Shown one piece after another: positions 1 to 64,000 of a DNA stretch of 64,000 nt; within the stretch, counting starts at the first letter, position 1; each line of letters begins with the position of its first letter. The notes beneath the pieces are model-generated. The model did no database searches. It saw only the letters and a list, made by a program, of their open reading frames with translations, and was not told where the DNA came from. The position numbers and the translations under genes are program-made. The DNA comes from Egibacter rhizosphaerae (GTDB lineage: Bacteria > Actinomycetota > Nitriliruptoria > Euzebyales > Egibacteraceae), in the NCBI RefSeq assembly GCF_004322855.1, contig NZ_CP036402.1, positions 4,216,001-4,280,000 on the forward strand. The letters are read 5' to 3'.

Positions 1-87
1 GCCGGCGAGCGCGATCATCAGGACCGTGAACGCGACGAGCAGCTCGACCAGGCTGATCCCCTCGTCGTCGCTGAGGGCGGTGAGCAT
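1..87 (-). CDS. Type IV prepilin-like protein, N-terminus only
   Basis: Only the first 29 codons lie in the window. The peptide begins MLTALSDDEG and continues ISLVELLVAF, a prepilin leader: a short acidic stretch ending in Gly (the cleavage site), then a hydrophobic segment with Glu at position +5 of the mature protein. A GGGAGG Shine-Dalgarno lies just upstream of the ATG on the minus strand. It is divergent from the PilT-type gene and is probably a minor pilin (PilV or GspI/J-like) processed by the prepilin peptidase at 58098-58880. The subtype cannot be decided from this fragment. Confidence 0.8.
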   Translation of the reverse strand, partial: MLTALSDDEGISLVELLVAFTVLMIALAG

Positions 88-398
88 CAGGACCTCCCGA
101 TCATCGTTTCCGCCTCGTGCTCGGCACTGGCGCGCGGCACCCGTGCGTTCTCCGTGTCCGATCATCCCGACAACACGGAATGTCGGGAGCCGCCCGGAAT
201 AGCTTTAGCAATCCGTGTGCGAAGAACCACTCTGTGTGATTCCGGACGGTCAATGCCCGCCAGCTGGTCTCCCGTGTCAACCGGAGCCCGTCGCGGGGAA
301 CTCGTCGGCGCGGCGGCACTCAAGCGCTCCCGGGCCGTTGCCGATCCAGTGAACGGGGTCGCCATTGCGGCCCGACGAGCTGACGGCTGGGAGAGGCG
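88..398. other. Divergent intergenic region, pilin / pilT
   Basis: About 310 bases separate the minus-strand prepilin from the plus-strand ATPase gene. No coding sequence is convincing here. It holds one clear dyad (165-188) and a stretch of lower GC around 195-240 where promoters could sit, but I could not pick a convincing -35/-10 pair on either strand. Confidence 0.6.
165..188. promoter_or_regulatory. Perfect inverted repeat, possible operator
   Basis: TCCCGACA and TGTCGGGA form a perfect 8-base dyad separated by 8 bases in the middle of the region between two divergent pilus genes. The spacing (arm centres about 16 bases apart) suits a dimeric DNA-binding regulator, but it could equally be a hairpin in a leader RNA. 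There is no T-tract, so it is not a typical terminator. Confidence 0.4.
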
Positions 399-2081
399 AT
401 GACGACGGAACTCGGGCGCGTGCTCGTGAGCCGAGGTGTGGTCAGCGAGGAGCAGCTGCGCTCCGCCGTTGAGACCCAGGAGTACGAGGGGGGATCGCTC
501 GGCAAGGTGATCGTCGACCTCGGCTATGCGGCCGAGCGCGAGATCGTGCAAGCGGTGGCCGAGACCATCGGCATGCCCTTCGCCGACACCCGGCCGGGAC
601 AGGTCGATCCCGACGCCGCGGCGCTCATGCCCCAGGACGAGGCCACCCGACTGGGCGCTCTGCCGGTCGGCTTCGATCGCGACGGCAGCCTCCTGGTCGC
701 CCTCGCCGACCCCGGCAACGACGAGGCCGTCGAACGGGTGAAGGCGCTGACCGGCGTCGACGTCAGCCCCGCACTCGCCGCGCGCGGCGAGTTGCAGCAG
801 GCGATCGCCCACCTCGCCGACGCGCCCGGTTCCGCACCCGCCGATGGTGGCGCGGGTGCGCGACCCGAGCGCGAGCAGGGGGAGGCGCGCCAGAGGCCAC
901 CCGGTGGCTCGAGGGGGCTGAGCCTCGCGGAACGGTCGGACGCCGCCGAGGCTTCCCTCGCCACGGAGGCCGCCCCCGAGGGCGCCGACTCCCTGCTGGC
1001 GTACGAGCAGGGCAGCGCGATCGACCTCGACGAGGTCCTCGTGCAGATCATCAAGCGCGGCGCGAGCGACCTCCACCTCACCGCGGGCGTGCCGCCGATG
1101 CTGCGGCTGCACGGCGAGCTCGAGCCGATGGACGAGTTCGACGTGCTCACCCCGCCCGAGCTGCAGAAGATGATCTACGCGATCCTCACCCAGAAGCAGC
1201 GCGAGCAGTTCGAGAACGAGCTGGAACTCGACCTCTCCTACCAGGTCCCCAACGTCGCCCGCTTCCGTGTGAACGTCTTCCAGCAACGCGACTCGATGGG
1301 CGCCGTCATGCGCGCCATCCCCCACGAGATCTTCTCGATCGAGGACCTCGGGCTCCCGCGCGCCGTGGAGAGCCTGGCGCGGCGGCCGCGCGGCTTCGTG
1401 CTCGTGACGGGTCCGACCGGCTCGGGGAAGTCGACCACGCTCGCGTCGCTGATCGACATGGTCAACCGGGAGCGCTCGAGCCACATCATGACGATCGAGG
1501 ACCCGATCGAGTTCCTGCACACGCACAACCGCTCGATCGTGAACCAGCGCGAGCTCGGCGGGGACACCCACTCGTTCTCGGCGGCCCTCAAGCACGTGCT
1601 CCGCCAGGACCCGGACGTGATCCTCGTCGGCGAGTTGCGCGACCTCGAGACGATCCAGGTCGCCCTCACCGCCGCGGAGACCGGGCACCTCGTGTTCGGC
1701 ACCCTGCACACCCAGGACGCGCCGCAGACCATCGACCGCATGATCGACGTCTTCCCGCCGCACCAGCAGGAGCAGATCCGCGTGCAGCTCGGCGGGGCGT
1801 TGCAGGGCGTCGTCTGCCAGCAGCTGCTGAAGACGAAGGACGGCCACGGCCGCGTGCCCGCGACCGAGGTCATGATCGCGACGAGCGCGATCAAGAACCT
1901 GATCCGCGAGGGCAAGACCCACCAGATGTACTCGTCGATCCAGGCCGGCAAGGAGCACGGCATGGCGACGATGGACACGTCCCTGGCGCAGCTGGTCAAG
2001 ACCGGCAAGGTCACGTACGACGCCGCGCTCGAGAAGTGCAACAACGCCGCCGACTTCAACCGCCTCTGCGGCCGGGCCTAG
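399..2081 (+). CDS. pilT: PilT-family pilus ATPase with N-terminal MshEN domain
   Basis: 560 residues, against about 350 for ordinary PilT. The C-terminal half is PilT-like: a GASDLHLTAG opening near residue 220, Walker A GPTGSGKST at 338-346, Asp box DPDVILVGELRD at 404-415, His box TGHLVFGTLHT at 428-438, and a closing GMATMD region. PilT hexamers power pilus retraction. Residues 1 to about 60 contain two copies of the MshEN/GspE-N motif (ELGRVLV..., SLGKVIV...), normally found on the extension ATPase PilB or on MshE, where it can bind cyclic di-GMP. The usual first Arg of the motif is Glu here and Ser in the second copy. A low-complexity linker (about 140-205) joins the two parts. pilC follows after 12 bases. 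Confidence 0.9.
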   Translation: MTTELGRVLVSRGVVSEEQLRSAVETQEYEGGSLGKVIVDLGYAAEREIVQAVAETIGMPFADTRPGQVDPDAAALMPQDEATRLGALPVGFDRDGSLLVALADPGNDEAVERVKALTGVDVSPALAARGELQQAIAHLADAPGSAPADGGAGARPEREQGEARQRPPGGSRGLSLAERSDAAEASLATEAAPEGADSLLAYEQGSAIDLDEVLVQIIKRGASDLHLTAGVPPMLRLHGELEPMDEFDVLTPPELQKMIYAILTQKQREQFENELELDLSYQVPNVARFRVNVFQQRDSMGAVMRAIPHEIFSIEDLGLPRAVESLARRPRGFVLVTGPTGSGKSTTLASLIDMVNRERSSHIMTIEDPIEFLHTHNRSIVNQRELGGDTHSFSAALKHVLRQDPDVILVGELRDLETIQVALTAAETGHLVFGTLHTQDAPQTIDRMIDVFPPHQQEQIRVQLGGALQGVVCQQLLKTKDGHGRVPATEVMIATSAIKNLIREGKTHQMYSSIQAGKEHGMATMDTSLAQLVKTGKVTYDAALEKCNNAADFNRLCGRA

Positions 2082-2093
2082 GAGAGCGACGAG

Positions 2094-3335
2094 ATGGCTA
2101 CCGCGACCTTCGACTACACCGTCCGCGACCAGTCGGGCAAGACCCTCAAGGGCTCGCTCGACGGACCCGACCAGCGCGCGGTCGCAGCGAAGCTGCGTGA
2201 GATGGGGTACTCGCCCATCTCGGTGCAGCAGCAGAAGAGCTCCACGCTGCACAAGGAAGTCTCCATCCCCGGCCTGTCCGGGCGGATCAAGCTGCAGGAC
2301 CTCGCGGTCTTCAGCCGGCAGTTCGCGACGATGATCAACTCGGGGCTGTCGCTCGTGCGCGCCCTGAACATTCTCGCCGAGCAGACCGAGAACCGGAAGC
2401 TCGCCGAGATCGTCGGGGTGGTGCGCGGCCAGATCGAGCAGGGGCGGTCGCTGTCCGACTCGCTCGCCGATCACCCCGACGTGTTCCCCAAGCTGTACGT
2501 CGCGATGGTCCGCGCCGGCGAGACCGCGGGCATGCTCGACCAGGTGCTCCTGCGCGTGGCGAACACGCTCGAGAAGGACCTGGAGCTGCGCCGCAAGATC
2601 AAGACCGCGCTCACCTATCCCGTGGTCGTGGTCTGCCTGGCGATCCTGCTCACCGCCGCCATGCTGATCTTCATCGTCCCCGTGTTCGTCGACATGTTCG
2701 AGGATCTCGGAGGCGAGCTGCCGCTGCCGACGCAGATCCTGCTGTTCCTCTCAGACATCCTGCGAAGCTGGTGGTTCCTCATCCTGCCGTTGCCGATCGT
2801 GGCGTGGCAGCTGTTCAAGCAGGCCCGCAAGGACCCCAAGGTCCGCTATCAGCTGGATCGGCTGAAGCTGAAGGTGCCGGTCTTCGGCGACCTGTTCCAC
2901 AAGATCGCCCTGGCCCGCTTCAACCGGAACTTCGGGACCCTGCTGCGTGCCGGCGTCCCCATCCTCAGCGCGCTCGAGATCACGGCCGACACGGTCAACA
3001 ACGGCGTGATCTCCGATGCCGTGAAGGACGTGCAGACCGCGGTCAAGGAGGGCGAGAGCGTCGCGCGCCCGCTGAGCCAGCACGCGGTGTTCCCACCGAT
3101 GACGGTGCAGATGATCGCCGTCGGTGAGGAGACCGGCGCGATGGACGAGATGCTCGAGAAGATCGCGGACTTCTACGACGACGAGGTCGCCACGACCACC
3201 GAGTCGCTGACCGCGATGCTCGAGCCGCTCATGATCATGGTGCTCGGCGGCATCGTCGGAGCGATGGTCATCGCGCTCTACATGCCGATGTTCGAGATCT
3301 TCGACCTCGTCGACTCGGGCGCCGGCGGCATCTGA
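2094..3335 (+). CDS. pilC: Type IV pilus inner-membrane platform protein PilC
   Basis: 413 residues, the usual size. PilC/GspF proteins form the membrane platform on which the pilus ATPases act. Two T2SSF domains are visible (about 70-190 and 270-390), each with the family pattern around FSRQFATMINSGLSL and FNRNFGTLLRAGVPI. Membrane segments lie near 175-200, 227-243 and 379-400. The start codon has a GGAGAG Shine-Dalgarno just after the pilT stop, so the two genes are co-transcribed. The stop codon lies inside a unit that is repeated downstream (3327-3462). Confidence 0.95.
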   Translation: MATATFDYTVRDQSGKTLKGSLDGPDQRAVAAKLREMGYSPISVQQQKSSTLHKEVSIPGLSGRIKLQDLAVFSRQFATMINSGLSLVRALNILAEQTENRKLAEIVGVVRGQIEQGRSLSDSLADHPDVFPKLYVAMVRAGETAGMLDQVLLRVANTLEKDLELRRKIKTALTYPVVVVCLAILLTAAMLIFIVPVFVDMFEDLGGELPLPTQILLFLSDILRSWWFLILPLPIVAWQLFKQARKDPKVRYQLDRLKLKVPVFGDLFHKIALARFNRNFGTLLRAGVPILSALEITADTVNNGVISDAVKDVQTAVKEGESVARPLSQHAVFPPMTVQMIAVGEETGAMDEMLEKIADFYDDEVATTTESLTAMLEPLMIMVLGGIVGAMVIALYMPMFEIFDLVDSGAGGI

Positions 3336-3462
3336 GCCGCCCAGGGAGCGAATCCGCCGGAGGAGCGGGTCCGCCCGGCATCCGAGCCGCGCCGGGGAGC
3401 GGATCCGCCCGGCATCCGAGCCGTCCGGCATCTGAGCCGCGCCGGCGAGCGGATCCGCCCGG
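3327..3462 (+). repeat. Degenerate repeats copying the pilC stop-codon region
   Basis: The sequence GGCATCTGAGCCGC at the end of pilC recurs with minor changes at 3377, 3411 and 3427, each time with a variant of GAGCGGATCCGCC nearby. Spacings of 50, 34 and 16 bases show it is not one uniform array. The repeats start inside the gene's last codons and run into the intergenic region, the same geometry seen after the PilP-like gene and at the dppD/dppF junction. Confidence 0.7.
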
Positions 3463-3487
3463 CGCGTCCGTTCCCCGGACATCCCGG

Positions 3488-3559
3488 CTTGCACCCGATC
3501 GTCGTCAACATTCGGGCGCGGGATCCTGCGCCAGGATGTCGACGTCGATCCGGTGCAAG
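3488..3559. repeat. 23-bp imperfect inverted repeat between convergent genes
   Basis: The arms at 3488-3510 and 3537-3559 are complementary at 20 of 23 positions and begin and end with CTTGCACC / GGTGCAAG. A second small dyad, ATCCTG-CGC-CAGGAT, sits in the loop (3523-3537). It lies between pilC (plus) and the kinase gene (minus), where a bidirectional terminator would be expected, but there is no T-run. A cruciform or protein-binding role is equally possible. Confidence 0.55.
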
Positions 3560-3608
3560 TCGAGAGGGCTCACGCTGCGTTGACGTTCCTACTGGAGAAC
3601 GAGGTCGG

Positions 3609-5513
3609 TCAACGCGCCCGGAACTCGACATCGGCGAGCTCGGCCCGGAACGCGCCGCCGTCGTCGGGCAGCGACGTGAACCAGACGAGCCACACGCGCT
3701 CCTCGGCCTCGTCGTCGAGCTCGAGGGTCGTGGTCCCGTCGGCATCGGCGACGCTCGTCACCGAGACCCCCCAGTCCTCGGGAGCCTCCCCGGCGCCGGG
3801 GGGTTCCGCGCCCGCGTAGACATCGAACGACGACCCGGCGCTGGTGGACAGCGCGACCTCACTGACCGGGGCGGCCTCGTCGAGCTCGAACCAGACCCCG
3901 ACCCCCGGCTTCAGGCCGCCGAGGGCGGGATCCCCCCGGTAGCCGTGGGTCTGCCACGTCGTGTCGGGGTTGCCATCGACCGCGTTCATCACATCACCGG
4001 GGAACTCCTCCCCGCTGCCGAAGGGATCGTGGTCGCCTGCGCCGACGATCTCCACAGCCGTCGGCTCGTCTTCCTCGTCTTCCTCGTCTTCCTCGTCTTC
4101 GCCGTCGTCTTCGTCGTCGTCCTCGTCCTCGTCCTCCTCGTCGCTGGCGGCCTCGGCCTCGCCCTCGTCGTTCGCGGGCGCCTCCGCACCCGGCGGGTCA
4201 CCCTCGCTCTGCACGGCGGTGTCATCGGGCTGCTCACGGGTCACAGCGAGGATCACCCCGCTGGCGAGCAGCGCGACGGCGAACAGCGTGGCGATCCCCG
4301 CGATCACCGGACGCCGCCCCCCTCCTCGAGTGGCGGGAGTCGAGCCCGGTAAGGCCCCAACGCTTTGCGCCGGTGCGGTCGCCTCGGGGTCGTGGGAGGC
4401 GGGGGCCAGTGCGGTCGCCTCGGGGTCCTGGGAGGCGGGGGCCAGTGCGGTCGCCTCGGGGTCCTGGGAGGCGGGTGCCGGTGCGGTCGCCTCGGGGTCG
4501 TGGGAGGCGGGCTCCGGCGCGGTCACCTCTGCGCCCGGGACGGCTTGATCCTGCTGGCCGGGCCCGTCACCGGATGCGGTGCTGACGGTCGTGGGGACGA
4601 ACGACGCGGTCGGTGTGCCGGGGGCCGGCGTGGACCGTGTGCGCAGCAGGATCGCGAGGTCGCGGGCCGCGTGCGGGGCGGCGAGCGGGTTCAACGCTTC
4701 GGCCAGCCGGTGACCGTCGGCGAAGCGCTCGGCCGGTTCGAGGCGGGTCGCGCGGACCACCGCGGCGTCGAGCGCCTCCGGCACGTCGCCGCGCAGCTCG
4801 CTCGGCGCGGGCAGCTGCTCGCCGAGCCGGCGGACCGCGATCTCGGCGGTCGTCCCGTGCCCGAACGGGGCGCTCCCGGTGAGCAGCTGGTGGAGGAGCA
4901 ACCCGAGCGCGTAGACGTCCGCCCGCGCATCGAGCGGGTCGTCGCGCAGTTGCTCGGGCGCGAGATACCGGGCGGTGCCGATCACCTGTCCGGGGATGGT
5001 CAGGTGCGACGTGGCGTCGCCGAGGGCCCGGGCGACGCCGAAGTCGGCGACCTTCGCGATCCCCTCCCGCGTGAGCAGCACGTTCGCGGGCTTGACGTCG
5101 CGGTGCACGAGGCCTCGGGCGTGCGCCGCCCCGAGCGCCCCGCCGACCTGGCTGCCGAGGGCCGCGACGAGGCCCGGCGCCAGTGGGCTGTGGGGGAGCA
5201 GGTCCGCGAGCGTCCCCCCGTCGACGAGCTCCATCACCAGGAAGTCGCGTTCCTCACCGCTGCCGACGTCGTACACCGCGACGGCGTGAGGATGGCTGAG
5301 GTTCGCCGCTGCGGTAGCCTCGGCGCGGAAGCGCGTGGTCGTCTCGGGGTCCCGTGCGAGGTCCCCGTGCAGCACCTTGATCGCCACGGTGCGCTCGAGG
5401 CGACGGTCGTGGGCGCGCCACACGATCCCGGCCCCACCCGAGCCGAGACGCTCTTCGAGCACGTAGCGGCCGGCGAGCACACCGGCGCTCGGGTCGGGCG
5501 GAGTTTCGGTCAC
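3609..5513 (-). CDS. Membrane Ser/Thr protein kinase with extracytoplasmic discoidin-like domain
   Basis: 634 residues. The Hanks-type kinase domain covers about 15-275, with glycine loop GSGGAG (24-29), Lys46 in VAIK, HRD at 137-139, DFG at 157-159 and APEQ at about 185. A Pro/Ala-rich juxtamembrane part with 12-residue repeats follows (about 331-385), then one membrane helix (403-424), an almost pure Asp/Glu stretch (about 449-485) and an outside domain to the end. That last domain (DPFGSGEEFPG, AVDGNPDTTW, GGLKPGVGVWF) resembles the galactose-binding-like module at the C-terminus of actinobacterial MviN/MurJ-type proteins, so a link to cell-wall sensing is inferred. There are no PASTA repeats. 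The start is GTG. It lies 169 bases downstream of the dpp operon on the same strand. Confidence 0.92.
   Translation of the reverse strand: MTETPPDPSAGVLAGRYVLEERLGSGGAGIVWRAHDRRLERTVAIKVLHGDLARDPETTTRFRAEATAAANLSHPHAVAVYDVGSGEERDFLVMELVDGGTLADLLPHSPLAPGLVAALGSQVGGALGAAHARGLVHRDVKPANVLLTREGIAKVADFGVARALGDATSHLTIPGQVIGTARYLAPEQLRDDPLDARADVYALGLLLHQLLTGSAPFGHGTTAEIAVRRLGEQLPAPSELRGDVPEALDAAVVRATRLEPAERFADGHRLAEALNPLAAPHAARDLAILLRTRSTPAPGTPTASFVPTTVSTASGDGPGQQDQAVPGAEVTAPEPASHDPEATAPAPASQDPEATALAPASQDPEATALAPASHDPEATAPAQSVGALPGSTPATRGGGRRPVIAGIATLFAVALLASGVILAVTREQPDDTAVQSEGDPPGAEAPANDEGEAEAASDEEDEDEDDDEDDGEDEEDEEDEEDEPTAVEIVGAGDHDPFGSGEEFPGDVMNAVDGNPDTTWQTHGYRGDPALGGLKPGVGVWFELDEAAPVSEVALSTSAGSSFDVYAGAEPPGAGEAPEDWGVSVTSVADADGTTTLELDDEAEERVWLVWFTSLPDDGGAFRAELADVEFRAR
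4375..4530 (-). repeat. 36-bp tandem repeats within the kinase gene
   Basis: Four units begin at 4375, 4411, 4447 and 4483, with a degenerate fifth at 4519. Read on the minus strand each encodes a variant of PEATALAPASQD in the juxtamembrane segment. The exact 36-base period keeps the frame. Mismatches between units are few, which suggests recent expansion. Confidence 0.85.
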
Positions 5514-5682
5514 CGAGGGCTCTCGTTCGGTCGCTGAGCGGGTCGTTCACTCTCGACGCTACCCACGCTCGGCCTTTCGCACGAGGGCCGACCGGGTCGG
5601 TCGGACATCGCCCGTCCAGCGCAGGATACGCCGGGTGAAGGCGGCTTCCCCGGCAGGCGTTGCCGTCGCGAGCGGGTGCCGG

Positions 5683-6996
5683 TCAGCGCTCGCGGGAGGT
5701 CAGACCGTGCAGGTGGCAGGCCACCTCGCGCCCCGCGACGGTCTGCAGGGCCGGTTCGGCCCCCTCGCCGAAGCGGACGAGGACGTGGCCGCCGTCCCGC
5801 TCGATCGCCACCACCGCCCGGAACAGCGGATGCGCCTCCCGTAGCTGCAGGTCGGTGAGCAACGACACCAGTCGCTCGGTGTCGCCGGATCCGAAACGCA
5901 CCTGCTCGCGGGTGACCTCGGCAGCGTGCAGCCCGCCCGTTGCGTCGAGCTCGGCCTCGAACGTCTCGGTGTCGACCTCGGTCCAGCGTCGCTCGAAATA
6001 GTCGACGAGGTCGGTGCCTTCCCAGCCACACGGCTCGAACGCGGCGGGGCAACGCGGGTGGAAGCGGCAGCCCGCCGGTGGCGTCTGCGCGTCGGGCATC
6101 TCCCCGACGGGCAGCTCCTTGTCCCGGCTGCGCCGAGCCGGGTCGGGGAGCGGCACCGCGCTCAACAGCGAGCGCGTGTACGGGTGCTGTGGGTCGTCGA
6201 AGAGCCGGTCGGCCTCGCCCCACTCGACGAGGTTGCCGAGGTAGAGGATGCCGATCCGATCGCACAGGAACCGCGCGGTCGCGAGGTCGTGGGTGATGAA
6301 CAGGTAGGTGAGGCCGAGGTCGCGCTGCAGCTCGAGCATCAGCTCGAGCACGCGGGCCCGAACGCTCATGTCGAGCGCGGCCACGGGCTCGTCGGCCACC
6401 ACGAACTTCGGCTCGGTGATCAGGGCCCGGGCGATGACCAGGCGCTGCTTCTGCCCGCCCGACAGGTCCTCGGGATACTTGTCGAGGATCGTGTCGGCGG
6501 GGGTCAGCCCCACGCGCTCGAGCATCGCCGCCACACGAGCGCGCACGTCGGCCCGCTTGGTGGCCAGCCCGTGGATCCGCAGCGGGTGCCCGACGCCCTG
6601 CCAGACCGTCATCGCCGGGTTCAGGGCCGCGTGGGGGTCCTGGAAGATCAGCGCGAGCTCGCGCCGCAGCGGGCGGAGGTCGCGCTCGCGCAAGCCGACC
6701 AGCTCGCGCCCGTCGTAGCGGATCGATCCCGACGTCGCCGGCTCCAGACCGAGCAGCGTCCGCCCGAGCGTCGTCTTGCCCGACCCGCTTTCGCCGACGA
6801 GCCCGAACGTCTCGCCCCGGGCGATGTCGAAGCTGACCCCGTCCACGGCACGCACCGCGCCTCCGCTGCCTCGCGACAGCAGGCCGCGCCGGATCGGGAA
6901 GTGCGTGTGGACGTCCTCGGCGCGGACCAGCGTGTCGCCCGCGACGGCCGCGGCGTGGCGGTCGGCGGCGCTGGTCTCTGCCGGCTGCCCGGTCAT
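5683..6996 (-). CDS. Oligopeptide/dipeptide ABC transporter ATP-binding protein (DppF/OppF-like)
   Basis: 437 residues. Walker A GESGSGKTT with Lys74, Q-loop FQDPHAALNP, signature LSGGQKQR, Walker B VVADEP, then the oligopeptide-ABC C-terminal cysteine region (CRFHPRCP, FEPC). After this, about 80 residues carry no motif I recognise, making the protein longer than usual. It is the last gene of the dpp cluster and would pair with the DppD-like subunit to energise peptide import. Its ATG lies in a 20-bp duplication of the end of the upstream gene, which also supplies its purine-rich ribosome site. Confidence 0.93.
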   Translation of the reverse strand: MTGQPAETSAADRHAAAVAGDTLVRAEDVHTHFPIRRGLLSRGSGGAVRAVDGVSFDIARGETFGLVGESGSGKTTLGRTLLGLEPATSGSIRYDGRELVGLRERDLRPLRRELALIFQDPHAALNPAMTVWQGVGHPLRIHGLATKRADVRARVAAMLERVGLTPADTILDKYPEDLSGGQKQRLVIARALITEPKFVVADEPVAALDMSVRARVLELMLELQRDLGLTYLFITHDLATARFLCDRIGILYLGNLVEWGEADRLFDDPQHPYTRSLLSAVPLPDPARRSRDKELPVGEMPDAQTPPAGCRFHPRCPAAFEPCGWEGTDLVDYFERRWTEVDTETFEAELDATGGLHAAEVTREQVRFGSGDTERLVSLLTDLQLREAHPLFRAVVAIERDGGHVLVRFGEGAEPALQTVAGREVACHLHGLTSRER

Positions 6997-7052
6997 GCCC
7001 GCCCCCGTTCGCTGCTCGCGATGGGACGCCCCGTCATGCCCGCCCCCGTTCG
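6992..7052 (-). repeat. 20-bp direct duplication spanning dppD end and dppF start
   Basis: GTCATGCCCGCCCCCGTTCG occurs exactly at 6992-7011 and at 7033-7052. On the minus strand, the copy at 7033 encodes the last residues ERGRA and stop of the DppD-like protein. The copy at 6992 supplies a GGGGGCGGG stretch followed by the ATG used by the DppF-like gene. The same bases are therefore read as an end in one copy and as a start in the other. Confidence 0.85.
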
Positions 7053-8062
7053 GCGACGGCGGCGTGGCGCTCGGCGCCGGGATGCAGGAAACACGCCGCG
7101 TACTGGCCCGGTGCGGGCTCGGCGTACGCCGGCTCGCTCGCGGTGCAGTGGCTCATGACGTCGGGGCAGCGCGGCGCGAAGCGGCAGCCCGGCGGCGGGT
7201 CGACGAGGTCGGGCGGCGCGCCCGGGATCGAGTGCAGGCTCGTGGTCTCCAGCGAGATCGTCGAACGCAGCAACCCTCTCGTGTAGGGGTGCGCGGGGTC
7301 CGCGAACACCTGGTCCACCGGGCCGACCTCGACGACCTTGCCGGCGTACATCACCGCGACGCGGTCGCACGTCTCGGCGACGATCCCCAGGTTGTGCGTG
7401 ACGAGCAGCAGACCGACGTCGGCGTCCTCGCGCAACCGTTCGAGGATGTCGAGGATCTGCGCCTCCACGATCACGTCGAGGCTCGTGGTGGGCTCGTCGG
7501 CGACCACGACCTGGGGCTGCAGCACGATCCCCAGCGCGATCATGATGCGCTGGCGCATGCCGCCCGAGAACTCGTGCGGGTAGTTGTCGATCCGGGTCCG
7601 AGGGATGCCCATCTGCGCGAGCGCGGCCTCGGCCATGCGACGCGCCTCCCGCTTGTCCGTGCGGGGGCGGTGGGCCCGGATGGCCTCCAGGAAGTGGTCG
7701 GACACGCGCATGAGCGGATCCAGGCGCGTCATGGGCTCCTGGAAGACCAGCGAGGCGCGCTCGCCCCGGATCCGCCGCAGCTGCCGCTCGCTCGCGTTGA
7801 CGAGATCGACCGGCCCCTCGCCCTCGTGCGTGCCCCGAGGGGCCAGTTCGACCCGCCCGCGCACTTGCCCGCCAGGCGGCATGAGGTTCAGCAGCGCGCG
7901 ACCCAGCGACGACTTCCCGCAGCCCGACTCGCCGACGAGGCCGAGGGCCTCGCCCGGCCGCAGCTCGAAGTCGACGCCGTCGACCGCCCACAGGGGTCCG
8001 CGCGGCGTGCGGTATCCCACGCGCAGGTCCGAGACCGAGAGCACGGGCGGGTCAGCGCTCAC
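7034..8062 (-). CDS. Oligopeptide/dipeptide ABC transporter ATP-binding protein (DppD/OppD-like)
   Basis: 342 residues, typical length. Walker A GESGCGKSS (Lys50), Q-loop FQEPMTRLDP, signature FSGGMRQR, Walker B VVADEP, switch His in LLVTHNLG, and the C-terminal PGCRFAPRCP cysteine motif of peptide transporters, which in some members binds an iron-sulfur cluster. The GTG start overlaps the end of the permease gene by 11 bases, indicating translational coupling. Confidence 0.95.
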   Translation of the reverse strand: MSADPPVLSVSDLRVGYRTPRGPLWAVDGVDFELRPGEALGLVGESGCGKSSLGRALLNLMPPGGQVRGRVELAPRGTHEGEGPVDLVNASERQLRRIRGERASLVFQEPMTRLDPLMRVSDHFLEAIRAHRPRTDKREARRMAEAALAQMGIPRTRIDNYPHEFSGGMRQRIMIALGIVLQPQVVVADEPTTSLDVIVEAQILDILERLREDADVGLLLVTHNLGIVAETCDRVAVMYAGKVVEVGPVDQVFADPAHPYTRGLLRSTISLETTSLHSIPGAPPDLVDPPPGCRFAPRCPDVMSHCTASEPAYAEPAPGQYAACFLHPGAERHAAVAERGRA

Positions 8063-9122
8063 CGGTGCCTCCTCCCGGGGACTCCTCGGCCGAGGCCTCG
8101 TCCTCGCCGGCCGCCTGCGCGGGCTCGGTCGGGGCCGCGGCCCCGAGTTCCGCGCCGCCCGCGCCGCGGGCGCGCAGCAGCGGGTTGATTATGTCGTTGA
8201 GGCCCTCGCCCACCAGCGTGAGGCCGGTCACCAGCGTCACGATCGCCATGCCCGGCCAGAACGCGGTCCACCACACGTCCGACGTGATGTCCTGGGTCGC
8301 CTGGGAGATGTCGTAGCCCCACTCGGGCGCGGGCGGCGGGACGCCGTAGCCCAGGAAGCCCAGCGCCGCCAGTGTCAGCACCGCCCCGGCGGCGTTGAGC
8401 GTGAAGATTACCGGCACGCTCTGGATCACGTTGAAGAACACGTAGCGCGAGACGATCGTGCGCTCGCGCGCCCCGAGCGAGCGTGCCGCCTCGACGAACG
8501 GCTCCTCCTTCACGCTCAGGGTGTGGTTGCGCACGACGCGGAAGTACTGCGGGATGTAGACGAGGCCCACGGCGACGGCCGCGCTCGCGACCCCCGGCGT
8601 GAGCAGGTCCTGCAGCAGGAACGCGACGACGATGGCGAGCAGGAGCTCGGGGAAGATGTACAGCGCGTCCATCGCGGTCACCAGCGACCGGTCCAGCCGG
8701 CCGCCCCGGTAGCCCGACAGCAGCCCGAGCGGCACGCCGACCCCGAGCGCGATCACGGTCGACACGGCGATGACGGCCAGCGCCACGCGGCTGCCACCGA
8801 TCACGCGCGCCAGGACGTCGAAGTTGTCGCGGTTGGTGCCCATCCAATGGTCGCCGGACGGCTCGGCCAGGCGCTCGAACTGCTCGCTGGTCGGATCGCC
8901 GGCGACCTCCCGGTACTGGGTCGCCTCGTAGGGCGACAGCAACGGCCCGACGAGCGCCATGAGCAGGAAGCCCACCACGATCGCGAGGCCGATGAGGATC
9001 ATCACCTTCGCGGTGGTGGTGGCCTGCCGCCACGGCTTCAGCGCGTGGCTCGCCCGGGCGCGGAGCGCGGCCCCCCGCCCGGCGCCCACGGCGCTCTCCG
9101 TGTTCCGCGTCGGCGCGGCCAT
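8052..9122 (-). CDS. Peptide ABC transporter permease (DppC-like)
   Basis: 356 residues from the ATG that overlaps the stop of the upstream permease (ATGA). Binding-protein-dependent transport permease fold with an N-terminal helix (VMILIGLAIVVGFLLMALVG) and the extra N-terminal domain of the OppC family. The coupling loop EAARSLGARERTI contacts the ATPases. The open frame extends further upstream, but the overlap and the family N-terminus favour this start. Confidence 0.94.
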   Translation of the reverse strand: MAAPTRNTESAVGAGRGAALRARASHALKPWRQATTTAKVMILIGLAIVVGFLLMALVGPLLSPYEATQYREVAGDPTSEQFERLAEPSGDHWMGTNRDNFDVLARVIGGSRVALAVIAVSTVIALGVGVPLGLLSGYRGGRLDRSLVTAMDALYIFPELLLAIVVAFLLQDLLTPGVASAAVAVGLVYIPQYFRVVRNHTLSVKEEPFVEAARSLGARERTIVSRYVFFNVIQSVPVIFTLNAAGAVLTLAALGFLGYGVPPPAPEWGYDISQATQDITSDVWWTAFWPGMAIVTLVTGLTLVGEGLNDIINPLLRARGAGGAELGAAAPTEPAQAAGEDEASAEESPGGGTGER

Positions 9123-10138
9123 CAGTGACGGATCCTCGGGTCGATCAGCGCGCTCGCGATGTCGATCAGCAGCGACACGATCACCACCACGAGCGCGAGG
9201 AAGGTGACGATGCCCTGCACGCCGACGTAGTCGCGGGCGCCGAGGAAGTCGATGAGGGCGAGGCCGAGGCCCGGCCACGAGAAGACCCGCTCGGTGAGGA
9301 TCGAGCCGCCGAGCAGCAGGGCGAACTGCAGGCCGACGACGGTGACGACGGGCACGAGCGCGTTCTTGAGCGCGTGGTGGAAGACGACCGGCCGCTCGCC
9401 GACGCCGCGCGCGCGGGCCGACTCGACGTAGTCCGCCCGCAGGGTCTGCAGCATGTTGACCCGCACGAAGCGCATGAAGATGCCCGCGAACACGAGGCCC
9501 AGCGTGGTGCCCGGCAGGATGAGGTGGTGGATCGAGCTCCACAGCGCCGACGGGTCCAGGGTCAGGATCGAGTCGAGCACGTAGAAGCCGGTGACATGGT
9601 TGGGCGCGTCGAAGCCGGTGGCCCGACCGCCGGTCGGGAACCAGCCCAGCCGCACCGAGAAGAACAGCTGCCCGAGCAGGCCCACCCAGAAGATGGGCGC
9701 GGCGTACACGATTATCCCGAACAGACGCCCGCCGACGTCGAACGGGGTGTCGCGCAGCCTCCCGGACAGCGCGCCGACCCCGATGCCGAGCACCAGGGCC
9801 ACCAGCATCGCGAACGCGGTCAGCTCGAGCGTCGCCGGGAACGTGTCGGCGACCACTCCGGTGGTGGTGCGCCGATCGGTCACCGGATCGCCGAAGTCGC
9901 CGGTGAGGGCGTTGAAGAGGTAGGTGCCGTACTGGACGAGCAGCGGCTCGTCGAGACCGGCGGCGGCCCGGCGCGACTCCAGCTCCTCGGCCGAGATCCG
10001 GTCGCCCATCGTCGCCGCGATCGGGTCCCCGGGCGCGACCCGCAGCAGCAGGAAGACGATGGTGAGCAGGATGAGGAGCATCGGCACGGTCAGCGCGATG
10101 CGCATGAGCACGTAGCGGCGCAGCGAACCGCCTCCCAC
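9122..10138 (-). CDS. Peptide ABC transporter permease (DppB-like)
   Basis: 338 residues, starting at GTG (MGGGSLRRYVLMRIALTVPML). The first membrane helix is followed by the DppB-type periplasmic region (DPIAATMGDRISAEELE) and the permease coupling loop ESARARGVGERPV. It forms the channel with the DppC-like protein. The stop codon overlaps the start of the downstream permease gene. Confidence 0.94.
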   Translation of the reverse strand: MGGGSLRRYVLMRIALTVPMLLILLTIVFLLLRVAPGDPIAATMGDRISAEELESRRAAAGLDEPLLVQYGTYLFNALTGDFGDPVTDRRTTTGVVADTFPATLELTAFAMLVALVLGIGVGALSGRLRDTPFDVGGRLFGIIVYAAPIFWVGLLGQLFFSVRLGWFPTGGRATGFDAPNHVTGFYVLDSILTLDPSALWSSIHHLILPGTTLGLVFAGIFMRFVRVNMLQTLRADYVESARARGVGERPVVFHHALKNALVPVVTVVGLQFALLLGGSILTERVFSWPGLGLALIDFLGARDYVGVQGIVTFLALVVVIVSLLIDIASALIDPRIRH

Positions 10139-10176
10139 GGGCTCTACCCCCTCGCCGACGACGGAGATGCCGGGCG

Positions 10177-10206
10177 CCGGGGCGGGACGTGGCGCGCCCG
10201 CCCCGG
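10177..10206 (-). terminator. Intercistronic hairpin between dppA and dppB
   Basis: CCGGGGCGGG and CCCGCCCCGG form a perfect 10-bp stem with a 10-base loop in the 87-base gap between the binding-protein gene and the first permease gene. There is no T-run on the transcript, so full termination is unlikely. Known precedents in binding-protein operons are 3' stabilisation or partial termination, which give more binding protein than permease; that role is inferred. Confidence 0.6.
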
Positions 10207-10225
10207 CGGATCCTGCAGGACGGCG

Positions 10226-11944
10226 CTACGCGCCCTCGTCACCCGGCGAGATCAACCAGAAGCGGAAGATCTGCATCACGTCCATCGTCTCCTCGATCCC
10301 GCTCACGCCCTCCCGGGCGAAGGCGACGGGCTGCTCCTCGACGAGCGGGATGAGCGGTGTCTCCTCGACGGCGACCTCCTGGATGTCGGCGAAGATCTCG
10401 GCGCGCTCCTCGCTGTCGGGGTCGTCGACCTGCTGTTGCGCCGCGATCATCTCGTCCATCTCGTCGTCGGCGTAGAAGCCGAGGAACCCGCCCGAGTGGT
10501 AGAAGGGCTCGATGTAGTAGTCGGCGTCGAAGTAGCTGGGGTACCAGCCGAGCAGGAAGGCCGGATAGTTCGGGTCGGCCCCGAACGCCTCGTCCTGGAA
10601 CTGCGCCCACTCGCTCGAGTCCGTCTGCACCTCGAACATCCCGGACTCCTCCAGCATCCGGGAGATCTCCTCGGCGAAGGAGGGCTCGGTCGGGCCGTAG
10701 TGGTCGCCGGTCTCGTGCCACAGCGTGAGCTCGACCGGCTCGTCGATGAAGTCCTCGGGCTCGGCGTCGTCGTACTGCTCGAACTCCGGCTCGTACTCGT
10801 CGAAGCCGGTCGCGATCATCGAGTACAGCGGGTCCCCGAAGCCCTGGAAGACGTTCTCGATGAGGCGGTCGCGGTCCATCGCCGCCGCGAAGGCACGCCG
10901 CACGTCGGGGTCGTCGAAGGGCTCGAGCTCGGGGTTGAGGACGACGTAGCGGATCGAGGCGCCCTCGCCCTCGATCGCCTGCACGCCCTCGAGGTCGGCG
11001 AGGTCGGTCTGCTCGTCGGGGGAGAGGTCCCGGAACGCGACGTCGATCTCGTCCGACTCCAGGGCCAGGCGCATCTGGCTCGACTCCTGGTAGAACTGGA
11101 TGCGCACCCGGTCGTTGGCCGGCGGATCGCCGTGGTAGTCGTCGTTGGCGACGAGGGTCATCGACTCGCCCTCGCGCCACTCCTCGATCTCGTAGCGGCC
11201 GGTGCCGACGAAGTCCTCGTTGACGAAGTCGTCGGCCTCCTCCTCGGCGTCCTCGTCGAGGAACTCGTCCGGTGCCTCGTAGTCGCCGTCGGCCGGGATG
11301 ATCGTGCCGACGGTGTAGGCCAGCCGCGGGAGGAACGTGACGTTCGGCTCGCTCAGCGTGATCTCGACCGTGTAGTCGTCGGGGGTCTCGATCTCCTCGA
11401 CGTGCTCGAGCAGGAACCCGGCCCCGAGCGGGTGGTTCATGTTGATCGAGCGCTCGAGCGAGAACTGCACGTCCTCGCTGGTCATCTCGCTGCCGTCGTG
11501 GAACTCGACGCCCTCGCGCAACTCGAAGGTGTAGGTGAGGCCATCGTCGCTGATGTCGGGCAGGTCCTCGGCCAGGAAGGGCGACACGTCGGTCTCGCCG
11601 GGCTCGAAGCCCACGAGCGTCTCGCCGGCGTTGAACAGGATCTGCGACGACTGCGTGTCGTACACGGCCGCGGGATCGAGGCTCGACGCCTCGTCGGTGG
11701 TGCCGACCACGAGGTCGCCCCCCTCGTCGGCCTCCTCGTCGGCCTCGTCGTCGGGCTCGTCGTCGGGGTCGTCGTCCTCGGGGTCGTCCTCGTCGGGATC
11801 GTCCGGATCCTCCGCGGCCTCCTCGTCGGGATCCTCGGGATCCGCCGGGTCCGCGTCGGGATCCTGCGGCTCGCCCTCACAGGCGACGATCGCGAGGCTC
11901 AGGACGAATGCGGCCAACAGGAGCAGCAGGTGCCGTGCGCTCAT
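10226..11944 (-). CDS. Peptide ABC transporter substrate-binding lipoprotein (DppA/OppA-like, SBP family 5)
   Basis: 572 residues. A hydrophobic signal peptide ends in IVAC with Cys22 as the lipidation site. Residues about 24-75 are almost entirely Asp, Glu and Pro, a flexible negatively charged tether. The family-5 domain follows (GTTDEASSLDPA, ELREGVEFHDGSEMTSEDV, GTGRYEI, PDVRRAF). It is the first gene of the dppABCDF-like cluster and would capture peptides outside the membrane. Acidic residues are abundant even in the folded domain, fitting a salt-adapted proteome. It is divergent from sppA. Confidence 0.94.
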   Translation of the reverse strand: MSARHLLLLLAAFVLSLAIVACEGEPQDPDADPADPEDPDEEAAEDPDDPDEDDPEDDDPDDEPDDEADEEADEGGDLVVGTTDEASSLDPAAVYDTQSSQILFNAGETLVGFEPGETDVSPFLAEDLPDISDDGLTYTFELREGVEFHDGSEMTSEDVQFSLERSINMNHPLGAGFLLEHVEEIETPDDYTVEITLSEPNVTFLPRLAYTVGTIIPADGDYEAPDEFLDEDAEEEADDFVNEDFVGTGRYEIEEWREGESMTLVANDDYHGDPPANDRVRIQFYQESSQMRLALESDEIDVAFRDLSPDEQTDLADLEGVQAIEGEGASIRYVVLNPELEPFDDPDVRRAFAAAMDRDRLIENVFQGFGDPLYSMIATGFDEYEPEFEQYDDAEPEDFIDEPVELTLWHETGDHYGPTEPSFAEEISRMLEESGMFEVQTDSSEWAQFQDEAFGADPNYPAFLLGWYPSYFDADYYIEPFYHSGGFLGFYADDEMDEMIAAQQQVDDPDSEERAEIFADIQEVAVEETPLIPLVEEQPVAFAREGVSGIEETMDVMQIFRFWLISPGDEGA

Positions 11945-12306
11945 GGATCTCCCCTCTGTGTCAGGCGCTGGTCCGATCGGGGCCAGCCACCCGTGTCGTG
12001 GACCGCACCCCGCAGGCGGCGGTCACCGGCCCCCGGGACTCGGGGCGGCCGGGCACCTCCGCGAGGGGCGCGAGGCGGGCGCGGGCCGAGCGCGGATCAG
12101 CCGCGTGGCCCGACGCGCTGCGGGAGCAGGGCGATGCTACGAACCCCCTGGTAGGTTCCGGGCAAGATAGTGAGGGGGCAGGGTCGGGGTCAACCTCGGG
12201 CATCGCCCGGTGCGACGGGTTGCGAGACGCCTGCTGGGCGGACGAGGATCCCCGAGGTTCGACGGTCGCCGGGGCCGTCCTCGTCTGACTGGCAAGGGGG
12301 AGTGCG
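11945..12306. other. Divergent intergenic region, dppA / sppA
   Basis: 362 bases with no convincing gene. TAGGTT at about 12151-12156 has the TANNNT form of an actinobacterial -10 for sppA but has no good -35 partner. A GGGGGAG ribosome site precedes the sppA GTG. I see no operator or riboswitch. Confidence 0.5.
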
Positions 12307-13959
12307 GTGCCCGTTTCCCGACTGCGTGCCCGTGTGCGACCGCCGCGCGTGCTGGCGCTCGATCTGTCCCAGCCCGTGACCGACGCGCCCCCGGGCGGCC
12401 TGGTGGGGCGCCTGTCCGGGCCGAAACGGCCGCAGCTGCGCGACGTCCTGGAGGTCCTGGAGGCCGCGGCGGCCGACCCGAGGGTGCGGGTGCTGCACGC
12501 GCGGGTCGACCAGCCGGCGGCCAGCTGGGCACACGCCGAGGAGCTGCGCGAGGCGGTGGCCGCGTTCCGCCGGAGCGGCAAGCCCGCCCTCGCGCACGCG
12601 CAGAGCTTCGGGGAGGCCGGCGACGGCACGCTGTCGTACTTCGTGGCGGCCGCGTTCGACGAGGTGTGGCTGCAACCGTCCGGTGAGGTCGGGCTGGTCG
12701 GGGTCGCGCGGGAGGAGCGGTTCCTCGCCGACATGCTCGACAAGCTCGACGTGCGCCCGGAGCTCGACCGCCGTCACGAGTACAAGACGGCGGCGAACGT
12801 CGCGACGCACCGCGAGTTCACCGACGCGCACCGCGAGTTCGCCGACCGGATGGTCGAGAGCCACTACGAGCACCTGGTCGCCGGGGTCGGCGGGGATCGC
12901 TCGCTGTCCCACGAGGCCGTGACGGCTCTGGTGGACCGTGCGCCGATCGCCGCCGAGGAGGCCCGGGACGCCGGCCTCGTGGACCGGCTCGCCTACCGGG
13001 ACGAGGTGGTCGCCGAGAGCAAGCAGCGCGCTGGCGAGGGGGCGCAGGTGACGACCCTGGCGGCCTACCGTTCGCTGGTGCGCCGACGGCAGCTGCGCCC
13101 CGGGCGGCGCACGACGGTCGCCCTGGTGCACGGGCACGGCGCGATCCAGGCCGGGCGCAACCGCCGCTCGATGATGGGCCCGGTGATGGGTTCGGACACC
13201 GTGACGCTGGGGTTCCAGCAGGCGATCCGGGACAAGAAGGTCCGGGCCATCTGCTTCCGCGTGGACAGCCCCGGGGGCTCCGCGGTCGCCAGCGACGCCG
13301 TCTGGCGAGCGGTCGCCAGGGCGCGGGAGGCCGGCAAGCCGGTGGTCGTCTCGATGGGCTCGGTCGCGGGCTCCGGCGGGTACTGGGTCGCGATGGGCGC
13401 GGACCGCATCGTGGCCGCCCACGGCACGCTGACGGGGTCGATCGGCGTCGTCAGTGGCAAGTTCGTGTTGCGGGGCCTGCGCGAGCGGCTGGGCATCACC
13501 TCCGACGCGGTCGAGCGCGGCGCCCACGCGAGGATGTTCTCCACCGAGCAGTCCTTCTCCGACGACGAGTGGGAGCAGGTGCAGGCCTTCCTCGATCGCG
13601 TGTACGACGAGTTCGTGCGCAAGGTGGCCGAGGGCCGCGCGATGTCGCCCGAGGAGGTCCACGAGCACGCCCGTGGACGGGTGTGGACCGGGGCGGATGC
13701 GGCCGAGCGTGGCCTCGTCGACCGACTCGGTGGCTACCGCGCGGCGTTCGCGACGGTGCGGCAGCTCGTGGGCCTGCCCACGGACGCGCGCCTGCGGGTG
13801 CGCGTGCTACCGCGGCAGTCGCTCGCCGAGCGGCTCGGGATCAAGCAGTCCGACTTCGACGACGCGCGCGCCGTCGCCCGCGAGCTCGGCGCAGCGCTGC
13901 GCGGGGCGGGGCTCGACGCCGGGGTCGTGCGGATGTCCGGGGACGCCGCCCGGGATTAG
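12307..13959 (+). CDS. sppA: Signal peptide peptidase SppA, long (67K) type
   Basis: 550 residues made of two tandem S49 domains. In this family a Lys from the first domain and a Ser from the second form the catalytic dyad. Lys160 in HEYKTAAN and Ser356 in SVAGSGGYW fit, and their spacing (196) is close to that of the E. coli enzyme. DSPGGS and TGSIGV motifs are present in the second domain. SppA degrades leftover signal peptides. Unlike the E. coli protein there is no obvious N-terminal membrane anchor in the annotated frame. The GTG start has a GGGGGAG Shine-Dalgarno. Confidence 0.93.
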   Translation: MPVSRLRARVRPPRVLALDLSQPVTDAPPGGLVGRLSGPKRPQLRDVLEVLEAAAADPRVRVLHARVDQPAASWAHAEELREAVAAFRRSGKPALAHAQSFGEAGDGTLSYFVAAAFDEVWLQPSGEVGLVGVAREERFLADMLDKLDVRPELDRRHEYKTAANVATHREFTDAHREFADRMVESHYEHLVAGVGGDRSLSHEAVTALVDRAPIAAEEARDAGLVDRLAYRDEVVAESKQRAGEGAQVTTLAAYRSLVRRRQLRPGRRTTVALVHGHGAIQAGRNRRSMMGPVMGSDTVTLGFQQAIRDKKVRAICFRVDSPGGSAVASDAVWRAVARAREAGKPVVVSMGSVAGSGGYWVAMGADRIVAAHGTLTGSIGVVSGKFVLRGLRERLGITSDAVERGAHARMFSTEQSFSDDEWEQVQAFLDRVYDEFVRKVAEGRAMSPEEVHEHARGRVWTGADAAERGLVDRLGGYRAAFATVRQLVGLPTDARLRVRVLPRQSLAERLGIKQSDFDDARAVARELGAALRGAGLDAGVVRMSGDAARD

Positions 13960-14038
13960 GTCTCGCGCTTAAGCCGGCGGGCCTACCGGCCGAGATCCCT
14001 GTATACGGGCCATGCATGGGAGCAACCGAGCTCGGACG

Positions 14039-14081
14039 AACCGGCGGGGCCGCCTCTGGGGCTGAGGCTGCCCCGCCGGTT
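14039..14081 (+). terminator. Strong hairpin between sppA and pilin gene
   Basis: AACCGGCGGGGC (14039-14050) and GCCCCGCCGGTT (14070-14081) form a perfect 12-bp stem with a 19-base loop, followed by GCTTTCG rather than a clean T-run. It could end the sppA transcript or be a structured leader of the pilin gene 65 bases downstream. Sequence just 5' of it (14012-14040) weakly resembles the 5' boxes of cyclic-di-GMP-I riboswitches. Confidence 0.55.
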
Positions 14082-14145
14082 GCTTTCGTCCCCGCTCGGT
14101 TGGTGCCCGCGTGCGGGCCCGCGTGTCCCGGCGGAGGAGGGCATC

Positions 14146-14589
14146 GTGGCGGTGGAGCAGCGCGACGAAGGGTTCAGTCTCATCGAGTTGGTGGTCGTCG
14201 TGGTGATCATCGGGATCCTCGCGGCGATCGCGATCCCGGTCTTCGTGTCCCAGCGGGACGCCGCCCGCGAGGGCCAGGTTGAGGCCGACGTGCGTTCCTC
14301 GGCGATGGCCGTCTTCAGCCTCCAGGACGTGAGCGGCGAGCTCCCGCCCGATGGTGGTCCGGATGCGTTGACGTTCGTCGACGACGATGCGCCGAGCGAG
14401 GATCCGCCCGTGCTGCGGGTGAGCAACGGGACCGTCGACGACGATGGCGACGGCGGCCTCGAGTACGTCGTGACCGGCGAGGAGTTCTGTCTGGCGGGCT
14501 GGCACGCCGAGCTGGACACCGGCGATCCGGTGGCGCAGTGGGAGAGCGGGACGGGCGCGCTGGTCGAGGACCCGGACGGTTGCAGCTAA
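14146..14589 (+). CDS. Type IV pilin-like protein
   Basis: 147 residues from GTG 14146, chosen because GGAGGAGG (14133-14140) sits at ideal spacing. The sequence MAVEQRDEG|FSLIELVVVVVIIG carries the prepilin cleavage Gly, Phe at +1 and Glu at +5, followed by the pilin N-terminal helix. The rest is a small acidic globular domain with one Cys pair (EFCLAGW, DGCS). Its composition is more GC-rich and acidic than the second pilin, so it is probably a minor or alternative pilin. Confidence 0.9.
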   Translation: MAVEQRDEGFSLIELVVVVVIIGILAAIAIPVFVSQRDAAREGQVEADVRSSAMAVFSLQDVSGELPPDGGPDALTFVDDDAPSEDPPVLRVSNGTVDDDGDGGLEYVVTGEEFCLAGWHAELDTGDPVAQWESGTGALVEDPDGCS

Positions 14590-14606
14590 CCCGACCGTGA
14601 CCCGGA

Positions 14607-14612
14607 TAGACT
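14607..14612 (+). promoter_or_regulatory. Candidate -10 element for the second pilin
   Basis: TAGACT fits the actinobacterial TANNNT -10 pattern about 70 bases before the structured leader. No strong -35 is seen at 16-18 bases. A small hairpin GAGAG/CTCTC follows at 14616-14633, close to where the transcript would begin. Confidence 0.35.
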
Positions 14613-14677
14613 ACGGAGAGTGAAAAATCTCTCAAGTCCGTGGGTTGAGCCGTCGAGATCCCCACTGTCATCTGCAA

Positions 14678-14779
14678 GTCGTGGGTGCAGAACGGGCGAT
14701 CCCGCCGCGAGGCGGGTCAGCAATGCCACGGGACCCTGTACGTCATCCGGGTTCGCCGGGCTGCCTCGCGCCACACGAC
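14678..14779 (+). ncRNA. Candidate cyclic-di-GMP-I (GEMM)-like riboswitch before the pilin gene
   Basis: The 261-base leader holds, in the order of the GEMM aptamer, a GGGCGATCC box (14694-14702), a GNRA-capped hairpin CCCGCC-GCGA-GGCGGG (14701-14716), a core CAGCAATGCCACGGG resembling CGCAAAGCCACGGG (14718-14732), and a closing CCGGGTTCGCC box (14747-14757). An outer stem can pair GTCGTGG (14678-14684) with CCACACGAC (14771-14779). The latter strand also forms the competing hairpin GCCAC/GTGGC, a plausible switch. Deviations: the second arm is shorter than in known examples and no clear tetraloop receptor is seen. The identification is tentative. Confidence 0.4.
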
Positions 14780-14850
14780 GTGGCGTGCGCCCCCTGTGGG
14801 CGTGCTCGTCCCTCGACTTGCCCGAGCGCGAGCACCGGAGGTGCAACGCT

Positions 14851-15306
14851 ATGAGTGCAATCTGGAAGCGTCTTGAGGAGAAGGAAGAGGGCTTCACCCT
14901 CATCGAGCTCCTCGTCGTTGTCATCATCATCGGCATCCTCGCCGCCATCGCGATCCCGGTCTTCCTGAACCAGCGGGAGTCCGCCTGGCGCTCGTCGGCA
15001 GAATCGGATGCCCGAAATGCTGCTGTGGCTCTCGAAACCTTCTACACGTCGGAAGGCTCCTACCCCGATTGGGAAACTGGTCAGGATCTCTCGGAGGGCG
15101 TCCATCACATCGACGATGACGGCGATGCTGAGGCGGACGAAGACGAGGGCGTGGCATCCATCACCGTGAGCACCGATGTCTCGCTCACGATCACTGTGGA
15201 CGGAAACACCTTCGAGATCGAGGCCTATCACGAGCAGATCGGCGAGGACGACGACGTGGTCGTCACGTACGACAGCGCCACTGGTGGTCTCCTCGACACT
15301 GACTGA
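14851..15306 (+). CDS. pilA: Type IV pilin, probable major pilin
   Basis: 151 residues from ATG 14851 with GGAGG at 14837-14841. The leader ends KEEG, then FTLIELLVVVIIIGILAAIAIPVFLNQR, a textbook type IVa pilin helix with Glu at +5. The C-terminal domain has no cysteines and is acidic. Base composition is visibly lower in GC than the neighbours. This, the long structured leader and the strong terminator straight after it suggest an abundant, separately regulated major pilin. Assembly would depend on PilC/PilM/PilN/PilO here and PilB/PilQ elsewhere. Confidence 0.9.
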   Translation: MSAIWKRLEEKEEGFTLIELLVVVIIIGILAAIAIPVFLNQRESAWRSSAESDARNAAVALETFYTSEGSYPDWETGQDLSEGVHHIDDDGDAEADEDEGVASITVSTDVSLTITVDGNTFEIEAYHEQIGEDDDVVVTYDSATGGLLDTD

Positions 15307-15351
15307 AGAGTGCGGGGCTCGTCGGTCCAGTCGATCCCCGCACAAGTATTA

Positions 15352-15377
15352 GGGCGGAGCTTCGGCTCCGCCCTTTT
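15352..15377 (+). terminator. Rho-independent terminator after pilA
   Basis: GGGCGGAGC-TTCG-GCTCCGCCC is a perfect 9-bp stem with a stable TTCG tetraloop, followed at once by TTTT. A further stem GTGCGGGG/CCCCGCAC lies just upstream (15310-15343). It isolates the pilin transcript from the region that follows. Confidence 0.93.
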
Positions 15378-15395
15378 CCTGTTCGGGAACTGCTC

Positions 15396-15401
15396 TATGA
15401 T
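15396..15401 (+). promoter_or_regulatory. TATGAT, possible -10 after the pilA terminator
   Basis: TATGAT is close to the -10 consensus and lies 19 bases beyond the terminator T-run, upstream of the first 96-bp repeat. No recognisable -35 is at the right distance. It could drive the repeat and the decayed gene. Confidence 0.25.
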
Positions 15402-15466
15402 GAAACCGCTGTGCGAAGGGCTCGTCCGACCAAGACGCGCCCGATAGCGTTTCCTGGTGATGCCCA

Positions 15467-15562
15467 CTCAAGCCGGGAACTACTCCTGCCGACCCATTCA
15501 GTTACGCGCCGTGAGGCGGGTGGGGCACCAGATGCGGACGATCCCCCAGTTGGATGTGGTGC
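15467..15562 (+). repeat. 96-bp direct repeat, left copy
   Basis: This stretch matches 16376-16471 over 96 bases without gaps and with only six differences. It contains a GNRA-capped hairpin (CGCC-GTGA-GGCG) and the complementary pairs TGGGG/CCCCA and GCACC/GGTGC, so it may act as structured RNA. I do not recognise the family. The two copies bracket the decayed gene at 15804-16282. Confidence 0.85.
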
Positions 15563-15803
15563 ACGCGCGTCACTAGCCCGTCCAGGCCCCCGAGAGCGCC
15601 GACTACGCTTCCTCGAAAGTTCGCGGTGCGGGGGTGGTGGCCCGCGGTTAGCGGCACCGGCCGCGATCGGTAGTGGATCAGCCCGTTGTGCGAGCCAGCT
15701 ACAGAAGGGCCTCGCCAAGCTGCGGCCGACACCGGGTCGGGTCTGTCATCCGGCTGGATGGAACGTGACTGGTGGCCGTGGCGTCTCACTCGGTGGGTCC
15801 CGA

Positions 15804-16282
15804 GTGGAGGTGCCGGATGAGGTCGGCATGCAGCCGGTCTCCGGGGCGGGTGACGAGACCACGGGCACCGGCCGGATCGAGGTGATCGACGCCACGCCCG
15901 AACAGGTGGCCGCCTGGGAGGAGGCCGTCGACGATCCCTCGCGCTGGTGTCTTGTTCGCGCTCCCCGCGACGTGCCATGCGACGAGTCGGTGATCGCGGA
16001 CGCCGAACAGCGCGCCGAACAGCAGGACGAGGTGCTGCCCAACCGGTAGACCGAGGACGAGCCGACCGAGCAGCGAGCCGCGCAGGTACGTCGCAGCTAC
16101 CTCGGGCTGATGCTGGAGGAGGCCGAGGACAAGGCCGCCCATGAGGACCGGACCGTACGCGTGACGGTACGGGACAGCGTGCGCCTCGGCGCCAACGACG
16201 ATCTGAACCCCGCCGGCTGAGCTTCACGATCTGCGACGGTGTCGTGGTCGACACGCGGATAGATCTCGAACCCGAGGGATAG
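15804..16282 (+). pseudogene. Decayed gene with an I78-like inhibitor domain
   Basis: Coding-like sequence starts at GTG 15804 or ATG 15828 (IEVIDATPEQVAAWEEAVDDP) and is interrupted by TAG at 16047-16049, where CAG would continue the frame. The same frame then runs on with SYLGLMLEEAEDKAAHEDRT and VRVTVRDS to a second stop at 16218. If one base is restored near 16211-16217, it continues FTICDGVVVDTRIDLEPEG to a stop at 16280. The second half follows the pattern of peptidase-inhibitor I78-type domains (G-hh-EEAE-x-A ... DGVVV). Two independent lesions make an intact product unlikely. No paralogue is in the window. Confidence 0.65.
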
Positions 16283-16375
16283 CGGCCACGTGCCAGGCGT
16301 TCGGTCGCGGCCACAGCCCACGACGGTCTCACTGGGTGCTGCCAGGCGACGCGCGTGGTTCTCTTCCGCCCGCTC

Positions 16376-16471
16376 CTCAAGCCGGGGACTAGTCCTGCCG
16401 ACCCATTCAGTGACGCGCCGTGAGGCGGGTGGGGCACCAGATGCGGGCGATCCCCCAGTGGCATGTGGTGC
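16376..16471 (+). repeat. 96-bp direct repeat, right copy
   Basis: Second copy of the element at 15467-15562, same orientation, 909 bases downstream. It ends 75 bases before the ATG of the HTH gene, so it occupies the likely promoter or leader of the HTH-pilMNO operon. A further CTCCTGCCGAC fragment recurs at 16498-16508, hinting at a third remnant. Confidence 0.85.
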
Positions 16472-16546
16472 GCACGTGGCTCTTGTGGCCGGCGTGGCTC
16501 CTGCCGACGAGGCGCGTCACCGACGAGGAAGGGAGTGGAAAACGCC

Positions 16547-16801
16547 ATGGCCGACATCGCGGCAGCACACGCGGGGCAGGAGCCCCCGCAGCTGTGGACG
16601 GTCGCCGAGGTGGCCGAGCACATGCGCGTGTCGACCATGACGGTCTACCGCCTCATCAAGGCCGGGACGCTCCCGGCGATCCGCGTCGGTAAGAACTACC
16701 GCATCCGCGGCGGTGATCTCGCGGCCTTCCTCGAGGCCGCCGCGACGACCCAGCCGGGACAACTCAACGGTGTGTCCGGCCAGCACGAAGCGAAGGGGTA
16801 G
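16547..16801 (+). CDS. Excisionase-family helix-turn-helix protein
   Basis: 84 residues from ATG 16547 (GGGAGTGG upstream). The sequence LWTVAEVAEHMRVSTMTVYRLIKAG then LPAIRVGKNYRI is a MerR-like winged HTH of the HTH_17/excisionase family, covering nearly the whole protein. Such proteins bind DNA as architectural or regulatory factors. With no integrase nearby and pilM starting 7 bases after its stop, a regulator of the pilus operon is more likely than a phage excisionase. Confidence 0.85.
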   Translation: MADIAAAHAGQEPPQLWTVAEVAEHMRVSTMTVYRLIKAGTLPAIRVGKNYRIRGGDLAAFLEAAATTQPGQLNGVSGQHEAKG

Positions 16802-16808
16802 GTCTGCG

Positions 16809-17852
16809 ATGGCCACCACGATCGGACTCGACATCGGCTCGACCGCAGTGCGGGCCGCGCAGGTGAGCACAGGCCGCGGCCTGCCGAAGCTCGAGCGGCT
16901 CGGACAGGTGCTCCTGCCTGCCGGTGCGGTCCGCGACGGCGAGATCGAGGACCCGGAGGCGGTCGCCGAGGCGATTCGCACCCTCTGGTCCACCTACAAG
17001 CTCAAGGGCAAGAAGGTCGCGCTCGGCCTCGCGAACCAGCAGGTCGTCGTCCGCCAGATGGACCTGCCCTCGCTCCCGGAGAACGAGCTCCGCGAGTCGC
17101 TCGACTTCCAGGTGCAGGACACGATCCCGATCCCGACCGACCAGGCGGTGCTCGACTTCGTGGTCCTCGACGAGTATGAGGGACCCGAGGGCGAACCGCT
17201 CACGCGCATCCTTCTGGTCGCCGCGCAGCGCACGATGGTGGACTCCCTCGTCGACGTCGCGCAGCGCGCCAAGCTCGAGCCCACACTGCTCGACCTCGAC
17301 GCGTTCGCGGTCCTGCGGTCGATGGGCGGCAGCGAGTTCATCGGCGGCGAGGGCGCCGAGCTGCTCATCGACGTGGGCGGGTCGGTGACCAACCTCATCG
17401 TCCACGAGAACGGCCGGCCGCTGTTCGTCCGCATCCTGCTGATGGGCGGCGACGACATCACGTCGACGCTGACCGCGAGCCTCGGCCTCTCGTTCGAGCA
17501 GGCCGAGCAGCTCAAGGCCCAGCACGGCTACCACGACGATCCGCAGGACGACGTCGGCACGCTCATCAGCGAGCGCGCGACCCGCTTCGTCGACGAGATC
17601 CGCGGGTCGATCGACTACTACCACGCGCAGGTCGAGGCGATCCCGGTCCGGCGGGCCATGCTCGCCGGCGGCGGCAGCCTCCTGCCGCGCCTCGCCGACC
17701 AGCTGTCCGACGCGCTCGGCGTCGAGGTCACCCGCGGGCGACCGACTGCCGAGCTCGAGACCGACAAGGCGCCGACCGCCCCCGGGGAGCTCGACGAGGC
17801 CGAGCCCTTCCTCGCGGTCGCGATCGGCCTGGCCATGGGGGCCGCGGAATGA
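16809..17852 (+). CDS. pilM: Type IV pilus assembly protein PilM
   Basis: 347 residues from ATG 16809, at the start of the conserved TTIGLDIGSTAVRAAQV. PilM is an actin-like cytoplasmic ATP-binding protein that docks on the N-terminus of PilN. Phosphate-binding segments GLDIGST and LLIDVGGSVTNLIV, and an adenosine-type AMLAGGGSLLPRL near the end, are visible. The stop overlaps the pilN start (ATGA). Confidence 0.95.
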   Translation: MATTIGLDIGSTAVRAAQVSTGRGLPKLERLGQVLLPAGAVRDGEIEDPEAVAEAIRTLWSTYKLKGKKVALGLANQQVVVRQMDLPSLPENELRESLDFQVQDTIPIPTDQAVLDFVVLDEYEGPEGEPLTRILLVAAQRTMVDSLVDVAQRAKLEPTLLDLDAFAVLRSMGGSEFIGGEGAELLIDVGGSVTNLIVHENGRPLFVRILLMGGDDITSTLTASLGLSFEQAEQLKAQHGYHDDPQDDVGTLISERATRFVDEIRGSIDYYHAQVEAIPVRRAMLAGGGSLLPRLADQLSDALGVEVTRGRPTAELETDKAPTAPGELDEAEPFLAVAIGLAMGAAE

Positions 17853-18499
17853 ACAGCGTGCGCGTCAACCTCCTCCCCAAGGACCTCTTCGAGCAGGCGC
17901 GTGCGCGCCGCGTCGCACGCGGCTCCTACGTGGGCCTCGCGGTGTTCGTCCTCGCGCTCGCCGGCGTCTACGGGCACGGCTGGAACCAGGTGCGCCTCGC
18001 CGAGGAGGAGCGCGAGGCGGCCCAGGCCGAGGTCTCACAGCTCCAGGCCGAGCTCGCCGAGCTCGAGGAGTACCGCGAGCTCGCCGAACGCCTCGACGCC
18101 CGCAACCAGACCCTGGCGACCGCGATGAGCGACGAGATCTCGTGGGCACGGATCCTCAACGACCTCGCCCTCACCTTCCCGTCGGACTCCTCGCTGCTGT
18201 CGCTGGACACGATGGCCAACGACGTCGAGGAGCCCGAGGAAGGCGAGATCGACCCGGGCCACAGCGTCGGGGAGATGACCGTCACCGGCTACTCCATCGA
18301 GGAGTACGCCCCCGGTGTCGAGTCGGTGCTCATCGACTTCGAGAGCGCGCGCGGGTTCTTCAACAGCTACCTGCAGACCGCCACCGCGGACGAGCGCGCC
18401 GACAGCGAGATCACCACCTTCAGCGGAACGATCGACCTCGATGACGATGCCCGGACCGGCCGCTACACCGACGGCCTGCCGGCGGAGGTGACGGAATGA
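17849..18499 (+). CDS. pilN: Type IV pilus assembly protein PilN
   Basis: 216 residues. The N-terminus VRVNLLPKDLFEQ is the PilM-binding INLLP motif. One membrane helix (about 26-45) and a coiled coil (about 50-90) follow, then a ferredoxin-like extracytoplasmic domain. PilN pairs with PilO in the alignment complex. It overlaps pilM and pilO by 4 bases each, showing a tightly coupled operon. Confidence 0.92.
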   Translation: MNSVRVNLLPKDLFEQARARRVARGSYVGLAVFVLALAGVYGHGWNQVRLAEEEREAAQAEVSQLQAELAELEEYRELAERLDARNQTLATAMSDEISWARILNDLALTFPSDSSLLSLDTMANDVEEPEEGEIDPGHSVGEMTVTGYSIEEYAPGVESVLIDFESARGFFNSYLQTATADERADSEITTFSGTIDLDDDARTGRYTDGLPAEVTE

Positions 18500-19224
18500 G
18501 GACACGCGCACCGATCATCGCCGGCCTCCTGGCGGTCGCGCTCGGCGCGGGCTTCTGGTTCTTCCTGTACCAGCCGCAGACCGAGAACCGCGAGGAGATC
18601 GAGGAGGAGACCGCGCAGCTCGAGGCCGAGGCCGGGCAGCTGCGAAACGAGATCGCGCACCTGCGCGAGATCAAGGAGAACGAGATCGAGTACGAGGCGC
18701 GGCTGGCCCGGCTCGAGGAGTACGTCCCCCACGGCGTCCAGCAGCCCTCGGCGCTGCGCGAGTTCCAGCAGACCGCCGACTCGGCCGGGGTCGAGATCAG
18801 CGATCTCTCGTTCGGCGACCCGGTCGCCGTCGAGGACGCACCCGACACCGGCGAGCCCGAGACGACGCTGGCCGAGATCAACGTCTCGATGAGCTTGCAG
18901 GGCGGCTACTTCCAACTCGTGGACCTGCTCCGAAGGCTCGAGGTGGACGTCGCCCGTGCGCTGCTTGTCGACTCCGTCAACCTGACCGAGGGCGAGGACG
19001 GCTTCCCCGATCTCCGGGGCACGTGGAACGGGCGGATGTTCGCCGTGGTCGACATCGCCAGCGCGGGCGACCCGGGCGAGGAAGGCGCCGGCGACCTGCC
19101 GGACCTCGAGGACGGGGACGAACTCGACGAGGATGAACTCGACGACGCCGATGAGGATGGCGACGCCGAGCCGGACGACCTCGATAACGAGGACGACGAG
19201 GACGAGGAGGTCGCGAACCGATGA
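18496..19224 (+). CDS. pilO: Type IV pilus assembly protein PilO
   Basis: 242 residues: a short cytoplasmic tail, a membrane helix (about 7-24, IIAGLLAVALGAGFWFFLY), a coiled coil (about 28-80) and a PilO domain with the VPHGVQQPSALREFQQTAD pattern. The last 45 residues are an Asp/Glu-rich tail not usual for PilO. PilO forms heterodimers with PilN. Confidence 0.9.
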   Translation: MRTRAPIIAGLLAVALGAGFWFFLYQPQTENREEIEEETAQLEAEAGQLRNEIAHLREIKENEIEYEARLARLEEYVPHGVQQPSALREFQQTADSAGVEISDLSFGDPVAVEDAPDTGEPETTLAEINVSMSLQGGYFQLVDLLRRLEVDVARALLVDSVNLTEGEDGFPDLRGTWNGRMFAVVDIASAGDPGEEGAGDLPDLEDGDELDEDELDDADEDGDAEPDDLDNEDDEDEEVANR

Positions 19225-19970
19225 GCCGCAATCTTCTGATCGCGCTCGGCGCGCTCGTGGTCGTCGTGCTCGGCGGCGTCTTCGTCGTGATGCCGATGGT
19301 CCTCGACGACGGTGACGAGGTGGCCGACGACCAGCCCGACGAGCTCGCCGAGGGCCCCGACGCCGAGGGTCCCGACGCCGAGGGTCCCGACGCCGAGGAC
19401 CCCGACGCCGAGGGGCTCGAGGAGGACGGCGACGACCTTGAGATCGATGAGGTCCAGCCGTCCGACGAGGACGACGACTTCCTGGCCGACAAGCCCGACG
19501 ACCCGGATGAGTTCGACGAGCGCGACGAGGCCTCCCCCGAGGACGACGGGCCGCTGGAGGAGACGTTCGAGGTCTTCAGCGCCCGCGACCCGTTCCAGCA
19601 GCTGGCGGCCGAGAGCGAGGCCCTGCCGGCGGCCGACGGGACCGGTGACGGCGACCCCGGCGACGACGGCGGGGGCGACCCCGGCGACTCCGACGACTCC
19701 GACGACGAGGATCGGGACGACGGCGACGACCCGCCGAGCGACGTGACCGTGGGCGGCACCGTCATCCAGATCGAGAGCGTCTACACCGACGACGAGGGCG
19801 AGGACCGCGTCGAGCTCACCGTGAACGGCAGCGGCTACACCCTCACCGAGGGCGTCACGGCCGCGGACGGGGCGCTCGAGATCCTCGCGATCGACCCGCC
19901 GTGCGTGGAGTGGCAGTTCGCCGAGTACGCCCCGACGACCCTCTGCGAGGGCGAGGAGATCACCAAGTAG
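19221..19970 (+). CDS. PilP-like bitopic pilus protein
   Basis: 249 residues: one N-terminal membrane helix (about 5-25), then an acidic linker that includes four copies of EGPDA/EDPDA (15-base units at 19350-19409), the motif FEVFSARDPFQQL, and a small beta domain at the end (VGGTVIQIESVY, VELTVNGSGYTL, CVEW ... LCEGEE). RDPF before a beta domain is typical of PilP/GspC, which link the PilMNO complex to the secretin. Position directly after pilO agrees. Unlike proteobacterial PilP there is no lipobox. Sequence identity to PilP is weak by eye. Confidence 0.65.
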   Translation: MSRNLLIALGALVVVVLGGVFVVMPMVLDDGDEVADDQPDELAEGPDAEGPDAEGPDAEDPDAEGLEEDGDDLEIDEVQPSDEDDDFLADKPDDPDEFDERDEASPEDDGPLEETFEVFSARDPFQQLAAESEALPAADGTGDGDPGDDGGGDPGDSDDSDDEDRDDGDDPPSDVTVGGTVIQIESVYTDDEGEDRVELTVNGSGYTLTEGVTAADGALEILAIDPPCVEWQFAEYAPTTLCEGEEITK

Positions 19971-20040
19971 GCACGCGGGTCACTCCGGCCCGTAGGCACG
20001 CAGGTCACACCGGCCCGTAGGCCGCGGGTCACACCCGCCC
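19967..20040 (+). repeat. Three 25-bp tandem repeats starting at a stop codon
   Basis: Units GTAGGCACGCGGGTCAC... begin at 19967, 19992 and 20017 (25, 25 and 24 bases). The first unit contains the TAG stop of the PilP-like gene. The array fills almost the whole gap before aroC. Units are not multiples of three, so this is post-coding duplication rather than protein repeat expansion. Confidence 0.85.
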
Positions 20041-20045
20041 GCTGG

Positions 20046-20051
20046 TAGCGT
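20046..20051 (+). promoter_or_regulatory. Candidate -10 for a near-leaderless aroC transcript
   Basis: TAGCGT (TANNNT form) ends 8 bases before the aroC ATG and there is no Shine-Dalgarno, which together suggest a leaderless mRNA. The -35 region falls in the 25-bp repeats and matches consensus poorly. Confidence 0.35.
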
Positions 20052-20059
20052 TGCGTCCC

Positions 20060-21352
20060 ATGACCCTGCGCTACCTGACCGCCGGTGAGTCCCACGGGCC
20101 CGCGCTCGTGGGCATCCTCGAGGGGCTGCCGGCGGGCGTGCCCGTCGACCTCGACGCGATCGCCCACCAGCTCGAGCGGCGTCGCGCTGGCCACGGCCGC
20201 AGTCCGCGGATGAAGTTCGAGGCCGACGAGTTCCAGGTCCTGGCCGGGGTGCGGCACGGCCTCACCATCGGCAGCCCGGTCGCGCTGGTGATCCACAACA
20301 CCGAGTGGCCGAAATGGACCGAGGCCATGGCCGTCGAGGCGCCCGAGGACCCCGAGGCCGTCGCGCAGACCGGTCGGGGGCGGCCCCTCACCCGCCCGCG
20401 GCCGGGACACGCGGACCTCGTTGGGATGCAGAAGTACGGCTACGACGAGGTCCGCAACGTGCTCGAGCGCGCGAGCGCCCGCGAGACCGCCACCCGGGTC
20501 GGGCTCGCCGCCGTCGCTCGGGGCCTGCTGGATCAGCTCGGCATCAGCGTCCTCAGCCACGTCGTGCGCATCGGCGAGGTCGCCGTGCCCGAGGATGCGC
20601 CGCCCCCGGGCCCCGGTGAGCAGGAGCGCGTCGACGACGACCCCGTGCGCTGCGCCGAGGGCGCGACGAGCGAGCGCATGCAGGAGCGGATCGACCGCGC
20701 GAAGGGCGAACGCGACACGCTCGGCGGCGTCGTCGAGGTCGTCGCGTACGGCGTGCCGGTCGGCCTCGGCAGCCACGTGCACTGGGACCGCAAGCTCGAC
20801 GGCCGCCTCGCGCAGGCGCTGATGAGCATCCAGGCCTTCAAGGGCGTCGAGGTCGGCGAGGGCTTCCGCACCGCCGAGGTGCCCGGCTCCAAGGCGCACG
20901 ACGAGATCGTCGCCTCCGAGGGGGACTACCGGCGCCTGACCTCGCGCTCCGGGGGCCTCGAGGGAGGCATCACCACCGGCGAGCCGCTGCGGGTCCGCGC
21001 GGCGATGAAGCCGCTGTCGAGCCTCACCCAGCCGCTGCGTACCGTCGATGTCGAGACCGGCGAGGAGGCGCAGGCGATCACGCAACGTTCGGACGTGTGC
21101 GCCGTGCCGCGGGCGGGGGTGGTGGCCGAGGCGATCGTGGCGCTCGAGCTCGCCGACGCGCTGCTCGAGAAGACCGGCGGCGACTCGCTCGACGAGGTGC
21201 GCCGCAACCTCGAGGCCTTCCTCGGCTCGCTGCCCCGCGCCGCGGAGCCATCCGCCAACGCCCGTGCGGCGGAGCCATCCGCCGACGACCGCGCGGCGGA
21301 GCGGCCCGCCGACGACCGCGCGGCGGAGCGGCCCGCCGACGACCCCGCCTGA
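20060..21352 (+). CDS. aroC: Chorismate synthase
   Basis: 430 residues. It converts EPSP to chorismate, the last shikimate-pathway step, with reduced FMN. Signatures: GESHGPALVG at the N-terminus, GRGRPLTRPRPGHADLVG, RASARETATRVG and RSDVCAVPRAGVVAE. ATG 20060 gives the standard MTLRYLTAGESHG start. The enzyme proper ends near residue 395. The final 36 residues are four copies of a 9-residue repeat (EPSADDRAA type). aroK begins 5 bases after the stop. Confidence 0.96.
   Translation: MTLRYLTAGESHGPALVGILEGLPAGVPVDLDAIAHQLERRRAGHGRSPRMKFEADEFQVLAGVRHGLTIGSPVALVIHNTEWPKWTEAMAVEAPEDPEAVAQTGRGRPLTRPRPGHADLVGMQKYGYDEVRNVLERASARETATRVGLAAVARGLLDQLGISVLSHVVRIGEVAVPEDAPPPGPGEQERVDDDPVRCAEGATSERMQERIDRAKGERDTLGGVVEVVAYGVPVGLGSHVHWDRKLDGRLAQALMSIQAFKGVEVGEGFRTAEVPGSKAHDEIVASEGDYRRLTSRSGGLEGGITTGEPLRVRAAMKPLSSLTQPLRTVDVETGEEAQAITQRSDVCAVPRAGVVAEAIVALELADALLEKTGGDSLDEVRRNLEAFLGSLPRAAEPSANARAAEPSADDRAAERPADDRAAERPADDPA
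21245..21352 (+). repeat. Four 27-bp tandem repeats forming the AroC tail
   Basis: Units start at 21245, 21272, 21299 and 21326. The fourth ends exactly with the aroC stop codon (CCCGCCTGA in place of CGCGCGGCG). Units three and four differ from one and two by a shared CCATCC to GGCCCG change, showing stepwise expansion. Confidence 0.88.
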
Positions 21353-21356
21353 CGCC

Positions 21357-22055
21357 GTGGTCGGCGACGTCCACCGCGCGGATGGGCCGGGGCAGCGCCT
21401 GCCGGACAACGTCGCGCTGATCGGGCCGATGGGCGTGGGCAAGAGCACCGCCGGCCGCAAGCTGGCCGCGCGACTCGGGCTGGTGTACGTCGACACCGAC
21501 GAGCTCGTGATCGAAGCGGCCGGTCGCTCGGTCAGCGAGCTGTTCGCCGCCCACGGCGAGGGGGAGTTCCGGCGACTCGAGGCGGACGCGATCCGCGCCG
21601 CGTGCGAGCGGACGGGCCTCGTGATCTCCGTGGGCGGGGGAGCGATCCTGCGAGCCGAGAACGTGGAGCGTCTGCGGGCCAACGCGGTCGTTGTGCTCCT
21701 CGATGGCGACCCGCTCACCTTGGCCTCCCGGGTCGGTCGCGGCGTGCGCGACGGCAGTCGACCGCTCCTCGAAGGGGTCGAGGACGTCGCCGCGCGGCTC
21801 GCCGCATTGCGCGACGAGCGCGCCGACGCCCACGCGGGGGCGGCGCACGTGACCATCGACACCAGCGGTGCCAGCACGCGCGCGACGGTCGGGGCGATCG
21901 TGGAGGCGCTGACCGGCCTCGCGCGCGAGGCCGCCGATGGGGAACCGCTCGTGCCCGAGGCGGCCGACGGGGACGAGGACGCGCGCGCGGCGGCCGACCG
22001 CGAACGTGACGCGCGCGCGGCCGCCGACCGCCCACGACCGGAGGCGCACACGTGA
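21357..22055 (+). CDS. aroK: Shikimate kinase
   Basis: 232 residues from GTG 21357, against about 170-180 for the family. It phosphorylates shikimate with ATP. P-loop GPMGVGKST at 23-31, DTDELVIEAAGRSVSELF with the shikimate-binding Asp, VISVGGGAILR, and lid Arg in SRPLLEG. A 20-residue N-terminal and a roughly 45-residue Ala/Asp/Arg C-terminal extension (repeated ARAAADRE) flank the core. The start has no Shine-Dalgarno, so coupling to aroC is likely. The end overlaps aroB. Confidence 0.94.
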   Translation: MVGDVHRADGPGQRLPDNVALIGPMGVGKSTAGRKLAARLGLVYVDTDELVIEAAGRSVSELFAAHGEGEFRRLEADAIRAACERTGLVISVGGGAILRAENVERLRANAVVVLLDGDPLTLASRVGRGVRDGSRPLLEGVEDVAARLAALRDERADAHAGAAHVTIDTSGASTRATVGAIVEALTGLAREAADGEPLVPEAADGDEDARAAADRERDARAAADRPRPEAHT

Positions 22056-23137
22056 GCACCACCGTGCCGGTGCGTCTGCCCGACTCCGGCTACGACATCG
22101 TCGTCGGAGCCGGGGTGCTCGACGCCCTCGACGACCACCTGCCCGTGCCGACCCACGCGACCCGGGTGGCGCTGGTCACCAACGCGACCGTGGGCGAGCT
22201 GCACGGGGCGTCGGCCGCCGCCGCGCTCGAGCGGCTCGGCCTCGGTGTGGAGACGATCGAGGTGCCCGACGGCGAGCAGGCCAAATCCCTCGACACCCTC
22301 GCGATGCTGTACCACCGGTTCGCGGCAATGCCGCTGCGCCGCGACGACCTGGTGGCGGCGCTCGGCGGGGGAGTGGTCGGCGACCTCGCGGGGTTCGCCG
22401 CGGCGACCTGGCATCGGGGCGTGGCCGTCGCGCAGCTGCCCACCACCGTGCTCGCGCAGGTCGACGCCGCGATCGGCGGCAAGACGGGGGTCAACCTGCC
22501 CGAGGGCAAGAACCTCGTGGGGGCGTTCCACCAGCCCCGCGTCGTCCTCGCCGACACCGCGACGCTGTCGACGCTGCCGGCCCGCGAGCTGCGTGCCGGG
22601 CTCGGCGAGGCCGTCAAGCACGGCTTCATCGCCGATCCGCGGGTGCTCGAGCTGCTCGAGGAGCGACCCGACGACGCGGTCGCTGGCGATCCCGAGGTCC
22701 TGACCGAGCTCGTCGTGCGGGGCGCGGCGGTCAAGGCGCGGATCGTCGCCGCAGACGAGCGGGAGGCCGGGGAACGTGCCCTGCTGAACTACGGGCACAC
22801 GATCGGTCACGCCATCGAGGCGCTCACCGACTACGCGCGTTACCGCCACGGGGAGGCCGTGGCGCTCGGCATGGTCGCCGCCGCCCGCGTCGGCGAGTCG
22901 ATGGGCATGAGCCAGCCGGGCCTCACCGAACGCACGGTCGCGCTCCTCGACTCGCTCGGGCTGCCGACCGGCGGGCTGCGGCTCGATCCCGCCGGGGTGT
23001 GGGAGGCACTGGGTCGGGACAAAAAGGCGCGTGGCGGGGTGCGCATGGTGCTCTGCCGCGAGCCGGGCGTCGCCGAGCTCGTGTCGGATCCCACTCGCGC
23101 GCAGGTGGACGCGGCGGTCGCGGCCCTCGCCCGGTAG
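22052..23137 (+). CDS. aroB: 3-Dehydroquinate synthase
   Basis: 361 residues, GTG start overlapping the aroK stop. It makes 3-dehydroquinate from DAHP using NAD and a divalent metal. NAD-binding DGEQAKS and GGGVVGDLAGFAA, TTVLAQVDAAIGGKTGVN, metal ligands in GEAVKHG, LLNYGHTIGHAIE and RHGEAVALGM are all present. The aroC-aroK-aroB order is standard for actinobacteria. Confidence 0.96.
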   Translation: MSTTVPVRLPDSGYDIVVGAGVLDALDDHLPVPTHATRVALVTNATVGELHGASAAAALERLGLGVETIEVPDGEQAKSLDTLAMLYHRFAAMPLRRDDLVAALGGGVVGDLAGFAAATWHRGVAVAQLPTTVLAQVDAAIGGKTGVNLPEGKNLVGAFHQPRVVLADTATLSTLPARELRAGLGEAVKHGFIADPRVLELLEERPDDAVAGDPEVLTELVVRGAAVKARIVAADEREAGERALLNYGHTIGHAIEALTDYARYRHGEAVALGMVAAARVGESMGMSQPGLTERTVALLDSLGLPTGGLRLDPAGVWEALGRDKKARGGVRMVLCREPGVAELVSDPTRAQVDAAVAALAR

Positions 23138-23141
23138 CGGG

Positions 23142-24308
23142 TCAGGACGCCGGGCCGTGCAGCGCGCACGAGGCCTGCCCCGGGCCGGGGGCGAGGCGGG
23201 ACTTGCCCGCGGCCTTCGCGTCGTAGAGCGCGTGATCGGCCGCGCGGAACAGCCCCTCGGCCTCCGCGGCGTCCTCCGGTGCCACCGCCATCCCGGCGGA
23301 CAGCGTCACCGCCGGCAGGTCCTCGCGTCGTTGCCGCTCGACCGCCCGCGCGCAGCGGCGCAGGGCGGTCTGCGCCTGCGCGCGGCTCGCCCCCGGCATC
23401 AGGATCGCGAACTCGTCGCCGCCGAAGCGGAACACCGCGTCGGTCTCCCGTGTCGACCGGGCCAACCGGTCGGCGATGTGGGTGAGCACCAGGTCGCCGA
23501 CGGCGTGGCCGTACCGATCGTTTACCGCCTTGTAGTCGTCGATGTCGACGGCCGCGAGGGTGACGGGACGTTCGGGAGTCGCGTCCTCGAGGGCGGTGCG
23601 CAGCGCGTCCCAGAACACCCGTCGGTTGCGCAGGCCCGTCAGCGCGTCGCGCTCGGCGGCCGCGCGGGCGTCCTCGTAGAGGCGCGCATTGCGCAACGCC
23701 AGCGCGGTGACGTGCGCGAGCTCGAGCACGTCCTCGGCGTGGTGGCTCGCGAACGCGCCTGGCTCGTCGCTCGCCGCCACGACCACGAGGTGCGGGCTGG
23801 GGGAGTCCGCCTCCCCGCCCGGAAGGTGGCCGGCGAGCAGCAGCGACCGCATCCCCGGGTGGGCGACACCCGACAGTTCGGGCGTGGCCTCGGTGTCGTC
23901 GACCCAGGCGGTGCCCTCGGCGCGGACACGGTCGAGCAGCGCCGCCAGCGAGGCGTCGAGCGGGACCCGCCAGAACGGGATCGCGAGCTGCCCGCCGCGA
24001 CCCTCCTCGTCGAGGTCGCTGCTGAGCAGGTCCGCCGACTCCCCGGAGACCTCGAAGACCGACACGGCCGAGGCCGGGGTGCGGCTGCGCACCGCCTCCG
24101 ACACCCGATCGAAGACGGCCTCGAAGTCGAGCGTCTCGGCCATCTGGCGGGTGAGGGCCTGCAGTTCGCGCATCCGGGTGAGGGGGTCCGGGCGCGCGTC
24201 GGCATTCGTGGACGCCCGCGTCGTGTCCTGTTCGGCGTCTGTCGAGGCCTGCGTGGCGTCCTGTTCGGCGTTGGCGGAGGCCTGCGTTCCGCGCTGCTCG
24301 ACGCTCAC
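23142..24308 (-). CDS. GAF-GGDEF diguanylate cyclase
   Basis: 388 residues from GTG 24308; longer starts are possible, so the N-terminus is uncertain. A low-complexity region with 11-residue repeats comes first, then a GAF-like domain (about 50-215) and a GGDEF domain. The active site is intact (FGGDEF, 296-300) and the inhibitory I-site RETD lies five residues before it (287-290), so it should make cyclic di-GMP with product feedback. It is soluble. It lies antisense between aroB and aroQ, which are neighbours in related genomes, so it looks like an insertion into the aro cluster. Confidence 0.9.
   Translation of the reverse strand: MSVEQRGTQASANAEQDATQASTDAEQDTTRASTNADARPDPLTRMRELQALTRQMAETLDFEAVFDRVSEAVRSRTPASAVSVFEVSGESADLLSSDLDEEGRGGQLAIPFWRVPLDASLAALLDRVRAEGTAWVDDTEATPELSGVAHPGMRSLLLAGHLPGGEADSPSPHLVVVAASDEPGAFASHHAEDVLELAHVTALALRNARLYEDARAAAERDALTGLRNRRVFWDALRTALEDATPERPVTLAAVDIDDYKAVNDRYGHAVGDLVLTHIADRLARSTRETDAVFRFGGDEFAILMPGASRAQAQTALRRCARAVERQRREDLPAVTLSAGMAVAPEDAAEAEGLFRAADHALYDAKAAGKSRLAPGPGQASCALHGPAS
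24211..24302 (-). repeat. 33-bp tandem repeats in the diguanylate cyclase N-terminus
   Basis: Two full units (24211-24243, 24244-24276) and a partial third encode variants of AEQDATQASTD. The unit length keeps the reading frame. They lie just after the chosen start, before the GAF domain. Confidence 0.75.
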
Positions 24309-24481
24309 GCCATGTCCCCACCTGCTTCGCGAGTCGTCGACCGCACCGACGACGGCCGGGCCCACCGCCCGGTCCGCCCGGCACCATAGACTGCCCGGAC
24401 CGCCCTCGGCGAACCCCTGCGCCACCCGTCGGTTCACCGCGAGGGCACGCCCACCGCCCGACCCGTCACCCGGGAGCCGCC

Positions 24482-24988
24482 GTGCGCCTGCTCGTCCTCC
24501 ATGGACCGAACCTGAGCCAGCTCGGGACGCGCGATCCGACCCATTACGGGACCGCGACCCTCGCGGACGCCGTCGCTGTGGTGCGCGCGGTCCATCCGGA
24601 CACCGACAGCGCCCAGTACGAGGACGAGGGCGCGCTCGTGCGCCGGGTCCACGACGCGCGCCGCGACGGGACCAGCGCGGTGATCTGCAACGCGGGCGCG
24701 CTCACCCACTACAGCTGGGCGCTGCACGATGCGCTCGAGCTGCTCGAGGTCCCGATCGTCGAGGTGCACCTCTCGCAGATCCACGCGCGAGAGCCGTTCC
24801 GCCACCACAGCGTCGTCGCCCCGGTCGCCGACGTGTCGATCTCGGGCGCGGGCCTCGTCGGGTACCGGCTGGCGGCGGAGGCCGCGCGAGCGCTGCTCGG
24901 ACTGGAGTCGTCGTCCGGGGAGGAGTCGTCGTCCGGGGAGGAGTCGTCGCCCGGGGATGGGGCCTCGCTCGGGGGCGAGGCGTCGTGA
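24482..24988 (+). CDS. aroQ: 3-Dehydroquinate dehydratase, type II
   Basis: 168 residues from GTG 24482. It removes water from 3-dehydroquinate to give 3-dehydroshikimate. Family landmarks: LVLHGPNLSQLGTRDP, the catalytic Tyr in THYGTATL, ICNAGALTHYSWALHDAL, and EVHLSQIHAREPFRHHS with the catalytic His. The last 25 residues are Ser/Glu/Gly repeats (18-bp units) and not part of the fold. The stop overlaps the next gene's GTG. Confidence 0.95.
   Translation: MRLLVLHGPNLSQLGTRDPTHYGTATLADAVAVVRAVHPDTDSAQYEDEGALVRRVHDARRDGTSAVICNAGALTHYSWALHDALELLEVPIVEVHLSQIHAREPFRHHSVVAPVADVSISGAGLVGYRLAAEAARALLGLESSSGEESSSGEESSPGDGASLGGEAS
24905..24958 (+). repeat. Three 18-bp tandem repeats in the AroQ tail
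   Basis: Units at 24905, 24923 and 24941 (GAGTCGTCGTCCGGGGAG, the last with two changes) encode ESSSGE-type hexapeptides at the very end of AroQ. Confidence 0.85.
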
Positions 24989-26207
24989 CTGCCGCTGCCT
25001 CGCACGCGTCCGACCCGGCTGCGGGCCCGGGACCCGACGGCGAGGAGGCCGCGGATCACGCCTCGCGCCGTGCCCGTGCCGTCGAGGCGCTCGATGACCT
25101 GGACGCGCTGCTTGTCACCCGTGCCCCCAACGTCCGTTGGCTCACCGGGTTCGCCGGCTCCTCGGGCGCGCTGCTGCTGCACCGTGACGGGCGCGCGGTG
25201 CTCGCCACCGACGGGCGCTACGCCGAACGGGCGGCCGCGACCGGGCTGGAGGTGGCCCTCGACCGGAGCGACGACTGGCTCGACGAGGCCATCGCCGGCG
25301 TGCACCGGCTGGGCGTCGAGGCGCACGGCCTCACCTGGGAGCGCGCCCGCCGGCTCGCCGACCAGTGGTCGACGGCGGCCGTCGAACCCGCGGGCCGCCT
25401 CGTCGAAGGGCTGCGCCTGCGCAAGGACGCCTCCGAGATCGCCGCCCTGCGTCGTGCCTGCGCGATCACCGCGCAGGTGCTCGGTGAGCTGCTCCCGGCC
25501 CTCGAGCCCGGCGAGTCCGAGCGCTCGGTGGCCGCCCGGGTGGAGCACGCGTTGCGGGCTCACGGCGCGGAGGATCGCGCGTTCCCGACGATCGTGGCCA
25601 GCGGACCCAACGGGGCGCACCCGCACCACGAACCGGGCGACCGCGTGCTCGCCGAGGGGGACTTCGTCACCGTCGACGCCGGTGCGCGCGTCGCGGGCTA
25701 CCACGCCGACATGACCCGCACCGTGGCGATCGGCGAGCCGCCTCGCAGGCTGCGGACGGCCTACGAGGCGGTGCGCGCCGCGCAGGCGGCCGGCGTCGAG
25801 GCCGCCAGGGCGGGAGCGGTGCCGGGGGAGGTGGACGCGGCGGCCCGGGCCGTGCTCGCACGCCACGAGCTCGCGGAGGCCTGCGTGCACCCGACCGGTC
25901 ACGGCGTCGGGCTCGAGGTTCACGAACCGCCGATCCTGCGAGCCGCGCAGCCCGAAGCTCGCCGGGACGTTCCTGCGGGTGAGTCCGTGCCCGAGGGTGG
26001 ATCCGTCCCTACGGGCGCTCGTGAGGGCAAGCTCCCCGATCCCTTCGCTACACTGCTCGCTTGGTCCACCATTACCGTCGAGCCCGGCGTCTACCTGCCG
26101 GGGCTCGGGGAATCCGAATCGAGGACACGGTGCTGGTCGGCCCTGACCGCGCCGAGGTCCTCACCCCCATGACGACCGAGCTGATCACCTGCGAGCGGAG
26201 CGCGTGA
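24985..26207 (+). pseudogene. pepP: Xaa-Pro aminopeptidase-type gene with a C-terminal frameshift
   Basis: M24 metallopeptidase (creatinase fold). The open frame ends at 26172, but the family C-terminus is in another frame. After PGVYLPGLG (about 26108) one G is missing from a GGGG run; restoring it gives GIRIEDTVLVGPDRAEVLTP up to TGA 26205-26207, directly before efp. Metal ligands Asp231, Asp242, His306 (HPTGHGVG) and Glu366 (TVEPG) are intact, but the last ligand, the Glu of RIEDT, is lost in the frame as read. There is also an unusual insert of about 30 residues between the His and Glu motifs. The lesion could be real or a sequencing error in a homopolymer. Confidence 0.8.
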
Positions 26208-26765
26208 ATGGTCTCCACGAACAACCTCAAGAACGGCATGACCCTGGTCGTGGACGGTGAGATCTGGCGCGTGGACTCGTTCCAACATGTCAAGCCCGGA
26301 AAGGGCGGGGCGTTCGTGCGCACGACCCTCAAGAACGTGCGCAACGGCAAGACGCTCGACAAGCGCTTCCGCGCCGACGAGCAGGTCGAGCAGGCGATCC
26401 TCGAGCGCCGGCAGCTGCAGTTCCTGTATCGCGAGGGCACTCAGCTGGTGTTCATGGACACCGAGACCTTCGATCAGTCCCCGGTCGAGGAGAGCCGCCT
26501 GGGCGACGCCACCCGCTGGATCCGCGACGGCGACAGCGTCGAGCTCGTCTTCCACGAGGGCCAGGTCATCGACGTGAACCTTCCCGCCAGCATCGAGGTG
26601 GAGGTCACCGAATCCGAACCGGGCCACGCCGGCGACCGCGTCTCCGGCGCGACGAAACCGGCGACCGTCGAGACGGGCGCGGTGGTGCAGGTGCCCCTCT
26701 TCATCGAGCCGGGCGACCGGGTCAAGGTCGACACCCGGGACGGCAGCTACCTCTCGCGGACGTAG
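26208..26765 (+). CDS. efp: Translation elongation factor P
   Basis: 185 residues. EF-P relieves ribosomes stalled on proline runs. The three-domain layout is clear: KOW-like N-terminus with the tip loop KPGKGGAF (Lys32), middle OB domain (LDKRFRADEQVEQAILERR) and C-terminal OB domain ending TRDGSYLSR. The ATG directly follows the restored pepP stop. A proline-rich, high-GC proteome makes EF-P important here. Confidence 0.97.
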   Translation: MVSTNNLKNGMTLVVDGEIWRVDSFQHVKPGKGGAFVRTTLKNVRNGKTLDKRFRADEQVEQAILERRQLQFLYREGTQLVFMDTETFDQSPVEESRLGDATRWIRDGDSVELVFHEGQVIDVNLPASIEVEVTESEPGHAGDRVSGATKPATVETGAVVQVPLFIEPGDRVKVDTRDGSYLSRT

Positions 26766-26768
26766 GCC

Positions 26769-27167
26769 ATGGTCAGCCGCCACGACGCCCGACGACGCGC
26801 GCTCGCGATCCTGTACGAGGCGGACGTGCGGGATCACTCGACCGCCGACGTCCTGGCCGTCCACGAGGCCAGCGACGACCCACCGCCCGAGTTCGCGAGC
26901 GAGCTCGTGCGCGGCGTCGCCGGGCGGCGCGACGAGCTCGATGCGGGCATTTCCGCCCATGCCGTCGAGTGGCGCGTGGAGCGGATGCCGGTCGTCGATC
27001 GCAACCTCCTGCGGCTCGGGTTGTGGGAGATCCGCCACTCGGAGGTGCCCGACGCGGTCGCGATCGACGAAGCCGTGGAACTTGCCAAGGAGCTGTCGAC
27101 CGACGACAGCGGGCGGTTCGTCAACGGGGTGCTCGCGCGCGCGGCCGCCTCGCCCGCTGCCTCCTGA
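26769..27167 (+). CDS. nusB: Transcription antitermination factor NusB
   Basis: 132 residues, usual length. All-helical NusB binds boxA RNA with S10 during rRNA transcription. Landmarks: RRRALAILYEADV, VRGVAGRRDELDAGI, PVVDRNLLRLGLWEIRH, VAIDEAVELAKELSTDDSGRFVNGVL. It starts 3 bases after efp, the common efp-nusB pair. Confidence 0.96.
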   Translation: MVSRHDARRRALAILYEADVRDHSTADVLAVHEASDDPPPEFASELVRGVAGRRDELDAGISAHAVEWRVERMPVVDRNLLRLGLWEIRHSEVPDAVAIDEAVELAKELSTDDSGRFVNGVLARAAASPAAS

Positions 27168-27257
27168 CCGCCCCGATCACCCGCCTTCACACCGTCCGGT
27201 CGGCACGGCTTGCCCGGTTGGACGACCCGATGCGTCGCCGTAACTCCAGGATCCGTC

Positions 27258-27286
27258 TCGACCCCTGTCGTGAGGTCCGGTAGGCT
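27258..27286 (+). promoter_or_regulatory. Candidate promoter of the exported hydrolase gene
   Basis: TCGACC (27258-27263) and TAGGCT (27281-27286) are 17 bases apart and lie about 105 bases before the ATG, in the 223-base gap after nusB. The -10 fits TANNNT; the -35 is partial. Confidence 0.4.
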
Positions 27287-27390
27287 CCGTTGCTCGGGCG
27301 GGTACGGTCGCGAGTTCCACGCCATGCGGGCACGGGGGACGGGGCGGCGCGGGCCCTGCCCGGCACGCCGCCGACCACCCGGGAGGACCC

Positions 27391-30123
27391 ATGTCGATCA
27401 CCCGCACGCTGCCGCGCCTCGTCTGCCTCGTCGGTCTCGTCGCGGCGTTGGGGCTCGCGTTCGCACTGGCCGGGGCCGAGGCCACGGCGAGCACGGAGGA
27501 CGTCGTGGACGGCGAACTCGAGCCGGTCGCCGACTGCTGGGACATCGAACTGCCGCCGGACGCCGACGTCGACTGCGCGACGCTCGAGGTGCCCGCGGAC
27601 CACGCCGATCCCGACGGTGCGAGCCTCGATCTCGCGGTCGCGATCGTGCGTACCGACGCCGACGAGCCGCGCGAACCCCTCGTGCGTCTGGCCGGCGGGC
27701 CGGGTGGGCGCCTCGTCGGCCCGGAGCTCGCGGCCCTCGCCGCGAACCCCGAGGGGCTGATCGGGGACGCGGCCGCCGACCGCGACCTCGTACTCGTCGA
27801 TCAACGCGGCGTCGGGCTGAGCGAGCCCTCCCTCGCCTGCCCCGAGGTCGACGCCGACGTGCTGCCCGGAGGGGTGGGCGCGCTGCCCGGAGGGGTGAGC
27901 GCGCCGGGCGCAGTGATGGACGCGCTGCCCGGAGGGGCGGGCGCGCCGGGCGGAGTGATGGACGCGCTGCCCGGAGGGGTGAGCACGCCGGCCGCAGGGG
28001 TGCACGCGCCGGCCGACGGCCACGAGGATGCGGCACCGGAGCTGCGCGTGCTGCCGTACGTGCTGTCGGAGCACCAGACCACCGACCCGCTCGCGAGCTT
28101 CGAGGCGTGCTTCGAGCGCCTCGACGAGGAAGTCGACCTCTCGGCGTTCACCACCGCGCAGAACGCCGACGACCTGCGGGTGCTGCGCACCGCGCTCGCC
28201 CGTGATGCCGGCACCGATCCTTCCGAGGCGCAGATCGCCCTCTACGGCGTGAGCTACGGCGCGAAGCTCGCCCTCACCGCCGCCGACCGCGCCCCGGACG
28301 AGTGGTCGGCGGTCGTGCTGTCCTCGCCGCTGGCGCTCGACCGCTCCTTCTACGAGGAGTTGCCGGCGTCGTTCGACGACACCCTCGATCGCCTCGACGC
28401 CGCGTGCGCCGCGGATCCGACGTGCGCACAGCGCTTCGCCGAACCGCGGGGAAGCCTCGACACGGCGGTCGAGGACCTGGCCGACGGGCCGGCGGTCGAG
28501 ACCGTGCCCGACCCCGAGGGGGGCGAGCCGCACCAACTCGCGCTCGACGCGACGACCGCGGCCAACCTCGGCTTCCAGCTCTTCTACCAGCCGCCGGGGG
28601 CGCAGCCCGCCGCGTACGAGGCGATGGCCGAGGCGCGCGTCGCCGATCTCCTGCTCGGGTTCACCACGCCCCAGCCGCTGCCCCCGCAGCCGGATGACCC
28701 TGACGACCCGCGCGCCCCGGGGCAGAGCCTCGGCATGCTCCAGTCGTTCGTCTGCGCCGAGGAGGTCGCCTACGCCGACGAGGAGGCTTACGCCGACGCG
28801 GCCGGGGCCTCGGCAGCGGTGGGGGTATTCGCCCACGCGCCGCTGTTCGGCCTCATCGGCCCCGACGTGTGCGACGTCTGGGACGTGCCCGCGGCCGACC
28901 CGGACCCGTTCGCGGAGGTCGACACCGACACGCCGCTGCTCGTCGTGACCGGAGGCCTCGATCACATCACCCCGCCGTCATGGGGCGAGACCGTCGCCGA
29001 TCGCGCCCAGGACGCCCAGCTCGTCGAGGTCCCGTCGGCATCCCACGCGCCGGCCGAGCAGGCCGGGCCGTGCGGCGCCGAGCTCGTGGCCTCCTTCCTC
29101 GATGACCCCGAGGCCGAGATCGACGCGACGTGCGCGACCGAGCCGCCGCCACGGTTCCACCCGGTGCTGTCGGAGGCCCCGACGGTGGGGGTCGCACGCG
29201 TCGCGGGCGACGACCGTTACGAGACCGCCGCGGCGCTGTCGGGCTGGTCGCGCCCGCAGGGAGCGGCGACCGCCGTGGTGGCGTCCGGTGAGACGTTCCC
29301 CGACGCCCTGAGCGGTGGTGCGGCCGCGGGGGCGCTCGGCGGCTCGCTGGTGCTCACCCCCGCCGATGAGCTTTCCGACGAGGCCGCCGAGGAACTCGCC
29401 CGACTCGCGCCCGCACAGGTGTACGTGGCCGGCGGCAGCGAGGCGGTTGCCGACGCGGTCGTCGACGCGATCGGAGAGGCCGTCGGGGCACCTGTCGAAC
29501 GGCTCGCCGGAGCGGACCGCTACGAGACCGCCGCGGCGGTCAGCGCGGCGACCGCACCGGATCCGGAGGAGGTCGGAACCGTCTACCTCGCGACCGGCGA
29601 GGCGTTCCCCGACGCGCTGAGCGGCGGGGCCAGCGCGGCGGCCGAGCAGGCCCCACTGCTCCTGTCGCACGCCGACCGGATGCCGGAGGCCACCGCAGCG
29701 GAACTCGACCGTCTCGACCCCGACGAGGTCGTCGTCCTCGGCGGCACCGCCGCGCTGTCGGGGGAGGTCGCCGGGGAGGTCGCGGAGACCGGTGCCGAGG
29801 TGACCCGCGTCGATGGGGAAGACCGCTACGAGACTGCCGCGGCCGTGGCCGAACGCGTCGGCCCCGGGATCGGATGGGCCTTCGTCGCCAGCGGCGAGAC
29901 CTTCGCGGACGCGCTGGCCGCCGGGCCAGTGGCGGCCGGACGGGGACCGCTCCTGCTCGCGCGGCCGGACGCGGTGCCCGCGGCGACCGAGGCGGCCCTC
30001 ACTGCCAGGGCGCCGGACTACGTCGGCCTCGCCGGTGGCTCCGCCGCGGTGGGCGAGGAGACCGCGGTCGCTTTCGGGCGGTTCGCCGAGTTCAGCCTCG
30101 GGGACGGCGCGGTCCCGGAGTGA
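27391..30123 (+). CDS. Exported alpha/beta hydrolase (tripeptidyl aminopeptidase-like) with three cell-wall-binding repeats
   Basis: 910 residues. A signal peptide (about 1-30) leads to an alpha/beta hydrolase with LAGGPGG, DQRGVGLSEPSL, nucleophile Ser288 in GVSYGAK, Asp in GGLDHITPP and His in SASHAPAEQ, the pattern of proline iminopeptidase/TAP-type enzymes. From about 600 onward there are three cell-wall-binding repeat 2 units, each opening DDRYETAA or similar and containing PDALSGG, which anchor proteins to the wall. A repeat-encoded Gly/Pro insert (about 157-205) separates early strands of the hydrolase. It probably trims peptides outside the cell. A strong terminator follows. Confidence 0.9.
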   Translation: MSITRTLPRLVCLVGLVAALGLAFALAGAEATASTEDVVDGELEPVADCWDIELPPDADVDCATLEVPADHADPDGASLDLAVAIVRTDADEPREPLVRLAGGPGGRLVGPELAALAANPEGLIGDAAADRDLVLVDQRGVGLSEPSLACPEVDADVLPGGVGALPGGVSAPGAVMDALPGGAGAPGGVMDALPGGVSTPAAGVHAPADGHEDAAPELRVLPYVLSEHQTTDPLASFEACFERLDEEVDLSAFTTAQNADDLRVLRTALARDAGTDPSEAQIALYGVSYGAKLALTAADRAPDEWSAVVLSSPLALDRSFYEELPASFDDTLDRLDAACAADPTCAQRFAEPRGSLDTAVEDLADGPAVETVPDPEGGEPHQLALDATTAANLGFQLFYQPPGAQPAAYEAMAEARVADLLLGFTTPQPLPPQPDDPDDPRAPGQSLGMLQSFVCAEEVAYADEEAYADAAGASAAVGVFAHAPLFGLIGPDVCDVWDVPAADPDPFAEVDTDTPLLVVTGGLDHITPPSWGETVADRAQDAQLVEVPSASHAPAEQAGPCGAELVASFLDDPEAEIDATCATEPPPRFHPVLSEAPTVGVARVAGDDRYETAAALSGWSRPQGAATAVVASGETFPDALSGGAAAGALGGSLVLTPADELSDEAAEELARLAPAQVYVAGGSEAVADAVVDAIGEAVGAPVERLAGADRYETAAAVSAATAPDPEEVGTVYLATGEAFPDALSGGASAAAEQAPLLLSHADRMPEATAAELDRLDPDEVVVLGGTAALSGEVAGEVAETGAEVTRVDGEDRYETAAAVAERVGPGIGWAFVASGETFADALAAGPVAAGRGPLLLARPDAVPAATEAALTARAPDYVGLAGGSAAVGEETAVAFGRFAEFSLGDGAVPE
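27859..28005 (+). repeat. 42-bp tandem repeats inside the hydrolase gene
   Basis: Three units of 42 bases start at 27880, 27922 and 27964 after a 21-base half unit at 27859. They encode LPGGV-type Gly/Pro sequence with a recurring APGAVMDA. The insert falls between SLACPEV and the ELRVLPYVLSEHQT strand of the hydrolase. Confidence 0.85.
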
Positions 30124-30153
30124 GCCGGCCGACCTGAGCGGCCTCGCACGTGT

Positions 30154-30191
30154 GGGGAACGTCCGGATCAGACCCGAGCCGGACGTTCCCC
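30154..30191 (+). terminator. Terminator after the hydrolase gene
   Basis: GGGGAACGTCCGG pairs perfectly with CCGGACGTTCCCC (13 bp, 12-base loop), followed by ATATTC. A second perfect 9-bp hairpin comes 19 bases later, so this may be a tandem terminator. Confidence 0.8.
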
Positions 30192-30443
30192 ATATTCGTG
30201 CGACTCGTTCCTCGCGGGCGTCGCGGCCCGCGAGTTGAACTCGGCTGATGTCCGAGCCGACGGCCGAGGAGGATTCAGCGCTCGCCGGCGCAGCCGCTGC
30301 GTCCGAGGAGGTCTGGCAACGCGCCGGCCCCGCACGCGGCACGGCGCGATGTGTGGTCGATGATCATATGTCAACCAGTTAACGGTACAGAACACGAGAT
30401 AAGCCTTGATCGCTTAACTCATCCCCAAAGACGCAAGAAATGA

Positions 30444-30472
30444 TTGCGAATGGTCGGAGATGATGGCATACT
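30444..30472 (+). promoter_or_regulatory. Promoter predicted to give a leaderless HNH mRNA
   Basis: TTGCGA (30444-30449) and CATACT (30467-30472) are 17 bases apart, each matching four of six consensus positions. The expected start of transcription, about 7 bases after the -10, falls on the ATG at 30479. No Shine-Dalgarno precedes that ATG, which supports a leaderless transcript. Confidence 0.5.
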
Positions 30473-30478
30473 GAGAAC

Positions 30479-32473
30479 ATGAGTTCGATGGCGCTGGTCG
30501 CGGAGATGGCCCCGCCGTACGACGCGGGGTACAGCACCGATGAGTCGCGCGCGGTGGATGTGCCCACCGATCTTGCTGCCGCGGGGGCGGCGCACGGGAA
30601 GTCCGATCGGTGGTCGGCTGCTGATGACTCCCGCGCGGTGCTGGAAGCGATCGCCGACAGCGTGGGCGCGTTGCAGAGGGCACCGCTGTCCAGCAGCGAG
30701 AGCGACGAGGTCTTGCTCGACTCTGTGGAGGAGCTCGTGCGCCTCGAGCGGACGCTCGGCGCTGAACGGCTGCGCCGGCTGCGAGAGATCGATGAACGCC
30801 AGGCGCAGTTGGTTCACGGGACGGCGTCGACGGCGCGGTGGTTGATCGAGCGGTTGCAGCTCACGAGGAACGAGGCGCACAAGCAGGTCAAGACGGCGGC
30901 GGCGACCTCGGCGATCCCGGAGACGTTCGCTGAGTTCGCCGCGGGCCGAGTGGGCGAGGACCACGTCCACCTGGCCGCCCGCCAGTACGACGAGCTGCGC
31001 AAGCGAGCGCGCGAAGAAGGTGACCGTACCGGGCAGACACACGATGGCCGGGTCCCTGATGGTGGCCCGGGTCCTGACGGTGGTCCGGGTCCTGACGGTG
31101 ACCCGGGTCCAGCCGATCGCCAGCAGGCCGAAGACGACAGCACAGGCGGTGCCGAGCCCGGTGCTGGGACGCCGGGAGACGGCGACGCTAGGCCAGACTC
31201 CGGGCTACCGGGTGGCGGAGCGGGGTCGTGGAACGAGCTGCTCGATGGCTTCGATCGCGCGGCGCGCGAGGCCGCGTCCGGCAACGACCGTGCCGAGTTT
31301 CGACGGCGCCTCGACCGGTGGCGGCGCGAGCACCACCCGGACGATCCCGCGCAGCGCGAGCGGAAGGCGTTCCCGAAGCGGCGGTTCTGGATCGCGGGGG
31401 AACCGGACGAGGACGGGCTGGTCGCGTTCGGCGGCCACGCCGAGCCGCTCGGGTTGGCCTACCTGCGAGCCGCGATCGATTCGCTGTCTCGTCCGGCGAC
31501 CGCTCCCGTCCCGGAAGGGGATGACGCCGGCGAAGGTGCCGCCGGTGACGGTACTGCCGGTGACGGTGCCGTCGGTGAGGCTGCTACCGGCCACGGTGCT
31601 GCCGGCGACGGCACTGCCGACGGCGGTGAGACCGCCGACAGGGGGCGCCGCAAGGGTGGTGGCACCGACCGGCGTTCGACCGAACGCACGCGGCAGCAGC
31701 GCCAGTACGACGCGCTGATCGCCCTGGCCCGTCGCGCCATGCGGGCCGGTGAGCTCCCGCGCAATGCGCACGCCCCGGCGCACGTGTTGCTGCGCACCTC
31801 GCCAGAGGCGTTGCACGGCGATCCGGAGGGCGAGCCCAACCACCTCGACGGGGTCGGTGCGATCTCCTCGGAGACCGCCCGGCTGATCTGCTGCGAGGCG
31901 AGCCTCGCGCCGGTCACCGTCCGCAACGGCGACGTGCTCGACGCGGGACGCACGCGCCGGGAACCGAGCGCACGCCAAGTGGACGCCGTCATCGCTCGGG
32001 ACGGCGCCTGCGTGGGCTGCGGTTCGAGGGTCAGCCTCTGCCAGATCCATCACGTGCGGTGGTGGCATCGCGATGGCGGTCCCACCGACGTGGACAACTT
32101 GTGTTTGCTCTGCTGGGAGTGCCATTGGCACGTCCATCACCACGGGTGGACCGTCCACCGCCGGCCGGCGGGGGCGTTCGAGGTTCACCGACCCGGGGCG
32201 TTGGCGCGGTCGCGCGCTCGCGATCCGGGCGGTGGCGACCGGGGTGGTAGGGCTCCGGCTGGTGACGAGCCGAACCAACGGGGTCCGGATCCACGCGAGC
32301 CGGGCCAACGTGATCCGGTCGGAGCTGAGCCGGACCCACGCGAGCCGGAGCAACGGAGTGGGGTCGAACCTGAGCCGGACCCACGAGACCCGGAAAGCCG
32401 TGATCGGCGCGGCAGGGACCCGACGGGCGCGGGGCCGCCGAACGGTCGCGTGCACCAGCCGGTCGGGGGCTGA
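30479..32473 (+). CDS. DUF222 / HNH endonuclease family protein (13E12 type)
   Basis: 664 residues. An N-terminal DUF222 helical domain (about 50-180: LVRLERTLGAERLRRLREID, TARWLIERLQLTRNEA) is followed by an HNH nuclease near 505-560 with ACVGCGSRVSLCQIHHV, the VDNLCLLCWECHWHVHHH segment and the conserved Asn. This is the multi-copy actinobacterial 13E12 family, thought to behave as a selfish or mobile-associated gene; its true role is unknown. Two low-complexity repeat regions (about 190-240 and 340-400) interrupt the helical part, and the C-terminal 90 residues are Pro/Glu/Arg repeats. The AT-richer leader suggests transfer. Confidence 0.88.
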   Translation: MSSMALVAEMAPPYDAGYSTDESRAVDVPTDLAAAGAAHGKSDRWSAADDSRAVLEAIADSVGALQRAPLSSSESDEVLLDSVEELVRLERTLGAERLRRLREIDERQAQLVHGTASTARWLIERLQLTRNEAHKQVKTAAATSAIPETFAEFAAGRVGEDHVHLAARQYDELRKRAREEGDRTGQTHDGRVPDGGPGPDGGPGPDGDPGPADRQQAEDDSTGGAEPGAGTPGDGDARPDSGLPGGGAGSWNELLDGFDRAAREAASGNDRAEFRRRLDRWRREHHPDDPAQRERKAFPKRRFWIAGEPDEDGLVAFGGHAEPLGLAYLRAAIDSLSRPATAPVPEGDDAGEGAAGDGTAGDGAVGEAATGHGAAGDGTADGGETADRGRRKGGGTDRRSTERTRQQRQYDALIALARRAMRAGELPRNAHAPAHVLLRTSPEALHGDPEGEPNHLDGVGAISSETARLICCEASLAPVTVRNGDVLDAGRTRREPSARQVDAVIARDGACVGCGSRVSLCQIHHVRWWHRDGGPTDVDNLCLLCWECHWHVHHHGWTVHRRPAGAFEVHRPGALARSRARDPGGGDRGGRAPAGDEPNQRGPDPREPGQRDPVGAEPDPREPEQRSGVEPEPDPRDPESRDRRGRDPTGAGPPNGRVHQPVGG

Positions 32474-32545
32474 CCGACGAACGGTCGCAATGATGAGAGG
32501 AGAAGCGATGCCGTCCTTGCACTGCGGGCCCGGAAGACTGGTGTC

Positions 32546-32600
32546 GGGCGCACCCCGGCTGCTAGCGTGCGCCCAGCCGCCGAGGGCGGCGGCCCCGCCT
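32546..32600 (+). terminator. Possible attenuator hairpins in the pyr leader
   Basis: A stem GGGCGCAC/GTGCGCCC (32546-32553, 32567-32574) is followed by two overlapping hairpins: GCCGCC-GAG-GGCGGC (32576-32590) and GGCGG-CGGCC-CCGCC (32585-32599), the latter running into TTTAAT. Because they share the GGCGGC strand they are mutually exclusive, as in antiterminator/terminator pairs. TAGCGT (32563-32568) could instead be a -10. The T-run is short, so termination is uncertain. Confidence 0.35.
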
Positions 32601-32607
32601 TTAATCG

Positions 32608-32623
32608 CGGTCCAGTGAGGCCG
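32608..32623 (+). promoter_or_regulatory. PyrR-binding RNA loop upstream of pyrR
   Basis: GGTCCAGTGAGGCC (32609-32622) matches the PyrR-binding consensus ARUCCNGNGAGGYU at 12 of 14 positions. The two differences, at the first and last bases, keep pairing (G-C for A-U). The fold has the expected bulged U, CC/GG pairs and AGUGA loop. It directly abuts the Shine-Dalgarno GGAAAGG (32623-32629), so PyrR bound with UMP would block translation, as reported for mycobacterial pyr control. Confidence 0.8.
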
Positions 32624-32634
32624 GAAAGGTGTCC

Positions 32635-33198
32635 GTGAGCGTCGTCCTGACCGCCGACGACATCCTTCGCGCGCTTCGTCGTATGGCCCACGAGCTCGTC
32701 GAGGGCCACCACGACCTCGACCGGCTGATCCTCTTGGGCGTTCGCACCCGCGGGGTGCCGCTGGCCGAACGCCTTGCCGCCCACGTGGCCGCCGTCGAGA
32801 AGCCCGTGGCCACCGGCGCGCTCGACACGACGCTGTACCGCGACGACTACGCATCCGCGGGACCGCGACCGGTCGGGCGCACCGACCTCCCCGGATCGAT
32901 CGACGGGCGCACCGTCGTGCTCGTCGACGACGTCCTCTACACGGGTCGCACGGTGCGGGCGGCGCTCGACGCGCTCACCGACCTCGGCCGGCCCAGCGCC
33001 GTCCGCCTCGCGGTGCTCGTCGACCGCGGCCACCGCGAGCTGCCGATCCGGCCCGACATCGTCGGCAAGAACCTGCCGAGCGCGCCGGACGACCACGTGG
33101 TGGTCCGTCTCGAGGAGATCGACGGTCGGGACGAGGTCGAGCTGCTCCGGGCCGAGCCCACTCCGCACGCCGACGACGCCACGGAGGCAGGATCGTGA
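32635..33198 (+). CDS. pyrR: Bifunctional pyr operon regulator / uracil phosphoribosyltransferase PyrR
   Basis: 187 residues from GTG 32635, chosen over GTG 32629 because GGAAAGG then sits at normal spacing. PyrR binds pyr mRNA when UMP is high. PRPP loop [31 protein letters not shown] and the [18 protein letters not shown] segment typical of PyrR are present. It heads the pyrimidine operon and overlaps pyrB by 4 bases. Its own leader carries the binding loop, giving autoregulation. Confidence 0.96.
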
Positions 33199-34130
33199 TC
33201 GGCCGGCACCTGCTCGGGCTCGAGGCGCTGGACGAGGACGCGATCACCGGCGTCCTCGACACCGCCGAGGGACTGAAGGACCTCGCCCTGCGCCCGGTCA
33301 AGAAGGTGCCGACCCTGCGCGGGCGCACGGTGTGCAACCTCTTCTACGAGGACTCGACCCGCACCAGAACGTCCTTCGAGTTGGCCGAGAAGCGCCTCTC
33401 GGCCGACGTGCTCAACTTCAGCGCCCAGGGCTCCAGCGTCGAGAAGGGCGAGTCCCTCAAGGACACGGCCCTCACGCTCGAGGCGATGGGGGTCGACGCG
33501 ATCGTGATCCGCCACGAAGCCAGCGGCGCCCCCGAACAGTTGACCCGGTGGGTGGACGCGCACGTGCTGAACGCCGGCGACGGAGCCCACCAACACCCGA
33601 CGCAGGCGCTGCTCGACCTCTTCACGATCCGTGAGCGGCTCGGGCGCCTGGCCGGCCTGCACGTCGCGGTCGTCGGCGACGTCGTGCACTCCCGCGTCGC
33701 GCGCAGCGTCGTGCAGGGCCTCGTCACGATGGGCGCGAAGGTGAGCGTCGTGGGCCCCCGGACCTTGGTGCCCTCGACCGTGGCGCAGTGGACGCGCAAC
33801 CCGGACGCCGTCGAGGTGCGGGCCGACCTCGACGGGGTGATCGGCGACGTCGATGTCTGCTACCTCCTGCGGGTGCAGCGAGAACGCCAGCAACAGCAGG
33901 CGTTCCCCTCCACCCGGGAGTACGCACGGCTGTGGGGGCTCGACCGTGCCCGCCTGGCCCGCCTGCCCGACCACGCGGTCGTGATGCACCCCGGCCCGAT
34001 GAACCGGGGGGTCGAGATCTCCGCGGAGGCCGCGGACGCGCCGAACGCGGTCATCACCGACCAGGTCACCAACGGGATCGCGGTGCGGATGAGCTGTCTC
34101 TACCTGTTGCTCGGAGGTGAGCAGCGGTGA
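33195..34130 (+). CDS. pyrB: Aspartate carbamoyltransferase catalytic subunit
   Basis: 311 residues, GTG start overlapping pyrR. It joins carbamoyl phosphate and aspartate. The carbamoyl-phosphate motif STRTRTSFE, then [27 protein letters not shown] and the aspartate-binding [11 protein letters not shown] are present. No regulatory pyrI is seen. Confidence 0.97.
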
Positions 34131-35503
34131 GCCTGACCGGACAATTGCTCACCTTCACGGGCGCGCGCGTCGTCGATCCCGCCCGCGGCGTCGACGAGAT
34201 CGCCAACGTCGTCGTCGAGGACGACCGGATCGCCAGCGCGGGGGAGGAGAGCCGCGGATTGCGCATCGACGCCGCGGGGCTCGTCATCAGCCCCGGGCTC
34301 GTCGACCTGCACACCCACCTGCGCGAGCCCGGCGGCGAGGACGCCGAGACCGTCGCCACGGGCACCGCGGCGGCGGCGGTCGGGGGCTACACCGCGGTCT
34401 GCGCGATGGCGAACACCGATCCTGTCTGCGACCACGCCGGCGTCGTCGAACAGGTGCTGCGTCTCGCCCGGGACGCCGCCCGCTGCGACGTGTTCCCCAC
34501 CGGCGCGATCACCCGGGGCCTCGGCGGCTCGGAACTCGCCGAGATGGGATCGATGGCTGCGCTGGGGGTGGGCTGCTTCTCGGACGACGGGCATCCGGTG
34601 CAGTCCGCGCGGGTGCTGCGCCAGGCGATGGCCTACGCCCGCACGTGGGACGCGATCATCTGCAACCACGCCGAGGACAGCGACCTGGCCGCCGGCGGGC
34701 AGCTGCACGCCGGAGAGGTCGCCGGGCGGCTCGGGCTGTCCGGTCGGCCGGCCGAGGCCGAGGAGATCATGGTCGCGCGCGACCTGCGGTTGGCCGCCTC
34801 CTCGGGGGTGCGGCTGCACGTTCCGCACGTGTCCACCGCCGGTGCGGTCGAGCTGATCCGCGAGGCCAAGGCCCGCGGCGTGCGGGTGACCGCCGAGGTC
34901 ACCCCCCACCACCTCTGCCTCACCGATGAGTCGGCCGTGGGCTACGACCCGGTCTTCAAGGTGAACCCCCCGCTGCGGACGTCGGTTGACATCGATGCGC
35001 TGCGCAGGGGGCTCGCCGACGGGACGATCGACGCGATCGCGACCGATCACGCGCCCCATTCGCACGAGCAGAAGGACCAGGAGTGGACCCAGGCGCCGCC
35101 CGGGATGGTGGGCCTCGAGACCGCGCTCGCGGTGACGCTGACTGAACTGGTGCCCGACGACGAGCTCGCCACCCCGGGCGGTGCCGGGGGTGCGCCGCCC
35201 GACGGGCTGCTGTCGCTGTCGGGCCTCGTCGACCGGCTGAGCACCCGGCCGGCCGCCGTGTGGGGGCTCTCCGAGCACGGCGGTCCGTTGGAGGTCGGGG
35301 CCCCCGCGACGTTCACGGTGTTCGACCCGCAGGAACGGTGGACCGTGGATCCGGCCGCCCTGCGGGGGCGGGCGCGCAACACCCCGTTCGCGGGTCGGCG
35401 GCTGCGTGGGCGGGTCCGCTACACCCTGCTGCGTGGGCGCTTCACGTGCCGAGACGGGGAGCCGGCCGAGCCGCTGGCGACGAGCCCGGCGGTGCACCCG
35501 TGA
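34127..35503 (+). CDS. pyrC: Dihydroorotase, class I
   Basis: 458 residues, slightly long for class I (about 430). It cyclises carbamoyl aspartate. Zinc site [50 protein letters not shown] and [12 protein letters not shown] with the catalytic Asp. A roughly 20-residue Gly/Ala/Asp insert (about 345-365) precedes the C-terminal composite domain. It overlaps its neighbours by 4 bases on each side. Confidence 0.96.
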
Positions 35504-36668
35504 CCGGTAGCTCGTCGTGGCCGGCGGGGACGCGCTCACCGGCGCTCGTCGTGCTCGAGGACGGCACCACGCTCGAGGGCGTGAGTGCCGGTGCCGTCGG
35601 CCGCGCCGCGGGCGAGGTGGTGTTCAACACCGCGATGGCCGGCTACGAGGAGGTCCTGACCGACCCCTCGTACCACGGCCAGATCGTCGTCATGACCGCG
35701 CCCCAGCAGGGCAACTACGGCGTGACCGACGAGGACGCCGAGTCCGCCGGCGTGCAGGTCGCCGGCTTCGTCGTCCGCGACCTCGCGCGGCGGGCATCCA
35801 ACCACCGGGCTCGCCGCGGGCTCGGCGCGTGGCTCACCGACGCGGGGATCGTGGCCGTGAGCGACGTCGACACCCGACTGCTGACGCGGAGGATCCGCGA
35901 CCGCGGGGCCTTGCGCGGCGTCATCGACGCCGAGGGTGGGGATCGGGAGGAGCTGCTCGCGCAGGCCCGCGCCCACCCCGGCATGGAAGGGACCGAGCTC
36001 GCGAGCGCCGTCACGACAGCCGAACGGTACGAGGTCGCCGCCAGTGTCCCGCCCGATGGCCGGGAGCGTCCCTGGCGCGTCGTGTGCGTCGACTTCGGCC
36101 TCAAGCGCAACCAGCTGCGGCTGCTGGCCTCGCGGGGGTGCGACGTGACTGTCGTCCCGTCCGAGGCGAGCGCCGAGGACGTGCTCGCGCTCCGTCCCGA
36201 CGGGGTGTTCCTCTCGAACGGGCCGGGTGACCCGTCGGCGGTGCTCGGCGCGGTGCGGGTGATCCGCGGGATCGTCGAGGCGGGCGTGCCGACGTTCGGG
36301 ATCTGTCTCGGCCACCAGCTGCTCGGTCTCGCCGCCGGCGCGCGGAGCTACAAGCTGCCGTTCGGCCACCACGGCGTGAACCAGCCGGTGAAGAACCTCG
36401 CGCGCGACACCGTCGAGATCGCGAGCCACAACCACGGGTTCGCGGTGGACGCGGCGACGCTGCCGGGCGGGGACGGGCCGCTCGGGCCGGCGCACGAGAC
36501 GCACGTGAACCTCAACGACGGCACGAACGCCGGTCTCGCGCTCGACGAGCGCCCGGCCTTCAGCGTGCAGTACCACCCCGAGGCCGCGCCCGGGCCGCAC
36601 GACTCGCGGTACCTGTTCGACGAGTTCGCGCGGTTGCTCGCCGGGCGCTCGAACGGGGGTGTGGCCTG

Positions 36669-36669
<1 letters not shown>
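35500..36669 (+). CDS. carA: Carbamoyl-phosphate synthase small subunit
   Basis: 389 residues from the GTG that overlaps the pyrC stop. It is the glutamine amidotransferase feeding ammonia to CarB. The N-terminal domain has [19 protein letters not shown] and the C-terminal class-I amidotransferase has the nucleophile Cys in [17 protein letters not shown] and the His-Glu pair in [13 protein letters not shown]. It is followed by carB with TGATG coupling. Confidence 0.97.
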
Positions 36670-40105
<3,436 letters not shown>

Positions 40106-40112
<7 letters not shown>

Positions 40113-40969
40113 GTGATGCGCGCGGCCAGGAGCCGCTGCAGTCCACCTGCGAAGTGCTGGCCCACCGCCACGTGGGCGCGTATCACCTGCTCACGATCGT
40201 GGCTCCCGAGATGGCCGCCCGAACGGCCCCCGGTCAGATGGTCTCGCTCGGTGTCGGCGGGAGCGGGACGCTGCTCCGCCGTCCGTTCAGCGTCGCCGGC
40301 GTGTCACGCCATGGTCCGTGGGCCGGCACGATCGACATCGTCCTCGAGGTGGTCGGCGAGGGCACCGCCTGGCTCGCCCGGCGGAGCAAGCACGACGCGG
40401 TCGACGTCGTCGGGCCCCTGGGCCGTGCGTTCCCGGTCCCGGCGCAGCCGGTGACCTGCCTCCTCGTCGGTGGAGGGTACGGGGCCGCGCCGCTGCTCTT
40501 CCTGGGCGAGCGACTCCGCCAGGAGAACCTGCGTGTCGACGTCCTGTTCGGGGCCGCGAACGCGGACCGCGTCTACAACTCGATCGAGGCGAAGCGAACC
40601 GCGACCGCCGCGATGTTCACGACCGAGGACGGATCGCTCGGGCACAAGGGTCGCGTCACCGATCGGCTCGACGACGTTCTCGACCGGTCCGGCGCCGGGG
40701 TCGTCTACGCGTGCGGGCCCATGGGCATGCTCGCCGCGGTCACCCAGGTCGCCCGCGCGCGCCGCGTCCCGGTGCAGGTCTCGGTGGAGGAGGACATGGC
40801 CTGCACCACCGGTGTGTGCATGACCTGCGTCATCCCCTACCGGACTCGCGACGAGGTTCGTAACGTGCGAGCGTGCATCGAGGGTCCGGTGCTCGACGGC
40901 AAGCGCGTGATGTGGGACCGGATCCGTGACCCGTCCATGAGCGACGGTGGTCCGGGAGGCGAGACGTGA
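40106..40969 (+). CDS. pyrK: Dihydroorotate dehydrogenase electron transfer subunit
   Basis: 287 residues. A ferredoxin-reductase-type FAD/NAD module ([37 protein letters not shown]) followed by the [2Fe-2S] cysteines CTTGVCMTC and RAC near the end. PyrK passes electrons from PyrD to NAD in the class 1B enzyme. ATG 40106 overlaps the carB end. Together with the downstream pyrD it implies an NAD-linked heterotetramer rather than the quinone-linked class 2 enzyme usual in many actinobacteria. Confidence 0.94.
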
Positions 40970-41961
40970 GCAAGCCCTCGCAGATCGTTCGCGTCCGCGC
41001 AGCGCCGGATCGCGCCGGCGCCGAGGCCGTCGAGTCGGCAGAGGCGCCGGCCGACTGCTCCGTGCGGCTCGGGCGCCTCGAGCTGCCGACCCCGATCGTC
41101 ACCGCGTCCGGCTGCTTCGCCAGCGGGCGCGAGATCGACCGGTTCTTCGACATCTCGCGGCTCGGCGCCGTCGTGGCGAAATCGGTGACGCTCGAACCCC
41201 GCTCCGGCCTGCCGACGCCGCGGATGGTCGAGACCGAGCGCGGCATGCTGAACGCCATCGGGCTGCAGAATCCCGGGGTGGACGCGTGGCTGGCCGACGA
41301 CCTGCCGTGGCTCGTCGACCGAGGGGTGCGCCCCATCGCCTCCATCGCGGGCTCGACCGTGCGCGAGTATCGCCAACTGGCCGAGAAGCTGCGCGGGCAG
41401 CCCATCGCGGCGGTCGAGGCGAACATCTCGTGCCCGAACGTCGAGGACCGGGGCACGATCTTCGCCTGCCGCCCCGAAGCGACCGCCGAGGCGATCGGTC
41501 AGGTCACCCGGCTGCTCGGGGTGCCCGTGTTCGCCAAGCTCACCCCGGACGTCGGGGACATCGCGGAGATCGCCCTGGCCGCACGCGATGCGGGGGCCGC
41601 GGGGGTGAGTCTCATCAACACGCTGCTCGGGATGGCGATCGATCCGGAGACGGGCGAGACCGTTCTCGGCGGGGGCACCGGTGGGTTGTCCGGCCCCGCC
41701 ATCAAGCCGGTCGCAGTCGCCGCGATCCACTCGGTCCACCGTGCCGATCCGGACCTGCCGGTCATCGGCATGGGCGGGGTTCGCACGGTCGAGGACGTCG
41801 TGGAGTTCGTCCGCGCGGGGGCGAGCGCCGTCGCGGTGGGGACCGCCACATTCGCCGATCCCGCGGCGGCCTTCCGACTGGTCGAGCAGTTGCCGCGCTG
41901 GCTGGCCGATCGGGGGCACGCGCGCCTCTGCGACCTCCGTGGGCAGGTGAGCGGAGCGTGA
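40966..41961 (+). CDS. pyrD: Dihydroorotate dehydrogenase, class 1B catalytic subunit
   Basis: 331 residues, GTG start overlapping pyrK. FMN-barrel enzyme with the class-1 catalytic Cys in [43 protein letters not shown] and [16 protein letters not shown]. About 35 residues of charged N-terminal extension precede the family start. Confidence 0.96.
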
Positions 41962-42854
41962 GCGGCGCCGCCGCGGGCGATGCGGGCGATCGGGGCGAAG
42001 ATCGCGTCGCGGGCGACGCGGGCGACCTGCGCGATCGGGCCGCGGGCGGCAACCCGCTGGTGGCCGCGCTCGATACCGCCACGCGCGATCGGCTGGCGGT
42101 CCTGGCCGCTGAGCTCGGTCCCGAGGTCGGCTACCTGAAGGTGGGGCTCGAGGCGTTCACGGCGCACGGCGGGGACGCGGTACAGATCGCCCGCGCCCAC
42201 GCACCGGTCTTCCTGGACGCGAAGCTGCACGACATCCCGGCGACCGTGGAGGGCGCTGCGGCCGCGGCCTCAACGCTCGGGGTGTCGCTGCTGACCGTCC
42301 ACGCCGGTGGTGGTCCCGCGATGATCGCGGCCGCCGCGCGCGGCGCGCCAGACGTGCGCATCCTGGCGGTGACCGTGCTGACCAGCCTCGACGACGACGC
42401 GCTCGCGGCCATGGGGCAACCGCCCGCGGTCGAGCAGGTGCCACGCCTGGCCCGAATGGCGGTCGAGGCCGGCGCCGCGGGTCTCGTGTGCGCGCCCGGG
42501 GAGGTCGCCGCCGTGCGGGCCGCGGTCGGCGCGCGACCACTCGTGGTGACGCCGGGCATCCGGCCGGCGGTCCCATCGGCGGCCGTCCCATCGGCGGCCG
42601 TCCCATCGGCGGCCGAGTCGTCGGCGGGCGAGTCGTCGGCGGGCGAGTCGTCGGCGGGCGAGTTGTCGGCGGGCGAGTTGTCGGCGGGCGAGTCGGTCGG
42701 CGGCACCGACGACCAGGCCAGGGTGGGCACGCCCGCGGGCGCGATCGCCGCTGGTGCGGACCTGCTGGTCGTCGGTCGGCCCCTAACCCGGGATCCCGAT
42801 CCGGCGGCGGCCGCCCGCCGGGTGCGCCGCGAATGCGCGGAGGCCGGCCGATGA
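41958..42854 (+). CDS. pyrF: Orotidine 5'-phosphate decarboxylase with a repeat insertion
   Basis: 298 residues from GTG 41958. Catalytic tetrad region [13 protein letters not shown] (Asp87, Lys89, Asp92). After the conserved VVTPGIRP, about 40 residues of 5-residue repeats ([15 protein letters not shown]; residues 205-244) are inserted before [27 protein letters not shown]. In known structures this loop folds over the substrate phosphate. A Gly/Asp-rich N-terminal extension of about 30 residues is also present. The frame and both flanks are intact, so the enzyme is probably functional. Confidence 0.93.
42570..42689 (+). repeat. Eight 15-bp tandem repeats in the PyrF active-site loop
   Basis: Units at 42570, 42585 and 42600 are GTCCCATCGGCGGCC; those at 42615, 42630 and 42645 are GAGTCGTCGGCGGGC; those at 42660 and 42675 are GAGTTGTCGGCGGGC. 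Copies within each block are identical, so the array grew by slippage or unequal exchange in steps, recently. Confidence 0.95.
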
Positions 42855-43582
42855 GCGGTGCCAGCGCGCCGGGGGGACCCGGCCAGGCGGGTGGTTCCGG
42901 GCAGGCGGGCGCCGACCAGGCCGGCGGAGCCCGCCCGGCGAGCGCGAGCGGCGCGCCGGTGGACCCGGTCGAGACCGCGGACCCCGTTGGGACCGGTGGC
43001 ACCGGATGGGTGACCGCCCGCCTGGAGGCACTCGAGGTGTTGCAGCGCGGCCACTTCCGGCTGTCGAGCGGAACGCACTCGGACACGTACCTGCAGCTGG
43101 CCAGAGCGCTGCAGCACCCCGACCTCGCCCTCGAGCTCGGCCGCGCGCTCGCCGGGCGCGCCCGGGACCGAGCGCCGGACGTCGTCGCCTCGCCCGCCCT
43201 CGGAGGGGTCCTCGCGGGGTTCGCCACCGCCGCGGCCCTGGGGGTGCGCTTCGTGTTCGCCGAGCGGGGCCGGGACGGTGACCTCGAGTTCCGCCGCGGT
43301 CAGGGGCCCGAGGCCGGTGAGCGGGCCTTGGTCGTCGAGGACGTGATCACCACCGGCGGGTCGGCGCGCGAGGTCGAGGCCCTGCTCGAGGCACACGGCG
43401 CCTCGTCGGTCGGCCACGCGGCGATCGTCGACCGCTCGGCGGGCGTCGACGAGGCGCAGCGCCCGAGCGAGCCCCCCCTCGCGCTCGTGGTGCTCGAGCC
43501 CGCGACCTGGGACCCCGAGGACTGCCCGGCGTGCGCCGCGGGACGGCCGCTCGACGCGCCCGGCAGCCGGCACCGGGGTTGA
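42851..43582 (+). CDS. pyrE: Orotate phosphoribosyltransferase
   Basis: 243 residues, ATG overlapping the pyrF stop. A 50-residue Gly/Ala/Pro N-terminal extension precedes the domain ([20 protein letters not shown]). PRPP loop [14 protein letters not shown] and the flexible-loop region [11 protein letters not shown] are seen. The C-terminus has CPACAAG, common in actinobacterial PyrE. It is the last gene of the pyr operon. The next gene has its own promoter. Confidence 0.94.
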
Positions 43583-43679
43583 TCGACGATCGCTGCCCGG
43601 ACGGACGCCCGGCCCGAGCCAGTTGGTGCCTGGCGTGGCCTTCGTCGCGACGCAGGTCACGACGGGCCCCGCCGCGTGA

Positions 43680-43707
43680 TTGACCGGCCCGGTGGTCCGG
43701 ATAGGAT
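43680..43707 (+). promoter_or_regulatory. Promoter of mihF
   Basis: TTGACC (43680-43685) and TAGGAT (43702-43707), 16 bases apart, lie 35 bases before the mihF ATG. This is the best consensus promoter in the window and separates the mihF-gmk group from the pyr operon. Confidence 0.7.
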
Positions 43708-43742
43708 TCCCGCCGCCAGACCACGGCCCTGCGAGGAGACCC

Positions 43743-44066
43743 ATGCCCCTGCCCGAGTTGGACGATGAGGCGCGACGGCAAGCGCTCGAGAAGGCTGCCG
43801 AGGCGCGCAAGACACGCGCGGAGCTGAAACAGCAGCTCAAGGACGGCGAGGTGTCGCTGCGCGACGTGCTCGACCGTGCCGAGCGCGACGAGGTGGTCGG
43901 CAAGACGAAGGTCGCGGCGGTGCTCGAGGCCATGCCCAAGGTGGGCAAGGTGCGGGCGCGCAAGCTCATGGAGCGCCTCGACATCTCACCCTCCCGCCGC
44001 CTGCGCGGCCTCGGCGCGAACCAGCGCGAGCGGCTGCTGGCGGAGTTCGAGGGCGGGTCGTCCTGA
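43743..44066 (+). CDS. mihF: Integration host factor, actinobacterial type (mIHF)
   Basis: 107 residues, usual size. A helix-rich N-terminus (EARRQALEKAAEARKTRAEL) and a helix-two-turn-helix C-terminus (AVLEAMPKVGKVRARKLMERLDI, RRLRGLGANQRERLL). mIHF is a nucleoid protein that bends DNA in actinobacteria and is unrelated to proteobacterial IHF. Position before gmk is conserved. GAGGAG lies upstream of the ATG. Confidence 0.95.
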   Translation: MPLPELDDEARRQALEKAAEARKTRAELKQQLKDGEVSLRDVLDRAERDEVVGKTKVAAVLEAMPKVGKVRARKLMERLDISPSRRLRGLGANQRERLLAEFEGGSS

Positions 44067-44137
44067 GCGGGCCCGGCGCGCCCGAACCGGGCACCGCCGG
44101 GACGCCGCCCGAGCCGGCGGGGACCGCCGACGGCCGC

Positions 44138-44749
44138 TTGCTGGTGGTCAGTGGGCCGGGAGGCGTGGGGAAGGGCACGGTCGTGGCACAGCTCCGAGCA
44201 CAGCGACCGGACGTCGCGGTCTCGGTGTCGGCGACCACCCGCGCCCCGCGCCCGCACGAGCGCGACGGTGTCGACTACTGGTTCCTCGATCCCGACGCCT
44301 TCACCGAGCTCGTGGAGGCCGGCGGGTTCCTCGAGTGGGCCGAATTCGGCGGCGACCGGTACGGCACGCCGTGGTCGAGCGTGGCCGCCGCGCGTGCCGA
44401 CGGCGGCGTGGTGCTGCTCGAGATCGAGGTCCAGGGCGCGCTGCAGGTGCGTGACCGCTTCGAGGACGCGGTGCTCGTGTTCCTCTGCCCACCGGACGAC
44501 GACGCGCTCGTCGCACGGTTGCGGCAGCGGGGCACGGACCCGCCCGAGCGCATCGCCGAGCGCATGGCGATCGCGCGGTGGGAGCTCGCCCAGGCCGAGC
44601 GCTTCGACATCCGCATCACGAACGACGAGCTCGCCGCCACGGTCGACGAGCTCGCCTCTATACTCGATGTGATGGGCACGGGCGGCCGACCGACCGAACA
44701 CGGCACCTGCGGCCCCGAGGGACCACCCGAGGGGGGACGAGAGGAGTGA
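44138..44749 (+). CDS. gmk: Guanylate kinase
   Basis: 203 residues as written from TTG 44138. P-loop GPGGVGKGT, SATTRAPRPHERDGVDYWF, FLEWAEFGGDRYGTPW and VLLEIEVQGALQVR identify it. The start is doubtful. The conserved GRLLVVSGP begins two residues before the TTG, and in the same frame a CTG at 44063 overlaps the mihF stop (CTGAGC, like the GTGAGC junctions elsewhere here) with GAGGGCGGG upstream. A CTG start adding 25 residues is a real alternative. The stop is adjacent to rpoZ. Confidence 0.9.
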   Translation: MLVVSGPGGVGKGTVVAQLRAQRPDVAVSVSATTRAPRPHERDGVDYWFLDPDAFTELVEAGGFLEWAEFGGDRYGTPWSSVAAARADGGVVLLEIEVQGALQVRDRFEDAVLVFLCPPDDDALVARLRQRGTDPPERIAERMAIARWELAQAERFDIRITNDELAATVDELASILDVMGTGGRPTEHGTCGPEGPPEGGREE

Positions 44750-44755
44750 TGCGCC

Positions 44756-45253
44756 ATCGCGACGATCGATGAGCTGCTCGGCAAGGTCGACAGCAAGTAC
44801 ACCCTGGTCCACCTCGCCGCCAAGCGCGCGCGAGAGATCAACAACTACTACCACGCGCTCGGCGAGGGGCTCGGCCAGTACACGCCGCCGCTGGTGGACT
44901 CCACGTCGAACAAGCCGCTGTCGATCTCGCTCGAGGAGATCGCTGCCGAGAAGATCGTCGTGCAGCACCCCGGGGACGCGCGTCGCGCCGCGGAGGAGAT
45001 GCTCGGCTCGTCCGAGGGCGAGGGTGGCGAGGTCGTCCCCCTCGATCCCGGCGTGTTCGAGGAGGCCGTCGTCGAGGACCCGGCGGCGCAGGGGCTCACC
45101 TCGGACATGGCCCGCACCGTGCCGAGCGCCGAGGACGTCGCCGCTCAGGCGCTCGGCGCGCCCGAGGAGGGCGAGGGCGAGGAGGCCGAGGCACCGGTCG
45201 GCGAGAGCGAGCTCACCGATGCCGGCGCCGAGGAGGACGACCCGGACGCCTGA
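44756..45253 (+). CDS. rpoZ: RNA polymerase omega subunit with acidic tail, non-canonical start
   Basis: About 165 residues. The omega core [31 protein letters not shown] to [17 protein letters not shown] is unmistakable. But its frame has the gmk stop TGA at 44747 just upstream and no ATG, GTG or TTG before the core. ATC at 44756 sits 9 bases after GAGGAG and is where the start codon should be. ATG 44749 is out of frame and gives only eight codons. Either an ATC start is used or one base is wrong. The C-terminal 80 residues are an acidic extension; omega is normally 80-110 residues. Confidence 0.85.
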
Positions 45254-45290
45254 GGCGGCCGGCGACCGCGAGACGCGGAACGGGAGCCGT

Positions 45291-46589
45291 ATGACCGGGC
45301 GGGCGGTGCTGCGGGACGCCCACGTCCTGCTCGGTGTGGGCGGGGGGATCGCGGCCTACAAGGCGGCGGCGCTGACCCGCGCGCTGCGACGCGAGGGCGC
45401 GACCGTCCAGGTCGTGCTCACCGAGTCGGCCGCGGCGTTCGTCGGTCCCGCGACGTTCGCCGGTCTCACCGGTCGGGAGGTGCCCACAGGGATCCTCGCC
45501 GATGCCCACCGGATCCTGCACGTGCAGCTCGCCCGCGAGGCCGACGTGGCCATCGTCGCCCCGGCGACCGCGAACCTGCTGGCGAAGTTCGCGACGGGGC
45601 TCGCCGACGACCTGCTCTCGTCGACCTGGACGTGCCTCACCTGCCCGACGGTCATCGCGCCCGCGATGCACACCGAGATGTGGCAGCACCCCGCCGTGCA
45701 GGCCAACGCGCGACTGCTCGCCGACCGGGGCGCGGAGATCGTCGGCCCGGACGAGGGGGAGCTCGCCGGTGGCGACGAGGGCCCCGGCCGTATGGCCGAG
45801 GAGCCGGCGATCCTCGATGCGCTCGCCCGTGCGCTCGCGCCGCCCACTGGCCCGTTGGTTGGCCGACGGGTGGTCGTCACCGCCGGCGGCACACGCGAAC
45901 CGATCGACCCGGTCCGCTTCATCGGTAACCGTTCGAGCGGCAAGATGGGCACGTCGATCGCCGAGGCCTGCGCGCGCCGGGGCGCGCGCGTCGATCTCGT
46001 CACCACCGCCAGCGGGCTGCCCGTCCCCCCGGGCGTGCGCGCCCTCCACGTGGACACGGCTCTTGAGATGCGCGAGGCCGTCCGAGGGCTCACCGCCGAC
46101 GCCGACGCGATCGTCAAGGCGGCCGCGGTCGCCGACTTCCGGCCGGCCAGCTACCACGATCAGAAGCTGAAGAAGGAGGCCGACGGCCTCGCCGAGGTCG
46201 TGCTGACCCGCAACCCCGACATCCTCGCCGAGCTCGGTCGCGAGCGCGGGCCCGAGGGTCCGCTGCTCGTGGGGTTCGCCGCCGAGACCGACCTCGAGGA
46301 GGAACGGGGACGCGAGAAGCTGCACGACAAGGGCATCGACCTGATCGTCATCAACCGCGTCGACATGGCCGACGCCGGCTTCGGCGTGGACACGAACCGA
46401 GCCCTCCTGTTGACTGCACAAGGGGGACGCACCGAGGTGCCCCTCACGACCAAGTCGCGTCTCGCGGAGGTGCTCTGCAACGAGCTCGAGCACCTCCTGG
46501 CCGAGCGCGACCGCGGCACCGGACCCGAGCCCGAACCCTTGGGGGCACCCGAGGACACCCACGCCCCCGACGCACCCCCGGAGGGCTGA
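45291..46589 (+). CDS. coaBC: Bifunctional phosphopantothenoylcysteine decarboxylase / synthetase
   Basis: 432 residues; ATG with GGGAG upstream. The CoaC flavoprotein half ([31 protein letters not shown] with the active His, [10 protein letters not shown]) is followed by CoaB ([43 protein letters not shown]). It carries out two steps of coenzyme A synthesis. The final 35 residues are Pro/Glu-rich. Confidence 0.96.
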
Positions 46590-46591
46590 CG

Positions 46592-47800
46592 ATGAGCGAC
46601 CCCTGGCTGTTCACGTCCGAGTCCGTGACCGAAGGTCACCCCGACAAGCTCGCCGACCAGATCTCGGACGCGGTGCTCGACGCGGTGCTGACCCACGATC
46701 CCGACCCGGCGGCCGCCCGCGTCGCCGTCGAGACGCTCGTGACCACCGGGCTGGTGATCGTCGCGGGCGAGGTCTCCACCCAGGTCTACATCGACATCAA
46801 CCGGTTGGTGCGCGAGACGGTCACCCGCGTCGGCTACGACCGCGCGGAGGCCGGGTTCGACGGCAACACCTGCGGAGTGCTCGTCGCGCTCGACGAGCAG
46901 TCCCCTGACATCGCCGGAGGCGTCGACAAGAGCCTCGAGGTGCGCCGCGGCACCGCGGAGTCGAGCGAGTTCGACTCGCTGGGCGCAGGCGATCAGGGCA
47001 TGGTGTTCGGCTACGCGACCGACGAGACCCCCACGCTCATGCCCACGCCGATCCACCTCGCCCACCGGCTCGCGGAACGGCTCGCGCACGTGCGGCACAG
47101 CGGTGAGGTGCCGTACCTGCGGCCGGACGGGAAGACGCAGGTCACCGTCGAGTACGGGCCGGACGGGCGCCCCCAACGGCTGGTGCGGGTGCTGATCTCC
47201 GCCCAGCACCGACCCGACATCGACACCGAGACCCTGCTCGCGCCCGACATCCGGGAGCAGGTCATCGCGCCGGTCATGCTCGACGACCTGCCGTGGGACG
47301 ACACGGACATCCTGGTGAACCCGAGCGGTCGGTTCGAGTTCGGCGGACCGCAGGCCGACGCGGGGGTGACCGGCCGGAAGGTCGTCGTGGACACCTACGG
47401 CGGGATGGCCCGCCACGGCGGGGGCGCGTTCAGCGGGAAGGACGCGACGAAGGTGGATCGGTCGGCCGCTTACGCCGCGCGATGGGTCGCCAAGCACGTC
47501 GTCGCCGCCGGCCTCGCCCGCAAGGCCGAGCTGCAGGTCGCCTACGCGATCGGGGTGGCCCATCCGGTGAGCATCATGCTCGACACCTTCGGCACCGAAC
47601 AGGTCGACCCGGCGCGGATCCGGGACGCGATCAGCGAGGTGTTCGACCTGCGGCCGGCGGCGCTCATCGCCGACCTCGGTCTGCGGCGCCCGATCTTCCG
47701 CGCGACGAGCGCGTACGGGCACTTCGGCCGCGAGGGCGACGCCTTCTCGTGGGAGCGGGTCGACCGGGTCGACGCGCTGCGTCGCGCCGCCGGCTCGTAG
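46592..47800 (+). CDS. metK: S-adenosylmethionine synthetase
   Basis: 402 residues, starting 2 bases after coaBC. It makes SAM from methionine and ATP. Motifs [33 protein letters not shown] and the P-loop-like [19 protein letters not shown] are complete. No SAM riboswitch is visible upstream. Confidence 0.97.
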
Positions 47801-47805
47801 GGCAC

Positions 47806-49746
47806 GTGCCGCAGGCCGCGCCGCCGTCCGAGGGCGGGGGCCCGAACGGTCGTGCCCCGGGGTACGCGAGGGTGATCGTCGACGTGCGCCCGGCCCACCT
47901 CGATCATCCCTTCGACTACCGCATCCCCGAGGGCGCCACGGTCGGGATCGGTCAGCGTGTGCGCGTGGCCTTCGCCGGGCGTCGACGGACCGGCTGGGTC
48001 GTCGACCTCGCCGACGAGCCCGAGACCGACCCGGCACGCGTGCGCGACCTCGCGCTCGTCCAGGGCGAGACCCGCTGGTTCGACCGCGACGACCTGCGCT
48101 TCTATCGGTGGGTGGCCGACCGGTGGGCCGGCACGCTCGCGGACGTGCTCCGCCACGCCGTGCCGGCACGGGTGGCCGCCGTCGACCGGGAGGCCGCTGA
48201 ATGGCCGGCGCCGCCGCCGTGCACGCCGTCGCGACCCCCGCCCGCCGCGGCGTGGGAGGCCTACGGGGCCGAGAGCCTGCTGGCCGCGGCCGACGCGCCC
48301 GACGAATCGGGGGCACCGGCGTTCTGGTGGCGCCCGCTGGCCGATGCCGATCCGGCCGGGGCGGTCGCCGAGCTCGCCGCGCGCACGCTCGCTGCGGGAA
48401 GGGGCGTGCTCGTGATCGCGCCGGAGCCGAACGCTCCCGCGCTGGACGCCGTCGCGGGCCTGGACCCCGACCGCACCGTCGACTGGCGCGCCGCGCAGGG
48501 CCCCCGGTCGCGTCACCGTGCGTTCCTGCGGGGTCGCACCGGCCACGCGCGCGTGGCGGTCGGGGAGCGGGGGGCGGTGTTCGCGCCCGTGGCCGAGCTC
48601 GGCCTCGTGATCGCCCTCGACGAGGCCAACCCCGCCTACAAGGAGCACCGCAGCCCGCGCTTTCACGCCCGCGACGTCGCGCTCGCGCGGGCGCGGTTCG
48701 CCGGGGTGCCGGCGGTGGTCACCGGCGACCTCCCGAGCGCGGCCCTGTGGAGACTGCTCGGCGACGGGCACGTCGCCGAGCTGCGGGCCCCCCGCGCCGT
48801 CGAGACCGATCGTGCCCCGGCCGTCGAGGTGATCGACCTCGCGGACCCTCGCCCCCGGCCGCGGGCGAGGCTGTCGAGCGTCGCGGACCGAGCCCTTGCC
48901 CGCACGGTCGGTGAGGGGGGTGCCGCGCTCGTGCTCGCGACCCGTCGTGGCGAGGGGACGGCGCTGGCCTGTTCCGGATGCGGGGAGCGGCTGGTGTGCC
49001 CGGTGTGCGCTGGGTCGCTGGCCGCGCACGGGTCCGGCCGCGGCTGTCCCACCTGTGGTTGGACGGGCTCGGCGGAGCCTTGTCGGCGGTGCGGGGACAC
49101 GCGCACGGCGCCGCTCGCGGCGGGCGCCGAGCGCCTCGCGGCCGAGCTCGGTCGGGCGCACCCGGCAGCGGAGGTGGTCGCGCTCGAGGGCTACGACGCG
49201 CCCGGGCCGACGGAACGCCCGGCGATCGCGGTGGCCACGCGCGGCGCGATCGTCGACCGCCCGGGCTGGCTCGGCTCGGACCGGGCCACGGTGCTCGTGG
49301 TCCCGGACGCGGACGCGTTGCGCGGCCGTGCGGACCTCGAGGCGGGGGAGGATGCGCTGCGCCTCTGGATGGACGCCGCGCGCCTGGCCGACCACATCGT
49401 CCTGCAGACCCGGGAGCCCCGGGCGGCCGGCGTGCAGGCGCTGGTGCGCTGGGACCCCGACGGATTCTGGCGCCGCGAGGAGCGCTGGCGAGCGGAACTG
49501 GGGTTCCCCCCGGCCCGGACGCTGGTCCGCGTGGAGGCCGGGCGCCACGCGGAGCTGGTCGGCGAGCAGTTGCGCGAGGCCCTCGCCGGGATCGCCGATG
49601 TGCTCGGTCCGGACCCCGGTGGGGCGCTGCTCGTGAAGACCGCGCGCCTGCGTGGCACGCTACGCGCGCTGGTGCCACTGCGCGCCGCGTGGGGCCGGGA
49701 CGACCTGGGCGTCCGCGTCGACGTCGATCCCGTCCCCGCGGGCTAG
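47806..49746 (+). CDS. priA: Primosomal protein PriA-like, probably helicase-inactive
   Basis: 646 residues from GTG 47806. The N-terminal 3'-DNA-binding domain (VIVDVRPAHLDHPFDYRIP, VRVAFAGRRRTGWV) and the paired zinc-binding cysteines (CSGCGERLVCPVC, GCPTCGWTG, CRRCGD) are typical of PriA. There is no GxGKT Walker A and no intact DExH box (LDEANPAYKEH stands in that place). Actinobacterial PriA proteins commonly lack helicase motifs, so a structural role in replication restart is inferred. Confidence 0.88.
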   Translation: MPQAAPPSEGGGPNGRAPGYARVIVDVRPAHLDHPFDYRIPEGATVGIGQRVRVAFAGRRRTGWVVDLADEPETDPARVRDLALVQGETRWFDRDDLRFYRWVADRWAGTLADVLRHAVPARVAAVDREAAEWPAPPPCTPSRPPPAAAWEAYGAESLLAAADAPDESGAPAFWWRPLADADPAGAVAELAARTLAAGRGVLVIAPEPNAPALDAVAGLDPDRTVDWRAAQGPRSRHRAFLRGRTGHARVAVGERGAVFAPVAELGLVIALDEANPAYKEHRSPRFHARDVALARARFAGVPAVVTGDLPSAALWRLLGDGHVAELRAPRAVETDRAPAVEVIDLADPRPRPRARLSSVADRALARTVGEGGAALVLATRRGEGTALACSGCGERLVCPVCAGSLAAHGSGRGCPTCGWTGSAEPCRRCGDTRTAPLAAGAERLAAELGRAHPAAEVVALEGYDAPGPTERPAIAVATRGAIVDRPGWLGSDRATVLVVPDADALRGRADLEAGEDALRLWMDAARLADHIVLQTREPRAAGVQALVRWDPDGFWRREERWRAELGFPPARTLVRVEAGRHAELVGEQLREALAGIADVLGPDPGGALLVKTARLRGTLRALVPLRAAWGRDDLGVRVDVDPVPAG

Positions 49747-49834
49747 CCGCGCCGGCCGAGCGCCTCGACGCCCTGCTCGACGCGCTCCGCGGCGCCGTGT
49801 GCGTCGCCGGATCCCCGATCCAAGGACGGAAGAG

Positions 49835-50368
49835 ATGGCCCGCCTGCCGATCCGCATCTTCGGCGACCCGGTGCTGCGCAGCCGCGCGGCGGAGGTCACC
49901 GACTTCGACGCCGCGCTCGCGCGGCTCGCCGAGGACATGCTGGAGACGATGCGCGCCGCCGAGGGCGCCGGCTTGGCCGCGAACCAGGTGGGCGTGCTGA
50001 AGCGGCTGTTCACGTGGGAGGAGTCGGACGAGCACGGCGCGCTGGTCAACCCCGAGGTCGTCGAGACGAGCGAGGAGACCCAGGACGGCGACGAGGGGTG
50101 CCTCTCGTTCCCCGGCCTGTTCTACCCCACCGAGCGGCCGTTCCGCGCCCGGGTCCGCGGTCGCGACGTGCACGGTGACGAGATGGAGTACACCGTCGAG
50201 GAGCTGCGCGCGCGGATCTTCCTGCACGAACTCGACCACCTCAACGGGATCCTCTTCATCGACCACCTCGCACGTCACGACCGCAAGGAGGCGATGCGCC
50301 GGATCCGCGAGGGCGAGCTCGAGCAGCCGCGTCGGCCGGCCGCCGACGACGAGCCCCCCGCGGCCTGA
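49835..50368 (+). CDS. def: Peptide deformylase
   Basis: 177 residues from ATG 49835. It removes the formyl group from new proteins. All three motifs are present: GAGLAANQVG, EGCLSFPG with the metal Cys, and HELDHLNG with two metal His. It pairs with fmt 2 bases downstream. Confidence 0.97.
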   Translation: MARLPIRIFGDPVLRSRAAEVTDFDAALARLAEDMLETMRAAEGAGLAANQVGVLKRLFTWEESDEHGALVNPEVVETSEETQDGDEGCLSFPGLFYPTERPFRARVRGRDVHGDEMEYTVEELRARIFLHELDHLNGILFIDHLARHDRKEAMRRIREGELEQPRRPAADDEPPAA

Positions 50369-50370
50369 TC

Positions 50371-51321
50371 ATGCGGATCTGCTTCTTCGGCACCCCCGAG
50401 CCCGCCGTCCCCGGCCTGCGGGGCCTGGTCGACGACCCCGGGATCGAGGTCGCGGCGGTCGTGACCAATCCGGACCGCCCGAAGGGGCGGGGACAGAAGC
50501 TCGCCCCGCCGCCGGTCAAGATCGTCGCGGCCGAGGCCGACGTGCCGGTGTGGCAACCGGAGAAGCCCCGCGAGATCCGCGATGACCTGGCGGCGCTCGA
50601 GGTCGACGCGTGCGCGATCGTGGCCTACGGCGCGATCCTGCGTCGCGACGTGCTCGATGCCGGGGGCGCCGGCTTCGTGAACCTGCACTTCTCGTTGCTG
50701 CCCGCGTGGCGTGGAGCCGCCCCCGTGCCCCACGCGATCGTCGCCGGGGACCGGCAGACGGGGGTGACCTGCTTCCTGCTGGACGAGGGCATGGACACCG
50801 GCCCCGTGCTCGGGTCGGCGCGCACGCAGATCGGCGAGCGCGAGACGGCCGGTGAGCTCACCGCGCGACTCGCCGACCTCGGGGCCCCAGTGCTGCGCGA
50901 GGCACTGCGCGGCCTCGTGGACGGCTCGATCACCCCGCGACCGCAGCCCGAGGAGGGCGTCAGCTACGCCCCGAAGCTCACGACCGAGGACGCCCGGCTC
51001 GCCTGGTCGGAGCCGGCCGACGCGATCGACCGTGTCGTGCGCGCGTTCAACCCGGTGCCGGGGGCGCACACCACGTGGCAGGGCGAGCGGCTCAAGGTCC
51101 ACCGGGTCACCCTGGTCGCTGCGCCCACCGGCGCCGCGACGCCCGCGCCCGGGACCGTGCTCGGGGTGGACGAGCCCGGCGAGGGGCTCGGCGGCCCGAT
51201 CGTCGCCTGCGGCGAGGGGACGGTCCGACTCGACGAGGTGCAGCCCGCCGGCAAGCCGCGGATGAGCGGGGCGGCGTTCGCGCGGGGGGTGCGCCTCGAC
51301 GGGGCCGTGCTGGGCTCGTGA
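50371..51321 (+). CDS. fmt: Methionyl-tRNA formyltransferase
   Basis: 316 residues. It formylates initiator Met-tRNA. FFGTPEPAVPGLRGL, VTNPDRPKGRGQK, FVNLHFSLLPAWRGAAPVPHAI (Asn-His-Ser site) and LDEGMDTGPVL are conserved, with a C-terminal OB-like domain. The end overlaps rsmB (GTGA). Confidence 0.97.
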   Translation: MRICFFGTPEPAVPGLRGLVDDPGIEVAAVVTNPDRPKGRGQKLAPPPVKIVAAEADVPVWQPEKPREIRDDLAALEVDACAIVAYGAILRRDVLDAGGAGFVNLHFSLLPAWRGAAPVPHAIVAGDRQTGVTCFLLDEGMDTGPVLGSARTQIGERETAGELTARLADLGAPVLREALRGLVDGSITPRPQPEEGVSYAPKLTTEDARLAWSEPADAIDRVVRAFNPVPGAHTTWQGERLKVHRVTLVAAPTGAATPAPGTVLGVDEPGEGLGGPIVACGEGTVRLDEVQPAGKPRMSGAAFARGVRLDGAVLGS

Positions 51322-52655
51322 GTCGACCCGGCGAGGATGCGACCGACCGCGGCGCGGGCGTGCCGGCACGGCGGGTGGCGCTGCGGGCGCTGCGGCGGGC
51401 CCACCGCGACGACGCGTGGGGCAGTCCGGCGCTCGACGCGGCGCTGGGAGAGGCGCAGCTCGACGCGCGAGACCGCGCGTTCGCGACGGCGCTCGCCCTC
51501 GACACGCTGCGGCGCGAGGGCACGCTCGACTGGGCGCTCGGTCAGGTGCTGGACCGCTCGATCGACGACATCGAGCCCGACGTCCGCGACGTGCTGCGCC
51601 TCGGTGCGTGGCAGATCGGGTACGGCCGGGTGCCGACCCGGGCCGCGGTGAGCACCTCGGTGGAGCTCGCACGCGAGGAGGTCGGCGCCCGCGCCACGGG
51701 GTTCGTGAACGGGGTGCTCCGGGCCCTGGGACGCCGCTGGGACGAGCTCCCGTGGCCCGACCCCTCCGAGCCCGAGGGCCTCGCGCTGGCGACCGGCTAC
51801 CCGCGCTGGGTCGTCGAGGCGGCGGTGGCCCGCTTCGGGGCGGGGGCCCGGTCGGTGCTCGAGGCCGGCAACGCGCCGCCGGGAGCCACGCTGCGTGCGC
51901 GTCCGGGGGCACGCGACGCGCTCGTGGCCGAACTCCGGGACGCCGGGCTGTCGGCTGAGCCGGGCCGGCTCCACGAGCTCGCGGTGCGCGTGCCGGGAGC
52001 CGACCCGCGACGGCTCGCCGCCACGCGGGAGGGGCGTGCCGTCACCCAGGACGAGGCGTCGATGCTGGTGGTCGATGCCCTCGACGCTCGACTGGACCCG
52101 CACAGTCGGGTTCTGGAGCCGTGCGCCGCCCCCGGGGGAAAGGCCAGCGACCTCGTCCTGCGGGGTCACCGCGTGGTGGCCGCGGACCGGCACGCGGGAC
52201 GCGTGCGCGAGATGGCGGACCTCGTCGGGCGGTTGGGCATCGACCTCGACCTGGCGGTCGCCGACGGGACGACGAGCCCGTGGCGCGACGGCGCGTTCGA
52301 CGCGGTGCTCGTGGACGCGCCCTGTACGGGCCTCGGCACGGTCCGTCGTCGGCCCGAGTTGCGCTGGCGGCGCGATCCTGGCGATCCGGGCACGCTCGCG
52401 GAGCTGCAGCGCGCGTTGCTCGCGGCAGCCGTGCGATCGGTGCCATCGGGCGGGACGGTGTGTTACAGCGTGTGCACGTGGACCGCCGCCGAGACCGACG
52501 AGGTCGTGGCCTGGGCGCTGGCCCACCTACCCGTGCGGCTCGTCCCCGCTGACGGGCCGCCGGACGCGGAGGCGGCGCACGCTGGCGCGGTGCAACTGCG
52601 CCCGGACGAGCACGACAGCGACGGCATGTACTACGCCGTGCTGCGGCGGGAGTAG
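51318..52655 (+). CDS. rsmB: 16S rRNA m5C methyltransferase RsmB/Sun-like
   Basis: 445 residues from the GTG overlapping fmt. A NusB-like RNA-binding domain (about 15-150) is followed by a methyltransferase domain with SAM site LEPCAAPGGKASDL, the catalytic DAPCTGLGTVRRRPELRWRR and the release cysteine in CYSVCTW (family YSTCT). It methylates C967 in E. coli 16S rRNA; the exact target here is assumed. Confidence 0.94.
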   Translation: MSRPGEDATDRGAGVPARRVALRALRRAHRDDAWGSPALDAALGEAQLDARDRAFATALALDTLRREGTLDWALGQVLDRSIDDIEPDVRDVLRLGAWQIGYGRVPTRAAVSTSVELAREEVGARATGFVNGVLRALGRRWDELPWPDPSEPEGLALATGYPRWVVEAAVARFGAGARSVLEAGNAPPGATLRARPGARDALVAELRDAGLSAEPGRLHELAVRVPGADPRRLAATREGRAVTQDEASMLVVDALDARLDPHSRVLEPCAAPGGKASDLVLRGHRVVAADRHAGRVREMADLVGRLGIDLDLAVADGTTSPWRDGAFDAVLVDAPCTGLGTVRRRPELRWRRDPGDPGTLAELQRALLAAAVRSVPSGGTVCYSVCTWTAAETDEVVAWALAHLPVRLVPADGPPDAEAAHAGAVQLRPDEHDSDGMYYAVLRRE

Positions 52656-52801
52656 GCACGGCCCCGGGCCGGCTCGCGGGACCGGTCCGGCGGAGGCACT
52701 CGAGTCGCCGGCTCGGCGGCCGACGGGTGGGGCGCGTGCGCCCGATTCACCACCGACACCAGCATGGTGGGGCAGGCAAGGCGCCCGCATGGCGGAGGGC
52801 G

Positions 52802-53896
52802 ATGGCTGAGCGAATCCTCGTGGTGGACCACGAACCGGAGACCCGCCGGTTCGTGGAGGTCAACCTGCGCTTGTCGGGCTACGACGTCGAGACCGCCGAG
52901 ACCGGCCGGCAGGCACTCGCGTTCGCGCGGGAGTCGACCCCGGACCTCGTCGTGACCGATGTGGCCACCCCGGACATGGACGGCTGCGAGATGATCCGTG
53001 CTCTGCGCGCACGCGGTGCGACGAGCCACGTGCCCGTGATCGTGCTGACATCGCGGGCGCTGACGGGGGACCGCGTGCTCGGCCTGACCGCCGGTGCCGA
53101 CGATTACCTGCGCAAGCCGTGCGACCCGGCCGAGCTCGTCGCGAGGGCCCGCTCGCTCCTGAACCGAGTCGGTGAACTGCGGGCCACCTCGCCGCTCACG
53201 GGGCTGCCCGGCAACCACCGGATCGATCGGGAGCTCGCGCGCCGCGTCGGTCAGCGCGAGCCGTTGGCGCTGGCGTACGCGGACCTGAACCACTTCAAGA
53301 CGTTCAACGACCGGTACGGGTTCCTGCGGGGCGACGACGTGCTCGCGTTGACCGCACAAGTGACCCGCGACGCCGTCGCCACCTGCGGCGACCCGGAGGC
53401 GTTCGCCGGCCACATCGGCGGCGACGACTTCATGGTGCTGCTGGCACCCGACTGCGTCACCGGCCTGTGCGAGACGATCATCGCCGAGTTCGACCGGCAG
53501 GTGCCGTCGCTGTACGACGACGAGGACGCGGCACGTGGGTACCTGGAGCTCGAGGACCGCCGCGGGCGCGCGCACCGAGCCGCCATCGTGTCGATCGCCA
53601 TCGGCGTGGCGACCACCGAGCGTCGCTGGTTCGCCGACCATCGGGCGATCGTCGAGGTGGCGACGGAGCTGAAGACGTTCGTGAAGCACAACCGGCCCGG
53701 CTCGGCCTACGCCATCGACGGGCGCCGCGATCACGGTCCGCCGGCGCCACGAACCGAGCACGACGGGCACGACGGGGTGGACGCGATGGACGGGCCGAAC
53801 GGCGAGTCGTCCGTGACGCGCGACCGCGACCACGCGGCGGTAGGCTTCGGCGGGAACGCGTCCGCGGGGCAGGGTGAAATCCCCGACCGGCGGTGA
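52802..53896 (+). CDS. Response regulator with GGDEF-type output domain
   Basis: 364 residues from ATG 52802 (GGAGG at good spacing). The receiver domain has phosphoacceptor Asp53 in VVTDVATPDMDG, LTS and RKP, but the acidic pocket reads VDHEP instead of VDDE. The output domain has GGDDF (206-210) in place of GGDEF, so cyclase activity is possible but uncertain. The C-terminal 60 residues are His/Asp/Gly-rich. The last codons (GQGEIPDRR) and the stop are part of the FMN riboswitch aptamer. No kinase gene is adjacent. Confidence 0.88.
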   Translation: MAERILVVDHEPETRRFVEVNLRLSGYDVETAETGRQALAFARESTPDLVVTDVATPDMDGCEMIRALRARGATSHVPVIVLTSRALTGDRVLGLTAGADDYLRKPCDPAELVARARSLLNRVGELRATSPLTGLPGNHRIDRELARRVGQREPLALAYADLNHFKTFNDRYGFLRGDDVLALTAQVTRDAVATCGDPEAFAGHIGGDDFMVLLAPDCVTGLCETIIAEFDRQVPSLYDDEDAARGYLELEDRRGRAHRAAIVSIAIGVATTERRWFADHRAIVEVATELKTFVKHNRPGSAYAIDGRRDHGPPAPRTEHDGHDGVDAMDGPNGESSVTRDRDHAAVGFGGNASAGQGEIPDRR

Positions 53897-54018
53897 CTCG
53901 CGCCCGGCGCGGGAAGCCCGCGACCCGTCGGCACACTGACCGACGGTGGATCCGGTGACGCGGCCGGTACGGCCGCCAGTCCGGAGCCGACGGTGAGAGT
54001 CCGGAGGAGAGCGGCGCG
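53857..54018 (+). ncRNA. FMN riboswitch (RFN element)
   Basis: All conserved boxes are present in order: GGGGCAGGGTGAAAT, CCCCGACCGGCGGTGA, AGCCCGCGA, GATCCGGTGA, CAGTCCGGAGCCGACGGT and GAGAGTCCGGA. The closing P1 stem pairs 53857-53865 (CGCG, CCGC) with 54011-54018 (GCGG, CGCG). It senses FMN and should repress the rib genes when FMN is high. Its 5' part is also the coding end of the upstream response-regulator gene. Confidence 0.95.
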
Positions 54019-54049
54019 ACGTGACGGGCCGGCCGACGCCCGTCGTCTG

Positions 54050-54112
54050 CCGTGCGCCCCGCGGAGCCTGCGTCCGTCCCGACAGCCGGCCCGGTGGGCA
54101 GGGGGTGCACGG
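54050..54112 (+). promoter_or_regulatory. Shine-Dalgarno sequestering stem of the FMN switch
   Basis: CCGTGCGCCCC (54050-54060) pairs over 11 bp, with one G-U, to GGGGTGCACGG (54102-54112), burying the ribosome site GGGGG (54101-54105) and the first base of the ribD GTG. The P1 strand GGCGCG (54013-54018) can instead pair with TGCGCC (54053-54058). With FMN bound, P1 forms and the sequestering stem is free to close; without FMN the released strand would open it. This indicates translational control. Confidence 0.65.
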
Positions 54113-55356
54113 TGCAGAGCACCACGGCTCGACACGAGCCACCGGCCGCCATGTCCGCGACCGCGGAGGACCTCGCCTGCATGGATCGCGCGCTCGCGCT
54201 GGCCGAGCACGCCCGCGGGCACGCACGGCCCAATCCCGCGGTCGGCTGCGTGGTCACCCAGCAGGGGACCCTCGTGGGGGAGGGGTGGACACAGCCGCCC
54301 GGGGGTCCGCACGCGGAGGTCGTCGCGCTCGAGCGCGCGGGCGCGCGGGCGCGCGGGGCGACCGCCTTCGTCACCCTCGAGCCCTGCGACCACGCGGGTC
54401 GGACGGGCCCGTGCACGCGGGCGCTGATCGACGCGGGCGTCGCTCGGGTGGTGATCGCCGCCGCCGACCCCGACCCGATCGCCGCCGGGGGGCGGGCGAC
54501 CCTCGAGGCGGCCGGGATCGACGTGACCACGGGGCTGCGCGCCGACGTCGCTCGGGAGCAGAACGCCGCGTTCCTGCATCCGCTGGAGACCGGGCGCCCC
54601 TTGCTCACCGTCAAGCTCGCGGTGAGCCTGGACGGGCGCATCGCCGCCGCCGACGGGACGAGCCAGTGGCTCACGGGGTCGGGGACGCGCCAGCGCGCCC
54701 ATCGCCTGCGCGCGGACTGCGACGCGGTGGTGGTCGGCGCCGGGACGGTGCTCACCGACGATCCCCGGCTCACGGTCCGGCTCGACGAGTCCACCCGCCA
54801 GCCGTTGCGGGTCGTGCTGGATCGCCGCGCTCGGACGGCCGCGGGGGCGCGGGTCTACGACGACGCCGCTCCGAGCCTGGCGATCGTGGGTGCCGAGGCG
54901 GACGCGGGCCATCTCGTCGACGCCGGCGTGGGGGTCGCGCGGTTGCCGGCCGCGGATGGCGATGGCGACGATGCCGGCGATCTGCTGGCGGCGCTGGCCA
55001 TGCTCGGGTCGCGCGGCGTCCAGTCGGCCCTGCTCGAGGGCGGCGCCCGCCTCGTGGCGAGCTCGTTGGCCGCAGGGTGCGCCGACCGCCTCGCTGTGCA
55101 CATCGCGCCCGTGTGGCTCGGCGACGACGGCCGGCCCGGCGCGGTCGGTCTCGACATCCGCACGCTGAGTGAGGCGCCTCGCTTCGGGCTCGAATCGGTG
55201 GCGCGGGTCGGGGACGATGCCGTGCTGCACTGCCGTGCACCCGCTCCCGTGCCTGATCCCGGCGCTCGTGACCCTGAACCCCACGCTCCTCACGGTACCT
55301 CCGGCGGGCTCCGACCGGGCCGGGGAGCGGTGCCCCCGAACACGGAGGCGGGCTGA
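54112..55356 (+). CDS. ribD: Bifunctional riboflavin deaminase/reductase RibD
   Basis: 414 residues from GTG 54112, selected because of the GGGGG site and the sequestering stem; ATG 54151 is a shorter option. The N-terminal deaminase has zinc motif HAEVVAL and TLEPCDHAGRTGPC. The C-terminal reductase has LKLAVSLDGRIA-type sequence (VKLAVSLDGRIAAADG), TVLTDDP and LLEGGARL. It performs the second and third steps from GTP to riboflavin. A 40-residue proline-rich tail ends at the ribE overlap. Confidence 0.94.
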   Translation: MQSTTARHEPPAAMSATAEDLACMDRALALAEHARGHARPNPAVGCVVTQQGTLVGEGWTQPPGGPHAEVVALERAGARARGATAFVTLEPCDHAGRTGPCTRALIDAGVARVVIAAADPDPIAAGGRATLEAAGIDVTTGLRADVAREQNAAFLHPLETGRPLLTVKLAVSLDGRIAAADGTSQWLTGSGTRQRAHRLRADCDAVVVGAGTVLTDDPRLTVRLDESTRQPLRVVLDRRARTAAGARVYDDAAPSLAIVGAEADAGHLVDAGVGVARLPAADGDGDDAGDLLAALAMLGSRGVQSALLEGGARLVASSLAAGCADRLAVHIAPVWLGDDGRPGAVGLDIRTLSEAPRFGLESVARVGDDAVLHCRAPAPVPDPGARDPEPHAPHGTSGGLRPGRGAVPPNTEAG

Positions 55357-56036
55357 TGTTCACCGGGATCGTCGAGGAGCTCGGATCGGTCGCGGGGATC
55401 GAGCGCGACGGCGGCAGCGCCCGCCTGCGCGTGGCGTGCCGCACCGTGCTCGCCGACACCGGCGTGGGCGACTCGGTGAACGTGAACGGGTGCTGCCTCA
55501 CGGCCACGCGCATCGATCCCGCGGAAGGCTTCACCGCCGACCTGATGGGCGAGACCCTCGATCGGACGGCGCTGGGGGTGCTCGCCCCCGGGGACCCGGT
55601 CAACCTCGAGCGGTCCGTGCCGGCGAACGGGCGCTTGGGCGGTCACCTCGTGCAGGGCCACGTCGACGCGGTCGCGACCGTGGAGGAGGTGGCCGACCTC
55701 GGCACGTGGACCCGCATGACGATCCGGGCGCCCGCCGACCTGCGGCCCTACCTCGTCGAGAAGGGATCGGTGACCGTCGACGGGGTGTCGCTCACCGTGG
55801 CGGAGCTGGGTGGCGACACGTTCGCGCTCGGCCTGATCCCGCACACCCTCTCGGTCACCACGCTCGGCCGCCGAGCCGCCGGGGACCCGGTCAATCTGGA
55901 GGCCGACGTGATCGCGAAGTACGTTGAGCGGATGCTGCGTGCCGGGACACCCACCCCGTACGACGCGCCGGACGCGTTCCGCGGCACCGTCGCCGATACC
56001 GCGCCCACGAGCAGGCAGGAGGACGCGCAGCCATGA
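55356..56036 (+). CDS. ribE: Riboflavin synthase alpha subunit
   Basis: 226 residues, TGATG junction with ribD. Two lumazine-binding barrels: [12 protein letters not shown] ... VNGCCLTAT and [14 protein letters not shown] ... [13 protein letters not shown], then IAKYVERML. It dismutates lumazine to riboflavin, working with RibH. Confidence 0.96.
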
Positions 56037-57427
56037 GCGCTGGGGAGCACGCGACCACGACGGGCGCCTCGCCCGGGACACCACCGCCCGAGGCCACGCA
56101 GGCGCGCGATTCGGGTGACCCGCGCGGGGCGTCCGAGCCCGAGGCGCACTTCTCGCCGGTCGCGGCCGCCATCGGCACCGTGGCCGCCGGGGGGATGGCC
56201 GTCGTCGTCGACGACGCTGACCGCGAGAACGAGGGGGACCTGATCATGGCCGCGGAGGCCGTGACCCCCGAGGCGGTGGCGTTCATCGTCCGACACACGA
56301 GCGGGGTGGTCTGCGCGCCGCTCTCCGGTGAACGGCTCGACGCGCTCGACATCCCCCTGATGGTCAAGGGCGGCTCCGACCAGCACGGCACGGCGTTCAC
56401 CGTGAGCGTCGACCTCGCCGAGGGCACCACCACCGGCATCAGCGCCGCGGACCGCGCCGCGACCCTGCGCGCGCTCGTCGACCGCTCGCGAGGCCCCCGG
56501 GACTTCAACCGTCCCGGCCACATCTTCCCGTTGCGGGCACAACCCGGTGGCGTGCTCAAGCGCGCCGGGCACACCGAGGCCGCGGTCGACCTCGCCCGCC
56601 TGGCGGGTTGGCAGCCGGCCGGCGTGCTCTGCGAGCTCGTGAACGACGACGGCACGATGATGCGGCTGCCGGAGCTCACCGCGTTCGCTCGCGACCACGA
56701 CCTGCCGATCATCTCGATCGCGGACCTCATCTCCTACCGCCGCCGCTACGAGAAGCTCGTGCGCAGGGTCGCCGAGGCCACGATCCCGACCCCGTACGGG
56801 CCGTTCACCGCGATCGGCTACGAGTCCCTGGTCGACGGGCTCCAGCACGTCGCGCTCGTGTGCGGCGACCCCTCGGGCAAGGACGAGGTGCTCGTCCGCA
56901 TGCACTCCGAATGCCTGACCGGGGACATCTTCGGCAGCCTGCGGTGCGACTGCGGGACCCAGCTCAACGACGCGCTGCGCAAGATCGCCGACGCCGGCGA
57001 GGGCGTGCTCGTGTACATCCGGGGCCACGAGGGCCGGGGCATCGGGATCATGCACAAGCTCCAGGCCTACAAGCTCCAGGACGACGGGCACGACACGGTC
57101 GAGGCCAACATCGAGCTCGGGTTCCCGGCCGACAGCCGCGACTACGGTACGGGGGCCCAGATCCTCGTGGACCTCGGTCTGTCGACACTGCGCCTGCTCT
57201 CGAACAACCCCGCCAAGCGCGCCGGGCTCGAGGGCTACGGGCTCGAGATCGTCGACCGCGTGCCGATCGAGACGACGCCGACCCCCGAGAACCTGCGCTA
57301 TCTCGAGGCCAAGCGCGACAAGATGGGCCACCAGCTCGTCGGGCTCGCCGACGCGGTCGAGGAGGCGCTCGAGGAGGAGCAGGAGGCGGCCGGGGGCGAG
57401 GAGGAGGCCGAGGAGCCGGACCGCTAG
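56033..57427 (+). CDS. ribBA: Bifunctional DHBP synthase / GTP cyclohydrolase II
   Basis: 464 residues, ATGA overlap with ribE. The N-terminal RibB half has [16 protein letters not shown] and a Gly-Gly-Val-x-x-R-x-GHTEA site ([15 protein letters not shown]). The C-terminal RibA half has zinc cysteines in [21 protein letters not shown] and RGHEGRGIG. The first 40 residues and last 20 (Glu-rich) are low complexity. Confidence 0.97.
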
Positions 57428-57542
57428 GCGCGGAGCCACAGGAGCAGGGACTGCACCCGCGAGCGGAAGGCTCGGGACGGGGTGCTGCGGGCGAACGGGC
57501 GCCGACGGTGGCTGTCGGCCCCGCGGACGATGGGAGCGATGG

Positions 57543-58022
57543 ATGCAGGTGCACGAAGGACCGCTGGACGCGACCGGGCTCAGGGTCGGCCTGGTCGCCG
57601 CGCGCTTCAACGAGACGGTGGTACGGCGTCTCGTGGACGGTGCACAGGACTGCCTGCGACGCCACGGAGCAGACGACGACGCGATCGAGCTCGTCTGGGT
57701 GCCCGGTTCCTGGGAGCTGCCGTTGGTGGTGGATCGTCTGGCCGCGCGCGGCGATCTCGACGCGATCGTCACGTTGGGCGCCGTCGTTCGGGGCGAGACC
57801 GCGCACTTCGACTACGTCGCGGGTCAGGCCGCCGACGTGGGGCAGCTCGCGGTCCGCCACGGCCTGCCGATCAGCAACGCCGTGCTGACCACCGAGACCT
57901 ACGATCAGGCGGTCGACCGTGCCGGCGGCAAGCTGGGCAACAAGGGATGGGAGGCCGCCCTCGCGGCCATCGAGACCGTCCGTGTCCTCCAATCCGTCTC
58001 GGGCGGGACCCGGCGCTCCTGA
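57543..58022 (+). CDS. ribH: 6,7-Dimethyl-8-ribityllumazine synthase
   Basis: 159 residues from ATG 57543 with GGGAG five bases upstream. It condenses DHBP with the ribityl pyrimidine. VAARFNETVVRRLVDGA, VPGSWELPL, LGAVVRGETAHFDYV (catalytic His) and GKLGNKGWEAALAAIE are conserved. A 115-base gap separates it from ribBA. Confidence 0.96.
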   Translation: MQVHEGPLDATGLRVGLVAARFNETVVRRLVDGAQDCLRRHGADDDAIELVWVPGSWELPLVVDRLAARGDLDAIVTLGAVVRGETAHFDYVAGQAADVGQLAVRHGLPISNAVLTTETYDQAVDRAGGKLGNKGWEAALAAIETVRVLQSVSGGTRRS

Positions 58023-58097
58023 CGGACTCGTGCGGTTCACAGGCGCCGCTGCCGGGGTTCCGGCGTGCGCCGGCGGGAGCAGGCAGACTACGCCGCC

Positions 58098-58880
58098 ATG
58101 ACCCTGCCGACCGTCGCCGTGGCCGTGCTGCTCGGCCTCCTAGCCGGCTCGTTCGCGAACGTCGCGATCGTCCGTGTCCCCGAGGGTGGCTCCGTCGTGC
58201 GTCCGCGCAGCGCGTGCCCGGGATGTGACGCGCGCATCGCGCCCCGCGACAACGTGCCGGTCCTCTCGTGGCTCTGGCTGCGGGGACGCTGTCGATCCTG
58301 CGCCGAGCGGATCCCCGTCCGCTACCCGCTGGTCGAGATCGGCATCGGCGTGCTGTTCGGCGTCGTGGCGTGGCGGGTCGGCCTCGACCCGCTGCTGCCG
58401 GCGTGGCTGTTGTTCGCCTGGACCCTGTTCGTGCTCGCCGTGATCGATCTGCGCGTCCGTCGGATCCCCAACCGCCTCACCTACCCGCTGACGCCCGTGC
58501 TGCTCCTCCTCGTGGTCGGTGGTGCGTTGCTCGGCGGCGATCCGGCAGGAGCGTTGCGGGGTGTGCTCGGCGGAGTCGCCGCGTTCGCCGCCCTGCTCGC
58601 CCTCGCGCTGATCAGCCCGCGCGGGATGGGGATGGGGGACGTCAAGCTGGCGGGGTTCATCGGCGTGGGGCTCGGCCCGTTGGGCTGGGGGGAGGTGCTG
58701 CTCGGGGTCTTCGGCGGCTTCCTGGTCGGGGGGATCGTCGCGATCGCCCTGCTCGCGACCGGGCTGCGCACCCGCAAGGACTACGTGCCGTTCGGTCCCT
58801 CGCTGGCGGCGGGGGCGCTCGCGGCGTTGTTGGTCGGTGAACCGATCATCGACGCGTACCGTGCCGCTGTCGGCATGTAG
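58098..58880 (+). CDS. pilD: Prepilin peptidase (A24 family)
   Basis: 260 residues from ATG 58098; GTG 58065 would add 11 charged residues and neither has a clear Shine-Dalgarno. The N-terminal cytoplasmic domain has GSFANVAIVRVPEG and CPGC / CRSC cysteine pairs. About seven membrane helices carry the catalytic aspartates in VIDLRVRRIPNRLTYP and GMGMGDVKLAG. It cleaves and methylates the prepilins at 1-87, 14146 and 14851, though it lies far from them. Confidence 0.95.
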   Translation: MTLPTVAVAVLLGLLAGSFANVAIVRVPEGGSVVRPRSACPGCDARIAPRDNVPVLSWLWLRGRCRSCAERIPVRYPLVEIGIGVLFGVVAWRVGLDPLLPAWLLFAWTLFVLAVIDLRVRRIPNRLTYPLTPVLLLLVVGGALLGGDPAGALRGVLGGVAAFAALLALALISPRGMGMGDVKLAGFIGVGLGPLGWGEVLLGVFGGFLVGGIVAIALLATGLRTRKDYVPFGPSLAAGALAALLVGEPIIDAYRAAVGM

Positions 58881-59001
58881 CCTTGCGGCGAGCCCCAGCC
58901 GGACGGGTGGATGCTCGGCCGCGGCCACCGGCGCGCGGGCAGCGCAGCCAACGGTACGGGGTAATCCCGACCATCCCCGTGGAATCAAGGAGGTCCCAGC
59001 G

Positions 59002-59433
59002 ATGAGCGGCGACCCGCAGGAGCAGCAGCCGAGCGACGAGCAGATGCGCGCGTACGTCGAGCAGTTGCGCGCAGCCGACCCCTCCGAGATCGTCGCGCAG
59101 GCCTTCGCGATGCTCGGGACCGGGGCCCAGACCAAGCTGGGACGCCCGGACGCGCGCGTGTTGATCGACGCGGCCCAGGCGATGGTCGACGCGCTCGAGG
59201 GGCGGCTGCCCGACCAGCTGGCCCAGGGGATGCGCAACGACCTCTCGCAGCTGCAGCAGGCGCAGGTGCAGTCCGAGAGCGAGGCGGGGGCCGCGCCCGA
59301 GCAGCAGGCCGGCCAGTCCGACCTCGGCGCGGCCCCGGGCGGTGGTGACGCTGCCTCGGGTCAGGGCGGCGAGCAGTCCTCCGAGCAGAGCGGGCAACGT
59401 GCCGCGGACCGCCTCTGGATCCCCGGCCAGTAG
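59002..59433 (+). CDS. DUF1844-like protein
   Basis: 143 residues with an excellent AAGGAGGT Shine-Dalgarno. The core (about 20-90: SEIVAQAFAMLGTGAQTKLG, DARVLIDAAQAMVDALEGRL, MRNDLSQLQQAQVQ) fits DUF1844, a small helical family that in actinobacteria usually lies just before infC. The C-terminal 50 residues are Gln/Gly/Ser-rich. Function unknown; the neighbourhood suggests a link to translation. Confidence 0.75.
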   Translation: MSGDPQEQQPSDEQMRAYVEQLRAADPSEIVAQAFAMLGTGAQTKLGRPDARVLIDAAQAMVDALEGRLPDQLAQGMRNDLSQLQQAQVQSESEAGAAPEQQAGQSDLGAAPGGGDAASGQGGEQSSEQSGQRAADRLWIPGQ

Positions 59434-59881
59434 CCGCTTGCCGGGGCGCCGCGTCGCGGGCGCGCCCGGGGAACGATAAACTCGGACGGTCGGGTGCGGT
59501 CGTCTCCACGCCCGACCGTCGAGCGACGACAACCGAATCATCGAACGAACGACAAGTGGGAGCGCCTCTCCCCACCCCGCGAGGCCCGGAGCACCGGCCG
59601 CACTCAGCGAGGGTACGCGCGATGCACGACCGACCGGCGGCCACCGGGCGTCGGCTGGGTCGTGGCAGCGCGCGCGAGGAGGCCGCTCCCGTGGGGAGCG
59701 GCCGTCGTGTGTTCGGCCTGGGCTCGCGCCGGGCGGAACGGGTTCCAGACGGGTCGCACCCCAACGGGCCGGCGTCCCGCCACGGGTCGTCAGCCAGCCC
59801 GCGTGCGGGCTGCGCGTGAGGACGTTGCGCGCGTGAGGACGTCAGGGACCGAGCCTGCAACCGACACCGAGGGGAACCGCC
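59434..59881 (+). promoter_or_regulatory. Long structured leader of the rpmI-rplT operon
   Basis: 448 bases where infC would be expected but no IF3 sequence can be read in any frame. TAAACT (59477-59482) is a possible -10. Three clean hairpins follow: GACGGTCGGG/CCCGACCGTC (59485-59494, 59511-59520), GTGGG/CCCAC near 59557-59574, and GGCCGCTCC/GGAGCGGCC (59681-59689, 59695-59703) followed by GTCGTGTGTTCG. The layout resembles r-protein leaders that bind L20 or another r-protein, but I cannot name a family. Confidence 0.5.
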
Positions 59882-60082
59882 ATGCCGAAGCAGAAGCGTC
59901 ACAGCGGCGCTCGTGACCGCTTTCGCGTGACCAAGAACGGCAAGGTGCTGCACCGGCGGCAGAACCGCAACCACCTGCTCGCGAAGAAGACGAGCCAGCG
60001 CAAGCGTCGGCTCTACGGCACCGATGAGCTCACCGGCGGCGACGCCAAGCAGGTCAAGCGCATGCTCCGCCCGGACCAGTAG
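59882..60082 (+). CDS. rpmI: 50S ribosomal protein L35
   Basis: 66 residues, fully typical: MPKQKRHSGARDRFRVTKNG, HLLAKKTSQRKRRL, VKRMLRP. GAGGGGA precedes the ATG. It is followed by rplT after 189 bases that contain a tandem duplication. Confidence 0.97.
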   Translation: MPKQKRHSGARDRFRVTKNGKVLHRRQNRNHLLAKKTSQRKRRLYGTDELTGGDAKQVKRMLRPDQ

Positions 60083-60098
60083 CCGCGCGGCACCCGAG

Positions 60099-60174
60099 CA
60101 TTCGCCCGACCGACGGGCGCGCGCCCGGCCCACGGGCATTGGCCCGACCGACGGGCGCGCGCCCGGCCCGCGGG
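60099..60174 (+). repeat. 38-bp tandem duplication between rpmI and rplT
   Basis: Units 60099-60136 and 60137-60174 are near identical (CATTCGCCCGACCGACGGG... against CATTGGCCCGACCGACGGG...). Each contains the palindrome-like CGGGCGCGCGCCCGG, so two hairpins can form in the transcript. Short CTGGATCCGC-type repeats follow to about 60210. Confidence 0.85.
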
Positions 60175-60271
60175 ACCCGCTGGATCCGCCGGATCCGCTG
60201 GCTTCGTCGGGCCCGCCGGATCACCGGAGAAGGCTGATCCGGCTCACCGCCCACTCCCGAAAGGACGACCC

Positions 60272-60634
60272 ATGGCTCGTGTGAAGCGCGGTGTCCACGC
60301 GCGCAAGTCACGCCGCGAGATCCTGGAAGCTGCCCGCGGCTACCGCGGCGCGCGGAGTCGCCGCCTGCGCGTGGCGAACGAAGCGGTCATGAAGGCCGGC
60401 AACTATGCCTACCGCGACCGCCGTCAGCGCAAGCGCGACTTCCGCCGGCTCTGGATCACGCGCATCAACGCCGCGGCTCGCCAGCAGGGCGTGCCGTACA
60501 ACCGATTCATCAGCGGCCTCAAGGAGGCCGGCGTCACGGTCGACCGGAAGAACCTGGCGGACCTCGCGGTCCGCGACCCGCAGGCGTTCGGCGAGTTGGT
60601 ACGGATCGCCGAAGGCGCGCACGAGGACCGTTAG
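60272..60634 (+). CDS. rplT: 50S ribosomal protein L20
   Basis: 120 residues, typical: [62 protein letters not shown] and a C-terminal globular part. L20 binds 23S rRNA early in assembly and often represses its own operon by binding a leader RNA. AAAGGACG precedes the ATG. Confidence 0.97.
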
Positions 60635-60691
60635 GCTGCCGGTCGACGGCAACGTCGACGCGACCCCGCTCGACCCGGAGCACCCACTGCG

Positions 60692-61531
60692 GTGACGCTG
60701 ATAACGAGCCCCGACAACCCCACGGTGCGGGCGGTGCGGAAGCTCGCTCGCCGCCATGGACGCTCCGGCGCCGGCCGGCTGCTGGTCGAGGGTCCCGACG
60801 TCGTCGCCGAGGCACGCGAGTACCTGGAGCAGGTGTTGATCTCCGAGCGCGCGGGGGAGGCCGCTGAGCGCACGGCGACCGATCTCGCTGCCGGTGGGGT
60901 GGACGTCCGGTACGTGGACGCGGGCGTGTTCGAGAGCGTCGCCGACACCGTCACCCCGCGCGGCATCGTCGGGATGGCACGGCTGCCCGAACCCGATCTG
61001 CCGACGGTGCTTGAGGACGCGCGGCTCGCGTTGCTCTGCTGCGGGCTGGCCGATCCGGGGAACCTCGGCACGGTCCTGCGCACGGCCGACGCGGCCGGCG
61101 CGGACGCGGTGATCGTGGGGGCGGGCTCGGTCGACCCCGCGAACCCCAAGGCGGTACGCGCGAGCGCGGGATCGCTCTTCCACCTGCCCGTCGTCGACGA
61201 CGTCGAACCCGCGCGTGCGCTCGTGGCCGCCCGCCGAGCCGGCCTCCGCCCCGTGGGTGCGGACGCCTCCGCCTCGACGCCCCACACCGACGCCGATCTC
61301 GCCGCCCCGACGCTCCTCGTGCTCGGGGGCGAGGCCGCGGGACTGCCCGCGGAGGTGGCGCACGGCTGCGCGGAGCTGGTCCGCATCCCGATGCTCGCGA
61401 CGCCGCGCCCCGGGTACCGAGGGGTCGCCGAGTCGCTGAACCTCGCCGCCACGGCGGCCGTGCTCGCGTTCGAGGCTGCGCGCCAGCGGGCGCCACGCAC
61501 CGCGAGCCCCGGCGCACCGGAGTCGGTATGA
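60692..61531 (+). CDS. TrmH/SpoU-family 23S rRNA methyltransferase
   Basis: 279 residues, GTG start. An N-terminal substrate-binding domain (GRLLVEGPDVVAEA) and a knotted SPOUT domain with the three motifs GLADPGNLGTVLRTADAAGADAV, LVLGGEAAGLP and VRIPMLA ... ESLNLAATAAVLAFE. Genes in this place in actinobacteria are annotated as tsnR- or rlmB-like 2'-O-methyltransferases; the exact target nucleotide is unknown. It overlaps the histidine kinase gene. Confidence 0.93.
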   Translation: MTLITSPDNPTVRAVRKLARRHGRSGAGRLLVEGPDVVAEAREYLEQVLISERAGEAAERTATDLAAGGVDVRYVDAGVFESVADTVTPRGIVGMARLPEPDLPTVLEDARLALLCCGLADPGNLGTVLRTADAAGADAVIVGAGSVDPANPKAVRASAGSLFHLPVVDDVEPARALVAARRAGLRPVGADASASTPHTDADLAAPTLLVLGGEAAGLPAEVAHGCAELVRIPMLATPRPGYRGVAESLNLAATAAVLAFEAARQRAPRTASPGAPESV

Positions 61532-62688
61532 GTCGTGGCCACGGGCACCTCCCCGACACCGCAACGCTGGAGCTGCTGCCGGATCCCGTCGTCGTCGTGG
61601 ACGGCCGGGGACTCGTCACCGCCGCGAACGAGCTCGCGGTGCGCCTGCTCGGCGCCGATCCGCGCGGCGCGCGGGCGGACGAGATGATCGCGCTGCGGGA
61701 CGAGGCCGGGCACGACTGGTGGACGACCGACTGCCCGCAGGACGGCGACGCCTCCGTGCGCCACCGGATCCCCGAGCGCGACCTCTGGCTCGAGGGCGGT
61801 GGCCGCGCGCGACCCGTCACCCTCACCGGGGCCCGGCAGCGCGACGCGACCGGCGCGGTCGGGCTCGTGCTGTGCCTGCGCAGGGCCGAGCGTCGGCAGC
61901 GCCTCGACGCTGCCCGCAGCGATCTGGTCGCCACCGTCAGTCACGAACTGCGCTCGCCCTTGACGGCCGTCAAAGGGTTCACGAAGACCCTGCTCGCGAA
62001 GTGGGATCGGTTCACCGACGACCAGAAGCGCCAGATGCTCACGACCGTCAACGCGGACGCGGACCGCGTCACGCGGTTGCTCGGCGAGTTGCTCGACGTG
62101 AGTCGGATCGACGCGGGGCGGCTGAAGCTACAGCGCGCGCCGGTCTCGCTGGGTGGGCTCGCGGCGCGGGTGGCCGACCGCTTCGCCGCGGACGACGGGG
62201 TCCACGAGCACGACGCCGCCACGGTGAGGGTGCGCGACCCGAGGGATCTCCCCCGGGTGCACGCCGACGAGGACAAGCTGGAGCAGGTCCTCACCAACCT
62301 CGTCGAGAACGCGACGAAGTACGGGGCCGGGAGGATCGAGATCGTGCTCACGGCCGGGGAGCAGGAGATCGGCTTCTCGGTCACCGATCAGGGTGGGGAG
62401 ATCGCCCCCGAGCACCTCGACCACCTCTTCACGAAGTTCTATCGTCGCTCGGGTGAGCGTCACACCGGGACCGGCCTGGGCCTCTACATCTCGAAAGGTA
62501 TCGTGGAGGCCCACGGTGGGCGGATCTGGGCCGAGAGCGACCCGGCCGAGGGCACCCGCTTCCATGTCCGGTTGCCGCGGGCCCCCGAATTCGAGGCGCC
62601 CTCGCAGGCCGCCGGCCATCGAACCGATCACGGCACCGACGCAGGCACCCCGGCACGACCGACGACCGACGGCGGGGGAGAGGCATGA
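61528..62688 (+). CDS. Soluble PAS sensor histidine kinase
   Basis: 386 residues, ATG overlapping the methyltransferase stop. A PAS-like domain (about 10-115) is followed by HisKA with H-box VSHELRSPL (His139) and an HATPase domain with N-box LVENATKYG, G1 written DQGGEI rather than DxGxGI, and G2 GTGLGLYI. No membrane segments are seen, so it senses an internal signal. Sitting between the rRNA methyltransferase and pheS, with no response regulator, is a conserved actinobacterial arrangement (also in Streptomyces). Confidence 0.92.
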   Translation: MSRGHGHLPDTATLELLPDPVVVVDGRGLVTAANELAVRLLGADPRGARADEMIALRDEAGHDWWTTDCPQDGDASVRHRIPERDLWLEGGGRARPVTLTGARQRDATGAVGLVLCLRRAERRQRLDAARSDLVATVSHELRSPLTAVKGFTKTLLAKWDRFTDDQKRQMLTTVNADADRVTRLLGELLDVSRIDAGRLKLQRAPVSLGGLAARVADRFAADDGVHEHDAATVRVRDPRDLPRVHADEDKLEQVLTNLVENATKYGAGRIEIVLTAGEQEIGFSVTDQGGEIAPEHLDHLFTKFYRRSGERHTGTGLGLYISKGIVEAHGGRIWAESDPAEGTRFHVRLPRAPEFEAPSQAAGHRTDHGTDAGTPARPTTDGGGEA

Positions 62689-63722
62689 CCGACACCGCGA
62701 CGACCGACGAGGTCACCCGTCTGCGCGACGCGGGACTCGCCGCGCTGCGCGCCGCGGGCGATCTCGACGAGCTCGACGCCGCGCGCAGTGCCCACCTCGG
62801 TAAGAAGTCGGCGCTCGCGCAGGTCCAGCGCACCCTCGGCCAGCTCGACGACGACCAGCGACGCGAGCTCGGGCGAGCCATCAACGCCGCCCGTGAGGAG
62901 CTCGCCGAGGCGGAGGCCGCCCGCCGCGTCGAGCTCGAGGCCGAACGCGACCGCCACCAGCTCGCCGCGGAGGCCGTCGACGTCACGCTGCCGCCACGGG
63001 TGCCGCGTCAGGGCCGCCTGCACCCGGTGCAGGAGACGATGGAGGCGATGCTCGACGTCCTGATCGGCCTCGGCTATCGGGTCGCCGAGGGGCCCGAGGT
63101 CGAAACGGACTGGCACAACTTCGACGCGCTCAACACGCCGCCGGACCATCCCGCGCGGAGCCTGCAGGACACGATCTACGTGCACCCGATCGACGGGCAG
63201 GCGCAGGTCGGCGAGGACGGCTCGACCGGCATCCTGCTGCGGACCCAGACCTCCCCGGTGCAGATCCGCACGATGCTCGCGCAGGACCCGCCCTTGTACG
63301 TCGCGATGCCCGGACGGGTGTTCCGCGCCGACACCACCGACGCCACGCACCTGCCGATGTTCCACCAGATCGAGGGGCTCGCGGTCGACCGCGACCTGTC
63401 GTTCGCGGACCTGAAGGGCAGCCTCGTCGTGGCCGCCCGGGCGCTGCTCGGCGAGGACGTCCGGCTGCGCTTCCGGCCGCACTTCTTCCCCTTCACCGAG
63501 CCATCGTGCGAGCTCGACGCCTGGTACGGCGGCAAGTGGATGGAGCTGCTCGGCGCCGGGATGGTGCATCCCAACGTGCTCACCGCCGGCGGCCTCGACC
63601 CGGACGCCTACCGCGGGTTCGCGTGGGGCATGGGCGTCGACCGCCTCGCGATGCTGCGCCACGACATCGGGGACCTGCGCCTGTTCGTGGAGAACGACCT
63701 GCGCTTCCTCGAGAGCCTCTAG
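62685..63722 (+). CDS. pheS: Phenylalanyl-tRNA synthetase alpha subunit
   Basis: 345 residues, ATGA overlap with the kinase gene. An N-terminal coiled coil (about 15-90) is followed by a class II catalytic core: HPVQETMEAMLDVLIGLGY, motif 2 around MPGRVFRADTTDATHLPMFHQIEG, FRPHFFPFTEPSCELD and motif 3 GFAWGMGVDRLAMLRHDIGDLR. It pairs with PheT to charge tRNA-Phe. Confidence 0.97.
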   Translation: MTDTATTDEVTRLRDAGLAALRAAGDLDELDAARSAHLGKKSALAQVQRTLGQLDDDQRRELGRAINAAREELAEAEAARRVELEAERDRHQLAAEAVDVTLPPRVPRQGRLHPVQETMEAMLDVLIGLGYRVAEGPEVETDWHNFDALNTPPDHPARSLQDTIYVHPIDGQAQVGEDGSTGILLRTQTSPVQIRTMLAQDPPLYVAMPGRVFRADTTDATHLPMFHQIEGLAVDRDLSFADLKGSLVVAARALLGEDVRLRFRPHFFPFTEPSCELDAWYGGKWMELLGAGMVHPNVLTAGGLDPDAYRGFAWGMGVDRLAMLRHDIGDLRLFVENDLRFLESL

Positions 63723-63785
63723 CCCCGGACGTCCTCGCGTGCCCCCGCCCCATCCCCGGTGACCACCTGCGACAGGAGCTGACCC

Positions 63786-64000
63786 GTGCGCGTGCCCTAC
63801 TCCTGGCTCCGTGAGCACGTCGAACTCGACCTGCCGGTGCAGGAGCTCGCCGAGCGTCTCACGCTCGGCGGGATCGAGGTCGACGACATCGTGCGCCCGA
63901 CCGCGGGCACCCGTGGGGTGCGCGTGCTCGAGGTCACCGACGTGGAGCCGGTCGAGGGCAGCGACAAGCTCCACCTCGTGGAGGCGACCGACGGGGCCGA
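63786..64000 (+). CDS. pheT: Phenylalanyl-tRNA synthetase beta subunit, N-terminus
   Basis: The first 71 codons are in the window, from GTG 63786 with AGGAG upstream. MRVPYSWLREHVELDLPVQE, then AERLTLGGIEVDDIV, then a tRNA-binding (EMAP-like) domain opening VLEVTDVEPVEGSDKLHL. It continues past the window edge. Confidence 0.95.
   Translation, partial: MRVPYSWLREHVELDLPVQELAERLTLGGIEVDDIVRPTAGTRGVRVLEVTDVEPVEGSDKLHLVEATDGA

What the first reader, a model, noticed from the sequence alone, without database searches (positions are those of the whole stretch)
399..2081. Retraction-type pilus ATPase carrying a cyclic-di-GMP-type MshEN domain
The catalytic half reads as PilT, yet the N-terminus has two 24-residue MshEN motifs (LG-x2-L/V-V-x2-G-V-V-x4-L-x3-V-x2-Q in the first), a domain known on PilB/MshE extension ATPases, where it can bind cyclic di-GMP. 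The guanine-contacting Arg of the motif is replaced (Glu, Ser), so binding may be altered. A retraction motor with a second-messenger domain would be an unusual way to tune pilus dynamics.
Basis: partly seen in the sequence, partly recalled or inferred. Interest (0 to 1): 0.72.

Follow-up and report, generated by a model that had tools for sequence, protein, structure and literature searches.

The report
Pilus-retraction motor with added sensor domain
This is the motor protein that pulls type IV pili back into the cell, in a poorly studied actinobacterium, and it carries a cyclic-di-GMP-receptor-type domain (MshEN) that published work says only the opposite, pilus-extending motor has; an old branch of actinobacteria shares the arrangement, so pilus retraction itself may be under direct signal or docking control there.

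Summary
Window 399-2081 (+) encodes a 560-aa protein: an MshEN domain (residues 4-144), a disordered linker (about 143-198) and a PilT core (210-551). Profiles, structure prediction and fold search agree; the core is PilT, not PilB. It is no accident of one genome. The same architecture runs through the class Nitriliruptoria and recurs in several other actinobacterial lineages, with pilB often directly upstream. Trees put all PilT-borne MshEN domains on one side of all PilB-borne ones, which fits one old acquisition followed by losses. This genome's other PilT-family protein lacks both MshEN and the AIRNLIRE motif, so the fused protein is probably the main retraction motor. Across the family the pocket is only patchily kept. 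Best explanation: a transplanted docking and regulatory module that controls how PilT engages the pilus platform, with c-di-GMP control in some members, possibly this one (untested). Papers found state that PilT lacks this domain. Other phyla could not be surveyed systematically. New variant of a known kind.

The parts
399..2081 (+). MshEN-PilT fusion gene (560 aa), type IVa pilus retraction ATPase with N-terminal MshEN domain
   Evidence: RBS GGGAGAGG just upstream
408..479 (+). MshEN motif I, residues 4-27, ELGRVLVSRGVVSEEQLRSAVETQ
   Evidence: NF053729 hit 5-55; alignment
495..566 (+). MshEN motif II, residues 33-56, SLGKVIVDLGYAAEREIVQAVAET
   Evidence: NF053729 hit 5-55; alignment
570..830 (+). 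MshEN C-subdomain, residues 58-144
   Evidence: PF05157, 60.9 bits; model and fold search
825..992 (+). disordered Ala/Gly/Pro/Glu-rich linker, about residues 143-198
   Evidence: pLDDT below 50 at model residues 140-195
1026..2051 (+). PilT motor core, residues 210-551
   Evidence: TIGR01420, 494.8 bits; Foldseek to Geobacter PilT4
1410..1436 (+). Walker A GPTGSGKST (residues 338-346)
   Evidence: sequence and alignment
1887..1910 (+). AIRNLIRE-type PilT motif (AIKNLIRE, residues 497-504)
   Evidence: sequence and alignment
2094..3335 (+). pilC, inner-membrane platform protein, 12 bases after the pilT stop
   Evidence: NF052606/NF052607, 441/435 bits (below their equivalog cut-off of 700); PF00482 twice
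16713..17852 (+). pilM, the only PilM match in the genome
   Evidence: PF11104, 180 bits
17849..18499 (+). pilN by position (no family hit)
   Evidence: position between pilM and pilO; no Pfam hit
18496..19224 (+). pilO
   Evidence: PF04350, E 1.4e-6

Best explanation
This is the main retraction motor (PilT) of a type IVa pilus, carrying an MshEN domain acquired once from a PilB-type ATPase in an ancestor of much of the Actinomycetota. The domain sits on a flexible linker of about 55 residues, so copies could reach from the motor ring to the membrane platform. Most likely it works as a docking and regulatory module, as in PilB/GspE: it engages the PilM/PilC platform or shapes the hexamer, and so sets how PilT competes with PilB for the machine. 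In members that keep the pocket, perhaps including this one, c-di-GMP would bias that engagement. Shown here: architecture, PilT identity, inheritance, grouping of the domain apart from PilB's, MshEN fold. Inferred: docking, competition, any ligand effect.
For: PilT core. MshEN fold: isolated-domain model mean pLDDT 96.3, best match c-di-GMP-bound MshE 5htl, E 2e-11. Architecture in all 25 aligned members and across Nitriliruptoria plus other families. PilT-borne MshEN domains form one side of the tree against PilB-borne ones (one search support 91; 90/94). pilB directly upstream of the fused pilT in many relatives. The other PilT-family protein in this genome lacks MshEN and AIRNLIRE. GSPII domains of Thermus PilF: GSPII-C is needed for PilMN stimulation, and XpsE/EpsE bind PilM homologues through their N-termini (PMC6325625). 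Motors are thought to compete for the platform (PMC9815625). PilM is present once; 28 GGDEF matches over cut-off but one PilZ.
Against: No binding, docking or motility data exist. PilT without MshEN retracts pili in model bacteria, so the domain is not required for retraction as such; several related lineages lack it. Positions conserved in PilB's C-subdomain (R at column 81, D at columns 108-109) are mostly changed in PilT, so it may not contact the same surface as PilB's domain.
Confidence: 0.55

Rival explanations
1. Direct c-di-GMP sensor on the retraction motor: the MshEN domain of this protein binds c-di-GMP through the standard pocket and switches retraction on or off, so the messenger acts on retraction rather than (or as well as) extension.
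For: Of 12 key Leu/Gly/Gln positions, 11 are consensus or aliphatic; only the second Gln is lost. The same genome's PilB keeps 8 of 12, and an orphan PilB-like protein 11 of 12. All four glycines kept. The genome has 28 GGDEF matches over cut-off. Arg is dispensable in Thermus PilF GSPII-B. Top fold match is the c-di-GMP-bound form of MshE.
Against: Glu and Ser at the stacking positions are outside the extended consensus (R/K/L); three triangle Leu are Val/Ile/Val; only 6 of 44 PilT-borne domains keep 11 of 12 or more. Closest solved sequence is Thermus GSPII-A, which does not bind.
Confidence: 0.35
2. The domain is a leftover or purely structural: it stabilises the hexamer or is drifting without a regulatory role.
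For: Lost or truncated in several lineages; faster divergence than the rest: 25-53% identity to the window in the domain against 51-69% over the whole chain; pocket patchy.
Against: Kept with an intact fold through a whole class; pocket positions are no more variable than in PilB (mean entropy 1.70 against 1.76 bits); L2, L6, L17, A51, A98 and P102 of the domain are invariant in 25 members.
Confidence: 0.2
3. The protein is really an extension or bifunctional motor.
For: It has the N-domain typical of PilB and sits beside pilC.
Against: Core scores, AIRNLIRE motif, structure and tree are PilT; a full PilB lies about 5-7 kb upstream.
Confidence: 0.04
4. Recent capture of the neighbouring PilB's N-domain within Nitriliruptoria rather than one old acquisition.
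For: AU test does not firmly reject grouping Nitriliruptoria PilT and PilB MshEN domains (p 0.077); pilB is usually near.
Against: Best trees have all PilT-borne domains together, and the tree with the Nitriliruptoria domains held together is 22 log units worse.
Confidence: 0.12

Closest known systems
PilT (TIGR01420), e.g. Geobacter PilT4 (6ojx), P. aeruginosa PilT (3jvv)
   Same: Motor core of about 345 residues, about 52% identical in fold alignment; Walker A, Walker B and AIRNLIRE motifs; context with pilC and pilMNO
   Different: Known PilT is about 345-380 aa with no N-terminal MshEN; here about 200 extra residues
MshE / PilB / Thermus PilF extension ATPases with MshEN (GSPII, N1D) domains
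   Same: Same N-terminal domain fold, two 24-residue motifs with 5-residue spacer, joined to a PilT/VirB11-like ATPase
   Different: Their motor is the extension type; C-subdomain signature positions mostly changed here; Arg positions Glu/Ser
X. campestris XpsE N-domain and Thermus PilF GSPII-A (MshEN folds that do not bind c-di-GMP)
   Same: MshEN fold without full consensus; likely docking role
   Different: The window protein keeps all four Gly and aliphatic triangles, which XpsE lost
MshEN fused to other domains (NfrB glycosyltransferase, REC, HD-GYP, kinase; Wang 2016)
   Same: Shows the domain is portable
   Different: No PilT retraction ATPase is mentioned in the main text; the paper's supplementary tables were not read

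Membership tests
PilT retraction ATPase | Full-length match to TIGR01420 over cut-off and well above PilB models | tested here: met
   494.8 bits against cut-off 319; PilB 206 against cut-off 676
PilT retraction ATPase | Walker A, Walker B, His box and C-terminal AIRNLIRE-type motif | tested here: met
   GPTGSGKST, VILVGELRD, HTQDAPQTIDR, AIKNLIRE
PilT retraction ATPase | Core groups with PilT; structure matches PilT before PilU and PilB | tested here: met
PilT retraction ATPase | Powers pilus retraction in the cell | not testable with these tools
   needs a mutant and pilus imaging
PilT retraction ATPase | Lacks an N-terminal GSPII/MshEN domain (as stated in PMC11656802 and PMC4624772) | tested here: not met
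   MshEN present; this makes it a variant, the core being PilT
MshEN domain (PF05157 / NF053729) | Profile match over curated cut-offs | tested here: met
   60.9 over 23.1 bits; 49.3 over 38 bits
MshEN domain (PF05157 / NF053729) | Four-helix N-subdomain plus C-subdomain fold | tested here: met
   model mean pLDDT 96; 5htl best match
c-di-GMP-binding MshEN | Two copies of (R/K/L)LGxxhhxxGhhxxxxLxxxLxxQ | tested here: inconclusive
   14 of 22 strict positions; 11 of 12 Leu/Gly/Gln positions if aliphatic substitutes are allowed; R/K/L absent twice
c-di-GMP-binding MshEN | Measured c-di-GMP binding | not testable with these tools
   needs ITC or DRaCALA
PilB / MshE extension ATPase | Motor core scores as PilB (TIGR02538 cut-off 676) | tested here: not met
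   206 bits

The most novel reading that the evidence does not exclude
In these actinobacteria c-di-GMP acts directly on the retraction motor: the pocket is better kept in PilT than in the same genome's PilB, so the messenger would tune pilus retraction rather than extension, the reverse of the MshE rule.
Probability: 0.25. Interest if true: 0.8.

Novelty: new variant of a known kind. Interest (0 to 1): 0.5.

Why it matters
A review uses the GSPII/MshEN domain to tell extension from retraction motors, and one primary paper argues that PilT is unlikely to be c-di-GMP controlled because it lacks it. A retraction motor that has carried the domain through a class of bacteria breaks that rule and gives a direct test of what the domain does: the same module on opposing motors of one machine separates docking from nucleotide sensing. 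It also warns against naming motors by the presence of MshEN.

Tried and rejected
The idea that the pocket has decayed much more in PilT than in PilB: entropy is about equal, though near-full consensus is rarer. The idea that PilB motifs differ according to whether PilT carries MshEN: means 14.9 and 15.1, few loci, no pattern. Fusion artefact or frameshift: rejected, since open frame, RBS and conserved architecture hold. Literature: searches for PilT with MshEN/GSPII or c-di-GMP, and by lineage, gave no report of such a protein. Rubrobacter MAG L051 as a real carrier: doubtful, a 3.1-kb contig in a genome that also has ordinary PilT.

Full report
What is there. Window 399-2081 on the + strand encodes 560 aa with an ATG start and the Shine-Dalgarno-like GGGAGAGG before it. 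The window is positions 4,216,001-4,280,000 of a single-contig 4.64-Mb genome.

Domain check. Residues 58-144 match Pfam MshEN (60.9 bits) and 5-55 match the NCBIfam c-di-GMP-binding MshE-related motif domain (49.3 over a cut-off of 38); residues 210-551 match the PilT/PilU model at 494.8 bits over 319, and PilB at 206 against 676. Against solved structures the whole chain finds PilT first (401 bits) and PilB far lower (170), while residues 1-150 alone find Thermus PilF, MshE and PilB N-domains. AlphaFold2 gives a confident MshEN domain, a disordered linker and a confident motor core; fold search puts the core on Geobacter PilT4 and the isolated domain on c-di-GMP-bound MshE 5htl. All 25 aligned relatives carry both MshEN and PilT matches. 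Chance is excluded.

Which PilT. The genome has one other PilT-family protein (2,345,210 +), 45% identical in the core, without MshEN. It and its actinobacterial relatives lack the AIRNLIRE motif, having for example TTRLYDFVVDPDK in its place; its best solved relative is 5fl3, Thermus PilT2. The fused protein has AIKNLIRE and sits 12 bases before pilC; a full PilB with its own MshEN lies about 5-7 kb upstream; pilM and pilO are at 16.7-19.2 kb. So the fused protein is most likely the main retraction motor. That the AIRNLIRE motif matters for retraction is from general knowledge, not tested here.

Distribution. Full-length relatives at 58-67% identity occur through the class; others at about 54% occur in further actinobacterial families, and Acidimicrobiia MAGs carry it too. 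Other actinobacteria (Thermoleophilia, Solirubrobacterales, Nocardioides, Microbacteriaceae) and all non-actinobacterial loci in hand have PilT with no detectable MshEN. In the core tree all MshEN-bearing rows lie within one set of 81-82 rows (support 82-92) that also holds lineages without it. In the MshEN tree all 43 PilT-borne domains are one side of a branch against all PilB-borne ones (support 91; 90/94 in a careful tree). This fits one old acquisition and several losses. The support is moderate, and a test of recent capture inside Nitriliruptoria gave p 0.077, so that is not firmly excluded. Some rows counted as lacking the domain are cut by contig ends (L040, L093).

Ligand pocket. Binding uses two motifs, (R/K/L)LGxxhhxxGhhxxxxLxxxLxxQ in the extended form (PMC11731258; PMC5013675). 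The window protein has Glu and Ser at the stacking positions, keeps all four glycines, fills the Leu triangles with Leu/Val/Leu and Leu/Ile/Val, keeps the first Gln and loses the second (Thr). Strict score 14 of 22; with aliphatic substitutes 11 of 12 key positions; its own PilB 8 of 12 and an orphan PilB-like ATPase 11 of 12. Over the family 6 of 44 PilT-borne and 27 of 82 PilB-borne domains keep 11 or 12. XpsE, a known non-binder, has harsher changes (G11V, L29R, G40L, L54H, Q61V). Binding in this protein is therefore open, neither shown nor excluded.

How it likely works. MshEN domains of PilB/GspE-type ATPases contact PilM-type partners and pass signals to the motor: in Thermus PilF, GSPII-C is required for PilMN to stimulate ATPase activity (PMC6325625). 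Extension and retraction motors are thought to compete for the platform (PMC9815625). A PilT with such a domain on a flexible tether could dock on, or be regulated through, the same platform. The PilB-typical positions of the C-subdomain (R at column 81, D at 108-109) are mostly changed in PilT, so the contact may differ. The genome has 28 GGDEF matches over cut-off but one PilZ and three MshEN proteins, so c-di-GMP is very probably made and few known receptors of these two kinds exist.

Against the literature. [quoted passage not shown] No report of an MshEN-bearing PilT was found; subscription papers and supplementary tables were not searchable.

Verdict. Real, conserved, and contrary to a stated rule, but built of two known parts, with function untested: a new variant of a known kind.

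Noticed in passing
L010:11-3143 (G000:C1:4204011-4207143), upstream of the window: Roadblock/LC7 protein, DUF4388 protein and a Ras-like/ATP_bind_1 GTPase in a row, shortly before pilin-like genes and pilB: an MglA/MglB-like polarity module may be linked to this pilus.
   Followed up: partly
L010:7137-12165 (G000:C1:4211137-4216165): pilB and the fused pilT are separated by about 5.3 kb including pilin-like genes on the opposite strand, whereas in many relatives pilB is directly upstream of pilT.
   Followed up: partly
L012:7323-10709 (-) (G000:C1:3844323-3847709): Orphan PilB-like ATPase with the best c-di-GMP motif in the genome (19 of 22) and a C-terminal tail of CxxC pairs that looks like a double zinc ribbon.
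   Followed up: partly
whole genome G000: 28 GGDEF matches over cut-off (two in the window, near 23199-23654 - and 53192-53446 +) but only one PilZ protein: c-di-GMP receptors are largely unaccounted for.
   Followed up: partly
L011:10201-11280 (G000:C1:2345201-2346280): Second PilT-family ATPase, away from pil genes, in which the AIRNLIRE motif is replaced; a family found in other actinobacteria too.
   Followed up: partly
L124 / L051 (G325 contig 484, 3114 bases): MshEN-PilT in a 'Rubrobacter' MAG that also has ordinary PilT on other contigs: probably mis-binned.
   Followed up: partly
L037, L053, L137: PilT proteins with only half an MshEN domain left (or half detectable), possibly loss in progress.
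   Followed up: no
window 3609-5513 (-): Ser/Thr protein kinase convergent with pilC, with a long acidic Glu/Asp run after the kinase domain.
   Followed up: no
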